DNA of 64,000 nt from Thermococcus cleftensis (GTDB taxonomy: Archaea; Methanobacteriota_B; Thermococci; Thermococcales; Thermococcaceae): contig NC_018015.1 in assembly GCF_000265525.1 (NCBI RefSeq), positions 62,001 to 126,000 on the forward strand, read 5' to 3'. The number at the start of each line of letters is the position of its first letter. Positions within the stretch are counted from its first letter, which is position 1. Of the stretch, positions 1 to 64,000 are shown one piece after another. The notes beneath the pieces were generated by a model that was not told the DNA's origin, did not search any database, and worked only from the letters and a program-made list of their open reading frames with translations. A program made the translations under genes and the position numbers.

Positions 1-11
1 GAATACCAACG

Positions 12-311
12 ATGGCAATGCTGACCCTTGAAGAAATTGAGAGCATTCTGACAGCCCACAAGAAAGAGCTTAGGGAGCGCTTTGGAGTAAGGGAAATAGG
101 GGTGTTTGGCTCCTACGTCCGGGGAGAGGCAAAGGAAGACAGCGACGTTGATATTTTGGTGGATTTTGAAGAGATACCCTCTCTGCTGAAGTTCATAGAG
201 CTTGAGGAGTACCTCGAAGCGCTCCTCGGTCTCAGGGTTGACCTCGTTATGAAGTCCTCCCTCAAGTCGGGCATAGCCAAGACTGTTCTCAGGGAGGTAG
301 TCTATGTATGA
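12..311 (+). CDS. mntA: MntA-type minimal nucleotidyltransferase antitoxin
   Basis: 99 aa. The nucleotidyltransferase signature GSYVRG is at residues 33-38 and is followed by the SDVD metal-binding aspartates (D45, D47), so the catalytic core is complete. In this family the protein neutralises a HEPN RNase toxin, in studied cases by AMP-ylating a tyrosine next to the toxin's active site. The stop overlaps the HEPN gene start by 4 bp (ATGA), the usual translational coupling of such pairs. A second ATG six bases downstream could also be the start. Family assignment is firm; antitoxin activity is inferred from context. Confidence 0.9.
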   Translation: MAMLTLEEIESILTAHKKELRERFGVREIGVFGSYVRGEAKEDSDVDILVDFEEIPSLLKFIELEEYLEALLGLRVDLVMKSSLKSGIAKTVLREVVYV

Positions 312-640
312 AACGCTCTCATAAGGACTACTTGGAGGACATAGCCGAAGCCATCGAGCTGATTGAGGAGTTCACGAGAGAGATCTGTTTTGAGGACTTT
401 CTCTGCGACAAAAAGACCCAGTTTGCGGTGATAAGAGCGCTGGAGATAATTGGCGAAGCGTCGAAAAACATCCCTAACGACTTCAAGAGACTCCACCCGG
501 AGATTCCTTGGAGGGAAATGGCTCGAATGCGTGACAAGCTTATCCACGCGTACTTTGGCGTTGACGTTCGAGTGCTTTGGAAAACAGTGAAGGAAGATAT
601 CCCCTCTCTAAAAGGAAAATTTGAGAAGCTTAGGAAGTAG
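308..640 (+). CDS. hepT: HepT-type HEPN domain RNase toxin (DUF86)
   Basis: 110 aa, all-helical. The HEPN signature R-x4-H-x-Y is intact at R75, H80 and Y82 (RDKLIHAY), the composite active site of a dimeric metal-independent RNase. HepT toxins cleave RNA or tRNA ends and are held inactive by MntA, encoded just upstream with a 4-bp overlap. Both genes look intact, so the module is probably functional. The next gene converges on it with one base between the two ends. Confidence 0.9.
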   Translation: MKRSHKDYLEDIAEAIELIEEFTREICFEDFLCDKKTQFAVIRALEIIGEASKNIPNDFKRLHPEIPWREMARMRDKLIHAYFGVDVRVLWKTVKEDIPSLKGKFEKLRK

Positions 641-641
641 C

Positions 642-1661
642 TTAAATCCTAGACTTCTCCTCGATGTAAGCCCTCATCAGCTCCTTCGTCGCGAGCAGGC
701 CCTTGACGTGCGTCCTCTCCATGCCGTGGCTTGCATGAACCCCGGGTCCGATTAATGCAACCCTGAAGTCCCAGCCGGCCCTCAGAGCCGCTGAACCGTC
801 GGAGCCGTAGTAGGGGAAGACATCGACCACGTGCGGTATGCCCCTCTCCTCGGCAAGCTCGATAAGTCTGGTAGTCATTTCGTAGTCGTAGGGCCCGCTT
901 GAATCTTTGGCCGCTATGGAAACGGCCGTCTCCTTTCCGTAAACGCCTTCGCCGACCACGCCCATGTCCACGACGAGAAGCTCCTCGGTGGTGGGTGGAT
1001 AGCCAGCTGAACCGCCGTGGCCGACCTCCTCGTAGGGCGAGAAGAAGAAGGCCACCGGGAGCCTTTCGAGGGTTTCGGCTCCAAGGTCAAGCATGAGGTC
1101 TATCATCACAGCCACGCTCGCCTTGTCGTCGAGGAAGTGGGCCTTGACGAAGCCATTGACGTACTCGAACTTCGGGTCGAAGGCTATGAAGTCGCCCGGT
1201 CTGATGCCAAGTTTTTCAGTGCCCTCTTTCTTCTCGACAAGCTCGTCTAGCCTTATGTACATGTTCTCCTCCTTGCGCTCCTTCTTTCCGGCTTCCCTGT
1301 TCACGTGGACGCTGGGGTTCCTGAGGAGGAGCGTTCCACGGTACTTCTTCCCCGAGCGGGTGATTATCGTGCAGTACTCACCTTCAAAGGTCGGGAGAAG
1401 GAGTCCGCCCACCCTCGTGAAGCTCAAATGCCCGTCGGGCAGGATTCCCTTCACCATCGCGCCGAGGGTATCAACGTGGCCCGCCACGACGAGCTTTGGC
1501 TCGGGGTGGTTGCCCGCTATCAGGGCGCCCTTGTTGGTGTAGTACGTCCTGATTCCTGCCGCGTTGAGCTTCCTCTCTATGTGGGCCAGGACTTCCCTCG
1601 TGTAGCCCGTTGGGGAGGGTATCTCAAGGATCTCCTTCAGAATCTCGACCACTCGCTCCAT
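642..1661 (-). CDS. M42 family metallopeptidase (TET-like aminopeptidase)
   Basis: 339 aa. The co-catalytic metal ligands of family M42 are present: H62 and D64 in GHVDTLG, the Asp in FLDDKAS, the Glu pair in YEEVGHGG, an Asp in VVDMG and a C-terminal His in VHASHG. M42 enzymes form large tetrahedral aminopeptidase particles that degrade peptides in the cytoplasm of hyperthermophiles. The ATG is preceded by GGTGGT. A second M42 gene lies at 48472-49467. Substrate preference (deblocking, glutamyl or lysyl) cannot be read from sequence. Confidence 0.9.
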   Translation of the reverse strand: MERVVEILKEILEIPSPTGYTREVLAHIERKLNAAGIRTYYTNKGALIAGNHPEPKLVVAGHVDTLGAMVKGILPDGHLSFTRVGGLLLPTFEGEYCTIITRSGKKYRGTLLLRNPSVHVNREAGKKERKEENMYIRLDELVEKKEGTEKLGIRPGDFIAFDPKFEYVNGFVKAHFLDDKASVAVMIDLMLDLGAETLERLPVAFFFSPYEEVGHGGSAGYPPTTEELLVVDMGVVGEGVYGKETAVSIAAKDSSGPYDYEMTTRLIELAEERGIPHVVDVFPYYGSDGSAALRAGWDFRVALIGPGVHASHGMERTHVKGLLATKELMRAYIEEKSRI

Positions 1662-1710
1662 TTAGACCACCGTCTAAAGAGAGGTCGGGGAGTTGAAAAG
1701 GGCATCGGTT

Positions 1711-2592
1711 TCAACCAACCAATGCGCTGAGAGCCATGAACAGTCCTATCACCATCATGGTCAGCACGAAGGTGACACTTATCGCCTCCTCGGCCTTGAG
1801 CCTGTACTGAGCGAGGATAGCGTTGGCCGCTATCGCCGGCGGCATCGAGGCCTCGACTAGAACGGAGTAGAAAACGTCCGGCGCCGCCCAGCGGAGGGTA
1901 AGGAAGACGAAGGCGAAGGGAATCACTATTCTGAAGAGTCCGACCTCAGCGAGCCTGCGCCAGTCGAAGCTCCTCAGCGTTATCCGCGAGCCGAAGTATA
2001 TGAGGAGCAGGGGAATGCTGAGCCAGCCGACGGTTCTTATCGGCTCAAGGATTTGGCTCGGAATCCGAACGCCCGCTATAATCAGGGCCAGGGCGAGGAG
2101 GTTCGCCACTGTCGGCGGGAACTTCAGGGCCTTCAGAAAGCTTTCCTTAACGTTCGCTCCGCCGCTGGAATAGTGGGCCGCTATGAAGGTGACGATCGGG
2201 ATAACTATCATCGAGTTGGTTGTCGAGTAGAGTATCGCGGGCGTTATGTCGTCGAGGAATAAACTCGCTATCGGGAAGCCGAGGGCGGCGGTGTTGGGAT
2301 AGACCGAGAGAACCATCAGCGCACCGGCCCAGGGGTCGTTTTTAAGGACGATGCGGCCGTAGAGGTAGGAGGTTGAAAGGCTTATCGCGATTATCAGGAA
2401 GACGTAGAGGAAGACCGTCTTTATGCTCAGGAGGTATGCTAGATCCTTGCTCGCCACGTTCCCGAAGATGAACAGGGCGAGGAGAAAGTCGTTCACCAGA
2501 ATACGTAGGTAGTCAAAGGGCTTCTCCGATTTAATCAGCCTCTTGAGGACGTAGCCGACCGCTATGAGGGCGAGCATCTCGGCGATGTTCAT
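1711..2592 (-). CDS. AEC (auxin efflux carrier) family transporter
   Basis: 293 aa with about ten hydrophobic segments and the two-half layout of the AEC/membrane-transport family, including Pro/Gly-rich unwound segments such as SVYPNTAALGFPIASLF. Members export organic anions in prokaryotes; the substrate here is unknown. A TATA-like TTTTAAACG on the minus strand sits about 26 bp before the ATG, suggesting a leaderless or very short-leader mRNA. It is apparently a single-gene transcript between the peptidase and the RND exporter. Confidence 0.85.
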   Translation of the reverse strand: MNIAEMLALIAVGYVLKRLIKSEKPFDYLRILVNDFLLALFIFGNVASKDLAYLLSIKTVFLYVFLIIAISLSTSYLYGRIVLKNDPWAGALMVLSVYPNTAALGFPIASLFLDDITPAILYSTTNSMIVIPIVTFIAAHYSSGGANVKESFLKALKFPPTVANLLALALIIAGVRIPSQILEPIRTVGWLSIPLLLIYFGSRITLRSFDWRRLAEVGLFRIVIPFAFVFLTLRWAAPDVFYSVLVEASMPPAIAANAILAQYRLKAEEAISVTFVLTMMVIGLFMALSALVG

Positions 2593-2687
2593 GCTTAAAC
2601 CTGGGGTTCAGCGTTTAAAAGCCTGTCGAGTAGAAAAATGAAAAGGGGTCGGGGCAGAACTTGAAAAATAAAAACGGGGGTTGAGGC

Positions 2688-5600
2688 TCACTCCTTCTTT
2701 GTCTTGTGCAGGGGCCACCAGGCCTTTTCACCGAAGAGAGCCATCGTGGCCGGGCCGATGAAGTAGACCGCCGCCGTGGCGGTCAGCAGGACACCAACGG
2801 CCAGGGCGAAGCCTATCTCCCTTATTCCCCACGTCGCTCCCGTCATCAGCGAGCCGTAGGTTACCGCCAGCACAGCGGCGAGGCCGACGACGAGGGTGTC
2901 CATCGTTCCTGCCGCGACCACCAGCGCGTCCCTCGCGCTCCTGCGCTCGAACTCGTCCCTGGCTTTGACCAGGTAGAAGCTGTTGTAGTCTATGCCGACT
3001 CCCATGAGCACTATGAAGACCATCATGGGCAGGAACCACATGACCTGCTGGCCGAAGACCCTCTCGAAGAGCCAGCTGGAGACCGTTATGCTGAGGAGCA
3101 CTCCGACGGCTATGGTGCCTATGGTGGTTATGACCGCGGGCAGTCCCTTGAGTGTCGGTATGAGGGACAGGAACATCAACAGGAGCGCCACCGGGAATAT
3201 TCTGTGCCAGAAGACGTCGTTGATGAGGTCGCTGAGGTCGAGCGCCAGTGCAGTGCTTCCGCCAACCATTCCGGACTTTATCGCTCCCGACTTCTCTTCT
3301 TCTTTCACTATATCCCTTATCTCCCTCACCATGTCCTTGGAGCGGTCGTCGGTGGCCTCGTACTTCCCTGTTACCTGAATCAGTACCTTGGTGCCATCTC
3401 TGGACAGGTAGCGGTCGCCGCCGATGCTCTTCAGTTCCTTCACGCTGACGCTCACCGGCCTTCCGTAGGGCTGGGTCACGGTGTAGACGTACTCAACGCC
3501 TTCCACCTTTGAAATCCTCCCCACGAGCTCGTTGATGGTCTTGATGTCCTCATCGCTCAATGGGTGGCCGAGGTCTATAACCACGTAGGTCGGCGAGGTA
3601 ACGCCCGCACCGACCGTGCTCTCGCTGAGCTGGAGGAAGTTGTAGGTCTCGCTGTCCTTGGGAATGAAGAGCTTTATGTCGTGGGTCCCGTTGAAGTTGA
3701 CGAAGTTGTAGGCCGCCGGAACCGCCACGAGGAGAGCCACGAGGACAACCACCTTGGCGTGCTTGACGGCCCACTCCGCGATTCTGCTCCTCTCATGGAG
3801 GTCCACCCTGCTGAGGTGGTGTTCGATGTGCCTCGGCCACCAGAATGCCGGTTTGTCGCCTATGAGGACGGTTATCGCCGGAATGAAGGTCAGACTGGCG
3901 AGGAGGACTACGATGACCGCCAGGGGTGCTATCATGCCGATGGTCTTGAATATCGGGAACTCCCATGCCAGGATAAAGCTTGCGAAGGCTATGATGTCCG
4001 TTGAGGCACTCGCGAGGACGGCATCTTTTGCTCTCTTCAGGGCTTCGCTTGCGGCTTTGTTGTGGTCGTAGCCTTCAGCGAGATACTCCCTGAACCTGTG
4101 CAGGTAGTAGGTGGAGTAGTCTATTCCAAGGCCGAGTGCCGTCGTGACGGTGAGCATCTGGGCCCAGCTCCCGACGTCTAAGTAGTCGCCCTTCGCGAGC
4201 AGGTAGAGTATCCCCAGCGCCGTGAGCGTCGCGGTGGCGACGCCGGTGAAGGGCAGGAGCGTGGCAAGCAGAGCCGCACCCATAAGGACCAGGAGTACCA
4301 GGAGTGCCCCGACTACGCTGAACCTGGTGGTCTTGTCGTTGTCCTCCTTTCCGTATTTAATGGCCTCGTAGGTCTGAATGGGCGTTCCGGTTACGTAGGC
4401 CTCGACGTCCTTTGAAAGCCCACCGAACTCCTTCACAGCTATTTCCTTAACCTTCAGCGAGCTCTCGTACTGTGCCTTACTCTGCTTCTCCAGGTCGCTG
4501 ACCCCTTCAAGGCCCTTTGGAATGAAGAGAATCAGCATGGTTCTGTTGTCCGTGCTCTTGAGCATGCCGATGTAGCTCTTTGCGAGGCTGTAAATGGACG
4601 GGTAAATCTGCTCCTCTATTGGTTTGACCTCTTCCTTCGTTATCCCATCCGGATCGTCCCTGAATTCGAAGGCAATGTTCACAAGCTCGGTCGCGTTGAT
4701 GTGGAGCGGAACCCCGAGGTCAATCTCCCCCACGAACTTCTCGACGAGCTTTGCTGTCTTTTCTTTGACAAGTGCCTCGATCTGGGTGTCGCTCATCGGG
4801 TAATCCCTGGCAACGGTCAGCATTAGCTCCCTCAGCGTTTCCTTGACGTCCTTGGGAGCGGTAACGTTGGCGAGCTTCTCATCAACCCCCTGCTCAAACA
4901 GGCTGTAGGCAATCTCCTCCGGACTTTTACCGGCGTAAATCCCGTCCACAACTTTGCTAAGGTCTATGGGGGCGTTTCCGGCCAGGCTCGTGATTATTTT
5001 GCTGACAGCTTCTTTAACACCAACCCCTTTGGCCAGCTCATCAGGGTTCTTGAGGACGGTGTCAACGATGGTTTCGGCGACCTCCTCGCTCCCAACCCGC
5101 TCTGCGGTCTTCTGTATCAAAAGCTCCCTCGCAATCGGTTCAACGTTCCCCTTCGAGTCGTAAACCTGGATTATAACCTCCTCCGGGAGCTCAACGCCCA
5201 TGCCCTTGAGCATCTCAGCCAGCAACGATACTGTTGCCTCCTTCAGCAGGGCGGGATTCCTTGCCAGAACTCCGGTCGCGTTGGCGTCAAAGCTTACAAC
5301 CGTTTTGGCTATCGGCTCCGCCAGAGGCCTCTGCTCCCCGGGCAGTTTCTCCTCAAGCGCACCGGTGAGCAGGTTAGTCTCAAGCTCCTTCGTCGGGCCG
5401 TAAACGAGGAGGGTTCTCAGTATCTCGTCGGCGTTGGGCATTTCGAGGAGAGGGCTTCCAGTCATGAGGGCCTTCACGACCTCGATTGCCGCGCTCTCGA
5501 CAGCTGAAGCGCCCGGGTTATTTCCAAGGCCTATCGATACGTTGACGATGTGGGCCAGCGTGCTGGCGGGAACCTCACCGAAGCCCGGGACTTCGTAGCT

Positions 5601-6740
5601 CCCACCCGCTTCCTCGATGACGAGCGGGAGGTTTTTGAGGGCCTCACCTGCTATCTCATCAACGGGCCTAACCGCGCTCTCGCCGAGCTGAATGAGGGCG
5701 TAATCACTGCCCGCCTGCTCATCGAACGCCACAACTCCCCTGTAGAAGGCAACCGAGTATGCCTCCGCGAGGTTCCTCTGCATCGGGTCGCTTATCTGGC
5801 TCAGGACGATTTCCCTAGTGACGTTGGCAAGGAAGCCGTCGGTTATCGCACTTGCTCCATATGCCGAGTAGGCTGGGTAGGTGGCGTTGTAGACCGCGTA
5901 GACGAACTCAACCGGAACGCCGAGCTGAGTAGCTATTGCCTGTGCCGTTGCCTCATCGAGGCCCCTCTCGTAGGCTCCAGCCTGGACGAGGGCGTCGTAG
6001 GCCCCTATCGTTCCGAGGTATGTTCCCGCGTAGCTATCGCTCAGGTTGTAGAGGTCAGCGTTAAGATCAGCTATCGTAGAGTTGAGGGCTTTGAGCTGTT
6101 CACTCGCTTTGGTGAGGTTCCGGTGGAGCTCAACGTAGGCCAGATCCGTCTGGTTGAGCGCCTTCCTGAGGATCAGGCTCTGGTTGTAGAGAAGGCTGAG
6201 GTTCGCCTCAAGGCCCATGTAGGCCCTAGCCAGCTCCGGAACGGTCTCGTTGAGTGTCCTGACCTGACTGCTCAGATTTTCAATCTGGGTGAGAAGGGCT
6301 CCGTAGGCGTTGCTCGCGTTGATGGCCGAGCTGTAAAAGATTCCGGTCAGGTTGGCGGTCGTTCTGGTGAGGTTCAGAGCTATCTCATAGGACTTGTTGT
6401 GGAGCAGGTCAACGGCATCGTAGTAGGACGTAAAGTTGCTCCCGTAGGGCTTTGCTTCTGCTTTGAAGCGCTCGTAGGCTTCTCTCGTTGCCGGGTCGTT
6501 CACGTTCACGCCGCTCACTATCATGTACGTCTGGTTGTCGCTGGTCGCGAACTCCGGAAACTCCTTGGCCAGGGTGTCCTGAACCTTGACGGACTCCACG
6601 TCCTTCGGAAGGAACTGGTCCATACTGTAGTTGGTGAGGTCGTTCAGCTTTGCAGCCAGCGGCATCGCCGCTATAACCACGATAATCCAGAGGGCCACGA
6701 TGGCCTTTGCGTGCTTAACGATCCAGTCGTTCCAAGCCAT
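2688..6740 (-). CDS. RND/MMPL superfamily exporter with very large first outer loop
   Basis: 1350 aa. The ATG at 6740 is chosen because GGTGGTGGG precedes it. Layout: one N-terminal membrane helix, an outer region of roughly 750 residues with coiled-coil heptads and many N-x-S/T sequons, a five-helix MMPL bundle, a second outer domain, and a second bundle. Each bundle carries the proton-relay type motif: GLGIDYSTYY near residue 873 and GVGIDYNSFY near residue 1252. Proton-driven RND proteins move lipids, drugs or hydrophobic molecules. Typical MMPL proteins are 700-1100 residues and the excess is nearly all in the first loop. It is divergent from a PadR gene that probably represses it. Substrate unknown. 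Confidence 0.88.
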   Translation of the reverse strand: MAWNDWIVKHAKAIVALWIIVVIAAMPLAAKLNDLTNYSMDQFLPKDVESVKVQDTLAKEFPEFATSDNQTYMIVSGVNVNDPATREAYERFKAEAKPYGSNFTSYYDAVDLLHNKSYEIALNLTRTTANLTGIFYSSAINASNAYGALLTQIENLSSQVRTLNETVPELARAYMGLEANLSLLYNQSLILRKALNQTDLAYVELHRNLTKASEQLKALNSTIADLNADLYNLSDSYAGTYLGTIGAYDALVQAGAYERGLDEATAQAIATQLGVPVEFVYAVYNATYPAYSAYGASAITDGFLANVTREIVLSQISDPMQRNLAEAYSVAFYRGVVAFDEQAGSDYALIQLGESAVRPVDEIAGEALKNLPLVIEEAGGSYEVPGFGEVPASTLAHIVNVSIGLGNNPGASAVESAAIEVVKALMTGSPLLEMPNADEILRTLLVYGPTKELETNLLTGALEEKLPGEQRPLAEPIAKTVVSFDANATGVLARNPALLKEATVSLLAEMLKGMGVELPEEVIIQVYDSKGNVEPIARELLIQKTAERVGSEEVAETIVDTVLKNPDELAKGVGVKEAVSKIITSLAGNAPIDLSKVVDGIYAGKSPEEIAYSLFEQGVDEKLANVTAPKDVKETLRELMLTVARDYPMSDTQIEALVKEKTAKLVEKFVGEIDLGVPLHINATELVNIAFEFRDDPDGITKEEVKPIEEQIYPSIYSLAKSYIGMLKSTDNRTMLILFIPKGLEGVSDLEKQSKAQYESSLKVKEIAVKEFGGLSKDVEAYVTGTPIQTYEAIKYGKEDNDKTTRFSVVGALLVLLVLMGAALLATLLPFTGVATATLTALGILYLLAKGDYLDVGSWAQMLTVTTALGLGIDYSTYYLHRFREYLAEGYDHNKAASEALKRAKDAVLASASTDIIAFASFILAWEFPIFKTIGMIAPLAVIVVLLASLTFIPAITVLIGDKPAFWWPRHIEHHLSRVDLHERSRIAEWAVKHAKVVVLVALLVAVPAAYNFVNFNGTHDIKLFIPKDSETYNFLQLSESTVGAGVTSPTYVVIDLGHPLSDEDIKTINELVGRISKVEGVEYVYTVTQPYGRPVSVSVKELKSIGGDRYLSRDGTKVLIQVTGKYEATDDRSKDMVREIRDIVKEEEKSGAIKSGMVGGSTALALDLSDLINDVFWHRIFPVALLLMFLSLIPTLKGLPAVITTIGTIAVGVLLSITVSSWLFERVFGQQVMWFLPMMVFIVLMGVGIDYNSFYLVKARDEFERRSARDALVVAAGTMDTLVVGLAAVLAVTYGSLMTGATWGIREIGFALAVGVLLTATAAVYFIGPATMALFGEKAWWPLHKTKKE

Positions 6741-6770
6741 ACCCACCACCATTGTCGCTTATCAACATGA

Positions 6771-6794
6771 CGAATTTAAACATGTTGAAATTCG
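6771..6794. promoter_or_regulatory. Palindromic operator over the exporter promoter (probable PadR site)
   Basis: A 24-bp near-perfect palindrome (CGAATTT, centre ACATGT, AAATTCG; one mismatched pair) lies between the divergent exporter and PadR genes. The TTTAAA inside it serves as the minus-strand TATA box about 34 bp before the exporter ATG. The PadR TATA box (TTTATAAG, 6815-6822) is about 20 bp to the right. PadR dimers bind such palindromes, so occupation should block exporter transcription. Assignment is inferred from position. Confidence 0.6.
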
Positions 6795-6857
6795 ACATGT
6801 CGTTGAGAGAAGCGTTTATAAGGGTTGTGGTTCAACCTTCGACCATAGGTGGTGAAG

Positions 6858-7343
6858 ATGGGGGAAGATGTGGAGCGGAGGATAATCAAGGGGCTCTTCA
6901 CGGTTCCGCTGAAGGACATCATACTCGTCATCGTCGGCCTGAAGGGAGAGGCACATGGCTACGAAATACTGAAGGAGCTGGAAAAACTCGCTATTGGGCT
7001 CTGGAAGCCGAGCCACAGCAACCTGTACACAATCCTCAACAAGATGGTGGAGGAGGGACTTCTGGAGCCGAGGGAGGAGTACAGGGGGAGGGTCAGGCGC
7101 GTTAAGTACAGCCTCACCGAGAAGGGGTGGGACTATCTGAGAACCTCAAACGACCTCGCCCTGAGGGTTCTTTACACGTCCGTGAACTACCACGAGGCTC
7201 TGAAGAAAAAGCTCGAAGAGATGGAGCTTAAGAGACCGATGGACAGGGAGACCGTTAAAACCTACCTGGAGCTTCTCAAGAGGATACGCGACATACTCGA
7301 TGAGGAGATAAGGACGATAGAGGCCGAGCTGGCTGGAGAATGA
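6858..7343 (+). CDS. PadR family transcriptional regulator
   Basis: 161 aa. The start is the ATG behind GGTGGTGA; two upstream in-frame GTGs belong to that ribosome site. The N-terminal winged helix has the PadR pattern (GEAHGYEILKEL, then SNLYTILNKMVEEGLLE and a basic wing REEYRGRVRRVKYSLTEKG), followed by a C-terminal dimerisation coil rich in Glu/Lys. PadR proteins usually repress a neighbouring drug or lipid exporter and release on ligand binding. The divergent RND gene and the palindrome between them fit that role. Confidence 0.9.
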   Translation: MGEDVERRIIKGLFTVPLKDIILVIVGLKGEAHGYEILKELEKLAIGLWKPSHSNLYTILNKMVEEGLLEPREEYRGRVRRVKYSLTEKGWDYLRTSNDLALRVLYTSVNYHEALKKKLEEMELKRPMDRETVKTYLELLKRIRDILDEEIRTIEAELAGE

Positions 7344-7457
7344 GGCTTTTCTTTTAGCGGGTCCTGGCCTTCAGGACTGGGAGGAGGTCAGTCTTTCTCC
7401 ACTTTCTTGTTATGCGGAGTTTTGTTCGGCGTGGCCGTTTTGGCACTTCAAACCGAT

Positions 7458-7504
7458 AAACTTTTATATACCTATCGCGCTAGTTGAGTACAGAAAAGTG
7501 TACT
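7458..7504 (+). promoter_or_regulatory. Promoter and inverted-repeat operator of the ArsR operon
   Basis: AAACTTTTATATACC (7458-7472) is a strong BRE/TATA element. The predicted transcription start, about 26 bp on, falls inside a perfect inverted repeat AGTACA-N6-TGTACT (7487-7504). A further TGTAC half-site follows at 7514-7518. This arrangement suggests autorepression by the ArsR-type regulator encoded from 7530. The remainder of the 186-bp gap holds a T-rich stretch ending the PadR transcript and nothing else I recognise. Confidence 0.55.
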
Positions 7505-7529
7505 ACAAAAGTCTGTACCTGGTGGTACC

Positions 7530-7943
7530 ATGGAGAACGACCTGAAGGTTCAGCTCGAAGAGCTGAAGAAAAGGCTGGAGGTGCTGGAGGAAAGCATTGA
7601 CCCCGTTGATGAGGTCATGCTCTCGATAAAGGCCCGTCTCAGGAGAAAGCTCGAAGGCGGAAGCCTGCCCGAGATAGATGAGGAGAAGGCCGCGAAGACC
7701 CTCAAAGCTCTGGCCAACCCGGACAGGATAAGGATACTCAAAATGCTCTCCGAAAGACCGATGGGCTTCAAGGAGATAAAGGAAGCCCTCGGTGTGGAGA
7801 GTCCAACTGTTTCACACCACCTGAAGCTCCTGGTGAAAACCCGCATGGTGAAGAAAGGCGAGAGGTATGAAATCTCGCCGGACGGACGTTTGTTTTTGCG
7901 TTTGCTCGAGATAATAACTGCCCTTGAGGAGGTGGAAGAATGA
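7530..7943 (+). CDS. ArsR-type winged-helix transcriptional regulator with N-terminal coiled coil
   Basis: 137 aa. Residues 1-40 form a Leu/Glu/Lys coiled coil. Residues about 50-115 are an ArsR winged helix (ALANPDRIRILKMLSERPMGF, recognition region VESPTVSHHLKLL). No cysteine cluster for metal sensing is present, so the signal is probably not a metal. Its stop overlaps the next start (ATGA, 7940-7943), placing it first in an operon with the membrane protein and the DUF4097-like protein. An inverted repeat over its promoter suggests autoregulation. Confidence 0.88.
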   Translation: MENDLKVQLEELKKRLEVLEESIDPVDEVMLSIKARLRRKLEGGSLPEIDEEKAAKTLKALANPDRIRILKMLSERPMGFKEIKEALGVESPTVSHHLKLLVKTRMVKKGERYEISPDGRLFLRLLEIITALEEVEE

Positions 7944-9241
7944 GTTTTAGCTGGAAATACTGGGCTGCCCCACACGAAGGCCCGAGGTTCAGGATAGCGG
8001 AGTATCTGAAGGCCCTTACGGCGATACTGCTCATCGTGTGGCTTTTCAAAGGGCCTTTGCGTCTGGAGGCCTATAACGACCAGCTGGTCTACGCGATAGT
8101 GGCGCTTATCTTTGCCTTCGAACTTCTCGCGGTGGGCAAGTGGTTCGGGGTAACGGTGAGCGGAATAGTCTTTGCCCTCGCGAAAGGCTTCTTCTGGACG
8201 AGCGTCTTTCTGTTCTTCGGCCAGTGGCTCGGGATGAGCGAGGCCCTTCACAGCTACGCCGGCACTGCCTTTGCCTACGCGGTGGTTCTGGCAATAGCAG
8301 GTCTGCTTCTCTCCAAGTTCGACGAGAAAAGGCTCGATTTGAAGGTCGAGAGCAAGGCCTACGAGTTCAGCGGGGCCGATTTCGGGGAGGTGAAGCTCAG
8401 GGGGACCGGCAAGGCCTATCCCGTGAAGTTCGGACGGAAGAGGGTAGGCTGGGTGATAGATGGGAGTGTTGAGGTGGAAGCCGAGACGCCGCTCGGAAGG
8501 GTAACGAAGAGGCTCCTCAGCCCGGTCATCGTGTGGACCGAGGAGAAGATAGCCGGGCGAAAAACAGCCGCTGATTCGGGTTTCGTTTCGAGGGTAAACG
8601 AGATGATAAACCCCGACCGGCTCTACCGGAAGGGCAGAAAGGACAGCGTGGTTGACCTGGGCTTCATCAAGGTCTACGAGGGGGAGGGCTTCGAGTACGT
8701 AAAGTTGCCCTTCATCGAAGTGGTAGAGACGCCGGGCGGCGAAGAGGTCAGGATAGGCCCGATGAGGTTCCGCGAGGGCAACCCGGAGATGCCTCCCGGC
8801 GATATGCTGACCATCAAGGAGCTCCGCAACGGCTTCCAGCTCACAAAAGTTGGTGACAGGCTCAGGATTCAGACCGACGAGTATTCCATCGAGGTGGACG
8901 GGGAGAGGGTCACTTACCGGAGCGGAAGCGAGAGCCTTAGCCTGGGCGAAACCGTGTCCCTGCGCTCGGGTGACGTTTCGGTCACCGTAGGCAGGGGGAG
9001 GGCAAAGATACGCATCGAGGACGTCGTCATCTCTGCCAGGGAAGGAAAGGTCCGCATAAGGGCCGGCGGGAAGACGTACACCGTTGAGAACTCCGAGGCC
9101 TACAGGCTAGTGATGGATAAGGCCAAGGAGATAGTCGAGGAGCAGAGCGCGGAGCTGATAGAGGGGCTCGGCATAGACAGAACCCTGCTCAACAGGCGCG
9201 TGAAGGAACTCTTGGACGAACTGATGGGGTTCTTGGGGTGA
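7940..9241 (+). CDS. Membrane protein with about four helices and a beta-rich C-terminal domain
   Basis: 433 aa, not recognised by name. Residues about 20-130 contain four hydrophobic helices. The remaining 300 residues are soluble and rich in alternating polar/hydrophobic strands, with tandem-strand character near residues 290-390 (IQTDEYSIEVDGE, LRSGDVSVTVGRG, VVISAREGKVRIRAGGK), ending in a helical tail. It is translationally coupled to the ArsR gene and 6 bp before the DUF4097-like gene, whose product is also a beta-repeat protein. The operon may sense or shape the cell envelope; that is inference. Confidence 0.75.
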   Translation: MSFSWKYWAAPHEGPRFRIAEYLKALTAILLIVWLFKGPLRLEAYNDQLVYAIVALIFAFELLAVGKWFGVTVSGIVFALAKGFFWTSVFLFFGQWLGMSEALHSYAGTAFAYAVVLAIAGLLLSKFDEKRLDLKVESKAYEFSGADFGEVKLRGTGKAYPVKFGRKRVGWVIDGSVEVEAETPLGRVTKRLLSPVIVWTEEKIAGRKTAADSGFVSRVNEMINPDRLYRKGRKDSVVDLGFIKVYEGEGFEYVKLPFIEVVETPGGEEVRIGPMRFREGNPEMPPGDMLTIKELRNGFQLTKVGDRLRIQTDEYSIEVDGERVTYRSGSESLSLGETVSLRSGDVSVTVGRGRAKIRIEDVVISAREGKVRIRAGGKTYTVENSEAYRLVMDKAKEIVEEQSAELIEGLGIDRTLLNRRVKELLDELMGFLG

Positions 9242-9247
9242 TCTGCG

Positions 9248-9901
9248 ATGATGTTCGAGGACATTCTGGAAGTCGAGATAAAGGCCACAAACGGCCGGAT
9301 CGAGATTGAGGGCTGGGAGAACGATTACGTGGAAGTGAACTACGTTCCGCACGGTGAGGTGAAGGTCACCGTCGAGCAGAAGGGGAGCAGGCTCATCATC
9401 GGGGAGGAGCCAAAGAGGAAGTTCCTGAACCTGCTCGGGGAAAAGGGCTGGGCCGAGATAAGCGTTAAAGTTCCGCGGGGGGTCCTGGTAAACGCGAAGA
9501 ACGTGAACGGCGAGCTCAAGGCCAGGGGCGTGCGCTTTGAGGAGGTAACAACGGTGAACGGCAAGATAACGCTGGAGGACTGCGAGGCCGAGAAGCTTAG
9601 CACGGTTAACGGGGAGATAAGGGCCGGTCTAACGGTTGCCGGCCCCCTTAAGGCCTCCACCGTGAACGGGGAAATCGAGCTTACCATCGAAGAGCTTGAG
9701 GGGGACGTCGAGGTAAGCTGCGTCAACGGAGACATCGTGCTTCGCCTGACCGAGTTCTGCGATGCGAGGATAGTGAGCAAGGGGGTTAACGGAGACGTCA
9801 AATTGGTCGGCATAGATCCCGATGACCCGGTCATCGGGACGGGCGAGTTCGAGGTCAAGGCCAGCACTGTGAACGGCGACGTCAGGGTGGAGGTCGTTTA
9901 A
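9248..9901 (+). CDS. DUF4097-like beta-repeat protein
   Basis: 217 aa. Six or more copies of a strand-turn motif with VNG at the turn (KNVNGEL, TTVNGKI, STVNGEI, STVNGEI, SCVNGDI, KGVNGDV, STVNGDV) spaced about 20 residues apart predict a right-handed beta-solenoid, the hallmark of DUF4097/adhesin-like proteins. No signal peptide or membrane helix is visible, so it may work in the cytoplasm or through the membrane protein encoded 6 bp upstream. In bacteria, DUF4097 genes often sit with envelope-stress regulators. The ATG at 9248 follows GGGGTGAT. Confidence 0.8.
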   Translation: MMFEDILEVEIKATNGRIEIEGWENDYVEVNYVPHGEVKVTVEQKGSRLIIGEEPKRKFLNLLGEKGWAEISVKVPRGVLVNAKNVNGELKARGVRFEEVTTVNGKITLEDCEAEKLSTVNGEIRAGLTVAGPLKASTVNGEIELTIEELEGDVEVSCVNGDIVLRLTEFCDARIVSKGVNGDVKLVGIDPDDPVIGTGEFEVKASTVNGDVRVEVV

Positions 9902-9949
9902 TTACATAATCACACAATTAGGTAATAGCACAAACCCGGGGGCACGGAA

Positions 9950-11200
9950 ATGGGCGATCGAGGCAGTTTGGGTAGGAACTTCTGGCTCTTCGCGATTGGT
10001 CGCTTCATCTCCCAGCTCGGCTGGGCGGTGCAGGAGGTGGCGCTGCCGCTCTATGTGCTTGACAAGACACACAGCGGCGGCATGATGAGCCTCTTCGTCC
10101 TGGCCGATGTAATCCCCTCTCTCATCGTCATGCCGTTCGCGGGTGTGGTGGGCGACCGCTACAATAGAAAGAGGCTTATGGTGTGGTTCGACGTCCTGCG
10201 CGGGGTTCTGCTCTTCGCTGTTATAGCCTTCAACTTCCTCGGAATCTACCAGCTACTCGCAATTCAGGTCATCATGGCGGTCATGGGAACGTTCTTCGGT
10301 GCCGCAACGAGTGCCATGTTCCCCGACTTGGTTAAGCCTGAGGAGCTGGAGAAGGCCAACTCCACCGTCAGCTCGTTCTCGATAATAGCCCGCCTCATAG
10401 GCCCGGCCCTCGGTGGCCTTATCTATGCCTTCGGTGGGATAAAGATTGCACTCTTTATAAATGCGACCAGTTTCTTTGGTTCCGGCCTCTTCGAGGCATT
10501 TATCCATTATGAATGGGAGACCCGCGAGATAGAGAGCATGGGCGAGGTCATACGGGACATTCGTGAGGGGCTCGCCTTTCTGAGGTCAAGCAGATATCTC
10601 ATGGTGCTCATGGGGTTTGCACTCTTCATGAACGCGGTCGGGCAGCCTTTCGGTGCCGTCATAATGCCCTATGCATTCAGGGAGGTTCTCAAGTTCACGA
10701 GCCAGCAGTTCGGCCTTCTGGAGAGCTTCTTCATGGGCGGCATGCTCCTGGGGAACCTCATTGTGGCGGTGAAGCTCGGTAAAAATGCAGGGAGATTCTT
10801 CTTCAAGGCACTGGCATTCAACGGGACCATGATACTGGTGTTCATATGGGTGATCTCCCCTTGGGCTGGACTCTCAAGGGACGTCGCTTTCATGACCCTC
10901 GCCGGAGTTGGTGTGCTGTGGGGCGTGAGCAATGCGATAATAAACGTGCCCCTCAACGCCAAGATACAGCGCGCCGTACCAACGGAGCTCAGGAGCAGGG
11001 TTTTCTCGGCACTGGCGCTACTCATTAACCTCTCGACCCCTCTTGGCCTTGTGGCGGTTGGCCCGCTGCTGGATCGCTACGCGGCATGGTTGGTCTCATT
11101 AGGGATATGGATCATTCAGGCAGTTGTGGTGTTCTACTACTGGTATAGATATCGCAAAGTCCTCTTAGAGAATGTTGGAGACGTATCAACTAAAAAATGA
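9950..11200 (+). CDS. MFS transporter (enterobactin-exporter-like MFS_3 type)
   Basis: 416 aa with twelve predicted helices. The loop 2-3 signature is present (GVVGDRYNRKRLMV) and a second copy-like motif is in the C-terminal half. The overall pattern, including ALGGLIYAFGG after helix 5, resembles the MFS_3 subgroup that exports siderophores or drugs. It begins 49 bp after the DUF4097-like gene with a GGGGGCACGGA ribosome site and could be co-transcribed or have its own weak promoter. Substrate unknown. Confidence 0.85.
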   Translation: MGDRGSLGRNFWLFAIGRFISQLGWAVQEVALPLYVLDKTHSGGMMSLFVLADVIPSLIVMPFAGVVGDRYNRKRLMVWFDVLRGVLLFAVIAFNFLGIYQLLAIQVIMAVMGTFFGAATSAMFPDLVKPEELEKANSTVSSFSIIARLIGPALGGLIYAFGGIKIALFINATSFFGSGLFEAFIHYEWETREIESMGEVIRDIREGLAFLRSSRYLMVLMGFALFMNAVGQPFGAVIMPYAFREVLKFTSQQFGLLESFFMGGMLLGNLIVAVKLGKNAGRFFFKALAFNGTMILVFIWVISPWAGLSRDVAFMTLAGVGVLWGVSNAIINVPLNAKIQRAVPTELRSRVFSALALLINLSTPLGLVAVGPLLDRYAAWLVSLGIWIIQAVVVFYYWYRYRKVLLENVGDVSTKK

Positions 11201-11271
11201 GAATAAAAGGGCCGTAAAATTTTTAAATACTTGTTGTTACTTTTATCCGAAAACGTGGAGGGGGTGAGAGA

Positions 11272-11640
11272 ATGGCGGCGGTGGACCTCGTGATGGACAA
11301 GATACTCACTGACATGCTCGAAATAGATGGAGTTATCGGCACCATCGTCGTGGACAAGGACGGTCTCGTCATAGAGTCAGCCATGAAGAAGAACCTCGAC
11401 CGCGAGGCCATAGCCGGCGTTCTCCACGAGCTGGTTTCTGCAATCAAGCTCATCGGTGACCAGTTCGGGTCTGGGGAGCTCAAGGAAGCCATACTGGAGT
11501 ACAAGAACGCTAGAACCTTCGTCAATCCAATTGGCGCGGACTACTACCTGATCGTGATAGGCGACTCCGAGCTCAACCTCGGCCGCATGAAGCTCGAGCT
11601 AAGGAAGGTTCTCCCCAAGCTCGAGGAGATGCTCTACTGA
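11272..11640 (+). CDS. Roadblock/LC7 domain protein
   Basis: 122 aa, a single roadblock domain: IDGVIGTIVVDKDGLVIES, a long helix, then DYYLIVIGDSELNLGRMKLELRKV. Such homodimers act as platforms or GAPs for small Ras-like GTPases (MglB with MglA in bacteria). No Ras-like GTPase gene is adjacent; instead a 121-residue protein follows 29 bp downstream and is probably its partner. A strong TATA box (TTTTTAAATACTT near 11219) precedes it, with a GGGGGTGAGAGA ribosome site. Confidence 0.88.
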   Translation: MAAVDLVMDKILTDMLEIDGVIGTIVVDKDGLVIESAMKKNLDREAIAGVLHELVSAIKLIGDQFGSGELKEAILEYKNARTFVNPIGADYYLIVIGDSELNLGRMKLELRKVLPKLEEMLY

Positions 11641-11669
11641 CCCCCTCCACATTTATAGGGGGTGGAAGC

Positions 11670-12035
11670 GTGCCAATGAAACTCATACAGCTCCTCTGGG
11701 GCAGAGAAAAACCAGGGATCTACGAGATGGTCATCACCCAAGATGGTCTTAGTCTAGAAGGAAACGAAAAGCTAGGTGCCCACATCGAGGACATACTCCA
11801 CTACGTGGAGAAAAAAGCCGAGGAAATAGGGCTTGAGAGGGACAAGATCGAGGTCTTCATTCGCAACGGAAACAAAACCATAGCCATAAAAAGAATAGGC
11901 GGCCTGGGCGTGGCCGTCGTCAGTTCTACCATTGAAGAGGCAGCAAGGGCACTGAAGGACGTCGAGAGCAGGGCCAACGACTTCCTCGAGGACAGGTACG
12001 TCGAAGCCATAGAGGAGTACCGCAGGTCTAAGTGA
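11670..12035 (+). CDS. Conserved hypothetical protein downstream of roadblock protein
   Basis: 121 aa, not recognised. The GTG start is chosen because GGGGGTGG precedes it at good spacing; an in-frame ATG lies two codons later. The sequence alternates strands and amphipathic helices, with an N-terminal EMVITQDGLSLEGNEK resembling the strand pair of a roadblock fold, and a charged C-terminal helix. Being 29 bp after the roadblock gene on the same strand, it is most likely its functional partner. No catalytic motif is seen. Confidence 0.75.
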   Translation: MPMKLIQLLWGREKPGIYEMVITQDGLSLEGNEKLGAHIEDILHYVEKKAEEIGLERDKIEVFIRNGNKTIAIKRIGGLGVAVVSSTIEEAARALKDVESRANDFLEDRYVEAIEEYRRSK

Positions 12036-12543
12036 TCTCCCTGAGCCTGCCCTCCCTCTTCTCTATAGCCCTGGCCATTAGGAAGAGCAGGTCGCTGAGC
12101 CTGTTGAGATAGACGAGGGCGTTCTTCCCGAGGCCATAATCCAGGACGAGCCTGGCAACCTTTCTCTCGGCCCTCCTCGCTATCGCCCTGCAGACGTCGA
12201 GTTTGGCGCTGGCTATCGTGGAGCCGGGCAGGACGAAGGCCCTGAGCTGGACCTCCCCCTCGTACCTACTAATAAGCCCCTCAAGCCACTCCACCTCTTC
12301 CTTCCCAACCTTAGCGTACTTTCCCCTGCTGGCAAGCTCTGCCATGAGATCGTAGAGCTGGACCTGAATCTTCTCGAGTATCTCCACCATCTCCTCTGGT
12401 ACGTAGTGCTTTGCTTCCCCCAGAAAGCTGTCCAGTTCGTCTATCGTCCCGTTTGCTTCCATAACAGGCGAGAACTTCGCAACGCGATCGCTGGTGAAAA
12501 GGCCGGTTAGGCCCTTATCCCCTGTTTTCGTGGTTATGGACAT
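12028..12543 (-). CDS. ATP:cob(I)alamin adenosyltransferase, PduO type
   Basis: 171 aa from the ATG behind GGTGGT; the longer open frame upstream lacks a ribosome site. Motifs of the PduO family are complete: SITTKTGDKGLTGLF at the N-terminus (ATP binding), ASAKLDVCRAIARRAER and NRLSDLLFLMAR near the C-terminus. The trimeric enzyme transfers the adenosyl group of ATP to reduced cobalamin, making coenzyme B12 for B12-dependent mutases or reductases. It overlaps the 3' end of the convergent upstream gene by 8 bp and is divergent from the exported protein gene. Confidence 0.93.
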   Translation of the reverse strand: MSITTKTGDKGLTGLFTSDRVAKFSPVMEANGTIDELDSFLGEAKHYVPEEMVEILEKIQVQLYDLMAELASRGKYAKVGKEEVEWLEGLISRYEGEVQLRAFVLPGSTIASAKLDVCRAIARRAERKVARLVLDYGLGKNALVYLNRLSDLLFLMARAIEKREGRLREIT

Positions 12544-12684
12544 TTTGACCACCCTGGAAACTAGGGTGCCGGGGCTTTTTAGCCTTTGTGGGCACTTTTG
12601 AACACCAAGGGTGATATCCGACTCCACAGGAGATGTGGAAAAACTTATTTATACATCAATGCCGTTTTTCTTTGGGTGGTTTAT

Positions 12685-15336
12685 ATGAAACGATGGGGAC
12701 TCGCTTTAATTGCCCTGCTGGTATTGAGCCTAGTGCCGAGCGTCGCGTTTCACGCGGTCTCGGCGGCAACGACGACCGTTCAAATAAACCCCACCGACGA
12801 CGCGTACGTCAAGGACACCGCTCCAGATTCAAACTACGGCTCCGATAGCAGTCTCTACGTTGGAACTTATTACAGGGACAATGCGAACGAGAGGGCTTAC
12901 CTCAAATTCGACCTCTCCGGCATTCCGGACAACGCGGTCATAGTCAGCGCGACCCTCCACGCATACACCTATTGGGGCGCCTACTCAACCCCGGTAAACA
13001 TAAGCGCCTACGCGGTTTCCGACGATTCCTGGACCGAGGACTCGATAACCTGGAACACCAAGCCTGCCGCCGGGGAACTTCTCGATAAGGATTTAGTCCC
13101 GGATTCAAACAAAAGGACGGATCCCGTGAGGCACTGGTCCGTCTGGAACGTGACGGACTTCGTTAAGGCAGAGTTCTCTGGCGACAAGGTGGTCAGCTTC
13201 GTCCTTGTCTCTGACGTCGAGGGCATCGTGACCGAGAGCATTGGCTACAACTCCAAGGAGAGCTCGTACGGAAACTATCCATACCTCGAGGTTGTCTACT
13301 ACGTCCCCGAGGGGCCAAGCTATCAGCCCATCAGGGAGATAAGGGAGAACTGGGAGACCGGCAAGCAGGTCGTCACCAGCGGAATAGTCATAGGCACCAA
13401 GTACAACGGCTTCTTCATTCAGAACGGCACCGAACCCAACAGCGGCATCTACGTTTACACCGGGAGTACTCCCTCCGTGAAGGTCGGTGACGTCGTTCAG
13501 GTAAACGGAACCACCGCCGTTTGGAAGGGTCTCTACGAGATATCCAACCCGAGCTACAAGGTGGTTGGAAAGGCCGAACTTCCGGAGCCAGTAGTTCTCA
13601 AGGTGGGGGAGATCAACGATTCATACCAGAGCATGCTCGTTAGGCTGGAGTGGATCAGGGTCACCAGGGTCGATGGAAAGCTGATCACCATAGCCGACGA
13701 CACTGGAAGCCTCGTCCTCTACGACTACTACGGGGTTATGGACGTCACCACGGGCAAGATACTGAAGTACCTTGACGGTATCGGCTACAAGTACAACGTT
13801 ATGGAAGTCTACCCGCTCGATTACGAGCTTTACATTCCGTCGATAGGCATCTCCGAGGTCGGCAGGCCGGAGTACGCCATCAAGGGTGTCCCGATGAGGT
13901 TTAAGGTCACCGTCATTAACAACGGCGAGGTCGCCGACAACGTCACGGTTGTTCTCTACGCCAACGGCGTGAAGGTTGGAAACGTCACCCAGGAGATAGC
14001 TGTCAATGGAAGCGCCATCTACGAGCTCTCTTACGTCCCGACCGAGCTGGGAGCGCTGTCGATAGACATACAGGTCATCACCACCGACTGGGGCCTCATT
14101 GACGAGAGGATATACGACTACAAGGTGGTTCCGAATCCCAACGTCATTGCCTACGGCCTTACTCCATACTACGAGCGGCTCTACTCTAAGGAGATGGAAA
14201 CCCTCACCCCCCTCTACGAGAACCTCACCTGGACCGTGAACGAGCTCCAGTCCTGCGGTGTTGACCTCGGTGACTTCGCCCCGCGGGTTCAGTGGATAGA
14301 GGAGAGTATGGGGGAGATACAGAGGCAGTACCAGCTTTACGACACCCTCAAGGGGCTCCTCATCAAGCAGAACCCGTACAGGAACGCCTACTACTATCCG
14401 GTGATGGTGCACATAAGAAAGGCCGCCATGCTTGGCAGGGACGTGACCGAGGAGATCAACGATGTCCTTCCGGTTCTCCAGGCCGCCCTTGCCCAGGTTC
14501 AGCCCATGTGCCACCCGCCGGCCCCGGCCAACGAAACCGAGGCGAACCCTGGCAACGAAACCGTTCCTGGAAATGAGACCGGAACCACGCCCGAAACCAA
14601 CGTCACCCCGACCACCAACATCACCCTGAAGGTTACCAAGGTCCTCATCGACGCCTCCCACGGCCAGTACTACGTCAAGGAGGCCGGGGTCAGCTACCTG
14701 GTGGACAAGATACAGAGCGAGCTCGGCTGGGAAGTTGAGATAAACCAGCTCCCGCTCACTTACGACCTTCTCAGGCAGTACGACGTCGTCATAATAACCG
14801 ACCCTAAGGACGACTTCACCCCCGCTGAAATCGAGAGTCTCAAGAAGTACGTAGAAAACGGAGGGGGTCTCTTCATAGCGGGCGAGTGGTACAAGTACCT
14901 CAACGCCGATAACCTCAACGCGATAGTCGGCGACTACGGCATTACCTTTAACGCCGACGAGCTCATGGACGACGACAAGAACAGCGGCAGGCCGTACTAC
15001 CCGTTCGTCGGAATCTACAACAAGGACCACCCGGTCATGAAGTTCGTGCCCGACGACTGGACGATGTACTACAACGGTGACACCCTGACGATAAGCGGAA
15101 ACGCTGTCTGGCTCATCAAGGGCTACGACACCAGCTACTCAGTCGATGCCGACGGAAACGTGGTCAGGATAAAGGGAACCAACCCGATAATAGCCGCCGC
15201 TGTGGACCTCGGCACCGGCAGGATAGTCGCCTACGGCTCCAGCAAGGCCCTCAGCGACAGCTACTACCAGAAGTACATCAAGAGCAACTGGCCCTTCATC
15301 AAGGGCGCCCTCCTCTGGCTTGCCCACCAGGAGTGA
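12685..15336 (+). CDS. Large exported multidomain protein (DNRLRE, OB-like, CARDB and DUF4350-like domains)
   Basis: 883 aa. The ATG at 12685 opens a classical signal peptide (MKRWGLALIALLVLSLVPSV) behind GGTGG. Domains as seen: about 30-225, DNRLRE/CBM96-like beta sandwich (DDAYVKDTAPDSNYGSD, RAYLKFDLSGIP); about 235-390, an OB-fold like the one fused to secreted exonucleases (SGIVIGTKYNGFFIQN); about 400-490, CARDB/Ig-like adhesion domain; about 500-620, helical; about 625-655, a Asn/Thr/Glu/Pro linker; then to the end a class I amidotransferase-like domain resembling DUF4350 (VVIITDPKDDFTPAEIESLKKYVENGGG). It is probably cell-surface and polysaccharide- or polymer-binding. No catalytic triad is evident. 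Confidence 0.8.
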   Translation: MKRWGLALIALLVLSLVPSVAFHAVSAATTTVQINPTDDAYVKDTAPDSNYGSDSSLYVGTYYRDNANERAYLKFDLSGIPDNAVIVSATLHAYTYWGAYSTPVNISAYAVSDDSWTEDSITWNTKPAAGELLDKDLVPDSNKRTDPVRHWSVWNVTDFVKAEFSGDKVVSFVLVSDVEGIVTESIGYNSKESSYGNYPYLEVVYYVPEGPSYQPIREIRENWETGKQVVTSGIVIGTKYNGFFIQNGTEPNSGIYVYTGSTPSVKVGDVVQVNGTTAVWKGLYEISNPSYKVVGKAELPEPVVLKVGEINDSYQSMLVRLEWIRVTRVDGKLITIADDTGSLVLYDYYGVMDVTTGKILKYLDGIGYKYNVMEVYPLDYELYIPSIGISEVGRPEYAIKGVPMRFKVTVINNGEVADNVTVVLYANGVKVGNVTQEIAVNGSAIYELSYVPTELGALSIDIQVITTDWGLIDERIYDYKVVPNPNVIAYGLTPYYERLYSKEMETLTPLYENLTWTVNELQSCGVDLGDFAPRVQWIEESMGEIQRQYQLYDTLKGLLIKQNPYRNAYYYPVMVHIRKAAMLGRDVTEEINDVLPVLQAALAQVQPMCHPPAPANETEANPGNETVPGNETGTTPETNVTPTTNITLKVTKVLIDASHGQYYVKEAGVSYLVDKIQSELGWEVEINQLPLTYDLLRQYDVVIITDPKDDFTPAEIESLKKYVENGGGLFIAGEWYKYLNADNLNAIVGDYGITFNADELMDDDKNSGRPYYPFVGIYNKDHPVMKFVPDDWTMYYNGDTLTISGNAVWLIKGYDTSYSVDADGNVVRIKGTNPIIAAAVDLGTGRIVAYGSSKALSDSYYQKYIKSNWPFIKGALLWLAHQE

Positions 15337-15379
15337 CCTCTTTCTTCTCCCCCTTTCTGAATTTTCCGTGGTTTGAGGC

Positions 15380-16216
15380 TTAGATTTCCTTCGGCGGAAC
15401 TAAAATCCCGAGTTCCGTTATCACTCCCCTAACGTACCGCCAGGGCGTAACGTCGAAAAGGAAGTTCCTCACCCGATAGCCCTGCCGCGCGTAGGGCCTC
15501 TCCACGATCTCTATCTCTTCCGAGGTCAGCTCCAGGTGGAGCTTGAAGCTTTCGGCTGCGACATAGAGGGGAACGCCGCCCTCGTGGCAGGCAAGGGCTA
15601 GGAGATAGGTTCCGGCCTTGTTCACCACTGCCCCGTCGCGCGTCACGCTGTCGGCGCCTACCAGGGCGAGTGTGGCGTTTCCGGCAAAGAGGCCCAGCTG
15701 GGCGTCGGTTATAACCTCGAAGGGAATTCCAAGGGACTCCAGCTCCCTCGCGAGGGCGATCCCCTCGTAGTCCGGTGCGCTCTCGGTGAGGATAACCCTA
15801 AAGCGTTTGCCCTTCTTCTTAGCGGCCTTGAAAATTTCAAGAACAGCGGACGAGAAGGAGTGCGTGATTACAACCTCGTTTTCGTCTATCAGCTCGCTTC
15901 CGATGTTGCCTATCTCGCGCTTCGCTTCCTCCCCGAGCCTGATGAACTCCTCGGCCCTCGTCCTCACCCGATCCGGATCACCCGTTATCGGAATGAACCT
16001 GGTCAGATTGTACAGGGAAGCCATCGTCCGGTTCACGGCGGGGATTTCCCTCCTCATTTCCATCAAGGCATTCTCAAGCTCCTTCCCCTCGAGGAGTTCA
16101 GAGAGGACTATGTACGCCTCGGCGCCCTTCCTGGCCAGCCAGCTGGCGCCCCTTATCCTCTCGGCTCGCATCTCTTCAAGGAGCGAACGGACCTCCGGCG
16201 GAAGCATAGGCATCAC
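15380..16216 (-). CDS. eIF-2B alpha/beta/delta-related protein (ribose-1,5-bisphosphate isomerase-like)
   Basis: 278 aa with the eIF-2B family C-terminal Rossmann-like domain: TESAPDYEGIALARELESLGI, LVGADSVTRDGAVVNKAGTYLLALAC. Thermococcales carry several paralogues of this family: one isomerises ribose-1,5-bisphosphate in the AMP pathway, others are called aIF-2B or methylthioribose-phosphate isomerase-like. This protein is shorter than the usual 320-residue isomerase, so its exact role is open. The start is one of a GTG/ATG cluster at 16207-16216 behind GGAGG. It is 26 bp downstream of the CinA-like gene, probably one operon. Confidence 0.8.
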   Translation of the reverse strand: MMPMLPPEVRSLLEEMRAERIRGASWLARKGAEAYIVLSELLEGKELENALMEMRREIPAVNRTMASLYNLTRFIPITGDPDRVRTRAEEFIRLGEEAKREIGNIGSELIDENEVVITHSFSSAVLEIFKAAKKKGKRFRVILTESAPDYEGIALARELESLGIPFEVITDAQLGLFAGNATLALVGADSVTRDGAVVNKAGTYLLALACHEGGVPLYVAAESFKLHLELTSEEIEIVERPYARQGYRVRNFLFDVTPWRYVRGVITELGILVPPKEI

Positions 16217-16242
16217 TCCAGCGCCTCCTTATCACCCTTTCG

Positions 16243-17001
16243 CTACCAGCCTTCCTCGAAGCGTATCCCCTTTGACTCCATGAAGGCTTTGGCCTTCTCT
16301 ATCTCCTCCTCGTTCTCGCCGAAGAGGATTATCCCGATGTACCTCCCGAAGCCCTTGGGCGAGGAGTGAATTCTGACGTTAAAGCGCTCCAGCGTCTCGT
16401 TGAGTATCGGTGCGAGCTTGCTCTCATCGGTTATCTCAGCCAAGAGCTTCCTCTGGACGAACTTCCGCGAGCCGAGCCTCGGCAGGACTTCCCTCTCAAG
16501 CATCGCCTTCATCTCCCGCGGCATTCCGGGAAGGACGAATATCTTAACGCCGTTATGCTCGATGTAAGCGCCTGGAGCGGCGCCCTCGGTGTTCTCCAGT
16601 GGTTCCGCCCCCTCAGGCAGGTAGGCCATCTTCTTTCTTGCCTCGTTCAGCTCCGGGTCGTCTATGAGGCCCTTCGCATAAAGCTCGCGGTAGAACTGCC
16701 TAATCCTCTCTAGGCAGGGTTCGCAGAGGACGAGCTTCCTCCCGAGGGCTTCAGCGACCGCTAGCATCGTAACGTCGTCGTGGGTCGGCCCGAGCCCGCC
16801 CGAAATCACCAAAACCTCTGGCTTCCTCGCGAGGATTTCCCTCACAACGGCCTTTATCTCCTCAACGTCGTCTCCAACGGTTGTCTTCCTCCTCACCCAG
16901 TGGCCCCGCTCGGTGAGCCTCTTCGCTATGAACGCGGAGTTGCTGTCCACGGTGTTTCCTGTGAGCAGTTCGTCCCCTACCGTCAGCACCTCGGCGAACA
17001 T
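16243..17001 (-). CDS. CinA/MoaB-fold molybdopterin-binding domain protein
   Basis: 252 aa from the ATG behind GGTGGTGGAG. The MoCF-biosynthesis fold is clear: VGDELLTGNTVDSNSAFIAKRL, VVISGGLGPTHDDVTMLAVA, PGMPREMKAML. Bacterial CinA couples this domain to NMN deamidase or ADP-ribose pyrophosphatase activity; archaeal stand-alone proteins are annotated as nicotinamide-nucleotide-related or molybdopterin-binding, without firm function. The open frame extends 31 codons further upstream through the GAPDH promoter region, which argues against the longer start. Confidence 0.85.
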   Translation of the reverse strand: MFAEVLTVGDELLTGNTVDSNSAFIAKRLTERGHWVRRKTTVGDDVEEIKAVVREILARKPEVLVISGGLGPTHDDVTMLAVAEALGRKLVLCEPCLERIRQFYRELYAKGLIDDPELNEARKKMAYLPEGAEPLENTEGAAPGAYIEHNGVKIFVLPGMPREMKAMLEREVLPRLGSRKFVQRKLLAEITDESKLAPILNETLERFNVRIHSSPKGFGRYIGIILFGENEEEIEKAKAFMESKGIRFEEGW

Positions 17002-17094
17002 CTCCACCACCGGGATTTCTTGGACGGGAGGGCTTATAACACCAGCGGAGGGGTTTTCCAGAAATCCGTCAAAAATCCCCACTTCCAAGACCAC

Positions 17095-17113
17095 TTTTCA
17101 CCACGAGTGAAAA
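17095..17113 (+). promoter_or_regulatory. Thermococcales glycolytic motif upstream of gap TATA box
   Basis: TTTTCAC-N5-GTGAAAA is a perfect inverted repeat with the 5-bp spacer of the Thermococcales glycolytic motif (consensus TATCAC-N5-GTGATA, one difference per arm). It lies directly upstream of the probable TATA element near 17120-17130. In T. kodakarensis, the regulator Tgr/TrmBL1 bound upstream of the TATA box activates gluconeogenic genes. That placement fits the gluconeogenic role of GAPDH in this group. Confidence 0.65.
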
Positions 17114-17126
17114 CAAGGCTTAAGTA

Positions 17127-17142
17127 TTTTACCGCTGTAAAA
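17127..17142 (+). promoter_or_regulatory. Palindrome over gap core promoter
   Basis: TTTTAC-CGCT-GTAAAA, a perfect 6-bp inverted repeat between the TATA region and the gap start codon. A repressor bound here would overlap the transcription start region. A similar element, TTTTA-N6-TAAAA, sits in the promoter at 37041-37056. No regulator is assigned. Confidence 0.4.
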
Positions 17143-17156
17143 CTCCTGGTGATAGC

Positions 17157-18161
17157 ATGAAGGTGAAGGTGGGAATCAACGGCTATGGGACAATAGGCAA
17201 GCGCGTCGCCTACGCCGTAACGAGACAGGACGATATGAAGCTCATCGGTGTGACAAAGACCAAGCCCGACTTCGAGGCCTACCGCGCGGCGGAGCTCGGA
17301 ATCCCGGTTTACGCTGCCAGCGAGGAGTTCCTGCCGAGGTTCGAGAAGGCCGGCTTCGAGGTCGCGGGCACTCTAGGCGACCTCCTCAACGAGGTTGACG
17401 TAATCGTAGATGCCACCCCCGGCGGAATGGGTGCGAAGAACAAGGAGCTCTATGAAAAGGCCGGCGTCAAGGCGGTCTTCCAGGGCGGTGAGAAGGCGAG
17501 CGTTGCGGAGGTTTCCTTCGTGGCCCAGGCCAACTACGAGAAGGCCCTAGGCAAGGACTACGTCCGCGTCGTGTCGTGCAACACGACGGGCCTGACCAGA
17601 ACCCTCAGCGCGATTCAGGAGTACATCGACTACGTCTACGCGGTGATGATTAGAAGGGCCGCCGATCCGAATGACACGAAGAGGGGTCCGATAAACGCCA
17701 TAACGCCGAGCGTCACCGTTCCGTCCCACCACGGACCGGACGTCCAGACAGTCATTCCAATAAACATCGAGACCTCGGCTTTTGTAGTTCCGACCACGCT
17801 CATGCACGTCCACAGCATAATGGTCGAGCTGAGGAAGCCGGTGGAGGCGAAGGACGTCGTTGATATCTTCGAGAACACCACGCGCGTCCTCCTCTTCGAG
17901 AAGGAGAGGGGCTTTGACAGCACGGCCCAGCTCATAGAGTTCGCCCGCGACCTTCACCGCGAGTGGAACAACCTGTACGAAATAGCGGTCTGGAAGGAGA
18001 GCATAAGCGTCCGCGGGAACAGGCTCTTCTACATTCAGGCTGTCCACCAGGAGAGTGACGTGGTTCCTGAGAACATCGATGCGATAAGGGCCATGTTCGA
18101 GCTGGCAGATAAGTGGGAGAGCATAAAGAAGACGAACGAGAGCCTGGGGATTTTGAAGTGA
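17157..18161 (+). CDS. gap: Glyceraldehyde-3-phosphate dehydrogenase, archaeal type II
   Basis: 334 aa, full length. The NAD(P) Rossmann motif is [11 protein letters not shown] (residues 6-16) and the catalytic cysteine is C141 in SCNTTGL, followed by the archaeal HHGPDVQTV segment. The enzyme interconverts glyceraldehyde-3-phosphate and 1,3-bisphosphoglycerate. In Thermococcales the forward glycolytic step is done by GAPOR and GAPN, so this enzyme mainly serves gluconeogenesis. GGTGAT lies just before the ATG. A Tgr-type motif upstream of its TATA box supports activation during gluconeogenic growth. The stop abuts the convergent YggU gene with no gap. Confidence 0.97.
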
Positions 18162-18443
18162 CTAGACCTTCAACTTTTTCTTAATTTCCTCCGCGCTCAG
18201 CCCGACGAGCAAATCCTTCTCCCTGCTCGCCTCTCCGCGGATTATCTTCACTTCAGTCCCGAGAACCTTCGAGAGGAACTTCACAAGTTCCTTATTCGCC
18301 TTTCCCTCAACCGGTGGCGCCTTTATCTTCACCTTCAGCCTTCCGCGCCACTTGTCCACGCCCTCAATTTCGTTCCTCTTTGCCTTCGGCTGGACGTACA
18401 CCAGCAGGAGCGTTCCGTCCTTGGTTTCCTTCAGGAACTCCAT
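18162..18443 (-). CDS. DUF167/UPF0235 (YggU) family protein
   Basis: 93 aa, the full length of this small alpha/beta family. Characteristic segments are [37 protein letters not shown] and [16 protein letters not shown]. The family is widespread in archaea, bacteria and eukaryotes; structures are known but no molecular function is established. The gene ends exactly against gap and its ATG follows GGGTGGTGGA. It is divergent from trmY with about 60 bp between starts. Confidence 0.9.
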
Positions 18444-18502
18444 TCCACCACCCGGAAATGGTGAGGTTAAGCCATTTAAACCCCTTCGCTCTACCCGGCA
18501 CC

Positions 18503-19111
18503 ATGAGGACCTTCATAATCAAGGCGAACGAGGCCCACACGAGGGCGGATTTCAAGCTGAGCGACCTTCCAGGAACGAGCGGCAGGATAGACGTGCTGTG
18601 CAGGTTCCTCAACTCCGCCTTCCTGCTCTCCCACGGCTTCAGAAAGAACGTCCGCGTCTGGCTCCTCCTCTACGGCCCGCCGAACCCGCCCAAGGCGATA
18701 CGCTTCGAGGGCCCAAAGCTGAGGGTTCGCCTCAACCCCGACGAGAGGAGCACGGCGAAGCTGATAATGAGGGCCCTCAAGGCAGGTGAAGGCCTCAGGG
18801 AGCCGGGGAAGGAGGTCGAGGTGTACCCCGGCCTGTACGTGAGCAACAGGACCTTCGAGGACGTGGTGAGGCTCACCCTCAAGGGCTCGGCCCTCTACTA
18901 CCTCCACGAGGAGGGAAGGCCGGTGAGCGAGGTGTCGTTCCCTCCCAACGTCGCCTTCGTCCTGGGTGACCACAGAGGTCTGAGCGGGGAGGACGAGGCC
19001 TTCCTCAACGGAATAGCGGAGCGGGTGAGCGTCGGGAGGAAGAGCTACCTGGCCTCCCACGTGGTCGCTTACGTGAACATCTTCCTCGATTCCCTGGAGA
19101 ACCCGCCCTAG
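18503..19111 (+). CDS. trmY: tRNA (pseudouridine-54 N1)-methyltransferase TrmY
   Basis: 202 aa from the ATG at 18503; longer upstream frames have no initiation signal. A TATA-like CATTTAAACC about 26 bp before the ATG and the absence of a ribosome site predict a leaderless mRNA. The sequence is the COG1901 SPOUT family: [14 protein letters not shown] at the start, a central [13 protein letters not shown], and the knot region with [23 protein letters not shown]. TrmY methylates pseudouridine 54 of archaeal tRNAs with S-adenosylmethionine. The end overlaps the convergent DUF402 gene by 4 bp. Confidence 0.92.
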
Positions 19112-19596
19112 TACTTCCACACCACCTCCGGCGGAAACTCGCCGCGTTTAAGCCTTTCGAGTATCTCCCTCGCGACGGAATAGGCAAAGTCGAAGGTATC
19201 CCTGTCAATTACGCCGTAGTTGAGGGCCATCTCAAGCTCGTCCTCGTCGAGGAGAAACGCTCTTCCGTCCGGAAAGACAAAGATGTCAAGGAAAAGGTCG
19301 AGCATCTCTATCGTGTTTCCTTCGCGCTTCGTGTAGGCCAGGACATCGACGTAGAGGCCCTTGAACTCACCGTTTTCGTCGTAGACCTTCAGAACGTCGT
19401 AGTTCTCCCCGATGAAAGCGAAGTAGAGCATAGTGTAGCCGTTCCGTATTACCTCAACGCCGTTCACCTTAAGAGGGACCAGCATTCCCTCAAAGCGGGA
19501 TTTCGCGATTACCACCTCTCCCAAATCCGCGACGACATCATCGTCCCTCTCGAGAATCCTGTTGGGAATTCGCCGGTAGATGAGGTGGATTTTCAT
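19108..19596 (-). CDS. DUF402 domain protein (RNase E/G-linked FAU-1 C-terminal fold)
   Basis: 162 aa from an ATG at 19596 that follows GGTGTCTCTC; the longer frame would run into the glyS region. The DUF402 pattern is seen: [29 protein letters not shown], then [27 protein letters not shown] and a C-terminal helix. In Thermococcales this fold also forms the C-terminal half of the AU-rich RNA-binding protein FAU-1, and in other archaea and bacteria it is a metal-dependent nucleoside di-/triphosphatase. Stand-alone function here is not settled. Confidence 0.82.
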
Positions 19597-19633
19597 GAGA
19601 GACACCAGAAAGGGTATTGAAGAAAAGGAGAGC

Positions 19634-21346
19634 TCACTCCCCAAAAATCAGCTCCCTGAGCTTCTCCGGCAGCTTTTCAATCTTCACCCTTATCTGCTCC
19701 CTCGTGTCGCGGTCCCTTATCGTCACCGTGTTGTCCTTGGGCGTCTGGTTGTCTATCGTCACGCAGTAGGGCGTTCCAATCTCGTCGTAGCGCATGTAGC
19801 GCCTGCCGACGGTGTCTTTCTCGTCGTAGACCGCTATGAAGCCCGCCTTCTGGAGCTTCCTAAAGACGTCGTAGGCGATGCTCCTAAGGGGTTCTTTGGC
19901 CACGAGCGGCAAAACCGCGACCTCAATCGGCGCCATGTCCTTCTTCAGCCTGAGGTAAGTCCTGTCTTCCTCTATGACGAGGCTGTTCTCAAGGAGCAGG
20001 TAGAATGGCCTGTCTATTCCGAAACTCGGCTCGAGGACGTGCGGGACTATCTTCTCGCCCGTTACCTTCTCCTCGACCTCCCTGATTATGAAGTCGTCCC
20101 TTTCAAGCTCGTAGCCGTCGATTGTAATTTTGCCCTCCTTCTCGAGCTTCTCAACCAGCTCGCGCTTCTTCTCCTCGTCCCAGTCCATTATTAGCTCGTT
20201 TATCCTCTTGGCGTCCTTCTTGAGCTTCGGCCCGACGCGCTTCATGTTGAGGCTCACTTTGAGGCGCTTGACTATCTTGGGCTCGTCGTAGTGGATCAGC
20301 ACGGTCAGATCTGCCCCGCTCATCTTCATGTGCTTGCTCAGGTCGTAGTCGCCCCTGTTGGCTATACCAACACACTCAACCCAGCCGAAGCGCTCGCTGT
20401 GTATCTCGGCGTCCCAGGTGTCGCGCGAGTAGTGCGCCCTCTCCTCGGGCAGCTGCTGGCGGAACCTTATCTTGTCCTCGGGAATGCCTATGTCTAGGAG
20501 GACGCGCTTGACCATGACCATGTAGTAGGCGAAGAATGTGTTCATAATGTAGCCCCGCTTTACCGCCTCCTCGGCGGTAAGCTCAATAATGCCGAGGTTC
20601 TTGAGCTGGTGCTCTATCGGGTAGAGCCTGAGCTTTTCGTCCTTGACCTCGTCAAAGTGTGGGTGCTCGCTTTCCTTCGGGTTGAAGAATATCTCAGCCT
20701 CCGCCTGCGTGAACTCCCTGAGGCGTAGCATGCCCTGCCTCGGTGAGATCTCGTTGCGGTAGGCCTTGCCGATCTGGAAGACGCCGAAGGGTAACTTGTT
20801 CCTCGCGAAGGCGTTCAGCCTCTTGAAGTTAACGAAGATGCCCTGTGCAGTTTCGGGCCTCAGGTAGCCCTTCTGGTCGCCGTAGGGGCCTATCCTGGTC
20901 TCGAACATGAGGTTGAAGTACCAGACGTCGCTCAGCTCGCCGCCGCACTCGGGACAGCGGACGTCGTGCTCCCTAATGAGCCGGGTGAGGTGCTCCGCGC
21001 TCATTCCCTCGGTGTCTATGCCGAGGGCCTCCTCGACGAGGTGGTCAGCCCTAAACCTGGCTCCGCACTTTCTGCACTCCACCAGCGGGTCAACGAACTT
21101 CTCGACGTGGCCGCTGGCGATGAAAACCTTCTCGGGCGTTATATCCGGCGTCTCCAGCTCGAAGAAGCCCTCCCTCTGGAAGGCTTCCCTGATTTTCTGC
21201 TCTATCTTTCTCTTTATCGTCGCACCGAGCGGGCCGTAGTCGTAGAATCCTCGTGAACCGCCGTAGATTTCAAAGCTACCCCATGCAAAGCCCCGCCTCC
21301 TCATCAAATCCTGAAGAACCTCATACTTATCGGGCTTCTCTCCCAT
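19634..21346 (-). CDS. glyS: Glycyl-tRNA synthetase, eukaryotic/archaeal alpha2 type
   Basis: 570 aa, normal length. Class II motifs are visible: the N-terminal RRGFAWGSFEIYGGSRGFYDYGPLG, motif 2 region FQIGKAYRNEISPRQGMLRLREFTQAE, and motif 3 GIDRPFYLLLE. A zinc-finger-like insertion (CRKCGARFRAD, CPECGGELSD) is intact. The anticodon-binding domain occupies roughly the last 120 residues. It charges tRNA-Gly. The gene ends 37 bp from the DUF402 gene start, so the two may be co-transcribed. Confidence 0.97.
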   Translation of the reverse strand: MGEKPDKYEVLQDLMRRRGFAWGSFEIYGGSRGFYDYGPLGATIKRKIEQKIREAFQREGFFELETPDITPEKVFIASGHVEKFVDPLVECRKCGARFRADHLVEEALGIDTEGMSAEHLTRLIREHDVRCPECGGELSDVWYFNLMFETRIGPYGDQKGYLRPETAQGIFVNFKRLNAFARNKLPFGVFQIGKAYRNEISPRQGMLRLREFTQAEAEIFFNPKESEHPHFDEVKDEKLRLYPIEHQLKNLGIIELTAEEAVKRGYIMNTFFAYYMVMVKRVLLDIGIPEDKIRFRQQLPEERAHYSRDTWDAEIHSERFGWVECVGIANRGDYDLSKHMKMSGADLTVLIHYDEPKIVKRLKVSLNMKRVGPKLKKDAKRINELIMDWDEEKKRELVEKLEKEGKITIDGYELERDDFIIREVEEKVTGEKIVPHVLEPSFGIDRPFYLLLENSLVIEEDRTYLRLKKDMAPIEVAVLPLVAKEPLRSIAYDVFRKLQKAGFIAVYDEKDTVGRRYMRYDEIGTPYCVTIDNQTPKDNTVTIRDRDTREQIRVKIEKLPEKLRELIFGE

Positions 21347-21432
21347 GCTCTACCACCTGAAACTGGAGTAAGGCCAGCTCATAAAAAGCTTTTGGGGCGG
21401 GAATCGTCAGAGTGGCGAAAGAAAAGAAAGCC

Positions 21433-23700
21433 TCAGGGGCCGATCATTTCCAGCACGAGAACCCCCACTGGGGGAACCTCCACGGCTCCTGAGAGAACCG
21501 CTCCCGACCGGTTCTCGGGCCATACCACCCTCCACTCCCCCGCGGGTAGCTCCAGCTCGGCGGGCTTCCTCCAGCTGTTCGCCACGACCAGAACCTCGTC
21601 GTCGTGTCCCCTGAAGAAGGCCATGACTCCGCCGCTGGCGCGGTAGAACCTTATCTTGCTGCTCCTGAGCGCGGGGGTTTTCTCCCTCAACTCCGCCAGG
21701 GCGCGGTAGTGATCGAGAACTTCCCAGTTGGCGGTATCCCACTGTATCGGGTAGCGCTGCTCGTCGTGGTGGTTCTTGTTCCCGAGCAGGCCCCTCTCGT
21801 CGCCCTGGAAGGTCACCGGCGTTCCCGGGAGGGTGTAGAGGAGCGTCGAGAGAAGCTTGAGTCTCTGGACGGACTCGTTAGACGGCACGTCGCCGAGAGA
21901 ACCACCACCGAGGTCAGTCAGAACCCTCGAGGTATCGTGGGAATCGACGAGGTTGAAGCCCATGGCCGCGACGTTCTCTCCATAGGACGCGTAGTACCTT
22001 CCCATCATCTTCATCGCGGCCTCGCCGCTGAGGTAGCCCCTGGCGTAGTTCAGGAGTATCTCCCTGCCGAGGGCGTAGTTCATCAGCGAGTCAAAGCGAT
22101 CTCCCTGAACCCACTCCGGCGAGAGCGTCCATATCTCTCCGACGAGGTAGGCATCTGGGTGCCTCCCCTTAACCCGCTCCCTGAGCTCCCGGAAGAACTC
22201 CTTCGAGTCAAGGACTTCGTTGGGGACGTCCACCCTAATGCCGTCGAAGCCGAAGTCGAGCCAGTACAGGGCCGCCCCGATGAGGTACTCCCTCACCTCT
22301 GGATTCGTCGTGTTGAGCTTCGGCAAACTGCCTATCCCCCACCAGCCGAGGTAGGCGTTCCCGTCGCCCAGCCTGAAGGGCCACTCCTTCACAAAGTACC
22401 AGTCCCAGTACGGGCTCTCTCTGCCCCTCGAAGCAACGTCCAGGAAGGCCCAGTGGCCTATCCCGTTGTGGTTGGGAACGAAGTCGAAAATTACCCGGAT
22501 CCCCCTTCTGTGAGCCTCGTCCAGGAACTCCCTGAGCTCCTCCTCGGTTCCGAACTGCGGGTCGAGGCGGTAGTAGTCGTAGACGTCGTAGCCATGGGCG
22601 CTGCCGGCCAGGAAAATCGGGTTCAGGTAGATTATCGTCACGCCTAGGCTCTGGAGGTAGTCGAGCTTCTCGGTTATGCCCCTTATATCCCCTCCGAAGT
22701 ACTGGTGGCAGCAGTGGAGGGGCGTTATGGGGTCGCTCCAGTCGGAGAGGATCGGCCTCTCGTCGGTGAGCTCGTTGAACCAGAACTCGTCCGTCTGAAG
22801 CGCGAGGGGATCGTTACTCTCGTCCCCGTTGTTGAACCTGTCAGGGAATATCTGGTATGCTATGCCATTGCTCACCCATTCGAGCTGGGGGAACCTGTCC
22901 ACGCCGTCGAAGCGGAAGAACGGGCTCTCGCTAGTGTTGAGGGCGGCGAGTAACTCGCCGTCGGCCGACGTGACCGCTATGTAGTAGGAGAAGGGCTTAA
23001 CGAACGGAACTTCGGCGCGCCAGATCTCACCGGAGTCCCACCAGAGCTGGAGTTCCATCGTGTAGTTCCCCCCGTCCGTGACGAGAACCGCGGACCTGAC
23101 CGTGCCCAGCTTCACACCGATCCTCACTACCGTCCTGTTGTCCGCGACGCTCAGGTAAGCAGGGTTTCCGGGGTCAAACTCAATCTCAACCCCCTGCCTT
23201 CCATTGACTATCCTCACCGCGTTCTTTCCGCCGTAGCCATCGTCGGCGTAGCCGTCCGCATCGGGATCAACGGGATTCCCTCCGTTTCCGGTGGCCATGT
23301 CCTTGACCCACTGGCCGTCTATGAAGTACTTGTACTCGTACCTGCCGGGGGCGAGGCAGATTTCTATTCTCCAGGTGCCGTTGTTCAGCTCCATCGGCCA
23401 CTCGGCCCAGCCGTTAAAGCTCCCACGCAAGCTGACCGAGCCGACCGACTCATTGCCCGGAACGTAGCGGAAGACGACCGGAACCCTGCCTGGAGGGCAG
23501 GCCTCGCCGGGACCGAGGTAGAGGGGAGTGTAGTTCCCCCGCGGCAGCTCCAGCCGTATCCCCCCGGAAGGGTACTGCGCTGAGATGTCGGTTAGAGAAG
23601 ACATTTCAGTCCCGGTTCCCGTCGATGAACCCGGAGAAACGCAACCACTGGCCAAGGCGGCGAGGAGGAGAACTATTACCGCAAGACCCTTCACCTTCAT
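21433..23700 (-). CDS. Cell-surface GH13 alpha-amylase-family lipoprotein
   Basis: 755 aa from the ATG behind GGTGGAGTCA. The N-terminus is a lipoprotein signal (VLLLAALASGC, lipobox Cys about residue 20). Next come a CBM48/AMPK-like domain (SLRGSFNGWAEWPMEL, EYKYFIDGQW), a second immunoglobulin-like N domain, and a GH13 barrel: region I FDFVPNHN (~405), region II GIRVDVPNEV with the Asp nucleophile (~488), region III GEIW with the acid Glu (~520), region IV DSHDTSR (~586). The VPNEV context resembles cyclomaltodextrinase/neopullulanase-type enzymes. It probably degrades starch or cyclodextrins outside the cell. A glycolytic motif sits between TATA and start. Confidence 0.9.
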   Translation of the reverse strand: MKVKGLAVIVLLLAALASGCVSPGSSTGTGTEMSSLTDISAQYPSGGIRLELPRGNYTPLYLGPGEACPPGRVPVVFRYVPGNESVGSVSLRGSFNGWAEWPMELNNGTWRIEICLAPGRYEYKYFIDGQWVKDMATGNGGNPVDPDADGYADDGYGGKNAVRIVNGRQGVEIEFDPGNPAYLSVADNRTVVRIGVKLGTVRSAVLVTDGGNYTMELQLWWDSGEIWRAEVPFVKPFSYYIAVTSADGELLAALNTSESPFFRFDGVDRFPQLEWVSNGIAYQIFPDRFNNGDESNDPLALQTDEFWFNELTDERPILSDWSDPITPLHCCHQYFGGDIRGITEKLDYLQSLGVTIIYLNPIFLAGSAHGYDVYDYYRLDPQFGTEEELREFLDEAHRRGIRVIFDFVPNHNGIGHWAFLDVASRGRESPYWDWYFVKEWPFRLGDGNAYLGWWGIGSLPKLNTTNPEVREYLIGAALYWLDFGFDGIRVDVPNEVLDSKEFFRELRERVKGRHPDAYLVGEIWTLSPEWVQGDRFDSLMNYALGREILLNYARGYLSGEAAMKMMGRYYASYGENVAAMGFNLVDSHDTSRVLTDLGGGSLGDVPSNESVQRLKLLSTLLYTLPGTPVTFQGDERGLLGNKNHHDEQRYPIQWDTANWEVLDHYRALAELREKTPALRSSKIRFYRASGGVMAFFRGHDDEVLVVANSWRKPAELELPAGEWRVVWPENRSGAVLSGAVEVPPVGVLVLEMIGP

Positions 23701-23712
23701 TGACTCCACCGT

Positions 23713-23729
23713 AATCACCGTGGGTGATA
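23713..23729 (-). promoter_or_regulatory. Thermococcales glycolytic motif downstream of amylase TATA box
   Basis: Read on the minus strand: TATCAC-CCACG-GTGATT, eleven of twelve consensus arm positions. It lies just after the TATA element (CATATAATCC, 23732-23741) and over the predicted transcription start, 12 bp before the ATG. In this position Tgr/TrmBL1 represses transcription until maltooligosaccharides appear. This matches a starch-degrading enzyme and is the mirror of the site at gap. Confidence 0.75.
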
Positions 23730-23879
23730 CAGGATTATATGTCTTTCTGGGAATGCACCGTGGGAGGAACTTCAGTCCGGCCGGGAAGAAACAGCCTCAC
23801 CGAGCGGAAGAACGGAAAGAGTTATAAACCGTTCCCCTCGTTTAGGCTATGAGCTTTGATTATTTGGAGGTGCGTGAAA

Positions 23880-24110
23880 ATGGCGGAAAGACCACTCGAT
23901 GTTATCCACAGGTCCCTTGATAAGGACGTGCTCGTGCTCCTCAAGAGGGGTTCCGAGTTCAGGGGGAGGCTCATCGGTTACGACATACACCTGAACGTCG
24001 TCCTCGCCGACGCCGCTCTCATTCAGGACGGCGAGGAGGTTAAGAGGTACGGTAAAATCGTCATCAGGGGAGACAACGTTCTGGCCATCTCCCCGGTCGA
24101 GATTGAGTGA
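23880..24110 (+). CDS. Archaeal Sm-like (LSm) protein
   Basis: 76 aa from the ATG behind GGAGGTG. The Sm1 motif (VLVLLKRGSEFRGRLIGYDIHLNVVLADA) and Sm2 motif (KIVIRGDNVLAISP) are both present, so it should form the usual seven-membered ring that binds U-rich RNA. It is followed 19 bp later by the L37e gene, the conserved archaeal pairing. The TATA box is GTTATAAACC at 23821-23830, framed by an inverted GAACGG/CCGTTC repeat. Confidence 0.95.
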   Translation: MAERPLDVIHRSLDKDVLVLLKRGSEFRGRLIGYDIHLNVVLADAALIQDGEEVKRYGKIVIRGDNVLAISPVEIE

Positions 24111-24129
24111 GACCCCGGAGGTGTGAGCG

Positions 24130-24318
24130 ATGGGAAGCGGAACAGAGCCGAAGGGCAGGAGGAACCACACTCCGACTCACATCAGGTGCAGGCGCTGCGG
24201 AAGGCGCGCCTACAACGTCAAGAAGGGCTATTGCGCTGCTTGTGGCTTCGGCAGGAGCAGGCGCATGAGGAAGTACCGCTGGTCCCACAAGTGGAAGAAG
24301 AAGAGGAACCTCCTCTGA
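24130..24318 (+). CDS. rpl37e: 50S ribosomal protein L37e
   Basis: 62 aa, complete. The C4 zinc ribbon is [22 protein letters not shown] and the basic tail [11 protein letters not shown] is typical. It is a component of the large ribosomal subunit. It is co-transcribed with the LSm gene 19 bp upstream and has a GGAGGTGTGAGCG ribosome site. Confidence 0.97.
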
Positions 24319-24320
24319 AC

Positions 24321-24333
24321 CCTTTTCTTTTAA
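24321..24333 (+). terminator. T-rich terminator after LSm-L37e
   Basis: CCTTTTCTTTTAA directly follows the L37e stop. Archaeal RNA polymerase terminates in such T-rich runs without a hairpin. The MATE gene 85 bp on has its own promoter (TTTTTAAC and a second TTAAAC element). Confidence 0.45.
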
Positions 24334-24417
24334 CCCTACCGTCGTGTTTGCCCCCTCCTGTCCACCGCAACGCTTTTTAACTTAAACGTTCTTCTTTTCG
24401 TTTAGAGGGACGTCTTA

Positions 24418-25788
24418 ATGATACACCTCAACGAGGAGCAGAGAAGGCTGTGGAAGTTAGCGTGGCCGGCTATAATGGGCAACATCTCCCAGACGCTTCT
24501 CAACCTAGTGGACATGATGATGGTCGGCCAGCTCGGGTCCCTAGCCCTGGCCGCGGTTGGCCTCGGTGGCCAGGTTAGCTGGTTCATGATGCCCATAATG
24601 GCGGCCGTCGCTACCGGAACCCTCGCGCTGGTGGCCAGGTTCGTGGGGGCAGGGGAGGGAGACAAGGCCACCCTCACCCTCGAGCAGAGCCTCTACCTGG
24701 CTTTCCTCCTCGGGATCCCGGTCATGCTCTTCGGGTGGGTCTTCGGAGACGACATTCTGAGGATAATGGGGGCGAAGCCGGACGTAATCGCTTTGGGCTA
24801 CGAGTACATCAAGGTACTCTTCGCCTTCTATCCGATCCGCTTCGCAGGCTTCACCGCCTTCTCGGCTCTCAGGGGTGCTGGTGACACGAAGACCCCGATG
24901 AAGCTCGGTATCCTAATGAACATCATAAACGCGACCTTCGACTACCTCCTCATCTTTGGAAAGCTGGGCTTCCCAGAGCTCGGTCCCGTTGGAGCCGCCT
25001 GGGCCTCAGGGCTGGGTATAACGACGTCGTTCCTCCTCGGCCTCTACCTCCTCTGGAGCGGAAGGCTGGTGCTCCAGTTCAAGCCCAGCTGGAGCTTCCA
25101 CCCCGAGATGGCGAGCAGAATCCTCCGCATTGGCGTGCCCACGATGATAGAGCGCGGCATCTTCAGCTTCTACAACTTCCTCTACATGAGCATAGTCACG
25201 CGCTTTGGAACGGTCGCGTTGGCCGCCCACCAAGTCGGCCTCAGGGTGGAGAGCATAGCCTACATGCCGGCCTTTGGCTTCAACGTGGCCACTTCCGCCC
25301 TCGTTGGCCAGAGTCTCGGGGAAGGAAACCCCGAGAAGGCCGAGCGCACCGTTTATGAGGCCCTCAAGATGGTCGGGGTTTTCATGGGGATCATGGCGGT
25401 CGTGATGATAGCCTTCCCGCGCTATCTCGTGATGCCTTTCCTGAACCCAAGTGATCCGAACTACAATGAAGTCCTCCGCCTGGCGAGCATCTACCTGATA
25501 ATAGTCGGAATAAGCGAGATTCCGCTCGGCTGGCTCTTCGTCCTCGGAGGTGCGCTGAGGGGAGCTGGCGACACGAAGACCCCGATGTACATAACGGCGA
25601 TAAGCAAGCTCCTCTTCCGCATAGTGCCGGCTTACCTTCTCGGGTTTGGCTTCACCATAGGCCCGATACACTTCGAGGGCCTCGGAGTAATAGCGGCGTG
25701 GATAGCGATGAGCCTCGAAACCTTCACCACCGCGGCCCTCTTCTGGTGGGCGTTCAAGAGGGGCAGGTGGAAGTACGTGAAGGTGTGA
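24418..25788 (+). CDS. MATE family multidrug/toxic compound exporter
   Basis: 456 aa with twelve predicted helices in two related halves: each carries the MATE pattern (NLVDMMMVGQLGSLALAAVGLGGQ and RFGTVALAAHQVGLRVESIA) plus paired FSALRGAGDTKTPM and GGALRGAGDTKTPM loops. MATE proteins export cationic drugs or metabolites using Na+ or H+. P. furiosus PfMATE is a structural model of the family. It is a single-gene transcript; substrate unknown. Confidence 0.93.
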   Translation: MIHLNEEQRRLWKLAWPAIMGNISQTLLNLVDMMMVGQLGSLALAAVGLGGQVSWFMMPIMAAVATGTLALVARFVGAGEGDKATLTLEQSLYLAFLLGIPVMLFGWVFGDDILRIMGAKPDVIALGYEYIKVLFAFYPIRFAGFTAFSALRGAGDTKTPMKLGILMNIINATFDYLLIFGKLGFPELGPVGAAWASGLGITTSFLLGLYLLWSGRLVLQFKPSWSFHPEMASRILRIGVPTMIERGIFSFYNFLYMSIVTRFGTVALAAHQVGLRVESIAYMPAFGFNVATSALVGQSLGEGNPEKAERTVYEALKMVGVFMGIMAVVMIAFPRYLVMPFLNPSDPNYNEVLRLASIYLIIVGISEIPLGWLFVLGGALRGAGDTKTPMYITAISKLLFRIVPAYLLGFGFTIGPIHFEGLGVIAAWIAMSLETFTTAALFWWAFKRGRWKYVKV

Positions 25789-25843
25789 CGGTAACGTTGA
25801 TATCTCCGTAATGCGTTAATGCGTTCTTGTAAACGGTGGTTGT

Positions 25844-26065
25844 GTGACCGTGATAATCATTCGCGTCCCGGACGAGCTGAAGGAGAAGATGAAGAAGTAC
25901 GACATCAACTGGAGCGAGGAGATACGGCGGTTCATAGAGCAAAAGATTAGAGATGAAGAAAAGGCAAAATTGCTCGACGAAATTGACTCCTTCCTCAAAA
26001 GCGTCCCCACGCTTGAAAGAGGAAAGGCCACAAAGCTCGTGAGGGATTCCCGTGATAGTAATTGA
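25844..26065 (+). CDS. vapB: VapB-type ribbon-helix-helix antitoxin
   Basis: 73 aa from a GTG behind GGTGGT; a second GTG two codons later is possible. The N-terminus VIIIRVPDELKEKMKKYDINWSEEIRRFIEQKI is a ribbon-helix-helix DNA-binding domain. The C-terminal part, charged and probably disordered alone, would wrap the toxin. Its end overlaps the vapC start by 14 bp. Because vapC is broken, this intact antitoxin is now an orphan; it could still repress its promoter or neutralise a related toxin elsewhere. Confidence 0.8.
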   Translation: MTVIIIRVPDELKEKMKKYDINWSEEIRRFIEQKIRDEEKAKLLDEIDSFLKSVPTLERGKATKLVRDSRDSN

Positions 26066-26470
26066 CACGTCCGCCCTCATAAAGTATCTCCTGAAAGAGG
26101 GGGGTGGGAGACGGTTTCGGAATTCCTTAGAAAGAGCGGGGATCTGGCCTAGCTGCAAATGGCGCTGATTGAGGGTGCTAATGCCGTGTGGAAAAGGTAC
26201 AACCTGTACAAGGACGTATCCATTGAAACCGCCCGGAAAATACTGGACTATCTCCACGCCACCGAGGGTATAACACCGTACGAAAATCCGCTTCAGTATC
26301 TCTCAGAGGGGAAGAAAATAGCCCTGGAGCACAAAATCACGGTTCACGACGCCCTCCACATAGCCCAGGCCCTCAAGTACGGCAGGCTCGCCACCAGCGA
26401 TGAAAAGCAGGAAAAAACAGCGAAAAAGCTCGGCGTCGAGGTGTTCTATCTTAAAGCGCCGAGACGTTGA
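26052..26470 (+). pseudogene. vapC: Broken vapC PIN-domain toxin
   Basis: From a GTG at 26052 the frame reads MIVIDTSALIKYLLKEGG, the PIN start with its first catalytic Asp. It then shifts in the G-run at 26099-26104; one added G would restore WETVSEFLRKSGDLA. That continuation is cut by an in-frame TAG at 26150-26152. Beyond it the PIN domain resumes to 26470 (ALIEGANAVWKRYNLYKD, TVHDALHIAQALKYGRLATSDEKQ) with the later acidic residues. Two independent lesions point to a real pseudogene. The 3' end overlaps the convergent ferritin-like gene by 20 bp. Confidence 0.85.
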
Positions 26471-27545
26471 AGAGGGCCTCCATCAGCCTTCCGAAGAGAT
26501 AGCTCAGGAACGCCGCACCCAGGCCGGTCGCCACCATCTCCGCGACCTTCTTCTTTATGGATATTCCAGATAGGAGTGAAATCAGGGTCGCCACCACCGC
26601 CAGAGCCGAGCCGGCAAGGAGTATAGAGAACGGAAGCGCGGTTAGCGAGCTGGAGGCGAGGAAGTACGGAGTGACCGGGAAGGCGACACCCAGGAGGTAC
26701 GAGAGCCCCGTGTAGAGGGCCGCCCTTATCTCGTTCTCCTCCGCCTCGGGAAGGAGGAGCTGCATTATCGCCTCGCTGTTGTCCGCCAGTTCACCTGCCA
26801 CCTCCCTCGCTACCTCTTCGGGCATTCCACCCTCGACGAGCTTCTCCACCAGCTCTTCAGCGGCCCTCTCGGGGGAGACCCTGAAGAGAACCTCCATCCT
26901 GTCGCGTATTGATTCCTTGATCTGCCTCTGGGAGCGGACTGAAACAAACGTCCCTATGGCCATCGAGAGCGCGCCGGCAACACCGACGATCAGACCGCTT
27001 ATTCCAACGAGCTGGGGGTTGTTCGGGTAAACCGCGGAGAGACCGGTGACGGCACCGAGTATCTCAACGAGACCGTCGTTCATGCCCAGAACCAGGTCGC
27101 GGGTGTTCTCGACGTGGAAGCGCTCCTTGCTCTCGTAGAAGAACTTCTCGTGCTCCAGCTCGTCGAGGATAACCTCTTTGATCTCCTCCAGCTCTTCCTC
27201 GCTGAACCTGTCGGCGTAGGTGGTGAGATACTTGAAGTACTTCTGAATTGCACTGTTCTCGCCCATCTCGAGGAGGGAAGCCACCGAGCCTGGGCCGAGG
27301 AGCTTCCTCAGGAGCTTGACCGAGAAGACGGTCAGCCTCTTCACGGAAGGTCTTGGAACCTCACCGCCGCGCCGCTTTATGAAGTCGTGCCAGAACTTGG
27401 CGTGCTTCGATTCTATGTTCGAGAGCCTCAGGAATTCCTTCCTTATCTCCTCGTCCTTCTCTATCTTCGCCAGCTGGGCGTAGAGAACCGAGTCAGCGTA
27501 CTCGTCCCTGTAAAAGTCCCTCGCGAGTCTTATCATCTCGTCCAT
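26451..27545 (-). CDS. Ferritin-like domain fused to VIT1/CCC1-type metal transporter
   Basis: 364 aa from the ATG behind GGGGTGAGG. Residues 1-130 are a rubrerythrin-like four-helix domain with Glu/His ligands (YADSVLYAQLAKIEKDEEIRK, SNIESKHAKFWHDF, ILDELEHEKFFYESK). Residues 135-364 are the VIT domain: DLVLGMNDGLVEILGAVTGLSA, a charged cytoplasmic insertion, and further membrane helices. VIT1/CCC1 proteins move Fe2+ or Mn2+. The fused ferritin-like part probably binds or oxidises the metal, and the family is called membrane-bound ferritin-like (MbfA). Direction of transport is inferred. Confidence 0.9.
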   Translation of the reverse strand: MDEMIRLARDFYRDEYADSVLYAQLAKIEKDEEIRKEFLRLSNIESKHAKFWHDFIKRRGGEVPRPSVKRLTVFSVKLLRKLLGPGSVASLLEMGENSAIQKYFKYLTTYADRFSEEELEEIKEVILDELEHEKFFYESKERFHVENTRDLVLGMNDGLVEILGAVTGLSAVYPNNPQLVGISGLIVGVAGALSMAIGTFVSVRSQRQIKESIRDRMEVLFRVSPERAAEELVEKLVEGGMPEEVAREVAGELADNSEAIMQLLLPEAEENEIRAALYTGLSYLLGVAFPVTPYFLASSSLTALPFSILLAGSALAVVATLISLLSGISIKKKVAEMVATGLGAAFLSYLFGRLMEALFNVSAL

Positions 27546-27593
27546 TCCCTCACCCCTCAATAGAGAACGGTGAAGTGGTTAAATGGATATCGG

Positions 27594-28730
27594 CTACTTC
27601 AGGGACTTTATGGCCTCAATCACAGCATCGAAGGGTGCGTCCGTTTTTATTGCGGTGGGGGAGAAGTGCGTCCTCGTCGCACGGTAGCCGGTTTCACGTA
27701 GGGCATCGATTACATCGGCGAGCTTCCCGACCTGAAGGCCGTTCCTCCTCGCGAGGGCGTGGGTGTCGTAGTGGAAGGGGAGGTCGAGTTCTTCGGCGAG
27801 GGTTTCGAGGAAGGAGAGCGTTTTTTTGTGGGCGAGGGCTTTCTCCTTGGTTAGGGTGAGCATCTCCTCCACGAATTCCTGCTCCTTGAGGGGACCGAGC
27901 CAGAGAGGACCGTGTGAGGGTACCCTCTCCGGGAGAAAACCTGTTTCGTACTCGAAGCGGCCGCTGGCTTCCTGCATGAGGTAGCCAAGCATGGAAACGC
28001 TCCTGTCAGCCTTTTTCGCACCGCTTCTGAGCCTTAAAAACGCTCTGAAGTAGTGGTCGCGGTAGTAGGCGAGGAGAACCTCGACGCCGAGGTCGTACTT
28101 CGCCGCGTATCTGACGACCGTCCCTATGAGAATTCTAAGCCCGGCCTCGTGGCAGAGCTCGCCCCTTATCGGCTCGGCGAGGTACTTCCTCCTGCAGGCC
28201 TGCCTGTAGGCCCCACATAGGACGCCTGTGTCTGTAGCTGTTACCGCCAGAACCCCCCGCCTTTTCACGCTCCTCAAGGCCGTGTCGAGGAACTCGACCG
28301 GCGAACCGAAGGGGTCCAAGTCCAGAAAGTCGAAGTAGCGGAACTTCTCTGCCATCAGCCTGTTGGCATCGTCGTGGTTGGCCACCACCGTTTTCTCGCC
28401 GCGAAAGACGAACCTTCTCTCACCGAGCATCTCACCCTCAACACCGAGGTTCCGCCTGGCGTTTTTCAGAATCAGGCGGAATGCATCTTCGCTTATGTCG
28501 TTCAGCCAGACCTCCCCCGCTGGGGTCTCGAGGGCGTAGCGGATGCCCCTTATCCCGGTCGCGGAGAGGGCGTCGAGAACCCTTTCGGGCTTGATCACGC
28601 TAACGGCCAGGACGCTCACGTCCCTGTTGAGTGCCATCACGGGGTTGTAAAAGACCGGGGCGTCGTATATCCTCTCAGCCTTTGGGACAAGTATTCTCGC
28701 GGACCCCTCGCGCACCTCAACGAATTCCAT
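27594..28730 (-). CDS. trm1: tRNA (guanine-26 N2/N2)-dimethyltransferase
   Basis: 378 aa from the ATG behind GGTGAGAGA. The Trm1 family pattern is complete: the N-terminal [30 protein letters not shown], the SAM site [18 protein letters not shown], the catalytic [16 protein letters not shown], and [14 protein letters not shown]. The C-terminal domain carries paired Cys/aromatic residues as in P. horikoshii Trm1. It dimethylates G26 of many tRNAs, important for tRNA folding at high temperature. Confidence 0.95.
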
Positions 28731-28776
28731 TCTCTCACCGGAGAAAGAAAAGGTTGAAGGGTTTAAAGGGTTGCGC

Positions 28777-29043
28777 TCAGAGAATCTCAACGTAGTCCCC
28801 AAGGGCCTGGCCCGGCAGGCCGGGCTTGAAGTAGGCCTTGACCTCGCCCCTGTTGCCGTGGGGCTTGAGGATCTTGCCGTACATCTTCCTGCCGGTAGGG
28901 GTTCTCCAGACGACCTTCCTGCCTATGAGCCTTGAGGCCGCGTTCCTGTCGTCGATGCCGAGGGGCTTCAGAATCATGTGGTGGTTGTCCTGGTGCTCCT
29001 TGGTTCCGGCGTAGGCAAGGACGAGAGCCTTTCCCCTGGCCAT
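28777..29043 (-). CDS. rpl35ae: 50S ribosomal protein L35Ae
   Basis: 88 aa from the ATG at 29043, behind GGGGGTGAGGGCG. The family core is seen ([60 protein letters not shown]). L35Ae is a large-subunit protein present in Thermococcales and a few other archaea as well as eukaryotes. It lies 46 bp before trm1 on the same strand, so they may be co-transcribed. Confidence 0.95.
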
Positions 29044-29084
29044 CGCCCTCACCCCCACCGAAGGGGGTTCGCGGGGTGGAATTT

Positions 29085-29753
29085 TTAAGTTTTATCCCCT
29101 CCGGCGAACGCCGAGAGTCCCTCGTCTATCTCCAGGATCTCTCTGAGAGACTTGATTTTGAGGAAATTCTGTCTCTCGAACAGGAGCGCAACATCGCTCT
29201 TGTAGGGGGAAGCCTTCTGGACGAGGAGGGTGTTCTCGTCGAGAATGTACGTGAACCTGCTCGGACTGTCGTCCACCCAGACGAAGGGCTCGTCGGGGTA
29301 CAGCTCGCGCAGGTTCTCGAACTTCTTGAGCATATCTTTGGTGCCCCTGAATGTTATCACTTCGTCGAACTCGTCGTACCAGTCCGTCTTCTTCATGAAG
29401 ATTACCTTCCCGCCGGGGTAGGTGTGCTCGCCGGAGAAGCTGATGACGTAGCGGCCCCTTTTCCTGAGCGTCCTGATGACGTTCCTCGAGTGGGGGAAGT
29501 CCTTGATGTACCTCGGCATGAGCTTGTAGTACTCGTGTATAGTCCCCTGTGCCACCAGCTCGTGTATAACCCCGAGGTACTGGTATGTGAGCTTTCCCTT
29601 GATGAAAAGGAACAGGGCCTTATAGTAATCGTCATAGAGGTCGCTCTCTATCACGGCTGGAATTGTCTTCTCAATGGCTATGCGGAGGGCCTTCTCGACA
29701 GCCCCGGTGCTGTCCACGAGCGTCCCGTCGAAGTCAAAGAGGTAGACCACCAT
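29085..29753 (-). CDS. HAD superfamily hydrolase
   Basis: 222 aa. Motif I is [10 protein letters not shown] (nucleophile Asp8), with a helical cap after it. Motif II is the Ser of [17 protein letters not shown], a Lys follows in [11 protein letters not shown], and motif III is [13 protein letters not shown]. The protein is probably a small-molecule phosphatase; the substrate cannot be read. The TATA element AGGTTATAACTC lies about 28 bp before the ATG and there is no ribosome site, so the mRNA is probably leaderless. Confidence 0.85.
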
Positions 29754-29844
29754 GGATTAAAGTATCACTCGGGGAGTTATAACCTTTCCTGAACCCGAAA
29801 GGGTTTTATTGGGCGCGAGATTACAGGGAACGGGTGGTTGCCAC

Positions 29845-30891
29845 ATGAGGATTGAAAAACTCAAGGAGTTCATAACCGAAAAAGAACTTGACGGCGTTCT
29901 AATAACCGGGAGGGAAAACCTCTTCTACTTCACCGGCTCATCACCCGTCCTCGGTGGATACCTCGTCGTCACACCTGACGATGCCATCTTCATCGTCCCC
30001 GAACTTGAATATGAGGAAGCCAGGGAAAGCTCCAAAGTTCCGGTCGAAAAGTTCAAGACAGGGAAGGAGCTCTACGAGAGGCTTTCGTCCTTCAAGCTCA
30101 GGAGGCTCGGAATAGAAGGGAGGACCAGCTTCTCCACGGTGCAAACCCTCAGGGAGAAGGCGGGTACCGAGGACTTCGTAAGCATTGACGACGTGATACG
30201 GGACCTCCGCATAGTAAAGACGCGGGAGGAGATAGAGGTCATCGAGGCCGCCTGCAGGATAGCGGACCAGGCGATGATGGCCGCGCTGGAGGAGATCAGC
30301 GAGGGCAGGCGCGAGAGGGAGATAGCGGCGAAGATGGAGTACGTCATGAAGATGAACGGCGCCGAAAAGCCGGCCTTCGACACTATAATAGCCAGCGGCT
30401 GGCGCTCTGCCCTGCCACACGGTATAGCCAGCGACAAGAGGATAGAGAAGGGCGACCTGGTTGTCATCGACGAGGGAGCGCTCTACAGGCACTACCACTC
30501 GGACACCACGAGGACGATAGTCGTCGGCACTCCTAACGAGAAGCAGAGGGACATCTACTACGCCGTCCTTGAGGCCCAGAGGAAGGGAGTTGAAGCGGCC
30601 AGGCCGGGAATGACGGCAAAGGAACTGGACACCATCGTCAGGGACGTTATCAAGGAGTACGGTTACGGCGACAACTTCATTCACTCCACCGGGCACGGCG
30701 TCGGCCTGGAGATCCATGAGTGGCCGCGCGTGAGCCAGTTTGACGAGACGGTGCTCAAGCCGGGAATGGTGATAACCATCGAGCCTGGAATATACCTCCC
30801 CAAGTTCGGCGGGGTGAGGATAGAGGACACCGTGGTCATAACCGAGAACGGCGCGAGAAGGCTCACGAGAACGGAGAGGGAGCTGATTTAG
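29845..30891 (+). CDS. pepQ: Xaa-Pro dipeptidase (prolidase)
   Basis: 348 aa from the ATG behind GGGTGGTTGCC, the same length as P. furiosus prolidase. All five metal ligands fall at the P. furiosus positions: D209, D220, H284, E313 and E327. The N-terminal creatinase-like domain (RENLFYFTGSSPVLGGYLVV) and the C-terminal pita-bread domain are complete. It releases amino acids from X-Pro dipeptides in peptide catabolism, the main energy source of these heterotrophs. Confidence 0.97.
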   Translation: MRIEKLKEFITEKELDGVLITGRENLFYFTGSSPVLGGYLVVTPDDAIFIVPELEYEEARESSKVPVEKFKTGKELYERLSSFKLRRLGIEGRTSFSTVQTLREKAGTEDFVSIDDVIRDLRIVKTREEIEVIEAACRIADQAMMAALEEISEGRREREIAAKMEYVMKMNGAEKPAFDTIIASGWRSALPHGIASDKRIEKGDLVVIDEGALYRHYHSDTTRTIVVGTPNEKQRDIYYAVLEAQRKGVEAARPGMTAKELDTIVRDVIKEYGYGDNFIHSTGHGVGLEIHEWPRVSQFDETVLKPGMVITIEPGIYLPKFGGVRIEDTVVITENGARRLTRTERELI

Positions 30892-30947
30892 GCCCCTCCT
30901 AACAACTTTTTAAAGGCCATCGCCTACTCTTCTCTGGGGGTGAGCGG

Positions 30948-32021
30948 GTGCAGATAATCCACCAGGACGTCAAGGAGGGCAAGGTGAAGGTCAAGGCCGA
31001 AACCCTCGATGACCTCTGGCACCTCTACCACATCATAGACCCGGGCGATGTCGTTTACGCCAAGACACTCCGCAAGCAGAGCCAGCGCTCGGACTCGCTC
31101 AGGGCCGAGAAGGTTGAGGTCATTCCCGTCTTCCTTGGGGTTAGGGCCGAGAAGATAAACTTTCACAAGTTCGCCAACCAGGTCCGCGTTACAGGGCCGA
31201 TAGTCTACGCCAGCAGGGACGACGTTCCCCTCGGCAAGTACCACACGATAGCGATTGAAGAAGGCACGGTCGTAACGATTCAGAAGCCCCGCTGGAAGGA
31301 GCACCACATCGAAAGGCTAAAGGAAGCGGTTGAGGCCTCTAAGAGAGCGCGCGTGATGATAGTCGTCATAGACGACGGCGAGGCCGACATGGCGATAATC
31401 CGCGAGTACGGAGTCGAGATACTCAAGGGGATACGCTACAACCTCGGGGGGAAGCGCTACGCCACCAACCGCGAGAGCGAGGAGAAGAAGTTCTTCCACG
31501 ACGTGGCGAAGAGCATGGAGGAGATAATCAGCCGGGAAGGCATAGAGCGGGCCATAGTTGCCGGCCCCGGCTTCGTCAAGGAGGACTTCTACAAGTTCCT
31601 GCGCGAGAACTACCCCGAGCTGGCCAAGAAGGTGGTCATCGAGGACACGAGCGTTACCGGAAGGACGGGCATCTACGAGGTCATAAGGCGAGGGACCGTC
31701 GATAAGGTCTACCACGAGAACAGGGTTGCGAAGGAGGTTCAGCTCGTCGAGAAGGTGCTGGAGAACATAGCGAGAAACAACGGTTTAGCTGCCTACGGTC
31801 TCAAGGAAGTCGAGGAGGCCGTCAATTACGGTGCGGTTGAGACGCTTCTCGTTCTCGACGAGCTGCTCAAGGGCGAGAACAGGGAGAAGATCGAGGAGCT
31901 GATGGAGGCCGTCCGCTACTCCCGCGGCGAGGTGGTCGTGGTGAGCTCGGAGCACGAGGGTGGGGAGAAGCTAAAAGCGTTGGGCGGCCTGGCGGCGCTG
32001 CTGAGGTTCAGGGTGAAGTGA
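30948..32021 (+). CDS. pelA: mRNA surveillance protein pelota
   Basis: 357 aa from a GTG behind GGGGGTGAGCG. Domain 1 is Sm-like (MQIIHQDVKEGKVKVKAETLDDLWHLYHII), domain 2 is eRF1-like (ARVMIVVIDDGEADMAIIREYGVEIL, VAGPGFVKEDFYKFL) but lacks the GGQ of release factors as expected, and domain 3 is the eL30-like fold (NYGAVETLLVLDELLK). With aEF1-alpha it rescues stalled ribosomes in archaea. TATA box CTTTTTAAAGG lies about 40 bp upstream. Confidence 0.96.
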   Translation: MQIIHQDVKEGKVKVKAETLDDLWHLYHIIDPGDVVYAKTLRKQSQRSDSLRAEKVEVIPVFLGVRAEKINFHKFANQVRVTGPIVYASRDDVPLGKYHTIAIEEGTVVTIQKPRWKEHHIERLKEAVEASKRARVMIVVIDDGEADMAIIREYGVEILKGIRYNLGGKRYATNRESEEKKFFHDVAKSMEEIISREGIERAIVAGPGFVKEDFYKFLRENYPELAKKVVIEDTSVTGRTGIYEVIRRGTVDKVYHENRVAKEVQLVEKVLENIARNNGLAAYGLKEVEEAVNYGAVETLLVLDELLKGENREKIEELMEAVRYSRGEVVVVSSEHEGGEKLKALGGLAALLRFRVK

Positions 32022-33014
32022 TCAGCCGTACAGCTCCACGTAGGGGTCGCCCTCAAAGACCGGAAACTCCTTCTCCTCTCCGTTTTCGATTAGGAGGCGT
32101 TCCTTATCCTCGGTGAACTCTCCAATCTCGAACGCCCCAATTCCATTTTTGTTTAATTCTGTAATTAAAGCATCAACCTTCCCGGGCGGTGTTATCGCTA
32201 TCAGCGTTCCAGTGGAGGAGACGCTCCACGGCTCAAGGCCGTAGAAGTCAAGAACCCTCTTTACGAGGGGGTCGAGCTGGAGCTTCTCGGCGTAAACCCT
32301 GAAGCCCAGTCCGGAGTTATCCGCCACCTCGTGGAGCGCCGTTAGGCCCCCTTCGGTGGCGTCGTGCATGCCCCTGACGAAGGGTCTGGCCGTTAAGGCG
32401 TCGGGGACGACGGTTTCAGACCTGAAGTGCTCCCTGAGCCTTGCTATTTCCCTGAAGCTCAGGAACTTTCTCAGTTCCTTTTCACGGAAATACGCGGCGG
32501 AAACAGCAAACTCAAGGCCGACTTTGGCCGTGACGAGTATCCTGTCGCCGGGCCTCGCGAGTGGAAGTTTCAGCCCGTCCTTCCGCACCAGCCCCATAAC
32601 GGTTGTTGTGCCAGTTGGCTCCCTGATCGATGGATAAACCCCTGTGTGGCCTCCTATTATGGAACTCCCGTAGCGCCTGCACTCCGCGTTCAGCTCACGC
32701 ATCACCTTTTCCAGAAAACCCTTCCCGCTTCCGGGAGGGAGGAGCAGATCAAGGACGAGCCACCTCGGCCTCGCCCCGAAGACGGCAACGTCGCTCGATG
32801 CAAAGTGGTAGGCGAAGAAGCCGAAGGTTTCCTCCGGAACGCCGAGCGTTGGATCCGTCGCGACGACGAGGTAGTGACTTTCATCGTATTCGAGCACCGC
32901 CGAGTCGAACCCCTCCCTCGGGCCGTGGATTATCTTCGGATCCTCGATGCCGAGGTTCGGGAAGACTACCTCCCTCAGCACGTCATTCCTCAGCTTTCCG
33001 GGCGGAAGTTTCAC
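32022..33014 (-). CDS. AIR synthase-related (PurM/HypE-like) ATP-binding protein
   Basis: 330 aa from a GTG behind GGAGGGAAG. The PurM superfamily fold is clear: an N-terminal ATP-binding half with DSAVLEYDESHYLVVATDP and FASSDVAVFGARPRWLVLDLLLP, a GGHTGVYPSI motif, then a C-terminal half with RGMHDATEGGLTALHEVA and SSTGTLIAITP. Relatives are AIR synthetase, SelD, ThiL and HypE, which activate a carbonyl or chalcogenide with ATP. It overlaps the upstream PP-loop gene by 32 bp, so the two act together in all likelihood. Its substrate is unknown. Confidence 0.85.
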   Translation of the reverse strand: MKLPPGKLRNDVLREVVFPNLGIEDPKIIHGPREGFDSAVLEYDESHYLVVATDPTLGVPEETFGFFAYHFASSDVAVFGARPRWLVLDLLLPPGSGKGFLEKVMRELNAECRRYGSSIIGGHTGVYPSIREPTGTTTVMGLVRKDGLKLPLARPGDRILVTAKVGLEFAVSAAYFREKELRKFLSFREIARLREHFRSETVVPDALTARPFVRGMHDATEGGLTALHEVADNSGLGFRVYAEKLQLDPLVKRVLDFYGLEPWSVSSTGTLIAITPPGKVDALITELNKNGIGAFEIGEFTEDKERLLIENGEEKEFPVFEGDPYVELYG

Positions 33015-33804
33015 CTTCCTTCCCTCCGAACCTTGAGACGACGCGCCTTACCTCCCCGAGGGTTTCCTCATTGCAGTCCCAGCACATCACCTCGAAGCTC
33101 GGAACCCTCACGCTCACGCGGACCTTCCTCGCTCTGGCGATTTTGCTCACCTCGTAGTTCACCCTGTAGGCCAAGTCCATGAGCTCCTCCGTGACGACCT
33201 CCTCGCGGTCGATGTACTGGAGCGGACAGCCCTCGCGCCACTGCCTCCTCCTCGCGTGCTCGTACATGCGGTAGGGCCTTATTCCCGCCTCCTCGGCGAG
33301 CCTTTCCACCTCCTCGGCGGTGTACCTTATCAGCGGCCTGAAGAAGGGAACCCCGATTCGGGGTATGTCGCAGAGCCTTATATCGCCTTTGCACTGGTCA
33401 AGGAGTGCGCCTATGATCTTGTCGTTGGCGTTGTCGCCCTTGGCTAAGACCTCAAAGCCGTTGTTGAGGGCGAACCACTTGGCGTTCCATAGCATGACCT
33501 TCTTGCAGTTTATGCAGATCGGCCCCTTCCTTCCGGTTGCCTCGCGGAGGAGGCCGTCCGTAACATCAACGAGGTAGTGCTCGATGCCGAGTTTTTTTGT
33601 AAAGCCCATCGCCCAGTTCAGGGTTTCCCTCCAGCTCCAGCGGTGGAAGAAGGTCAGCGCGGAGACGTCCAGGCCGGCTTCTTTTAGGAGGTAAAGAGCC
33701 AGGCTCGAATCCTTTCCGCCTGAAAAGAGGACAAGGATTCGTTTTTCGTAGAGGCCGTTCTTCCTCGAGAACTCTCTGACGTCTCTAATTACCCTTTCAA
33801 TCAT
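32983..33804 (-). CDS. PP-loop (N-type ATP pyrophosphatase) sulfur-transfer-like protein
   Basis: 273 aa. The PP-loop is VLFSGGKDSSLALYLL (residues 25-40), followed by a two-Cys motif GPICINCKKVMLWN and FEVLAKGDNANDKIIGALL, the TtcA/TtuA-like second motif. Later cysteines occur in REGCPLQYIDRE and VMCWDCNEETLGE. Members adenylate a substrate, often a tRNA base, for thiolation. A TATA element about 26 bp before the ATG predicts leaderless initiation. The tail overlaps the AIR-synthase-like gene by 32 bp. Confidence 0.83.
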   Translation of the reverse strand: MIERVIRDVREFSRKNGLYEKRILVLFSGGKDSSLALYLLKEAGLDVSALTFFHRWSWRETLNWAMGFTKKLGIEHYLVDVTDGLLREATGRKGPICINCKKVMLWNAKWFALNNGFEVLAKGDNANDKIIGALLDQCKGDIRLCDIPRIGVPFFRPLIRYTAEEVERLAEEAGIRPYRMYEHARRRQWREGCPLQYIDREEVVTEELMDLAYRVNYEVSKIARARKVRVSVRVPSFEVMCWDCNEETLGEVRRVVSRFGGKEGETSARKAEE

Positions 33805-33841
33805 GGAAAAAAGTAACCGGGGAGGCTTAAAAATCTAAGCC

Positions 33842-34204
33842 TCAGACGTTCACCTTTCCGACCCACTCCTCGGCCAGGTCTCCGACGACGGGGAACTTGT
33901 AGCGTTCGCCCTGGTATGCTTTAACCATTCCCAGTATCCAGAGGGCGAGACCGAGGATCCAGAGGAGCCAGGAAATTATGCCGCCGATGTACGGAATGAA
34001 TCCGAAGATCACTTGAAGCACCGTGATGCCTATGAAGGTTATCAACGATTGCATCGCATGGAAGCGGACGAAATCGCTCTCCTTCTCAAGCACCAGGAAT
34101 ACTATCCCCGTAACCCACCAGACAAGGTAGGCAAGCATTCCCTCGACGTTCTCGTCCAGGCCGAGGGAGGTCTTCTTTGGTTCCCCGCGTGGGGCTTCAC
34201 TCAT
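33842..34204 (-). CDS. DUF4870 small membrane protein
   Basis: 120 aa from the ATG behind GGAGGTGTGC. Three hydrophobic helices follow a polar N-terminus, in the DUF4870 pattern: ENVEGMLAYLVWWVTGIVFLVLE, DFVRFHAMQSLITFIG, WLLWILGLALWILGMVKAYQGERYKFPVVGDLAE. The family is widespread and of unknown function. Its promoter is TATTTAAGG on the minus strand near 34248. Confidence 0.9.
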   Translation of the reverse strand: MSEAPRGEPKKTSLGLDENVEGMLAYLVWWVTGIVFLVLEKESDFVRFHAMQSLITFIGITVLQVIFGFIPYIGGIISWLLWILGLALWILGMVKAYQGERYKFPVVGDLAEEWVGKVNV

Positions 34205-34341
34205 AAAGCACACCTCCCAAACTCAACTTTCTATATTCGTCCAACTCCTTAAATACCTTTCCTGCATCTGGTTTTCTCAGTTGCAAAATTGGCGAAGCCT
34301 TTAGAACCTGAAAATTTTTGATTTCAAACTTCTAAGTTGTG

Positions 34342-34355
34342 TTAGGCTCACCAAA
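34342..34355 (+). promoter_or_regulatory. DtxR/IdeR-type iron box, upstream half of feo promoter
   Basis: TTAGG-CTCA-CCAAA, an imperfect TTAGG-N4-CCTAA box, lies immediately before the feo TATA element CTTTTTAAGG (34357-34366). DtxR-family regulators with Fe2+ bind this consensus and repress iron uptake genes. Confidence 0.5.
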
Positions 34356-34390
34356 GCTTTTTAAGGCTCTCGAGGGAGTTGGATATTGAA

Positions 34391-34404
34391 TTAGGACAGC
34401 CTAA
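34391..34404 (+). promoter_or_regulatory. DtxR/IdeR-type iron box, downstream of feo TATA box
   Basis: TTAGG-ACAG-CCTAA is a perfect inverted repeat matching the DtxR/IdeR consensus. It sits a few bases past the predicted transcription start and 11 bp before feoA. With the box on the other side of the TATA element it would let an iron-loaded repressor close the promoter. Confidence 0.7.
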
Positions 34405-34415
34405 CGGTGATGCTC

Positions 34416-34643
34416 ATGATTGTACCCCTAAATGCACTCCGCCCCGGGGAAAGGGGTATCGTCGTGAACGTGCTCGGCGGACCCGCTGTCAGGCAGAGGC
34501 TGGTGGCAATGGGCCTGACCCCCGGAGCGCCGGTTCAAATAATCGAGGCCCACAGCTACGGGCCGATAATCATCTCCGTGGGAGGCGTCAGGTTCGCAAT
34601 AGGCAGGGGAATGGCAGGCAAAGTGATGATCAGGAAGCTGTGA
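34416..34643 (+). CDS. feoA: Ferrous iron transport protein A
   Basis: 75 aa from the ATG behind GGTGATGCTC; two upstream in-frame starts lie in the ribosome site. The SH3-like FeoA fold is clear (LRPGERGIVVNVLGG, RQRLVAMGLTPGAPVQII, GPIIISVGGVRFAIGRGMAGKVMI). FeoA is a small cytoplasmic partner of FeoB. feoB begins 10 bp after its stop. Confidence 0.95.
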   Translation: MIVPLNALRPGERGIVVNVLGGPAVRQRLVAMGLTPGAPVQIIEAHSYGPIIISVGGVRFAIGRGMAGKVMIRKL

Positions 34644-34653
34644 GGTGCTCCCG

Positions 34654-36630
34654 ATGATGAAGGTGGTCGCCCTCGCAGGAAACCCGAACGTTGGCAAGAC
34701 GACCATATTCAACGCGCTGACCGGACTGAGACAGCACGTTGGCAACTGGCCCGGCGTGACCGTGGAGAAGAAGGAGGGAGTGCTGGAGTACCAGGGGCAG
34801 AGGTTTCTTGTCGTGGATCTGCCCGGTACCTACTCCCTCACGGCCCACTCGGTGGACGAGCTCGTGACGAGGGATTTCCTCCTCAAGGGGAGCGCCGACG
34901 TGGTCGTGAACGTGGTAGATGCGACCGCGCTTATGAGGAACCTCTTTCTCACGATGGAGATACTTGAGATGGGCCTGGATAACGTCATAATAGCCCTCAA
35001 CAAGCTCGACCTCGCAGAGAAGCACGGGATAGAGATAAACGTGAAGCGAATGGAGGAAACCCTGGGCGTTCCTGTTGTTCCGCTCAGCGCCAAGGAGGGA
35101 GTGGGCTTAGAGGAGCTGAAGGAAAAGATATACCAGATGGCCAACGGACTTCTTAAAGAACGCCCCGTGATTCCCCGCTATGACCCGGAGGTCGAGAGGG
35201 AGATAGAGCACATAACTGAGGTTCTCAGGGGTACACCGCTAGCGGAAAAGTACAACCTCCGCTGGCTCGCGGTAAAGCTCCTCCAGCGCGACGACGGCGT
35301 GATAAAGCTCGTTCTGAGGCACCTCGGGAAGGAGAAGCTCGACGAGATAATGGGCCACATAGCCGAGGTGGAGGAGCGCTATAAGAGGGCGATGGACCTC
35401 ATAATAGCCAGCCAGAAGTACGAGTTCATAGACGGCCTCATGCACCGCTTCGTGAGGTACACGAAGGCAGAAGGCGAGAGCCTGAGCGACCAGCTCGACA
35501 GGATCCTGACGCACCCGGTTTACGGCCTGCTCGCCCTCTTTGGGGTCTTCTACCTGATGTTCAAGTTCGTCTTTGCCGTCGGCCTGCCGCTCCAGGAGCT
35601 CCTTGATGGAACGTTTTCGGCCTTTGGCGAGTGGCTAGCGCCCCACATAGCAAACGAGACTCTGAGGGGCCTTCTAGTGGACGGTGTAATAGCCGGCGTC
35701 GGCTCGGTTCTGAGCTTCTTCCCGCTCGTGTTCCTCCTCTTCCTGGCACTCTCGGTGCTCGAGGACGTTGGGTACATGGCCAGGGCCGCCGTCGTCATGG
35801 AGAGGATAATGCGCAAGTTTGGCCTTCCAGGGAAGAGCTTCATTCCCCTGGTTCTCGCCTTCGGCTGCAACGTCCCCGCCGTGATGGCCACCAGAACCCT
35901 CGACGAGGAGAGGGACAGACTGCTGACCATGCTCGTGAACCCCCTTATACCCTGCTCTGCCAGGCTCAGCGTTATAAGCTTCCTCGCAGGGGCGTTCTTC
36001 ACAGGGCATCAGGCGCTGGTCGCGGTGAGTATCTACGCCACCGCCGTGCTCCTGGCCTTGCTCATGGCCTGGCTGATAGGAAAACTGGTCGTCAAGGGGG
36101 AGGAAAGTCCGTTCATCATTGAGTTACCGGAGTACCTTATCCCCTCGTGGAGAACCGTGATGCTCCACTCCTGGGAGAGGAGCAAGGAGTTCGTCAAGAA
36201 GGCCGGAACGATAATCCTCCTCGGCTCGATAGCGATATGGTATCTCAGCAACTACCCCGTTCCGATAGGCACTGGCGAGAGCTACGCCGAAAAGCTGGGC
36301 ATGTTCTTCGAGCCCTACATGAAACTGATGGGCCTCGACTGGAAGGCGGCAGTTAGTCTGCTGTTCGGAATAATCGCTAAGGAGAACGTCATATCGACCT
36401 ACGGGATAATCTACGGAAGCGAGGAGGCAATAGTCGGTGCCATGACGCCGCTCCAGGCCTACGTGCTCGGCATGGTAACGACCCTGTACGTGCCGTGCAT
36501 AGCGACGATAGCCGCGATAAGGGCCGAAAGCGGCTGGAAGTGGGCGGCCTTCACGGTGGTTTATATGATGGTCCTGGCGAGTATCGTGGGAATCCTGATA
36601 TGGAACATCGGGACTGCCCTGGGCTACTGA
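34654..36630 (+). CDS. feoB: Ferrous iron transporter FeoB
   Basis: 658 aa from the first ATG behind GAGGTG. The G domain has G1 GNPNVGKT (residues 9-16), switch region NWPGVTVEKKEG, G3 DLPGTYSL, G4 NKLD and G5 SAK. The membrane part carries the two gate domains with the conserved FGCNVPAVMATRTL and PCIATIAAI cysteine segments. It takes up Fe2+ across the cytoplasmic membrane, needed for the many ferredoxin-dependent enzymes of Thermococcus. It is the middle gene of feoA-feoB-feoC-like and is controlled from the DtxR-type boxes. Confidence 0.97.
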   Translation: MMKVVALAGNPNVGKTTIFNALTGLRQHVGNWPGVTVEKKEGVLEYQGQRFLVVDLPGTYSLTAHSVDELVTRDFLLKGSADVVVNVVDATALMRNLFLTMEILEMGLDNVIIALNKLDLAEKHGIEINVKRMEETLGVPVVPLSAKEGVGLEELKEKIYQMANGLLKERPVIPRYDPEVEREIEHITEVLRGTPLAEKYNLRWLAVKLLQRDDGVIKLVLRHLGKEKLDEIMGHIAEVEERYKRAMDLIIASQKYEFIDGLMHRFVRYTKAEGESLSDQLDRILTHPVYGLLALFGVFYLMFKFVFAVGLPLQELLDGTFSAFGEWLAPHIANETLRGLLVDGVIAGVGSVLSFFPLVFLLFLALSVLEDVGYMARAAVVMERIMRKFGLPGKSFIPLVLAFGCNVPAVMATRTLDEERDRLLTMLVNPLIPCSARLSVISFLAGAFFTGHQALVAVSIYATAVLLALLMAWLIGKLVVKGEESPFIIELPEYLIPSWRTVMLHSWERSKEFVKKAGTIILLGSIAIWYLSNYPVPIGTGESYAEKLGMFFEPYMKLMGLDWKAAVSLLFGIIAKENVISTYGIIYGSEEAIVGAMTPLQAYVLGMVTTLYVPCIATIAAIRAESGWKWAAFTVVYMMVLASIVGILIWNIGTALGY

Positions 36631-36639
36631 GGTGTTGGA

Positions 36640-36909
36640 ATGCTGGAGAGGATCCTGGAACTCTTGGAGAAGGGGAAAAGTCTGGACGAGATAGCGAAGG
36701 AGCTGGGGGTTCCAAGGGACGAGGTCGCCGGCGCCATGGAGGTGCTGGCAGACCTCGGTTACCTGGAGCGGGTGGAAGTGGGGGAGAGCCCCTGCGCCAC
36801 CTGTCCCCTTAAGAGCGTCTGTCCCGGCTCCTGCTTCCGCTTCAAGGGGAAGGTATATCAACTCCCAGATTTCAGGCTCGACTGGAAGGACAGGGTATCG
36901 AAACCGTGA
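36640..36909 (+). CDS. FeoC-like winged-helix protein with four-cysteine cluster
   Basis: 89 aa, 9 bp after feoB. Residues 1-50 form a winged helix (LERILELLEKGKSLDEIAKELG, AGAMEVLADLGYLERV). Residues 51-70 hold four cysteines in CATCPLKSVCPGSC, suited to an Fe-S cluster. Bacterial FeoC has the same order (winged helix then Fe-S cysteines) and regulates FeoB stability. The match is by layout and position rather than close sequence identity. Confidence 0.8.
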   Translation: MLERILELLEKGKSLDEIAKELGVPRDEVAGAMEVLADLGYLERVEVGESPCATCPLKSVCPGSCFRFKGKVYQLPDFRLDWKDRVSKP

Positions 36910-37040
36910 TTGGCCCTTGCAGGGCTTATATTTTTTCCGCAATTAAACCCAATTTTTGGGGCAAAACACTTATGTGGGGCCTAAACGCGGATTTTTCGAA
37001 CTTTTCACCGTCAGTTAAATCCGCCACCGCGGGTTATATA

Positions 37041-37056
37041 TTTTATGGCCGTAAAA
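37041..37056 (+). promoter_or_regulatory. Palindrome in the promoter of the nucleotidyltransferase gene
   Basis: TTTTA-TGGCCG-TAAAA, an inverted repeat between two TATA-like elements (GTTATATA at 37033-37040 and CATATAAAACC at 37058-37067). It resembles the palindrome over the gap promoter (17127-17142). The surrounding 36910-37094 gap is AT-rich and has no other recognisable content. Confidence 0.35.
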
Positions 37057-37094
37057 CATATAAAACCCCCCGTCGAAATGTAGACGGTGATACC

Positions 37095-38336
37095 ATGAAG
37101 GCGGTTATTCTTGCAGGTGGTTTCGGGACGAGGCTGAGGCCAATCTCATCGACCAGGCCCAAGCCGATGGTCCCGGTTCTCGGAAAACCGAACCTCCAGT
37201 ACATCCTTGAGAGCCTGGAGAAGGTCCAAGAGATAGATGAAGTCATTCTCTCGGTTCACTACATGAGGGGAGAGATCAGGGAGTTCATAGAGGAGAAGAT
37301 GGTCGATTACCCGAAGGATATAAGGTTCGTCAATGACCCGATGCCGCTCGAAACCGGCGGAGCGCTCAAGAACGTTGAGGAGTACGTGAGTGAGGACTTC
37401 CTCGTCATCTACGGTGACGTTTTCACGAACTTCGACTTCAGGGAGCTCATCGAAGCCCACAGGAACAACGACGGCCTCATAACGGTCGCGGTGACCAAGG
37501 TCTACGACCCTGAGAAATACGGTGTCGTCGAGCTGGACGACGGAAACAGGGTGACCCACTTCGAGGAGAAACCCCACAGGCCCAGGACCAACCTCGTCGA
37601 TGCAGGCATCTACGTCGTGAACAGGAAAGTCCTCGAGGAGATACCGAAGGGCAAGGAGGTCTACTTCGAGAGGGAGGTACTCCCGAAGTACGTCGCCAGG
37701 GGCGAGGTCTACGCCCACAAGATACCGCGCGGGAACTACTGGATAGACCTCGGAACCCCCGAGGACCTCTTCTACGCCCACCAGGTGGCGATGGACGAGA
37801 TAACCAGGGAGAACGGCTACTTCGTCGTCAGGGAGGGGACCGAAGTCCCGGAGGACGTCGAGATACAGGGCCCGGTTTACATAGACGAGGGGGTCAAGAT
37901 CGGGCACGGCGTCAAGATAAAGGCCTACACCTACATAGGCCCGAACACCGTGGTGGAGGACAGGGCCTACCTCAAGCGCTCGATACTCATCGGCCACGAC
38001 GTGGTTCGCGAGAGGGCCGAGATAAAGGACAGCATTCTCGGCGAAGGTGTCGTCGTCGGGAAGAACGTTATACTCAAGGAAAACGCCGTCGTCGGCGACT
38101 ACGCAAGGATATACGACAACCTCGTCATCTACGGCGCCAAGATACTGCCCTGGAAGAAGGTCGAGGAGTACGAGGCCTACATCAGGATAAAGCTCGACCC
38201 GACCAAGGTGAGGCCCGGCGCCACGCCGGAGCGCTGCCCGCTCGGCCTGCCCGAGTGCATCTACACGAAGTTCAAGGCCATCGCTGGAGAAAAGCCGCCC
38301 TGCGACGAGTGCATAGAGAACCAGTGGCTCTTCTGA
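37095..38336 (+). CDS. NDP-sugar pyrophosphorylase (mannose-1-P guanylyltransferase / glucose-1-P nucleotidyltransferase type)
   Basis: 413 aa from the ATG behind GGTGATACC. Residues 1-235 are the nucleotidyltransferase: LAGGFGTRLRPIS signature with KPMVPVLGKP, YGDVF metal site, FEEKP. Residues about 250-360 are a left-handed beta-helix of hexapeptide repeats (VEIQGPVYIDEGVKIGHGVKI). The tail has two cysteine pairs (RCPLGLPEC, PPCDEC) that may bind a metal. It makes an activated sugar, GDP-mannose or a UDP/dTDP-sugar, for glycans or compatible solutes. The nucleotide preference cannot be decided. Confidence 0.88.
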   Translation: MKAVILAGGFGTRLRPISSTRPKPMVPVLGKPNLQYILESLEKVQEIDEVILSVHYMRGEIREFIEEKMVDYPKDIRFVNDPMPLETGGALKNVEEYVSEDFLVIYGDVFTNFDFRELIEAHRNNDGLITVAVTKVYDPEKYGVVELDDGNRVTHFEEKPHRPRTNLVDAGIYVVNRKVLEEIPKGKEVYFEREVLPKYVARGEVYAHKIPRGNYWIDLGTPEDLFYAHQVAMDEITRENGYFVVREGTEVPEDVEIQGPVYIDEGVKIGHGVKIKAYTYIGPNTVVEDRAYLKRSILIGHDVVRERAEIKDSILGEGVVVGKNVILKENAVVGDYARIYDNLVIYGAKILPWKKVEEYEAYIRIKLDPTKVRPGATPERCPLGLPECIYTKFKAIAGEKPPCDECIENQWLF

Positions 38337-38514
38337 TGCGCTTTTCAAATTTTCTGTCCGTTTCTGGCCAGTAAGTTTTATTTTTAATCTTAGAACACAC
38401 TAGGCGCCTGGCGATATTCTGGTCTCCTCGATTTTGTCAATTCGATAGTGCACGACAGCCGATCCAGCCCAGGATATCAATATAAGAAGATCATGCCCAA
38501 AATCAAAACCCTCC

Positions 38515-41079
38515 CTTTCAATTCTCCCAGAGTCTTATTGCAACGTGATGACGCCCCACCACATCTTTTTAGTTTATGTTACTTTCAATTCTCCCAGAGT
38601 CTTATTGCAACGGGCTTCATGAACGGCTCATTCTCCTTTCAATTCTTCTTTCAATTCTCCCAGAGTCTTATTGCAACCAGCTTTGAAATGCTCGCGAGGA
38701 AGTTCGACATCCCCACTTTCAATTCTCCCAGAGTCTTATTGCAACCTGGGTTGGCGTCAAGATAATACAATGCCCCCTCCCCTTTCAATTCTCCCAGAGT
38801 CTTATTGCAACTGTGCTGTGGGCCTTTGCAAAGACTCTCTCCTATGTCACTTTCAATTCTCCCAGAGTCTTATTGCAACCTGCCTACCGTAACGGCCTTG
38901 GTAAACTGCGTTTCCCCTTTCAATTCTCCCAGAGTCTTATTGCAACGAAGCGGTTGATTTGGCTCAACCGCTCATCAACGTATTTCAATTCTCCCAGAGT
39001 CTTATTGCAACGCGAAAATTTTTGATTTTTTGGCACAGAAAGTTAGCAATTTCAATTCTCCCAGAGTCTTATTGCAACACACCACGGTCGCCCACCTTCC
39101 GCTCAATCCTGAATTTCAATTCTCCCAGAGTCTTATTGCAACTCAAAAACAAAACCACCGTTCCCGCCGTTCCCCTTATATTTCAATTCTCCCAGAGTCT
39201 TATTGCAACCCATCATAACCGCCATACTACTCCCCAACATAACCATTTCAATTCTCCCAGAGTCTTATTGCAACTAGCGGCTGACCCACAAGTTAAAGCC
39301 GCTAATCTGGTATTTCAATTCTCCCAGAGTCTTATTGCAACCTCTCTTCTTATAAAAGGTTTACTTCCAGTGGAACCACATTTCAATTCTCCCAGAGTCT
39401 TATTGCAACTCCATGGCCCCGGCCAATGCGATGAACGCGTCGGCCAATTTCAATTCTCCCAGAGTCTTATTGCAACAGAGATAAAGGGGAAAGCCGCTAC
39501 AAACCTGGAAAAATTTCAATTCTCCCAGAGTCTTATTGCAACACCGCCGACTACAAGTTCTACATCGTGCCGAATCCATTTCAATTCTCCCAGAGTCTTA
39601 TTGCAACAAAATCCTTGAGCGCGTGTTCAAGGAGGCAGTGAAGACATTTCAATTCTCCCAGAGTCTTATTGCAACCCGCTATGGCGAGTATCCCTACACT
39701 TGCCTGCAACTCATTTCAATTCTCCCAGAGTCTTATTGCAACGGGCGCTCAAGACTGCTTTATGATAAAACCCCGATACTATTTCAATTCTCCCAGAGTC
39801 TTATTGCAACGCGCAGTAAAAACAGTGCCCGACTGCCTGGAATAATGCATTTCAATTCTCCCAGAGTCTTATTGCAACCTCTGGCCTTGGCCTTATCTTT
39901 AACCTTCAGCTTCAATTTCAATTCTCCCAGAGTCTTATTGCAACTTCCGTTCTGCTTGAAGTATTCAACGATAACTTCAATTTCAATTCTCCCAGAGTCT
40001 TATTGCAACAGGACGTTGAGCGGGTGAGGGAACTGAGGGAGACTTTATTTCAATTCTCCCAGAGTCTTATTGCAACAGCCTCTTATGCACTGAACCAGAA
40101 TTCTCCAGAATTCATTTCAATTCTCCCAGAGTCTTATTGCAACAAAATCCTTGAGCGCGTGTTCAAGGAGGCAGTGAAGACATTTCAATTCTCCCAGAGT
40201 CTTATTGCAACGCTTAAGTAGGCGTTGCCTTCTTTTGTTACATAATAATTTCAATTCTCCCAGAGTCTTATTGCAACACCTTATCTCTCTCACTCATTCT
40301 CGCTCACCTCTCGATTTCAATTCTCCCAGAGTCTTATTGCAACCATCTTGCCGTCTTTCTGCTAAGTTGGTGGCAAATTCATTTCAATTCTCCCAGAGTC
40401 TTATTGCAACCGAGACAGACGTTCCAAATAAAATGGAACAGAAATTTCAATTCTCCCAGAGTCTTATTGCAACTTCTGGAGGTTTGGACTAAGGAGGCTG
40501 ACGGCCACCCCATTTCAATTCTCCCAGAGTCTTATTGCAACGACCATCGCCGCAAGCCTGCCCTTGTGTGCTTCGTCATTTCAATTCTCCCAGAGTCTTA
40601 TTGCAACACTAAAACCGCCTCGCTCGATTGGGTTTGTGGTGAAAGTGATTTCAATTCTCCCAGAGTCTTATTGCAACGGCCTGGAGGAGTTTGCAGGCGC
40701 CGTAAGTTCCGTAGATTTCAATTCTCCCAGAGTCTTATTGCAACCTATGACGTCGAGCTTTTTGATTTTTGTCGGGTCGAGATTTCAATTCTCCCAGAGT
40801 CTTATTGCAACTCGGAGAGTGGGAGGGCTTTCTCGCGGTAACGGATAGATTTCAATTCTCCCAGAGTCTTATTGCAACGCTGAGCATGTGGGTAAGCTGG
40901 TTGAGGTGAAGGGTCGATTTCAATTCTCCCAGAGTCTTATTGCAACATTCAGCCTCATTCTCTGCTATTTCTGCTATTTCCTCATTTCAATTCTCCCAGA
41001 GTCTTATTGCAACTTCTTCTCATTGTCGAGGTAGATGATGACTCCGTAGATTTCAATTCTCCCAGAGTCTTATTGCAAC
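38515..41079 (-). CRISPR. CRISPR array, 39 repeats and 38 spacers
   Basis: Thirty-nine copies of a 30-bp repeat that, in transcription direction, begins GTTGCAATAAG, continues ACTCTGGGA and ends GAATTGAAA plus G or T. Spacers are 33-40 bp, mostly 36-38. The tag ATTGAAA(G/T) and the leader at the right end show transcription on the minus strand, so 38515 is the old end and 41079 the new end. The seven oldest repeats (38515-38946) end in G and the 32 others end in T. Spacer 39608-39645 is repeated exactly at 40144-40181. Spacer 38612-38647 carries a partial repeat. No cas genes are in the window, so Cas proteins act in trans. Confidence 0.99.
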
Positions 41080-41140
41080 AGGGCGGGAATTCCGCCCGTT
41101 CGCCCAGTAAAAGCCTATGCAGTCTCGAATATTTAAGCCT
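41080..41140 (-). promoter_or_regulatory. CRISPR leader core: promoter and leader-repeat junction hairpin
   Basis: On the minus strand the TATA element CTTAAATATTC (41127-41137) predicts a transcript start near 41106, about 26 nt before the first repeat. Between them a GC-rich inverted repeat, GGGCGGAATTCCCGCCC on the minus strand (41081-41097), sits one base from the repeat. Leader sequences direct both array transcription and insertion of new spacers at the adjacent repeat. Confidence 0.7.
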
Positions 41141-41679
41141 TTCTGAAGACCACTGGAAAAGAGCCCGCCAAAAGTCGTGGATCCAAGAAGCCAAAGAGGA
41201 GGCAGCACCTCAAACACCCGCTCAACCGGCTGAATCCCCTGATGTATGAAAAAGTGCACACGATTTCCTGACCATTCCAAAGCGCTTAAAACGCCAAAAA
41301 ACCTCGAAGGCAGATTAAAATGCAAAAAGAAACTGTTTCCACTGGGATAAGGGTGTTTTCCAACCACCCCCTGCCTGTTTTTAGAATTCCGAAGAAAATT
41401 CGTTACAGTTCAATGTGCTCATCGCAACAAAAAGTTACAGATACAAAAGCCCAAAAATCGATCTCCGGGGGCACGTAAAGTGAAATTTTAAAAATCCGCC
41501 GCCACCAATGGGAGGAAATTCAAATCAAAATCACCTCAGCGTGATAATCTCACAGGGAGGGCGGTCGAAAGATATATATCAAATCCTGCATATTTTTCTC
41601 AGCTCTTAATAACCCATCGTAATGTTTAAAACCCGCAGGCCTTATAAGGCTCCAAACCCACAGCGGGACGGTGGTTAAA
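41141..41679. other. Non-coding region between CRISPR leader and metG
   Basis: About 540 bp, more AT-rich than the surroundings. The left part is probably distal CRISPR leader. The right part holds the metG promoter, with CCTTATAAGG-type TATA (about 41639-41648). Several A/T runs (ATTTTAAAAATCC near 41490, GATATATATC near 41570) look promoter-like. I see no convincing gene; short open frames here lack initiation signals. Confidence 0.6.
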
Positions 41680-43887
41680 ATGGTCAGGTACATAGTAACC
41701 TCAGCACTCCCTTACGCTAACGGGCCGATACACGCGGGACACCTTGCGGGAGCCTACCTCCCCGCGGACATCTTCGTGCGCTACCTCCGCCTCAGGGGCG
41801 AAGAGGTGCTCTTCATCTGCGGAACTGACGAGCACGGCACGCCGATAACCTTCCGCGCGCTCAAGGAGGGCAGGAGCCCGAGGGAGATAGTTGACGAGTT
41901 CCACGAGCACATAAAGACGACCTTCGAGAGGGCCAAGATAAGCTTCGACTACTTCGGCAGGACCGAGTTACCTGTCCACTACCGGGTGAGCCAGGAGTTC
42001 TTCCTAAAGGCCCTTGAGAACGGCCACCTCGTCAAGAAGGTCACCAAGCAGGCCTACTGCGAGCACGACAAGATGTTCCTGCCCGATCGGTACGTCATCG
42101 GAACGTGCCCCTACTGTGGTGCCGAAAACCAGCGCGGCGACCAGTGTGAGGTCTGCGGGAGGCCCTTAACGCCCGAGATCCTCATCAACCCGCGCTGCAA
42201 CATCTGTGGAAATCCGATAACCTTCAAGGACTCTGCCCACTACTACATTCGCATGCAGGACTTCGAGGACAGGCTGAGGGAGTGGGTCGAGGGACAGCAC
42301 TGGAAGCCCAACGTAAAGAACACCGTCCTCGGCTGGATCAACGAGGGGCTTGAGGAGAGGGCCATAACGCGCGACCTCGACTGGGGTATTCCGGTTCCCC
42401 TCGACGACGAGGACGTTAAGGGGAAGGTGCTCTACGTCTGGTTTGAAGCGCCCATAGGCTACATCTCGATCACCATCGAGGCCCTCAAGAGGGCCGGAAG
42501 GGAGGACGAGTGGAAGAAGTTCTGGCTCAACCTCGACGGCGAGACTAGGGTGATCCACTTCATAGGCAAGGACAACGTGCCCTTCCACGCGATATTCTGG
42601 CCGGCCTTTCTCATGGCCTACGGTAAATACAGGGACGATGAAACCGAGGCCGAGTGGCTTCTCCCCCACGACATCCCGGCCAACGAGTACCTCAACCTTG
42701 AGGGCAGGAAGTTCTCCACCAGCAGGAACTGGGCGATATGGGTCCACGAGTTCCTCGATGCCTTCCCGGCCGACTACCTGAGGTATTACCTCACCGCGAT
42801 AATGCCTGAAACAAGGGACAGCGACTTCAGCTTCGCCGACTTCAAGAGCAAGATAAACGAGGAGCTCGTCAACAACCTCGGCAACTTCGTTCACCGCGCG
42901 CTCACCTTCACCAACCGCTACTTCGATGGAGTGGTTCCTGAAAGGGGCGAGCTGGACGATCTCGACAGGGAGGCCTTCGAGGAGATCGAGAGGGCCTTCA
43001 AGGAAGTCGGGGAGCTGATAGGTCAGTACCGCTTCAAGGACGCCCTCAAGAGGGTCATGGAGCTGGCCATCTTCGGCAACCGCTACTTCGACTACCAGAA
43101 GCCGTGGAAGACAGCCAAAACCGACCGCGTGAGGACTGCCACAACCGTGAACATATCCCTCCAGCTCGTCAAGGCCCTCGGAATCCTCCTCGAACCGTTC
43201 CTGCCCGATGCGAGCGAGAAGATATGGCACCTCCTCAACCTCGAGGAGCTCAAGCGCTGGGAGTTCACCGAGATTAAAGCGGGCCATCGCGTCAGGAGGG
43301 CCACCCCGCTCTTCAGGAAGGTTACGGACGAGGACATCATCTACTTCATACTTAACTACATTGCCCGCGGAAACCCGGAGAGCGCGAGGCTCCTCCTCGA
43401 AAAGTACTACAGGCGCGACGACGTCGTTAAGGTTGCCCTCCAGCGCTTCAGGAACGAGGAGGAAGCTTTCGCAATCCTTAAGAGCGTCTACGGCGAGGGG
43501 GTTGAGGCCAAAGCCGAAAAACCCGAAAAGGCCAAGAAGAAGGGCAAGGGTGATGGGAAGATGAACTACATCAGCTTTGACGAGTTCTCGAAGCTCGACC
43601 TGAGGGTCGGGAGGATAATAAGCGTTGAGGACCACCCGAACGCCGACAGGCTCTACGTGGTCAGGGTTGACCTGGGCGACGAGGTCAGACAGCTCGTTGC
43701 TGGCCTCAAGAAATACTACAGCAAGGACGAGCTCCTCAACAAGACGGTGGTCATCGTAGCGAACCTTGAGCCGAAGAAGCTAAGGGGAGTGGAAAGCCAG
43801 GGAATGCTTCTGGCGGCCGACGACGGCGAGAACGTTGCCCTGCTCATGCCGGACAAAGAGGTTAAGCTGGGTGCCAAGATAAGGTAG
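41680..43887 (+). CDS. metG: Methionyl-tRNA synthetase with C-terminal tRNA-binding domain
   Basis: 735 aa from the ATG behind GGTGGTTAAA. Class I signature HAGHL is in ANGPIHAGHLAGAYLPAD and the KMSKS-equivalent is KFSTSRN. Two zinc knuckles (CPYCGAENQRGDQCEVCG and CNICGNPI) mark the archaeal type. Residues about 625-735, after a Lys/Glu-rich linker, are an EMAP/Trbp111-like OB-fold for tRNA binding (FSKLDLRVGRIISVEDHPNADRLY). In some archaea this domain is a separate gene; here it is fused. It charges initiator and elongator tRNA-Met. Confidence 0.97.
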   Translation: MVRYIVTSALPYANGPIHAGHLAGAYLPADIFVRYLRLRGEEVLFICGTDEHGTPITFRALKEGRSPREIVDEFHEHIKTTFERAKISFDYFGRTELPVHYRVSQEFFLKALENGHLVKKVTKQAYCEHDKMFLPDRYVIGTCPYCGAENQRGDQCEVCGRPLTPEILINPRCNICGNPITFKDSAHYYIRMQDFEDRLREWVEGQHWKPNVKNTVLGWINEGLEERAITRDLDWGIPVPLDDEDVKGKVLYVWFEAPIGYISITIEALKRAGREDEWKKFWLNLDGETRVIHFIGKDNVPFHAIFWPAFLMAYGKYRDDETEAEWLLPHDIPANEYLNLEGRKFSTSRNWAIWVHEFLDAFPADYLRYYLTAIMPETRDSDFSFADFKSKINEELVNNLGNFVHRALTFTNRYFDGVVPERGELDDLDREAFEEIERAFKEVGELIGQYRFKDALKRVMELAIFGNRYFDYQKPWKTAKTDRVRTATTVNISLQLVKALGILLEPFLPDASEKIWHLLNLEELKRWEFTEIKAGHRVRRATPLFRKVTDEDIIYFILNYIARGNPESARLLLEKYYRRDDVVKVALQRFRNEEEAFAILKSVYGEGVEAKAEKPEKAKKKGKGDGKMNYISFDEFSKLDLRVGRIISVEDHPNADRLYVVRVDLGDEVRQLVAGLKKYYSKDELLNKTVVIVANLEPKKLRGVESQGMLLAADDGENVALLMPDKEVKLGAKIR

Positions 43888-44724
43888 TCAGAGCTTCAGC
43901 TCCACCCAGTTTTCTTTCTTCCCCTTCAGTATCCTGACCAGCCCCTTCCGTTCGAGACGCCTGAACATTCTCCACGCCGTCGTCTTCGGCAGGCCTATCG
44001 CCTCCCTTACCTCGGCCTGGCTCGCCCGGCCACCCCTTCCAAACAGGTAGAGCAGGGCCCTTTTTTCCTCCTCGGTCAGCTCCAGGGATTCGAGCCTCTT
44101 CCTGAACTCATCTTCCGTAAGGGACTTTCTCCTTCCGCGCCCAAGCCACAGAACCAGACCCACCCCGACCGCGCCCGCGGTGAGTATGCCCAAAACCAGG
44201 ATCACGGTGGTCTCGTCCCCACTCCCGCCCCTGTACGGGCGCTCCTGGAAGGTGTATGAGACGCTCTGGTTTCCGGGCGGCATGGTTATCGAGCTTCCAG
44301 CTATCTCAAGGGGGACCTCGCTCAAATCAACCACCACTGCGCCCTCAGGGAGCACAACGGTGAAGGAATAACTGCTGTTCAGCTGAAGGGTCCACACGAT
44401 TCCCCGCTTGCTCGTCAGGTCAGGCGTGTAGTACGAAACCCTCACCACGCTGGCCCCGCCAGGGTAAACTATGAGGGTGTCATTGTTGAGTTTGAAATTG
44501 ACGGGATTACCCCAGCTGTCCTCGACGATGAAGTTCTCGTAGTGTCCTCCGGGGAGGGGGAGGCCGATTTGAGACTCGTAATCCTCGGGGGTAATCTCGT
44601 ATTCAACTTTAACGTAGCCGTCCTCGTAAACCGTTAAAACCAGAGAGGAAACGGAGTACGCGCTTGTCCAGGGGGTGAGAAGGAGCACCGCCATCAGGAG
44701 AACCGTGATTTTGCCCACCTTCAT
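43888..44724 (-). CDS. Membrane-anchored winged-helix regulator with outer beta domain
   Basis: 278 aa from the ATG behind GGAGGTGCTCAA. The order is a signal peptide (LLMAVLLLTPWTSAYS), an outer beta-rich domain of about 155 residues, one membrane helix (TTVILVLGILTAGAVGVGLVLWL) and a basic stop-transfer. A cytoplasmic winged helix of about 75 residues follows (LTEEEKRALLYLFGRGGRASQAEVREAIGLPKTTAWRMFRRLERKG). Such one-component membrane regulators sense outside and bind DNA inside. The gene is 28 bp downstream of the secreted coiled-coil gene, a likely partner. Ligand and targets unknown. Confidence 0.82.
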   Translation of the reverse strand: MKVGKITVLLMAVLLLTPWTSAYSVSSLVLTVYEDGYVKVEYEITPEDYESQIGLPLPGGHYENFIVEDSWGNPVNFKLNNDTLIVYPGGASVVRVSYYTPDLTSKRGIVWTLQLNSSYSFTVVLPEGAVVVDLSEVPLEIAGSSITMPPGNQSVSYTFQERPYRGGSGDETTVILVLGILTAGAVGVGLVLWLGRGRRKSLTEDEFRKRLESLELTEEEKRALLYLFGRGGRASQAEVREAIGLPKTTAWRMFRRLERKGLVRILKGKKENWVELKL

Positions 44725-44752
44725 TTGAGCACCTCCCGGGAAAATGAAAGGG

Positions 44753-45958
44753 TCAGGAGTGGGCGAGTATGAACTCCTCCACCCTGTGGAGCATCTCGAG
44801 GGAAACGGCAAAGTGTTCCCTTGCCTGGAGCGGCTTCCCTGCTCTGAGAAGTCCGACGCCTGTCCTCAGCTCCTGAACCGCGACCCTGAGCTGAACCTCG
44901 GCGCGAGTCGTGTCGACGCCTTCCCTCTTGAGTTCCTCAAGCGCTTTGGAATCCCTCTGGATTCTGTCGTTCATCTCCCTGAGGAAAGCGCGTGCGTCCT
45001 TCAGCTTCTCGTTTAGCTCCCTCTCACGGGCCTTTCTTAGCACGAACTCAACCGCTCCGTGGAACTCGATTATGGTCTCCCTGTTCCCCTCCATAACCCT
45101 TAGGGCCTCCTCCCATCTGCCCTCGTCGGCAAGGGTCTTGACCTGGTCGTAAAGGGCGGTAAAGGCATCGAGCCTCTCCCGAAGCTCGGTCACGTTGTAG
45201 CCGTTCTCCTCGCCCACCTCAATTGCCTTCTGGGCTATCTCCATGCCCTTCTCGCCCTTAATCAGGAAGTCCCGGACTATCTTATCCGCGTTCGCGTAGG
45301 CGAGCTCCTCGCGGACCTTCCTCAGCTCTTCATCGAGGAGATCCTTCTTCTCCTTGGCGGCCTCATAGTCGGCCTTCGCCTTCTCGTAGTCCCCGGCTTT
45401 GAGGTCATCAAGGACTGTCTTGTATGCGTCCCTGGTCTCGTTGTAAAGCTCGGTGAGGTTGCTCACGTCTATCCCCTGGTTCTCGGCGAGTCTTATGGTC
45501 TTCTCCACGAACCGGAAGTACTCATTGGTGCGCTCGACTTCCAGCCTGATGCGCTCCCTCCAGTTATGGGCTCGTTCCTCCGCACCTTCGAGGGCCGAGA
45601 GAGCAGCTTTGTAGTGGTGCATCGCGGTGAGGCTGTCGAGTATCGAGCCGTAGTAGTCGCCGGCCTCGTACTCGTTCACGGCCTTGCCCTTGTACTCCTC
45701 GGCAAGCTGATAGTTGGTAAGTATCGTGGAGTTCTCGGGCAGCTTGTCCTTTATCGGCTCTATCCTGTCCTCTGCCAGCTTGCTCAGCCTCTGAAGCTGG
45801 TCTATGAGCTGGCCCGCTATCATAATCTCCCTCGTGCTGTTGTCAAGGGCTCCAGTGTACGACTCGGTGGTGTTGTTGCCCTCTGCCAGACCCAGTGGAA
45901 TTAAGCTACCAACCAGCAAGGTTGCCAGGGCCAGTGCAAGGCCCTTTATCCCCTTCAT
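44753..45958 (-). CDS. Secreted coiled-coil protein
   Basis: 401 aa from the ATG behind GGTGATGCCC. A signal peptide (GIKGLALALATLLVGSLIPLGLA) is followed by almost pure helix: charged, heptad-like and Glu/Lys/Ala-rich, with YEAGDYYGSILDSLTAMHHYKAAL and ALEGAEERAHNWRERIRLEVERTNEYFRFVEK typical of tetratricopeptide-like or long coiled-coil bundles in archaeal exported proteins. No C-terminal anchor is visible. It probably forms an operon with the membrane winged-helix gene. Its minus-strand TATA box is AAATATACC near 45990. Function unknown. Confidence 0.8.
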   Translation of the reverse strand: MKGIKGLALALATLLVGSLIPLGLAEGNNTTESYTGALDNSTREIMIAGQLIDQLQRLSKLAEDRIEPIKDKLPENSTILTNYQLAEEYKGKAVNEYEAGDYYGSILDSLTAMHHYKAALSALEGAEERAHNWRERIRLEVERTNEYFRFVEKTIRLAENQGIDVSNLTELYNETRDAYKTVLDDLKAGDYEKAKADYEAAKEKKDLLDEELRKVREELAYANADKIVRDFLIKGEKGMEIAQKAIEVGEENGYNVTELRERLDAFTALYDQVKTLADEGRWEEALRVMEGNRETIIEFHGAVEFVLRKARERELNEKLKDARAFLREMNDRIQRDSKALEELKREGVDTTRAEVQLRVAVQELRTGVGLLRAGKPLQAREHFAVSLEMLHRVEEFILAHS

Positions 45959-46019
45959 GGGCATCACCGTTGAACGCTAGGGGTCAGGTATATTTGAGGA
46001 CTCCGGCGGAACGAACGTT

Positions 46020-46301
46020 TCAGATCGTTCCGTTCCTCTCAAGCTCCCTCACGTGGAGCGCAGTGAGGCAGATGCCCTCGACTACACTCTTGAAGGACGG
46101 AATATCGCCGAACTGGGCGTATAGACTTCCGTAGTTCGGGTGCCAGGCATCGACCTGCTCGCGCCCCTTCGCGGTGATGATGTACACCACCCAGCCCCTT
46201 TCCTTGAGCATCTCCACCAGCTTCCACGCGCCCGTCATGTCGTTTTCATTTCTTACCTCGACGCCGAACTCTGCCTTGACCCTCTCGAAAAGCTCCTCCA
46301 T
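46020..46301 (-). CDS. Small hypothetical protein
   Basis: 93 aa from the ATG behind GGTGAGAAAA. Not recognised. It has an alternating helix/strand pattern: MEELFERVKAEFGVEVRN, then WKLVEMLKERGWVVYIITAKGREQVDAWHPNYG, with a C-terminal helix holding one Cys. It could be a small ferredoxin-like alpha/beta fold. It stands alone between the coiled-coil gene and the TauE gene on the same strand. Confidence 0.65.
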   Translation of the reverse strand: MEELFERVKAEFGVEVRNENDMTGAWKLVEMLKERGWVVYIITAKGREQVDAWHPNYGSLYAQFGDIPSFKSVVEGICLTALHVRELERNGTI

Positions 46302-46346
46302 TTTTCTCACCCGCCTTGTGGTTGAACCTTTAGCTAATAAACCTGT

Positions 46347-47087
46347 CTAAACGAGCATCTTCACCGCCGTGAGCACGAGCAGTCCGGCAAAGGCTCTCTT
46401 CAGCCCTCCCGCAGGAATCCTGGAAACGAGGTGGGCTCCGACGAACGAGCCGGCCATCAGCCCGGGAACTATCATCGCGGCGGTTGTGATGTCCACCTGA
46501 CCGAGGGTGTAATGGGCGTAGGCCGCCGTGAGGGAGGTAAAGAAGAGTGCAAGGCTCGACGTTCCGACGGCGTACTTAACGGGAATGCCCGCGAGTTCGT
46601 GAAAAAGTGGCACGTTGATTATTCCGCCGCTGACGCCGAGCAGTCCACTGGCCAGGCCGGAAAAGGCGCCGATGAAAGGCACGTGCCGATACTTCACCTC
46701 CGAAACCCCGTCTCCATCTCCACTTCCCTCGTTGTTCGGTCTCGCGAAGGTGTAGGCGAGGTAGAGAAGGAGGAATACAAACAGCACCCGGATCACTCCC
46801 TCGTCTATCACCGTGGAGAGGTAGGAACCAGCAATCGCCATTGGAATGGAGAACGCCGCTGTCATCAGGGCGACCCTGTATAGAACCCTCCCGCCGCGAA
46901 CGTGCATCGCCGCGGAGGACATCGAGCCGACGGTTATGCAGGCCAGACTGGTCCCTATCGCGATGCTGAGCGGGAGTCCCGCGAAGGTCAGGGCGGGAAC
47001 GATCAGGAACCCTCCGCCAACCCCGAAGAGGCCGGCGATAAAGCCTATCGCGACGCCAATCAAAAGTGCAACCGCCGAGCTAATCAT
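46347..47087 (-). CDS. TauE/SafE family membrane permease
   Basis: 246 aa, about eight helices. Two family motifs recur, one per half: FIAGLFGVGGGFLIVPALTFAGLP and LASGLLGVSGGIINVPLFHELAGIP. The family exports or imports sulfite, sulfonates, taurine-derived anions or other organic acids. A close paralogue, read the same way, lies at 47690-48454. It is divergent from the membrane protein at 47188, with a shared intergenic inverted repeat. Substrate unknown. Confidence 0.88.
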   Translation of the reverse strand: MISSAVALLIGVAIGFIAGLFGVGGGFLIVPALTFAGLPLSIAIGTSLACITVGSMSSAAMHVRGGRVLYRVALMTAAFSIPMAIAGSYLSTVIDEGVIRVLFVFLLLYLAYTFARPNNEGSGDGDGVSEVKYRHVPFIGAFSGLASGLLGVSGGIINVPLFHELAGIPVKYAVGTSSLALFFTSLTAAYAHYTLGQVDITTAAMIVPGLMAGSFVGAHLVSRIPAGGLKRAFAGLLVLTAVKMLV

Positions 47088-47125
47088 TCCGCATCGGCCC
47101 GGTATTGCCGGTGGGGTTTATATAG

Positions 47126-47154
47126 TTTGGCCAGAATGCCACAACTCGGCCAAA
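47126..47154. promoter_or_regulatory. Inverted repeat between divergent permease and membrane protein genes
   Basis: TTTGGCC (47126-47132) and GGCCAAA (47148-47154) form an inverted repeat with a 15-bp spacer in a 100-bp divergent promoter region. The minus-strand TATA (AACTATATAAACC, ending at 47127) and the plus-strand TATA (AATTTTAAAC, about 47156-47165) lie on either side. A shared regulator could bind here; none is assigned. Confidence 0.35.
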
Positions 47155-47187
47155 AAATTTTAAACTTCGGGGATCGTAAGAATTTAG

Positions 47188-47718
47188 ATGACGATGAGCT
47201 GGAAAAAGTACTGGCTTTTGGTGGCCCTTGTATTCGTGATCACCCAGCCGGGTTCCATAGCCTTCGCCAACTGGGACGCGCCCTACGGCTTTTACAAGGA
47301 CCTCTCGGTGTGGCTCGGTTCTTCGGCGGGAGGACTGCTTCTGGTTCTCACCTACGGCCTGTACGAGTGGGGAAGGAAAAAACTTGGCCCGGCGAATCTC
47401 CTTCTCTCCGCCGTTGTCCTGGTCCTGACCGTGGTGGTCGGTTATAGCGCGGAACTTGCCATCGGCGGAGAGATGGGCTATGGCAGCGGAAACATAGTGC
47501 TCTTCGTAATCGGTGGGTTCCTTGGGTTCATCTTGTCCGTAATGCTACTCTTGATCTCGTTACCATACGTCCCGACGGGAGATTTCTACTACCCCTACGA
47601 CCGCCCGCTGGTTATCGCGTGGCTGGTTCTAATCGTGGTGGCGGCACTTCTCGGAGCGTCCTACGTCATGGAAAGAAGGAAAGAAAAGCTCAGGGAACCG
47701 GAAGGCCGAGTCCCTTGA
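47188..47718 (+). CDS. Hypothetical five-helix membrane protein
   Basis: 176 aa, not recognised. Hydrophobic segments are near 8-26, 45-60, 70-92, 100-125 and 145-163, with a basic C-terminal tail (ERRKEKLREPEG). The plus-strand TATA box is AATTTTAAAC about 25 bp before the start, so the mRNA is nearly leaderless; no clear ribosome site is seen. Its last 29 bp overlap the end of the convergent TauE paralogue. Standing between two TauE genes it may share their transport theme. Confidence 0.65.
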   Translation: MTMSWKKYWLLVALVFVITQPGSIAFANWDAPYGFYKDLSVWLGSSAGGLLLVLTYGLYEWGRKKLGPANLLLSAVVLVLTVVVGYSAELAIGGEMGYGSGNIVLFVIGGFLGFILSVMLLLISLPYVPTGDFYYPYDRPLVIAWLVLIVVAALLGASYVMERRKEKLREPEGRVP

Positions 47719-48454
47719 GGATCATTCTCAGGGCCAAGAGCCCCATGACAACGGCGAAGGCCTTCTTAAGACTGCTCGCCCGTGTTCTCTTCGCTATCCT
47801 CGCACCGAGCTGGGCACCGATTATCAGCCCCGGGACAAGGAGGACGAGCCACTGGGTTTCCACGTTGCCCATCGCGTAGTGTTTGAGCGCCCCAGCGGTT
47901 GCGGTAAAGACTATAGCGAAGCTTGACGTTGCCACGGCGTAGTGAATCGGCAGTCCAAGGTACGTGAGAAACGGCACGTTGATTATGCCCCCGCCGACGC
48001 CGAGCAGGCCGCTGGCGATTCCCGCGAAGAAACCTCCAACCGGAACGAGCTTGTAGTTCACCTTAACGTCCTCGAGCTTGACCTCACCCGGCTCGGCAGT
48101 TTTCTTGCGGTATATCCTGACGGCAACGACGATTAAGGCGAGGCCGAAGATGACCTTCAGTTGGGAGGCACTTATGAAGCTCGTGAGCCAAGCGCCGATG
48201 TAGGCCCCTATCACGGCCGTTGAAGCCAGCAGGAGGCCGACCTTGTAGTGTATCCTCCCCTGCCTTGAGTAAGCCAAGGCGGAGCTGAGGGAGGTAAAGA
48301 CCACTGCGGCGCTTGAGGTTCCCACCGCGTGATGTATCTCGACGCCGAGGAAGTTGAGAGTTGGGACTATCAGGAAGCCCCCTCCGAGGCCAAAGAGCGC
48401 CGCGAGGATTCCTATGAAGACTCCAACCGCGAAGTAGGAGACGTATTTAAGCAA
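47690..48454 (-). CDS. TauE/SafE family membrane permease, second copy
   Basis: 254 aa, starting at a TTG behind GGGGGTGATTCC; no better ATG or GTG is available at the family's N-terminus. It has the same two-fold motif as its neighbour: ILAALFGLGGGFLIVPTLNFLGVE and IASGLLGVGGGIINVPFLTYLGLP. The central insert is charged (RIYRKKTAEPGEVKLEDVKVNYK). It transports an unknown anion, possibly sulfur-containing. Confidence 0.88.
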   Translation of the reverse strand: MLKYVSYFAVGVFIGILAALFGLGGGFLIVPTLNFLGVEIHHAVGTSSAAVVFTSLSSALAYSRQGRIHYKVGLLLASTAVIGAYIGAWLTSFISASQLKVIFGLALIVVAVRIYRKKTAEPGEVKLEDVKVNYKLVPVGGFFAGIASGLLGVGGGIINVPFLTYLGLPIHYAVATSSFAIVFTATAGALKHYAMGNVETQWLVLLVPGLIIGAQLGARIAKRTRASSLKKAFAVVMGLLALRMILKGLGLPVP

Positions 48455-48471
48455 GGAATCACCCCCGTTCT

Positions 48472-49467
48472 TCAGAGTTCGAAGGCAATCGCCTCTATGA
48501 GCTTTATCAGGGCCTCAAGGTCCCCGAGGTGAAGGGTCTCCACCTCGCTGTGGAGGTACCTTATGGGCACGCTCAGGGCGAGGACTTCGCTCTTTCCCTG
48601 GAAGACCGAGGCGTCGGTTCCACCGCCGGTTACGCCAATCTGGAGGGGAATCTCGTTTCTCGACGCTATTTCCGCGACCTTTCTGGCGAGCCTCCTCGTG
48701 TAGATGGCCGAGTTGTCCACGGCCCTTATCACCGCTCCCCCGCCGGGGCGAACGTTACCAGTAAGCTCGCCGCAGCAGGCGAAGGAATCGACGGCAAAGG
48801 CGTATCTCGGAGTGTAACGCTCCGCCAAAAAGCGGGCGCCCTTGAGGCCAATCTCCTCCTGGACCGTGAAGGCGAAGATGAAGCGCCCGTCGAGGTCGTG
48901 GTCAACGAGGTCCTTTATCGCCTCCACGAGGGCAACGACCCCAAAGCGGTCATCGAGGGAGCGGGTGGAGACGTAGCGGCCGTTGAGAACCGCGAAGTGC
49001 TTCTTGAAGACCGCGTAGTCGAGCACCTTAACGCCGAGCTCTTCAGCCTCCTCCCGGCTTTCAGCCCCGATGTCTATGGCGAGCTTGCTCCATGGAACGG
49101 TGTCGAACTTCCGTTCAAGGTTGAGGTGCACCGGAAGGGCGCCAATGACGCCGTCGAGCCTCCCGCTCTCGGTTATCACGTCGAGATGCCTGCCGTAGAG
49201 CAACCTGTCGTCTATGCCGCCGATTTTCCTGAAGGTCAGCTTTCCGTCGGGCCTTATGCCCGTCACGAGAAGCCCTATCTCGTCCATGTGGGCCATGAAG
49301 ATGCCCTTAAGCTCGCCCTCGCCGAGCTCGACGAGCAGGTTTCCAATGGTGTCAACGGTGTAGTCGGCGTACGGCTCGACCCACTCCGCAATCTTCTCCC
49401 TGACCTTTTCCTCGTAGCCGGAAATCCCCGGAACCCGGGTGATTTCCCTCAGCTCATCGACGAGCAT
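48472..49467 (-). CDS. M42 family metallopeptidase, second copy
   Basis: 331 aa from the ATG behind GAGGTGGTTGCG. Metal and catalytic residues are in place: FMAHMDEIGLLV, TRSLDDRFGVVALVEA, FTVQEEIGLKGARF, FAVDSFACC, and a C-terminal His in IRYLHSEVETLHLGD. This sequence is nearer to the classical PhTET/endoglucanase-like M42 enzymes than the gene at 642. Together with prolidase it belongs to the peptide-degradation set. The start lies 11 bp from the stop of the next upstream dehydrogenase gene, so the two are co-transcribed. Confidence 0.92.
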   Translation of the reverse strand: MLVDELREITRVPGISGYEEKVREKIAEWVEPYADYTVDTIGNLLVELGEGELKGIFMAHMDEIGLLVTGIRPDGKLTFRKIGGIDDRLLYGRHLDVITESGRLDGVIGALPVHLNLERKFDTVPWSKLAIDIGAESREEAEELGVKVLDYAVFKKHFAVLNGRYVSTRSLDDRFGVVALVEAIKDLVDHDLDGRFIFAFTVQEEIGLKGARFLAERYTPRYAFAVDSFACCGELTGNVRPGGGAVIRAVDNSAIYTRRLARKVAEIASRNEIPLQIGVTGGGTDASVFQGKSEVLALSVPIRYLHSEVETLHLGDLEALIKLIEAIAFEL

Positions 49468-49477
49468 CGCAACCACC

Positions 49478-50479
49478 TCAGAGCATCTTAACCTTCTCGG
49501 GCGGGCGTATCTTGAGGACCCCCCTGTTCACGAGCGTCTCCGGGACCTCACCCCTGAGAACAGCCAGGAGGTTCCTCACCGCCTGGAAGCCCATGTCCTC
49601 CATCGCCTCCTTACTCAAGCCGGCGTAGTGGGGCGTTAAAACCGTCTCCCACTCGTACCTGAAGAGCTCGTGCTCCTGCACCGGCTCGTTCTCGAATACG
49701 TCCGTCGCGTAGCCCTTCAGATTTCCGTCCTCGAGCGCCTTGACGAGGGCACTCTCATCGACCAGGCTCCCGCGCCCGATGTTGACGAGGTATTTGCCTT
49801 CGAGGAGTTCCAGCCTTTCCTCGTTGATGATGTGGTAGGTTTCTCTCGTGGCCGGGAGGGCCAGGATAACTACATCGCTCTCCCTCAGGACGTCGTCGAG
49901 CGGAAGGTATTTGGCCCCAACTTCCTCCTCTATATCGGGCTTCCTCGAGCGCGACCAGTAGAGTATCTCCGTCCCCATCGCCTTCATTCTCCGGGCTATG
50001 GCCTTTCCTATCGCCCCCATGCCGAGAATTCCGACCCTTTTGCCGTAGAGGGTCTCTATTTCCTTGAAACCGCTCCACACCGTCCTGTGGGAGTCCCACT
50101 TTCCTGAGCGAATGAACCTGTCGGCGTAGGCTATCTTCCTGAGGAGCGCGATGGTTAAGCCGACGGCGAACTCCGCAACGGCCTCGCTGAGAACCCCCGC
50201 CACCTTGGTCACGTATATTCCCTTCCTCGTTGCCGCCTCAACGTCAACGTGGTCATAACCAGCGGAGTGGCAGCTTATCACCTTCAGCCTATCGGCCCTC
50301 TCGATGACCTCGCCGGGCAGGGGGTTGAGGGGGGAAACTATCACCCCGTCGAACTCCCCTATTCTCTCTTTCAGCTCCTCCACGCCCGGATAGAGAATCA
50401 GCTCGACGTCCGCGTACTTCCTCAGTTCCTCCAAAGGCCTGCTCTTCATCTTGAAGAGAACGGCCACCCTCGGCCTCAT
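49478..50479 (-). CDS. D-isomer-specific 2-hydroxyacid dehydrogenase (glyoxylate/hydroxypyruvate reductase-like)
   Basis: 333 aa from the ATG behind AAGGTGATATC. Nucleotide site is GKRVGILGMGAIGKAIARRMK. Active-site residues are present: Arg in VNIGRGSLVDESAL, Glu in NEPVQEHEL, and His in VLTPHYAGLS. It reduces a 2-oxo acid with NAD(P)H, possibly glyoxylate or phenylpyruvate-type acids from amino acid catabolism. It is first in an operon with the M42 peptidase, which suggests a link to peptide use. Confidence 0.9.
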   Translation of the reverse strand: MRPRVAVLFKMKSRPLEELRKYADVELILYPGVEELKERIGEFDGVIVSPLNPLPGEVIERADRLKVISCHSAGYDHVDVEAATRKGIYVTKVAGVLSEAVAEFAVGLTIALLRKIAYADRFIRSGKWDSHRTVWSGFKEIETLYGKRVGILGMGAIGKAIARRMKAMGTEILYWSRSRKPDIEEEVGAKYLPLDDVLRESDVVILALPATRETYHIINEERLELLEGKYLVNIGRGSLVDESALVKALEDGNLKGYATDVFENEPVQEHELFRYEWETVLTPHYAGLSKEAMEDMGFQAVRNLLAVLRGEVPETLVNRGVLKIRPPEKVKML

Positions 50480-50598
50480 GATATCACCTTAAGATGAATA
50501 TCGAAACGGCCTAATAAGGTTTTCTGCCTCGTCAGATCGCCCAAACCGGGCCGGGAAAGCTTAAAAACTTTGGCCGGTTCTCCCTTTAGGTGGTGCGA

Positions 50599-52050
50599 AT
50601 GGCCAAGGTAAGGCGGGAAAAGTGGAGCGAGAACTTCAGCGAGTGGTACAACGAGCTGATCGAGACGGCGGGAATCCAGGACAAGCGCTATCCGGTCAAG
50701 GGAATGAACATCTGGCTCCCCTACGGGCTCAAGATAATGCGCAACATCGAGCGCTTTATCCACTCCGAGATGGAGAGAACCGGCCACGAGGAGGTTCTCT
50801 TCCCTGCCCTCATTCCGGAAACCGAGTTCCAGAAGGAGGCCGAGCACATAAAGGGCTTCGAGGACGAGGTCTACTGGGTGACGCATGCCGGTTTAGACCC
50901 GCTGGATATCAGGCTGATCCTCCGCCCGACGAGCGAAACCGCGATGTACTCGATGTTCTCCCTCTGGATCCGCTCCCACGCTGATTTACCCTTCAAGGTT
51001 TACCAGATAGTGAACACCTACCGCTATGAGACCAAGCACACAAGGCCCCTGATAAGGGTCAGGGAGATAAGCAGGTTCTTTGAGGCCCACACAGCCCACG
51101 ACAGCTACGAGGACGCCGAAAGGCAGATCAAGGAGGACCTCGAGATATTCGACCGCCTCGCGAAGTTCTTGGCCTTGCCCTACATAGTCTCCAAGCGCCC
51201 CGAGTGGGACAAGTTCCCCGGGGCTTACTACTCGCTCGGAGCCGAGATAATGATGCCCGACGGCAGGACGCTCCAGATAGGGACGATGCACAATTACCGC
51301 CAGAACTTCGCCAAGGCCTACAACATACAGTACGAGACTGAAACCGGCGAGCACGAGTTCGTCCACCAGACGACCTTTGGAATGAGCGAGCGCCTTTTGG
51401 CGGCGGTCATAGCCGTGCACGGCGACGACAACGGAATGGTCCTCCCGCCGACGATAGCCCCCATACAGGTCGTCATCGTCCCGATTCCGAAGAAGGACGC
51501 CGAGGCCGATGTATTCGCCTACGCGAGGGAGATAGCGGAGGAGCTCAGAAACGCTGGCCTCAGGGTTCACGTGGACGAGCGCGATATAAGGCCGGGCAGG
51601 AAGTACTACGACTGGGAGCTCAAGGGCGTTCCGCTCAGGATAGAGGTCGGCCCGAGGGACGTTGAGGGGAGGAAAGCCGTCCTCGCGAGGCGCGATACCC
51701 TTGAAAAGGTCACCGTCGAGCGCGATGCCATCGTTGAAGAGGTCAGGAAGACCCTCGACGAGATCCACGAGAACCTCCACAACAGGGCCAGGGAGTTCCT
51801 CGAGAGCCACATCAAGCGCGTCGATACCATCGAGGAGGCCAGAGCGGTCTTCGATGACAGGCGCGGAATAGTTGAGATCCCCTGGTGCGGTGACGAGGAG
51901 TGCGGCCTCAAGATGGAGGAAGAACTTGACGCCAAGATGCTTGGAACTCCCTATCCCGAGGATAAGGCCAAAGAAGGCATCGAGGGCAGGAAGTGCCCGG
52001 TCTGCGGCAGGGAGGCCAAGTTCATCGCGAGGTTCGCGAGAACCTACTGA
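50599..52050 (+). CDS. proS: Prolyl-tRNA synthetase, archaeal/eukaryotic type
   Basis: 483 aa from the ATG behind AGGTGGTGCGA. The class II motifs appear: motif 2 [24 protein letters not shown] and motif 3 [15 protein letters not shown]. The anticodon-binding domain follows, and a C-terminal zinc-type domain ends in the archaeal Tyr tail ([33 protein letters not shown]). It charges tRNA-Pro. TATA element TTAAAAACTTTGG lies about 35 bp upstream. Confidence 0.97.
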
Positions 52051-52073
52051 TTCTTTTTCTCCAAATTTCTCCT
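52051..52073 (+). terminator. T-rich terminator after proS
   Basis: TTCTTTTTCT followed by TTTCTCCTTT begins right after the proS stop codon, before the convergent small secreted protein gene. Such pyrimidine-rich runs are archaeal terminators. Confidence 0.5.
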
Positions 52074-52102
52074 TTGAAGAAACAAGGAAGAAAAAAGAGG
52101 AA

Positions 52103-52498
52103 TCAGGCGGCCTGGGCCTCGAGCTCCTTCAGGGCTTCCTCGAGGACCTCAACGGCCTCACTGACGTAGATGTAAGCCTTCCTTATGTGGACGCTGAAGA
52201 CGATCCAGCCAAGGCTCCTGCCGTCACTCGGGAGGCCGTAGGCGAGGGCCTGGTCGTACTCGGTGGTGGCGTTGCTGTAGAGCTCGAGGGCCAGCTGAAG
52301 GGTCTCATTGCTGACGTTCATCTGGACGCTGAGGTTGTAAAGCTCGTTGAAGGTCTCCTCCTTATCCTGGTAGAGGTAGTACCAGGCCACGGACTGCTTG
52401 ATGAAGCTCTTGTAGTCCCAGGTGGCGGCGCCAGCGACACCGGCAAGGGGGACCAGCGCCACCATCATAATCGCAAGGAACGCGGCAGCCTTCCTCAC
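52103..52498 (-). CDS. Small secreted helical protein
   Basis: 131 aa from a GTG behind GGGGGTGAGACC; the ATG nine codons upstream lacks a ribosome site. The signal peptide is VRKAAAFLAIMMVALVPLAGVAGA, followed by about 105 mostly helical residues with N-x-S/T sequons. The helix pattern and content (IKQSVAWYYLYQDKEETFNELYNL) resemble other Thermococcus exported helical proteins, such as the one at 44753. Function unknown. Confidence 0.75.
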   Translation of the reverse strand: MRKAAAFLAIMMVALVPLAGVAGAATWDYKSFIKQSVAWYYLYQDKEETFNELYNLSVQMNVSNETLQLALELYSNATTEYDQALAYGLPSDGRSLGWIVFSVHIRKAYIYVSEAVEVLEEALKELEAQAA

Positions 52499-52589
52499 GG
52501 TCTCACCCCCATCAGATGTATTCATTTGATAGCGTTTTTAAATCCTTCCCTCCCCCAACGTTTAAAAAACGGACATCGAAGGCACTCCC

Positions 52590-54203
52590 ATGATACTCGG
52601 GATCCACGACGGTCACGACGCCGGAGCGGTGCTGATAGAAGGAGAGAGAATTTTCGCGGTGAACGAGGAGAGGCTGAACAGGGTCAAGAAGTTCAGGGGC
52701 TTCCCAAAGCTGAGCGTCGAGAAGGTCCTCGAGATGGCGGGTGTTGAGCCTGGAGACGTCGAGGTCATAGCGGTAGCTGGGATCTTCAGGAAGCAGAAAC
52801 GCCTCCTTGAGCTTGAGGAGAACCTGAAGGCAATTTTTGGGCCGGACTTCAAGAGGAAAGTCATCTTCGTCGAGCATCATTTAGCGCACTCGGCCTCGGC
52901 CTACTACACCTCGGGCTGGCGCGATGCCCTGGCAATCAGCATAGACGCGGCCGGCGACGGGCTCAGCTCGTCAATCTACGTGGCGAGAGATGGCGAGATG
53001 ATCAGGATTGCCCAGAGCACCTACATCGACTCCCTCGGCGACTTCTATGCCTCGGTTACTGAACTTTTAGGCTTCAAACCGATGCGCCACGAGGGAAAGG
53101 TGATGAGCCTCGCCGCCTATGGAAGGCCGGCCTACGATTTGAGCGCGATAATCGAGCTGAACGGGCTGAGCTTCGACAACCACCTCAAGGTCATCGGCGT
53201 GGAAGCGACGAGAAGGCTGGCGGAGCTCTTCCACTATCCATTCTCAAAGGCGAGGGAGATAGCAAACCAGATGAAGCGCGGGAAGCTCGACGGCGAGCTC
53301 CAGAAGAAGGCGATAGATATAGCGGCCAGCGCTCAACGGCACCTTGAGATGCTCATCGGGGAGCTGGGGCTCAAGCTGAAGGGCTATGGCCTTCCGCTCG
53401 CCTACGCCGGAGGGGTCGCCCAGAACGTAAAAGCCAACGCCGTTTTGAGGCAAGTCTTCGGGGACGGCAACCTCTGGGTCTTTCCGGCGATGGACGACGG
53501 AGGCTTGGCCTTCGGTGCGGCAGTCTTCGTGAAAGCTCAGATGGACAGGCTCGACGGAAGATGGAGGCCCTTCAGGCTTGAGCACGTCTACCTCGGGCCG
53601 GCCTATAGGAAGGAGGAAGTTGAGGAGTTCCTGAGGAGGGAAGGCCTCGAGTTTGAGGAGGTTGATGCCGGCTTCGTGGCCGATGCATTGGCGGAGGGAA
53701 AACTCGTCGGCTTCTTCCAGGGGGCAATGGAGTTCGGGCCGAGGGCCCTGGGCAACCGCTCGATTTTAGCTGACCCCCGCGATGAGCGCGTGAAGGAGAG
53801 ACTAAACGTGGCCTTAAAACGCGACGTCTTCCAGCCCTTTGCGCCCTCCCTGCTGTGGGAGAAGGCAGGGGAATACCTTGAAGACCTCAACGGTCTGCCT
53901 AACGAGTTCATGACGATGAGCTACGCGGCCAGCGATGAGTTCAGGAAGCTCGCCCCCGCTGTGGTTCACGTTGATGGCACGACGAGGCCCCAGGCGGTGA
54001 GGAAAGAGGTTAATCCGGTTTACTACGAAGTCATCAAGGCCTTCGAGCGCAGAACCGGGCTCGGGGCGGTTCTAAACACGAGCTTCAACATGCACGGCGA
54101 GCCGATAGTCTGCTCACCCGAGGACGCTCTGAGAACCTTTAGAGCCGCTGAGCTGGACGTTCTGGTTGTTGAGGGGCTCGCGGTTTGGAAGGAGGGCCCT
54201 TGA
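52590..54203 (+). CDS. Carbamoyltransferase, NodU/CmcH/TobZ family
   Basis: 537 aa. The N-terminal Kae1-like domain begins GIHDGHDAGAVLIEG, with the metal-site histidines in VEHHLAHSASAYY and MRHEGKVMSLAAYG and the motif YAGGVAQNVKANAVL. The C-terminal YrdC-like half has EFGPRALGNRSILADPR and LNTSFNMHGEPIVC. Members carbamoylate a sugar or antibiotic via carbamoyl-AMP; in archaea the acceptor is unknown. GTTTAAAAAA lies about 26 bp before the ATG with no ribosome site, so translation is probably leaderless. Confidence 0.92.
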   Translation: MILGIHDGHDAGAVLIEGERIFAVNEERLNRVKKFRGFPKLSVEKVLEMAGVEPGDVEVIAVAGIFRKQKRLLELEENLKAIFGPDFKRKVIFVEHHLAHSASAYYTSGWRDALAISIDAAGDGLSSSIYVARDGEMIRIAQSTYIDSLGDFYASVTELLGFKPMRHEGKVMSLAAYGRPAYDLSAIIELNGLSFDNHLKVIGVEATRRLAELFHYPFSKAREIANQMKRGKLDGELQKKAIDIAASAQRHLEMLIGELGLKLKGYGLPLAYAGGVAQNVKANAVLRQVFGDGNLWVFPAMDDGGLAFGAAVFVKAQMDRLDGRWRPFRLEHVYLGPAYRKEEVEEFLRREGLEFEEVDAGFVADALAEGKLVGFFQGAMEFGPRALGNRSILADPRDERVKERLNVALKRDVFQPFAPSLLWEKAGEYLEDLNGLPNEFMTMSYAASDEFRKLAPAVVHVDGTTRPQAVRKEVNPVYYEVIKAFERRTGLGAVLNTSFNMHGEPIVCSPEDALRTFRAAELDVLVVEGLAVWKEGP

Positions 54204-54210
54204 GCTATTG

Positions 54211-54220
54211 TCTTTTTCTC
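54211..54220 (+). terminator. T-run after carbamoyltransferase gene
   Basis: TCTTTTTCTC shortly after the stop codon, a likely archaeal termination signal. Confidence 0.4.
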
Positions 54221-54278
54221 CCGAAAACCCTTTACCCTTAAGGTGGGAGCTGACCTCCAATCTGCCCTGAAGGGCGAG

Positions 54279-54368
54279 GCTTTCAAAAGAAAAGGCAACG
54301 AAAGACTGAAGAAAGAAGGCCGCCTCGTCTGGATTTGGAAGACTTCGAAACCCTTATAAATGGGAAAA
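54279..54368 (+). pseudogene. Remnant of the 3' end of an archaeal ATPase gene
   Basis: Translation of the plus strand gives AFKRKGNERLKKEGRLVW and then, after a one-base shift, LEDFETLING. The intact ATPase gene just downstream ends SLRSRGWLVWDLEDFEML. Restoring a single G after TGG at 54332 would read VWDLEDFETL. The fragment is therefore the decayed C-terminus of a paralogue in the same orientation. It now includes the TATA box (CCTTATAAATGG, 54352-54363) of the intact gene. Confidence 0.6.
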
Positions 54369-54381
54369 CGTACTCTAAAGT

Positions 54382-55761
54382 ATGATACTCACGAGTAAGT
54401 TTATTGACCGGGAGCGGGAGCTTGAGTTCCTGAAGGATAGATACGGTTCTGAGAGTGCGGAGCTGATAATTCTCTACGGGCGAAGGAGGATAGGTAAGAC
54501 CTACCTCCTCCAGCGGTTCCTCTCGGAGGTCGGTGGGCTTTACCTTCTCGCCGAGGAGAGCGAGACCGTTCTCGAGGACTTTTCAGAGAAACTGGCCGAT
54601 TACTTCAACGATCCGGTGCTGAGGGAGAACCCGTTAAGGAACTGGAGGGCTTTCTTTGCTTATCTCTCTGAAAAAAGCTCGGAAAGACTCGTGGTCGTCA
54701 TAGACGAGGTTCAGTACGTGGCCAAGGCCCACAGGGAGTTCCTCAGCGTCCTCCAGAAGTACTGGGATACGAGCCTCTCAAAAACGAAGATAATGTTAAT
54801 CCTCTGCGGCTCTCTTGTTTCGTTCATGGAGGGGATCCTCTCGGCAAAATCGCCGGTGTACGGCAGAAGAACCGGTGCATGGAAGGTTGAGGAGATGGAC
54901 TTCTTCAGCGCGAGAAAGTTTCACCAGATGAGCCTTGAGGAGGCAATCCATGTTTACGCCGTCTTCGGCGGTGTTCCCCAGTACTGGGCCGACTACAACC
55001 CCGGTCTCGGCTTCTGGGAGAACATCAGAAGGCTGGTCCTCTCCAAGGGGGCCAAGTACTACGACGAGCCGAAATACCTCCTCCGCGAGGAGCTGAGGGA
55101 CGTTTCGCGCTACTTCTCAATTCTCAGAGCGATAGCGCTTGGCTACAACCGCTTCGGCCAGATAGCCGATAAGGCGCGGATTGAAAAGAACTCCCTCGGC
55201 AAATACCTCAGTGTTCTTCAGGAGATGGGCTACGTAACTGAGGAGTTCCCAGTTACCGGTGGGAGGAGGGGAATCTACAGGATAAGCGACAACCTCTTCG
55301 CCTTCTGGTTCCGTTTCGTTTACCCTCTGCGGGGCGAGATCGAGATGGGCCTCGACGTCGTTGAGGACATCAAGGTGGAGTTCAACCACTACCTCGGCTT
55401 CGTCTTCGAGAAAGTCGCCGAGCAGTTTCTGGTCGGGCTGAACAGGGCTGGAAGACTTCCGTTCAGGTTCACCAGGATTGGAAGATGGTGGCGCAAGAGT
55501 GAAGAAATCGACCTGCTTGCTCTGAACGAGCGTGAGAACAAGGTTCTGTCCATCGAGGTTAAGTGGAAGGAGCTGAGCGAGAGGGAAGCGAGGGGGATTC
55601 TTGGGGACCTTGAAAGAAAGATCGAGCTTGTTGGGCTTGACGGGTGGGAGAAAAGCTATGGGCTTGTTGCGAGGAAGGTTGATGGAAAGGAGAGTCTGAG
55701 GAGCAGGGGTTGGCTCGTGTGGGATCTGGAGGATTTTGAAATGCTCAATCCGGAGGACTAA
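54382..55761 (+). CDS. Archaeal ATPase family protein (ATPase_2 with DUF234)
   Basis: 459 aa. Walker A is ILYGRRRIGKTYLLQ (about residues 32-46), Walker B VVVIDEVQYVAK, sensor region ILCGSLVSFMEGIL. A winged helix (NRFGQIADKARIEKNSLGKYLSVLQEMGYV) and a C-terminal DUF234 nuclease-like domain follow; the latter has EIDLLALNERENKVLSIEVKWKE, a PD-(D/E)XK-type core. These ATPases are highly multiplied in Thermococcales and often lie in variable regions; function unknown, possibly defence- or mobility-related. A TATA box about 26 bp before the ATG implies a leaderless mRNA. Confidence 0.88.
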   Translation: MILTSKFIDRERELEFLKDRYGSESAELIILYGRRRIGKTYLLQRFLSEVGGLYLLAEESETVLEDFSEKLADYFNDPVLRENPLRNWRAFFAYLSEKSSERLVVVIDEVQYVAKAHREFLSVLQKYWDTSLSKTKIMLILCGSLVSFMEGILSAKSPVYGRRTGAWKVEEMDFFSARKFHQMSLEEAIHVYAVFGGVPQYWADYNPGLGFWENIRRLVLSKGAKYYDEPKYLLREELRDVSRYFSILRAIALGYNRFGQIADKARIEKNSLGKYLSVLQEMGYVTEEFPVTGGRRGIYRISDNLFAFWFRFVYPLRGEIEMGLDVVEDIKVEFNHYLGFVFEKVAEQFLVGLNRAGRLPFRFTRIGRWWRKSEEIDLLALNERENKVLSIEVKWKELSEREARGILGDLERKIELVGLDGWEKSYGLVARKVDGKESLRSRGWLVWDLEDFEMLNPED

Positions 55762-55888
55762 CGCCCAGAAGGAGATAATCCCAGGTGAAACATAGATGTC
55801 TACCGGAATGGTCCCGGAGAACTGAATCGAGGGTCTCTCTATCCAAAATCGTGTCCCCCAACGTCTTTATCTGCACTTCGATGTCCAT
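55745..55888 (-). CDS. Possible 47-residue small protein
   Basis: A 47-codon frame on the minus strand begins MDIEVQIKTLGDTILDRE. It is preceded by a TATA-like GTTTATAACC (the same AT segment serves the aminotransferase on the other strand) but has no clear ribosome site. It overlaps the end of the convergent ATPase gene by 17 bp. The composition looks protein-like but no family is recognised. It may be spurious or a fragment. Confidence 0.3.
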   Translation of the reverse strand: MDIEVQIKTLGDTILDRETLDSVLRDHSGRHLCFTWDYLLLGVSPPD

Positions 55889-55943
55889 CTTTTCGCCCAG
55901 GTAAGGTTATAAACATCGCCGAGAAGGAAAAGCGGTGATGTTC

Positions 55944-57113
55944 ATGGCGCTGAGCGACAGACTCGAGCTCGTAAACCCTTCTGAGATTAGAAAGCTTTTC
56001 GACCTTGCCCAAGGCGTCGAGGGTCTGATCTCCCTTGGAATCGGCGAGCCGGACTTCGACACGCCGGAGCACATAAAGGAGTACGCCAAGGAGGCATTGG
56101 ACAGGGGAATGACTCATTACGGCCCAAACGCAGGTCTTCCTATGCTCCGCGAGGCGATAGCGAGGAAGCTTAAAGAGCAGAACGGCGTAGAGGCAGACCC
56201 GAAGAGCGAGATAATGGTCACGGTGGGAGCGAACCAGGCGTTCATAATGGGCCTAGCGGCCTTCCTCAGGGAGGGGGAGGAGGTCCTCATTCCGAGCCCG
56301 ATGTTCGTCAGCTACGCTCCAGCGGTAATCCTCGCCGGCGGAAAGCCGGTCGAGGTGCCAACCTACGAGGAGAACGAGTTCAGGCTTAGCGTTGATGACC
56401 TTAAGAAGCACGTGAGCGAGAAGACCCGTGCGCTCATCATCAACAGTCCCAACAACCCCACCGGCGCGGTTCTCACCAGGAAGGACGTCGAGGAGATAGC
56501 CGACTTCGCGGTGGAGCACGACCTGATGGTTTTTAGCGACGAGGTCTACGAGCACTTCGTCTACGACGGGGCAAGGAACTACAGCATCGCTTCTCTAGAC
56601 GGCATGTTCGAGAGAACTATAACGGTAAACGGCTTCTCCAAGACCTTCGCCATGACCGGGTGGAGGCTGGGTTTCGTGGCGGCTCCGGCGTGGATAATCG
56701 AGAAGATGACCCGCTTCCAGATGTACAACGCCACCTGCCCGGTCACCTTCGCCCAGTACGCGGCCGCTAAAGCACTCGACGACCCGAGGAGCTGGAAGGC
56801 CGTTGAGGAGATGAGGAGAGAGTACGACCGCAGGAGAAATCTCGTCTGGAAGCGTTTAAACGAGATGGGCCTGCCAACCGTGAAGCCGAAAGGAGCGTTC
56901 TACATATTCTCCCGCGTGAGGGACACCGGCCTGACCGACAAGGAGTTCAGCGAGCTGATGCTCAAAGAGGCAAAGGTAGCAGTTGTTCCCGGCTCGGCCT
57001 TCGGAAAGGCCGGCGAGGGCTACATAAGGATAAGCTACGCCACTGCCTACGAGAAGCTCGAGGAAGCTATGGACAGAATGGAGAAAGTTCTCAGGGAGAA
57101 AAAGCTCGTCTAA
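55944..57113 (+). CDS. Aromatic/aspartate family aminotransferase
   Basis: 389 aa from the ATG behind GGTGATGTTC, identical in length to the characterised P. horikoshii aromatic aminotransferase. Fold type I PLP enzyme: the Schiff-base lysine is K233 in NGFSKTFAMTGWRLGF, with INSPNNPTGAVL, DEVYEHFVYDG and the phosphate-binding tail region. It transaminates aromatic amino acids with 2-oxoglutarate, feeding the 2-oxoacid ferredoxin oxidoreductases. Its end overlaps the convergent phosphoesterase gene by 4 bp. Confidence 0.93.
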   Translation: MALSDRLELVNPSEIRKLFDLAQGVEGLISLGIGEPDFDTPEHIKEYAKEALDRGMTHYGPNAGLPMLREAIARKLKEQNGVEADPKSEIMVTVGANQAFIMGLAAFLREGEEVLIPSPMFVSYAPAVILAGGKPVEVPTYEENEFRLSVDDLKKHVSEKTRALIINSPNNPTGAVLTRKDVEEIADFAVEHDLMVFSDEVYEHFVYDGARNYSIASLDGMFERTITVNGFSKTFAMTGWRLGFVAAPAWIIEKMTRFQMYNATCPVTFAQYAAAKALDDPRSWKAVEEMRREYDRRRNLVWKRLNEMGLPTVKPKGAFYIFSRVRDTGLTDKEFSELMLKEAKVAVVPGSAFGKAGEGYIRISYATAYEKLEEAMDRMEKVLREKKLV

Positions 57114-57766
57114 AGCCTGAGAAGCTCGACGTTCTCGACCCTTTTCTCCCTTTCATCGAAATCGATCACCGCGTAGTGGCCCCTGAAGAGCGGCCCTGGG
57201 TTCACGACTACCGTCCCGCCGATTCTATCAACCGCCCTCGCCTCGTGAATGTGGCCAACGACGACCAGTGGCGGCTCCCTCGCCTCGATGAACTCCCTGA
57301 GGGCGGAGCTGCCGACGTGGAGGCCGGAGTGTGTGAGGTCCGTTTTGGTGTTCCTGGGCGGAACGTGGGAGAGGATCACGTCGCCAGGCCGGTAGTTCCG
57401 CTCAAGGATCGCCCGTATCTCGTCCTCCGTGAGCTCCCAGATAGTGTTAAAGGGGGTGATGTTTGAGCCGCCTACGCCGATGAAGCCGACGCCTTTGATT
57501 TCCCTCCTCCGGTCGTGAACCCCCACCCCAAGCTCCTCGAGCAGGGCCGGGACGTCCCTGCCATCGCAGTTGCCGTGAACGGCAAGAGTTGAGACGCCGA
57601 GGTCGAGGAGGGGTCCGAGAACCTCCCGCGCGGTTTCGGCGTTGCTGAAGTTGGTTACATCGCCGGCTATGAGGAGTATGTCAAAATCCTCCCGCGAAAG
57701 AACCCTGGAAAGTGCCTCGGCCTTCCTCCTATCCCCGTGAACGTCCGTGATCGACACGATCCTCAT
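57110..57766 (-). CDS. Calcineurin-like metallophosphoesterase
   Basis: 218 aa. Metal-binding motifs are in order: ITDVHGD, IAGDVTN, VHGNCDG, LSHVPP and VGHIHEA. Small archaeal members are phosphodiesterases of the MJ0936/YfcE type or related to DNA/nucleotide metabolism; the substrate is not predictable. It is 12 bp downstream of the Fap7-like kinase gene, so the two form an operon. Confidence 0.9.
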   Translation of the reverse strand: MRIVSITDVHGDRRKAEALSRVLSREDFDILLIAGDVTNFSNAETAREVLGPLLDLGVSTLAVHGNCDGRDVPALLEELGVGVHDRRREIKGVGFIGVGGSNITPFNTIWELTEDEIRAILERNYRPGDVILSHVPPRNTKTDLTHSGLHVGSSALREFIEAREPPLVVVGHIHEARAVDRIGGTVVVNPGPLFRGHYAVIDFDEREKRVENVELLRL

Positions 57767-57778
57767 TGCACCACCCCC

Positions 57779-58318
57779 TCAGCCACCGAGGTCGAGGTAC
57801 GGGAGAACATCGTCATACACCCCGCTCCAGTCCACGACCCCAACGCGCCTCGTAATACCCTTTTCAATCAGACCGATTATCTCCTCCACGACCTGCTCGG
57901 GCGTTTTTCCGGTGGTGTCCACCTCGAGGACGTTCTCGTTCTCCTCAAGGGCCTCGACGAGGATAACATCGACCAGCTCGGCCTCGACGTTCTCGGCCAG
58001 CTTTTTCCTCGGGTAGCCTCTCTTCTCGAGCCTCTCGGCGATGAGCCTCGGGTGGGCGCGAAGGACGACCACGACATCGGCTGGAACGAAGTGGCTCAGG
58101 TGGCCGTCTATCACGACGTCCCTTCCTTTGAATTCCCCGGCCATTGCATCGGCCAGCTCGTCCACGTCTATCTCTAGCTCGTCCCCAACCCTCTCCCCGA
58201 TGCCCCGCTCGAGGGCGAAGTCCTTGACGCTCACGTACTCGTAGCCGAGCCTCTCGCTGAGGAGCTTTGAAACCGTCGTCTTTCCAACGCCGGGAGTTCC
58301 GGTTACTGCTATTATCAT
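57779..58318 (-). CDS. Fap7/hCINAP-type adenylate kinase-like NTPase
   Basis: 179 aa from the ATG behind GGTGAG. Walker A is [14 protein letters not shown] (residues 7-20), with a short NMP-binding region and [17 protein letters not shown] near the C-terminus. Archaeal Fap7 is an atypical adenylate kinase that acts with ribosomal protein uS11 in late small-subunit rRNA processing. It overlaps nothing and is first in an operon with the phosphoesterase. Divergent from the small coiled-coil gene. Confidence 0.9.
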
Positions 58319-58443
58319 CTCACCCACCTGTGGCCCTATGGCCGGGGGATTTATATCCTTGTCTCCGTTGATTGTCGAAGGTTGATGTAGCATTCATCGA
58401 AAAGCTTATAAGGTCGGGGGCGCTTAAGAATTCAGGTGATACC

Positions 58444-58665
58444 ATGGAGAGGTTGAAATCCACCCTGCTTCAGAAAAGGCTTGAGGTCGTCAAGAAGAGG
58501 AAGGAACTCCTCGCCCTCGAGGAGGCCAGGCTCGTGAGGCTGGTGCGCCAGAAGAAGGCCACCGCTTCCCAGCTCGCGAAGGTGAAGAAGGAGAAGGTCG
58601 CCCTTGCCCTAGAGGAGGCGAAGCTCGTGAGGGTCCTCAAGCAGAACGGTTATCCTGCCGTTTGA
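58444..58665 (+). CDS. Small conserved-type coiled-coil protein
   Basis: 73 aa from the ATG behind GGTGATACC; the longer frame upstream lacks signals. Almost wholly helical and basic, with an internal duplication: ALEEARLVRLVRQKKA (about 23-38) and ALEEAKLVRVLKQNG (about 55-69). The helices would pack as a hairpin or dimer. TATA element CTTATAAGG lies about 40 bp upstream. No known family recognised; a nucleic-acid-binding role is possible from its basic charge. Confidence 0.7.
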   Translation: MERLKSTLLQKRLEVVKKRKELLALEEARLVRLVRQKKATASQLAKVKKEKVALALEEAKLVRVLKQNGYPAV

Positions 58666-58702
58666 TGTTTTCAAAAACTTTTGCAATGAAAAGGGAAGGA
58701 AA

Positions 58703-59920
58703 TCAGAAGACGTTCAGCTTGTCCTCGAGGATCATCTTCTGTATCTTCGTTATGTCGGCGAGCCAGGCGTCGGCTATCTCATATGCGGGCTTCTGAATGG
58801 TTTCCAGGCTGTAGCCCTTCTTCGGTATGACCTGAACGCTAGCTACGAGGGGCTCGTCGATGGGCTTGCCTATCTGGCTCAGTATCCTGACGTAGACCTC
58901 CTCAACCCCTTCAACCTGCTCGGCTATGTCGTTGGCTATGAGCATCGAGAGGAGGTTGTATATCTTTCCAACGTGGCTGACCGGGTTCTTTCCGGCAGCT
59001 GCCTCCATGCTCATGTGCCTGTTCGGGGTTATCAGGCCGTTCACGCGGTTGCCCCTGCCGACGCTTCCGTCGTCACCTGCCTCGGCGCTGGTTCCTGTGA
59101 CGGTGATGTAGTAGATTCCCTTCTCGGGGTCGTCGGCGGTGTTCACGTAGATGTTCACCTTCCTCTCGGTGTGCTCCTCCGCAACGGAGCGGGCGGCCTC
59201 GTAGATGGCGTCCTTGACGGCCATGTACTCGTCAGGGTTGGCAACCTCGCTGTCCACTATTGCGGCGGCGATGGTTATGTCTATCTCGTCGCCCTTCCTG
59301 AGGCCCATGACCTTGATGTCCTCTCCCACCGCTGGCCACTTCTTCTTGAACTCATCGCTGTTGAGGAGCCTCTCGGTCTCGAGGACTATCCTCTCGGTCT
59401 CGCTGAGGGGGGCGTAGCCGACACCGAAGGAAGTGTCGTTGGCGAGCGGAATCGGGTTCTCCTTGGCCTTGTTGAAAACCCCCACGAGGTCCACGCTTCC
59501 CTGCCCGATGCGGGAGTCTATGACGACGTGGTTCTCGAGGTCGAGATGCCTGACGGCCCTCTTGAGGTAGTCGCGGGCGGCCTTTATCGCGACCTCGTGG
59601 ACCGGGAAGAACTCCCTGTCAACCATCTCGACGGCCCTTCCCGAGAGGAGTATGTAAATCGGCTTTATGACCTCGCCGCCGCCGAACTGCGGGTAGGCCC
59701 TGCCACCGACGACCTCGACCTGGTCGGTGTTGTGGTGGAGGATAATCCCATAGCGCTTGATGTACTCCCTGCTGAGGGCCCTGCTGACGGCCTCGGCTAT
59801 GCCGTCGGCAATGCTGTCGGGGTGGCCTATTCCCTTCCTCTCGACGAGCTCTACCCTCTGCATCTCAACCGGGGTCCTTACAAGCTCCTCAACGACGATG
59901 TTCCTAACCTTTTCAGCCAT
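58703..59920 (-). CDS. mat: S-adenosylmethionine synthetase, archaeal type
   Basis: 405 aa from the ATG behind GAGGTGACGCTC, the usual archaeal MAT length. Family segments are clear: [24 protein letters not shown] near the N-terminus, [32 protein letters not shown], and [38 protein letters not shown]. It makes SAM from Met and ATP, the donor for Trm1 and TrmY elsewhere in this window. Minus-strand TATA box AAGTATATAAGC near 59970. Confidence 0.97.
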
Positions 59921-60057
59921 GAGCGTCACCTCTGGAGGGTTTGTATGGTCAGCTCCCTTCGTCCGCTTATATACTTTTCGGCATGAATTAAGAACCCGAA
60001 TATTCCTGGAGGTTATCAAACCCGAAACCCTTAAAATTTTTCCTGAAAATTTTTCTA

Positions 60058-60213
60058 CCGCGTCCGACGACGCCCGGTGGCCCGGGCCCGGGAGCGTTCG
60101 GGCAGCGATGAGCGGGTGCGACGATGCCGGGCGGACAGGGCTTGGCCTCCGGACCGCTGGAGAAGGCCGAGGGCAGTCAATGAAGGCGGGGGATCAGCCA
60201 AGCCCACATTTTT
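60058..60213 (+). ncRNA. Probable double-hairpin H/ACA guide RNA
   Basis: A strikingly GC-rich non-coding stretch in a 325-bp gap. Hairpin 2: GGGCTTGGC (60138-60146) pairs perfectly with GCCAAGCCC (60197-60205), directly followed by ACA (60206-60208) and a T5 run. Hairpin 1: CGCCCGG (60071-60077) pairs with CCGGGCG (60127-60133), one base before ACA (60135-60137). Each unit is 63-71 nt, the size of archaeal H/ACA modules, with GA-rich internal segments suited to kink-turns. A TATA element CCTTAAAATTTT (60029-60040) lies about 26 bp before the predicted 5' end. Such RNAs guide pseudouridylation with Cbf5, Nop10, Gar1 and L7Ae. Target not identified. Confidence 0.7.
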
Positions 60214-60245
60214 AAGGTTCCCCTCCAACTTTCTCCGGTGAGAGT

Positions 60246-60872
60246 ATGGAGATGAAGGAGATAATCGAAGAGATAAGAGCGGTTCTCGACGAGAAGGATT
60301 CACTCAGGGAGGAAGCCCTCAAACTCACGAGGGAGATAGTCCGGCTCAGCGGGGACGCGGTAAAGGCGCTCCACAGGGGTGAGGTCGAGAGGGCAAGGGA
60401 GAGGCTCGAACTCGCCGGCAGAAAGGTTGCGGAGCTGAGGGAGATGCTCTCCGACCACAGGGACCTGTACCACACCGGCTACGTTCAGAGCGCCCACCAG
60501 GAGTTCGTTGAGGCGAGCCTGTTCTTTGCCTACATAACCGGTGAGGAATATCCCTCGCCCGGGGAGCTTGGGGTTCCCCACGCCGATTACGCCCTCGGAA
60601 TAGGGGACTTCATCGGTGAGCTGCGGAGGCATTTTCTGCTTCTCCTTCTGGCTGGAGACATAGAGGGGGCGGAAAAGACCTACCGCACGATGGAGGAAAC
60701 CTACGAGGAGCTGATGACGCTGGAATATCCGAAGGGACTTGTAAACGTCCGCGTGAAGCAGGATCAGGCCAGGGGCATACTCGAGAGGACCCTCGAGGAC
60801 CTGACGAGGGCCAAGCTGAGCAAAAGCCTGGAGGACAAGCTCACTCAAGTGCAGAATTATGTAAACCAATAA
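60246..60872 (+). CDS. Translin family protein
   Basis: 208 aa behind GGTGAGAGT. Wholly helical; it matches the archaeal translin family (REEALKLTREIVRLSGDAVKALHRGE, HQEFVEASLFFAYITGEEYPSPGELGV, YALGIGDFIGELRRHFLLLLLAGD, YRTMEETYEELMTLEYPKGL). Translin forms octameric RNA/DNA-binding shells, in eukaryotes with TRAX for small-RNA and tRNA processing. Archaeal role unknown. The T-run ending the upstream RNA doubles as its TATA box (TTTTTAAGG). Endonuclease V follows 20 bp downstream. Confidence 0.88.
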   Translation: MEMKEIIEEIRAVLDEKDSLREEALKLTREIVRLSGDAVKALHRGEVERARERLELAGRKVAELREMLSDHRDLYHTGYVQSAHQEFVEASLFFAYITGEEYPSPGELGVPHADYALGIGDFIGELRRHFLLLLLAGDIEGAEKTYRTMEETYEELMTLEYPKGLVNVRVKQDQARGILERTLEDLTRAKLSKSLEDKLTQVQNYVNQ

Positions 60873-60892
60873 AGCAGTAATTCGGTGATTAT

Positions 60893-61462
60893 GTGATTAA
60901 TGAGTCGAAGCTGGGAAGAATGGCCAAAGCCCAGGAAAAGCTCTCCGCGAGGGTAGTGGAAAAACCGCTCGATTTGTCCGCCATAAAAACGGTCGCGGCT
61001 GTCGATGTGGCTTATAAAGAGGACACCGCGCGGGCGGGTTTTGTCCTCTGCTCATTCCCAGAATGTGCCGTTGTGAAGGCCAAGTTCATGGAGATGGAGG
61101 TTTCGGCCCCTTACGTCCCGACTTTTTTCTTTCTGAGGGAGACACGGCCGGTTCTTCTCGCCGTCAGGGGGGAGAGCTTTGACGTCCTTCTCGTTGAGGG
61201 ACATGGAAAAGCCCACCCAAGGGGATACGGTTTGGCCTCCCACATTGGCCTCCTGGTAGGGCGGCCCACGATTGGAGTTGCCAAGAGACCCCTGAGAGGC
61301 TCCCCGAGGAATTCGTTCAAAAGGGTGGGAAAAGCTTATGTAAGCGTCGGGCATCTCATCAACCTGGAGTCGGCGTTGAGAATCGTGGAGTCCCTCCTTG
61401 ATGAGGGCTATCCCATGCCTTTAAAGCTGGCGGACAGACTGTCCAAGAGGGGAAGGATATGA
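60893..61462 (+). CDS. nfi: Endonuclease V
   Basis: 189 aa from a GTG behind GGTGATT. Family residues: D38 in AAVDVAY, E83 in FFLRETRP, and the [21 protein letters not shown] segment. In most characterised enzymes this last motif has an Asp before the GHG; here it is E102. It cuts DNA or RNA next to deoxyinosine/inosine, important where heat deaminates adenine. The stop overlaps the ribK start (ATGA). Confidence 0.92.
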
Positions 61463-62097
61463 AGAGGATAAAACTGCTCATCTCTCTCGCCCGCAGGGGC
61501 GCGGTGGGAAACAAGGTGAAGGTCACGATGCGCGAGCTGGCGGAGGAGCTGGGAACCTCTCCGCAGTCCGTCCTCAGGTTACTTGACGAGATGGAAGAGG
61601 AGGGCCTGCTCGAGAGGTCCGTCGATGGAAAGAAGACCCGCGTGGAGATAAGCCCCAAGGGCCTCGAGTTTCTGGAGGAGCTGTGCGACGCCATATCCGG
61701 CGTCCTATACAACGGCGTGATAATCGGAGAGGTAATATCGGGAATCGGCGAGGGGGCCTACTACGTGCGCCAGTACTCGCGCCTGATAAGGGAGTACCTC
61801 GGCTTTGACCCATATCCTGGAACGCTGAACGTCCGCGTTCTCTTCCCCAAGACAGTCTTCGACGCCCTCTGCGGCGTGAGGCCCGTCATTCTCCCGGGCT
61901 TCGTGAAGGACGGAAGAACCTTTGGGGACGTCAAGGCGTACCGCGTGAGGATAGGTGAGGTCGAGGGGGCCATCGTGATACCCTCCAGAACGGTCCACCC
62001 ACCAAAGATAGCCGAGATAGTGGCGCCGGTTTACCTGAGGGAAAAGCTCGACCTCAATGACGGTGACAGGATAACCATACGGGTCGTGAAACCATGA
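61459..62097 (+). CDS. ribK: CTP-dependent riboflavin kinase with N-terminal winged helix
   Basis: 212 aa. Residues 1-75 are a winged helix ([30 protein letters not shown]), residues 85-212 the archaeal RibK barrel (DUF120): [66 protein letters not shown]. It phosphorylates riboflavin to FMN using CTP. The fused DNA-binding domain could make it a flavin-responsive repressor of its own or other flavin genes, as proposed for this domain architecture. Overlaps both neighbours by 4 bp. Confidence 0.95.
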
Positions 62098-62624
62098 GGC
62101 TGGATTGGGAGTCCCTCATGTCCTGGACGGGAGTTGGGGCGTTCGTGGGCTTCGCCCTGGCGGTGGCCTTCTACTCACCCGAATCCGGGAACGAGGGCTT
62201 CGTTTACCTGATCTACGTCGGCTTGCTGGCTGGACTTCTAGTTGGAGCCAGGCACACTTTGAGGACTAGGGCAACTGCGCTCGCATTTCCCCTGGGCTTT
62301 CTGGCGACGTCGCTGCTCGCTGCGGCCTGGGCCGTTCACGACGTCGGGCCGAGCGGGGCTTACGCCTTCATAGCAGCCGTCATGGCGGCTATGATTATCA
62401 TCGGTCCCTCAAACTACCTCGATATGTTCCTCGCGCCCCTGAGCTACTTTGGCGGTTTCGCTACGGCCATGCTGGTCTTCAAGGGCTACGAACCCCTCCA
62501 AGGAACCGAGGGAGCCGTGGCGAGCCTCTTCGTGGTCGGTGTGATGGGGGCAATACTGGCCTTCTTCGCCCTCTTCGCGAGGTGGGCCTTCGAGGTGGCC
62601 AGGAGCCTCCCGAGGAGACGGTGA
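62094..62624 (+). CDS. Hypothetical five-helix membrane protein
   Basis: 176 aa, translationally coupled to ribK by ATGA. Hydrophobic segments are near 12-25, 35-50, 58-75, 85-100, 105-125 and 140-160. The pattern ([52 protein letters not shown]) resembles DUF1097-type small membrane proteins. The coupling to riboflavin kinase raises the possibility of a flavin-related role, but the family is not a known flavin transporter. Confidence 0.7.
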
Positions 62625-62670
62625 GGTAACGTTTAAATACGTTCATCAATAACCTAATCCGGTGATTAAA

Positions 62671-62880
62671 ATGGTGATGCGCCTCTCGAAGCTCTACGGC
62701 AAGCAGATTTACAACACCAGGGGCTATTACGTCGGCTACGTCGATGAGATTCTAATCGAAATCGACAGGGGCAGGGGAAAGGTGCTCGCCCTGGGCCTGC
62801 CTGGAGAAAAGGTCGGCGTCCCCTACGACCGGGTCACCGCGATAGGGGACATAATACTGGTGAAGGCGAAGGAGGAGTGA
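62671..62880 (+). CDS. PRC-barrel domain protein
   Basis: 69 aa from the ATG behind GGTGATTAAA. The sequence is a single PRC-barrel: RLSKLYGKQIYNTRGYYVGYVDEILIEIDRGRGKVLAL, then VGVPYDRVTAIGDIILVK. Small archaeal PRC-barrel proteins are common, and one (CdpB) works in cell division with SepF. TATA element GTTTAAATAC lies about 40 bp upstream. Role here not determined. Confidence 0.88.
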   Translation: MVMRLSKLYGKQIYNTRGYYVGYVDEILIEIDRGRGKVLALGLPGEKVGVPYDRVTAIGDIILVKAKEE

Positions 62881-62882
62881 GC

Positions 62883-64000
62883 TCAGCCCTCTTTAACTTT
62901 TAGCGCCTCCAGGAACTTCTCCGTTATGGCCTCCTCCGCCAGCCTCAGGAGCGAGCTCTTGTCCTTGGCGAGCTTGAATATGCCGAGGGGTATCCTCGCC
63001 CCCCCGGACTGGGAGTGTCCGCCGCCGCTTCCTATGTCGCCGAAGGCCTCCCTGAGAACCGCCCCGATGTTCACCCTGACGTCCCTCGTCCTGGCGGATA
63101 TCTCTATCCTGTCATCGACGATTCCGAAGACGAGGACGGTATTTATGCCTTCCAACCGGAGCAGGAAGTCGGCGGACTCGGCTATGGCGTCGCGGTTCGT
63201 GATGAAGCCGACGTTGCTTATGACCACGTTCTTGTAGATGCGCCTGTTCATTATTGCCTTCGCCAGTATCTCGGCAGTCTCGGTGCTTATGTCCGGGTGC
63301 TCTATCTTGTCGAGGAGTTCGTAGTCTACTTTGCCGGCGAGGAACTCTATGGCTTTCAAATCAACGTGGCTGAGCTTGGAGAACTTCTTGGTGTCTATGT
63401 ATATCCCGTAGAAGAGCGCCGTCGCCAGCAGGGGGGAGAGCGAGATGTTGAGCATTCTGAGGTATTCCGCGAGAATCGCCGAGGAAGAGTGGACGTCGGG
63501 CCTTATGTCGAGGAACGCGTCCTCGGGGATAAGCTCCTGGAGGTGCTGGAGTATCTGGTGGTGGTCTATGAGTATCTTTATCCTCTCGTAGTCAGACTGC
63601 TCAAGGGTCGTGAGGTTTCCGTTCGGCTGGCAGTCCACAAGGGCTATGAACGGGTAGCGCTTCAGCTCGTAGGAGCCGCGCGATACCTTCCTCAAGTCGA
63701 TGCCGAGCAGGTTCACGAAGGCCCTGTTCTCGTGGTGCGCTATCTCGCCGCCGTAGACTATCTGGGTCTTGAAGCCGAGGGTCTGGGCTATGACGCTCAG
63801 CGCCACCGCACTGGCTATCGCATCAGGGTCGGGGTTGTCGTGCATCACTATGAGGAGCCACTCGCTCTGACTCCTGAGCTCCTTGAGCTTCTTGACGAGA
63901 AGGTTCGCGTTCTTCCGCTCCCCGATCCGCTCAACCGTCCTGACCAGGGCTTCCTTGAGAGCGCTTCCTGGTGAAACGGCGTAATCAACCTTGACCTCGG
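62883..64000 (-). CDS. DHH family phosphoesterase, 5' end outside the window
   Basis: At least 372 codons; the frame stays open to the window edge, continuing beyond the apparent Met at 63848 with codons reading ERKNANLLVKKLKELRSQSEWLL. DHH motifs are MHDNPDPDAIASAVA, VDCQPNGN, LIDHHQIL, and the DHHA1 motif is GSGGGHSQSGGARIP. Such proteins cleave phosphodiesters in single-stranded nucleic acid or cyclic dinucleotides. In Thermococcales one type carries an N-terminal TrkA-N-like domain, which may lie outside the window. Overlaps nothing and ends 3 bp from the PRC-barrel gene. Confidence 0.9.
   Translation of the reverse strand, partial: EVKVDYAVSPGSALKEALVRTVERIGERKNANLLVKKLKELRSQSEWLLIVMHDNPDPDAIASAVALSVIAQTLGFKTQIVYGGEIAHHENRAFVNLLGIDLRKVSRGSYELKRYPFIALVDCQPNGNLTTLEQSDYERIKILIDHHQILQHLQELIPEDAFLDIRPDVHSSSAILAEYLRMLNISLSPLLATALFYGIYIDTKKFSKLSHVDLKAIEFLAGKVDYELLDKIEHPDISTETAEILAKAIMNRRIYKNVVISNVGFITNRDAIAESADFLLRLEGINTVLVFGIVDDRIEISARTRDVRVNIGAVLREAFGDIGSGGGHSQSGGARIPLGIFKLAKDKSSLLRLAEEAITEKFLEALKVKEG

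Follow-up and report, generated by a model that had tools for sequence, protein, structure and literature searches.

In the 64,000-nucleotide stretch of Thermococcus cleftensis DNA that was analyzed here (the window), mat on the minus strand and translin on the plus strand are separated by a gap that contains a GC-rich block with two hairpin units, and the question raised by this locus is which RNA, if any, is encoded there. The first-pass annotation had read it as a new double H/ACA guide RNA, and had matched it neither to a named RNA nor to a target. The covariance-model comparison that it proposed provides a family: the best Rfam match of the window is RF00060, HgcE (Pab105), at 60100-60225 on the plus strand, with 97.5 bits (E 8e-20) against a gathering score of 50 bits, and this is the sole Rfam match at gathering level in the window. 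A genome-wide search finds one copy of HgcE, and RF00060 scores above its cut-off in 72 of the 94 genomes of the family, the present genome counted among them. HgcF (RF00058), a different H/ACA family, gives the segment a sub-threshold 24.2 bits relative to its cut-off of 70. Pab105 is a published H/ACA sRNA of P. abyssi containing two motifs, Pab105.1 and Pab105.2, and the Thermococcus H/ACA guide genes are described as orthologues of those of Pyrococcus (PMC4652768). We consider it very nearly certain from sequence comparison that HgcE/Pab105, an archaeal H/ACA small RNA of two units, has its Thermococcus orthologue in segment 60058-60213, and on this assignment the HgcE between mat and translin is an already known RNA, so that the double guide RNA stands and its novelty does not.

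The extent of the Rfam match could by itself be taken for a sign of an H/ACA guide RNA not described before, as RF00060 spans unit 2 but just the 3' half of unit 1, which makes unit 1 look unannotated. However, a single HgcE match of 97.5 bits runs without a break across the unit 1 box and into unit 2, the published descriptions of Pab105 include two motifs and orthologues in Thermococcus, and unit 1 leads to the site already reported for Pab105.1; we give this reading next to no weight, and it is already refuted by the family match. The HgcE model itself has its start in the unit 1 terminal loop, base pairs in unit 2 only and a 3' end that runs into flanking DNA. With a start midway in unit 1 and pairs confined to unit 2, the model makes unit 1 easy to overlook, and since its start lies inside unit 1, both units were modelled anew from about 50 orthologues.

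The predicted RNA, read from the plus strand, has two hairpin units in tandem. Unit 1, the putative Pab105.1 orthologue (60071-60137), is backed by covariation and by 86.9 bits with its unit model, and has a lower stem of 8 bp (60071-60078 with 60126-60133, seven Watson-Crick pairs and one U-G) followed by the box ACA at 60135-60137. The 5' guide GGCCC (60079-60083) and the 3' guide GACGAU (60120-60125) lie on either side of the upper (GA) stem (60087-60116, paired as 60087-60090/60113-60116), which has compensatory changes at 4/4 pairs, and the sheared pairs G60092.A60111 and A60093.G60110, as read from the sequence, would form a kink-turn or kink-loop. Unit 2, the putative Pab105.2 orthologue (60138-60208), is backed by Rfam, covariation and its fold, and is closed by a perfect lower stem of 9 bp (60138-60146 with 60197-60205) that is directly followed by the box ACA at 60206-60208. 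Its 5' guide CUCCGG (60147-60152), present as such in 69/70 orthologues, and its 3' guide GGAUCA (60191-60196) enclose an upper (GA) stem (60154-60189, paired as 60154-60158/60185-60189) with compensatory changes at all five pairs, and the sheared pairs G60160.A60183 and A60161.G60182 would form a kink-turn. GA and TGA are invariant in both units in the orthologue alignments. The box ACA lies 15 nt from the start of the 3' guide in both units, so that each has the internal guide loop with an ACA box at 14-15 nt that is typical of archaeal box H/ACA RNAs; a spacing rule of 14-15 nt is given for productive archaeal guides (PMC4652768). The stems, boxes and coordinates of the first-pass annotation were right to within a few bases. 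Among the orthologues, unit 1 of genome G041 (L072) is missing the part in which the others have their 5' guide, and unit 1 of G029 (L071) has its terminal loop shortened to GCAAU, with unit 2 kept in both.

Free energy is a poor test for this segment, the block being GC-rich: the whole block (z -0.66) and unit 1 (z -0.44) fold no better than their shuffles, while unit 2 does (z -2.54), and unit 1 comes out misfolded in the minimum-free-energy structure of the complete block. Because of this misfolding and the lack of gain over shuffles, the argument was rested on covariation. From 70 collected orthologues, of which about 50 were aligned per unit, unit 1 shows changes on both sides at 9 of its 11 pairs, with 96.7% of cells staying paired, and unit 2 shows them at 8 of 13 pairs, with 95.3% of cells staying paired; covariation thus backs both of the motifs expected of HgcE/Pab105. 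None of 500 shuffles reaches the covariation score of either unit, and in slid controls the paired cells drop to 55% or less. What raises the segment above chance is the E value of its Rfam match, together with these compensatory changes and the fit of the pockets to their targets. Elsewhere in the window, weak unit 2 model matches at 34511, 62022 and 32317 look like chance, and a degenerate-pattern scan of all genomes returned mostly chance matches, in GC-rich bacteria.

Comparison of the pockets with rRNA, also proposed at the outset, uncovered the targets that had been missed, with bipartite complementarity to an rRNA uridine in each case. The unit 2 pocket pairs with 16S 17-22 through CUCCGG and with 16S 9-14 through GGAUCA, giving 6+6 pairs around U15, 12/12 of them Watson-Crick, at the 15-nt spacing (target stretch UUGAUCC-U-G-CCGGAGG), and this match was reached by 0/2000 shuffled pockets. 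In unit 1, the 3' guide pairs with 23S 2551-2556 and GCCC of the 5' guide with 23S 2559-2562, giving 6+4 pairs around U2557 (target stretch AGUCGUC-U-C-GGGCGAG), a match that is modest taken alone, as 23 of 2000 shuffles equalled it anywhere in rRNA. Unit 1 is accordingly placed as a predicted guide for 23S U2557, and unit 2 as one for 16S U15. Two other registers of unit 1 were rejected, that at 23S U295 needing a 13-nt spacing and lower-stem bases, and that at 23S U2555 needing 16 or 13 nt. U2589 of T. kodakarensis 23S, an orphan pseudouridine whose guide is unknown (PMC6138745), is absent among the target matches listed for either pocket.

Both sites can be related to P. abyssi by coordinate transfer. 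The spacing of 23S U2557 to neighbouring uridines, 31, 34 and 49 nt, equals that of L2554 to the modified U2585, U2588 and U2603 of P. abyssi, and U2557 is on this basis the predicted equivalent of L2554, which is the published Pab105.1 target (PMC4652768). For unit 2, there is a weak second match at 16S 972 with two wobble pairs, as described for the non-productive Pab105.2-S995. Pyrococcus likewise has a weak second 16S site 968 nt after the main site (969 if the count starts one base ahead of the target U), and if this is the S995-like site, then the main site would be S27, a position named as a target in PMC4652768. We thus infer that 16S U15 corresponds to P. abyssi S27, which would then be the Pab105.2 target. 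Both target stretches are identical in every rRNA sampled. The guides vary: those of Pyrococcus unit 1 form 4+4 pairs only, and six Thermococcus genomes (L060, L063, L064, L065, L067 and L068) have AGAU in the unit 2 3' guide, compared with GGAU elsewhere, a shared G-to-A change that breaks the pair beside 16S U15.

By analogy with the known system, L7Ae would bind each kink-turn, each unit would be joined by Cbf5, Nop10 and Gar1, and the U left unpaired in each pocket would be converted to pseudouridine, as established for archaeal H/ACA RNPs (PMC3608112). Cbf5 is encoded in the present genome. In T. kodakarensis, seven H/ACA-box RNAs were seen to be transcribed (PMC4247193), and deletion of cbf5 is viable (PMC6138745).

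The flanking signals were correctly noticed in the first-pass annotation, a TATA-like box before the RNA and a T5 run after it, though the second is better assigned to the neighbouring gene. The putative TATA-like box of the guide RNA, CTTAAAAT, is at 60030-60037 (+), and transcription would be expected to start near 60058-60062. The short leader before unit 1, 60063-60070, occurs in either of two conserved forms, (G/A)UCCGAC or GACGGUC, across several genera and may be part of the 5' end of the transcript. The TTTTT at 60209-60213 is part of TTTTTAAG (60209-60216, +), 30-37 bp before the translin ATG at 60246, and has counterparts in loci with a deleted RNA (CCCACACTTTTTAAGG in L131, CCCACACTTTTTAAGC in L134 and GCCTTTTAAGG in L133). 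Given this persistence, translin probably has its TATA box in the T5 run, and a terminator is the poorer reading; no terminator-like site was found for the guide RNA.

From its position, the segment could instead act in cis on translin, as a regulator or as a structured 5' leader, and not as a free guide RNA: translin lies directly downstream on the same strand in 50/70 orthologues. This is very improbable, since in the nine Pyrococcus the translin-endoV-ribK cluster has HgcE at its far end, beyond ribK, 11 of the 61 non-Pyrococcus orthologues (all Thermococcus) have no translin beside HgcE, translin has a TATA-like box of its own, retained where the RNA is deleted, and the conserved parts of the segment are guide pockets complementary to rRNA. 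The same distribution, with translin staying where the RNA is gone, speaks against the functional link to translin that had been hinted at, and the translin neighbourhood looks incidental. In 61/70 orthologues, the divergent mat gene lies about 160-190 nt before the start of the Rfam match.

The HgcE gene is deleted, with the mat-translin neighbourhood retained, in G015, G034 and G046, and decayed between mat and translin in G059, G078 and G066, the G066 remnant missing the first ACA box (loss loci L131, L133, L134 (gap after mat), L132 1198-1356, L136 and L158 380-520). In genus g2 (G001-G003), the unit models find no HgcE at the mat locus, and the unit 1 model finds none genome-wide. Several of the genomes lacking HgcE are near-complete, with G015, G034, G002 and G078 in single contigs, though loss may be overcalled in drafts. 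Such losses in relatives raise the possibility that HgcE is decaying and non-functional in the present genome too, but its stems, boxes and pockets are intact in both units, which makes a decaying gene here scarcely credible. Cbf5 is kept in all of the HgcE-less or decayed genomes checked (all but G066 and G003), HgcG is kept in the five checked (G015, G034, G069, G078 and G001), and both rRNA target sequences are unchanged in G015, the one HgcE-less genome checked for them. HgcE has thus probably been lost repeatedly in Thermococcales, with Cbf5 and HgcG remaining where checked, and these species would be natural knock-outs for two rRNA pseudouridines, in agreement with the viable cbf5 deletion of T. 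kodakarensis (PMC6138745). The scattered losses provide a simple comparative test of how much both modifications matter at high temperature, and this pattern is the only part of the case that may deserve a second look.

The annotation of the mat-translin gap is settled as HgcE, with the full extent of both units supplied and two expected pseudouridines named for the present genome, and a two-unit RF00060 model would annotate HgcE better. The closest known system is HgcE/Pab105 of Pyrococcus, which is alike in having two H/ACA units, ACA boxes, kink-turn elements and a unit 1 target equivalent to L2554, but differs in the upper stem of unit 1, which has canonical pairs in Thermococcus and extra G.A pairs with a bulged A in P. 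abyssi, a difference also noted for T. kodakarensis in PMC4652768, and in position, HgcE being beside mat and translin in Thermococcus but beyond ribK in Pyrococcus. HgcF/Pab35 (RF00058) and HgcG/Pab40 (RF00064), the latter also encoded in the present genome at C1:1920875-1921148, are likewise archaeal multi-unit H/ACA guide RNAs, but belong to other families and have other pockets than the segment described here.
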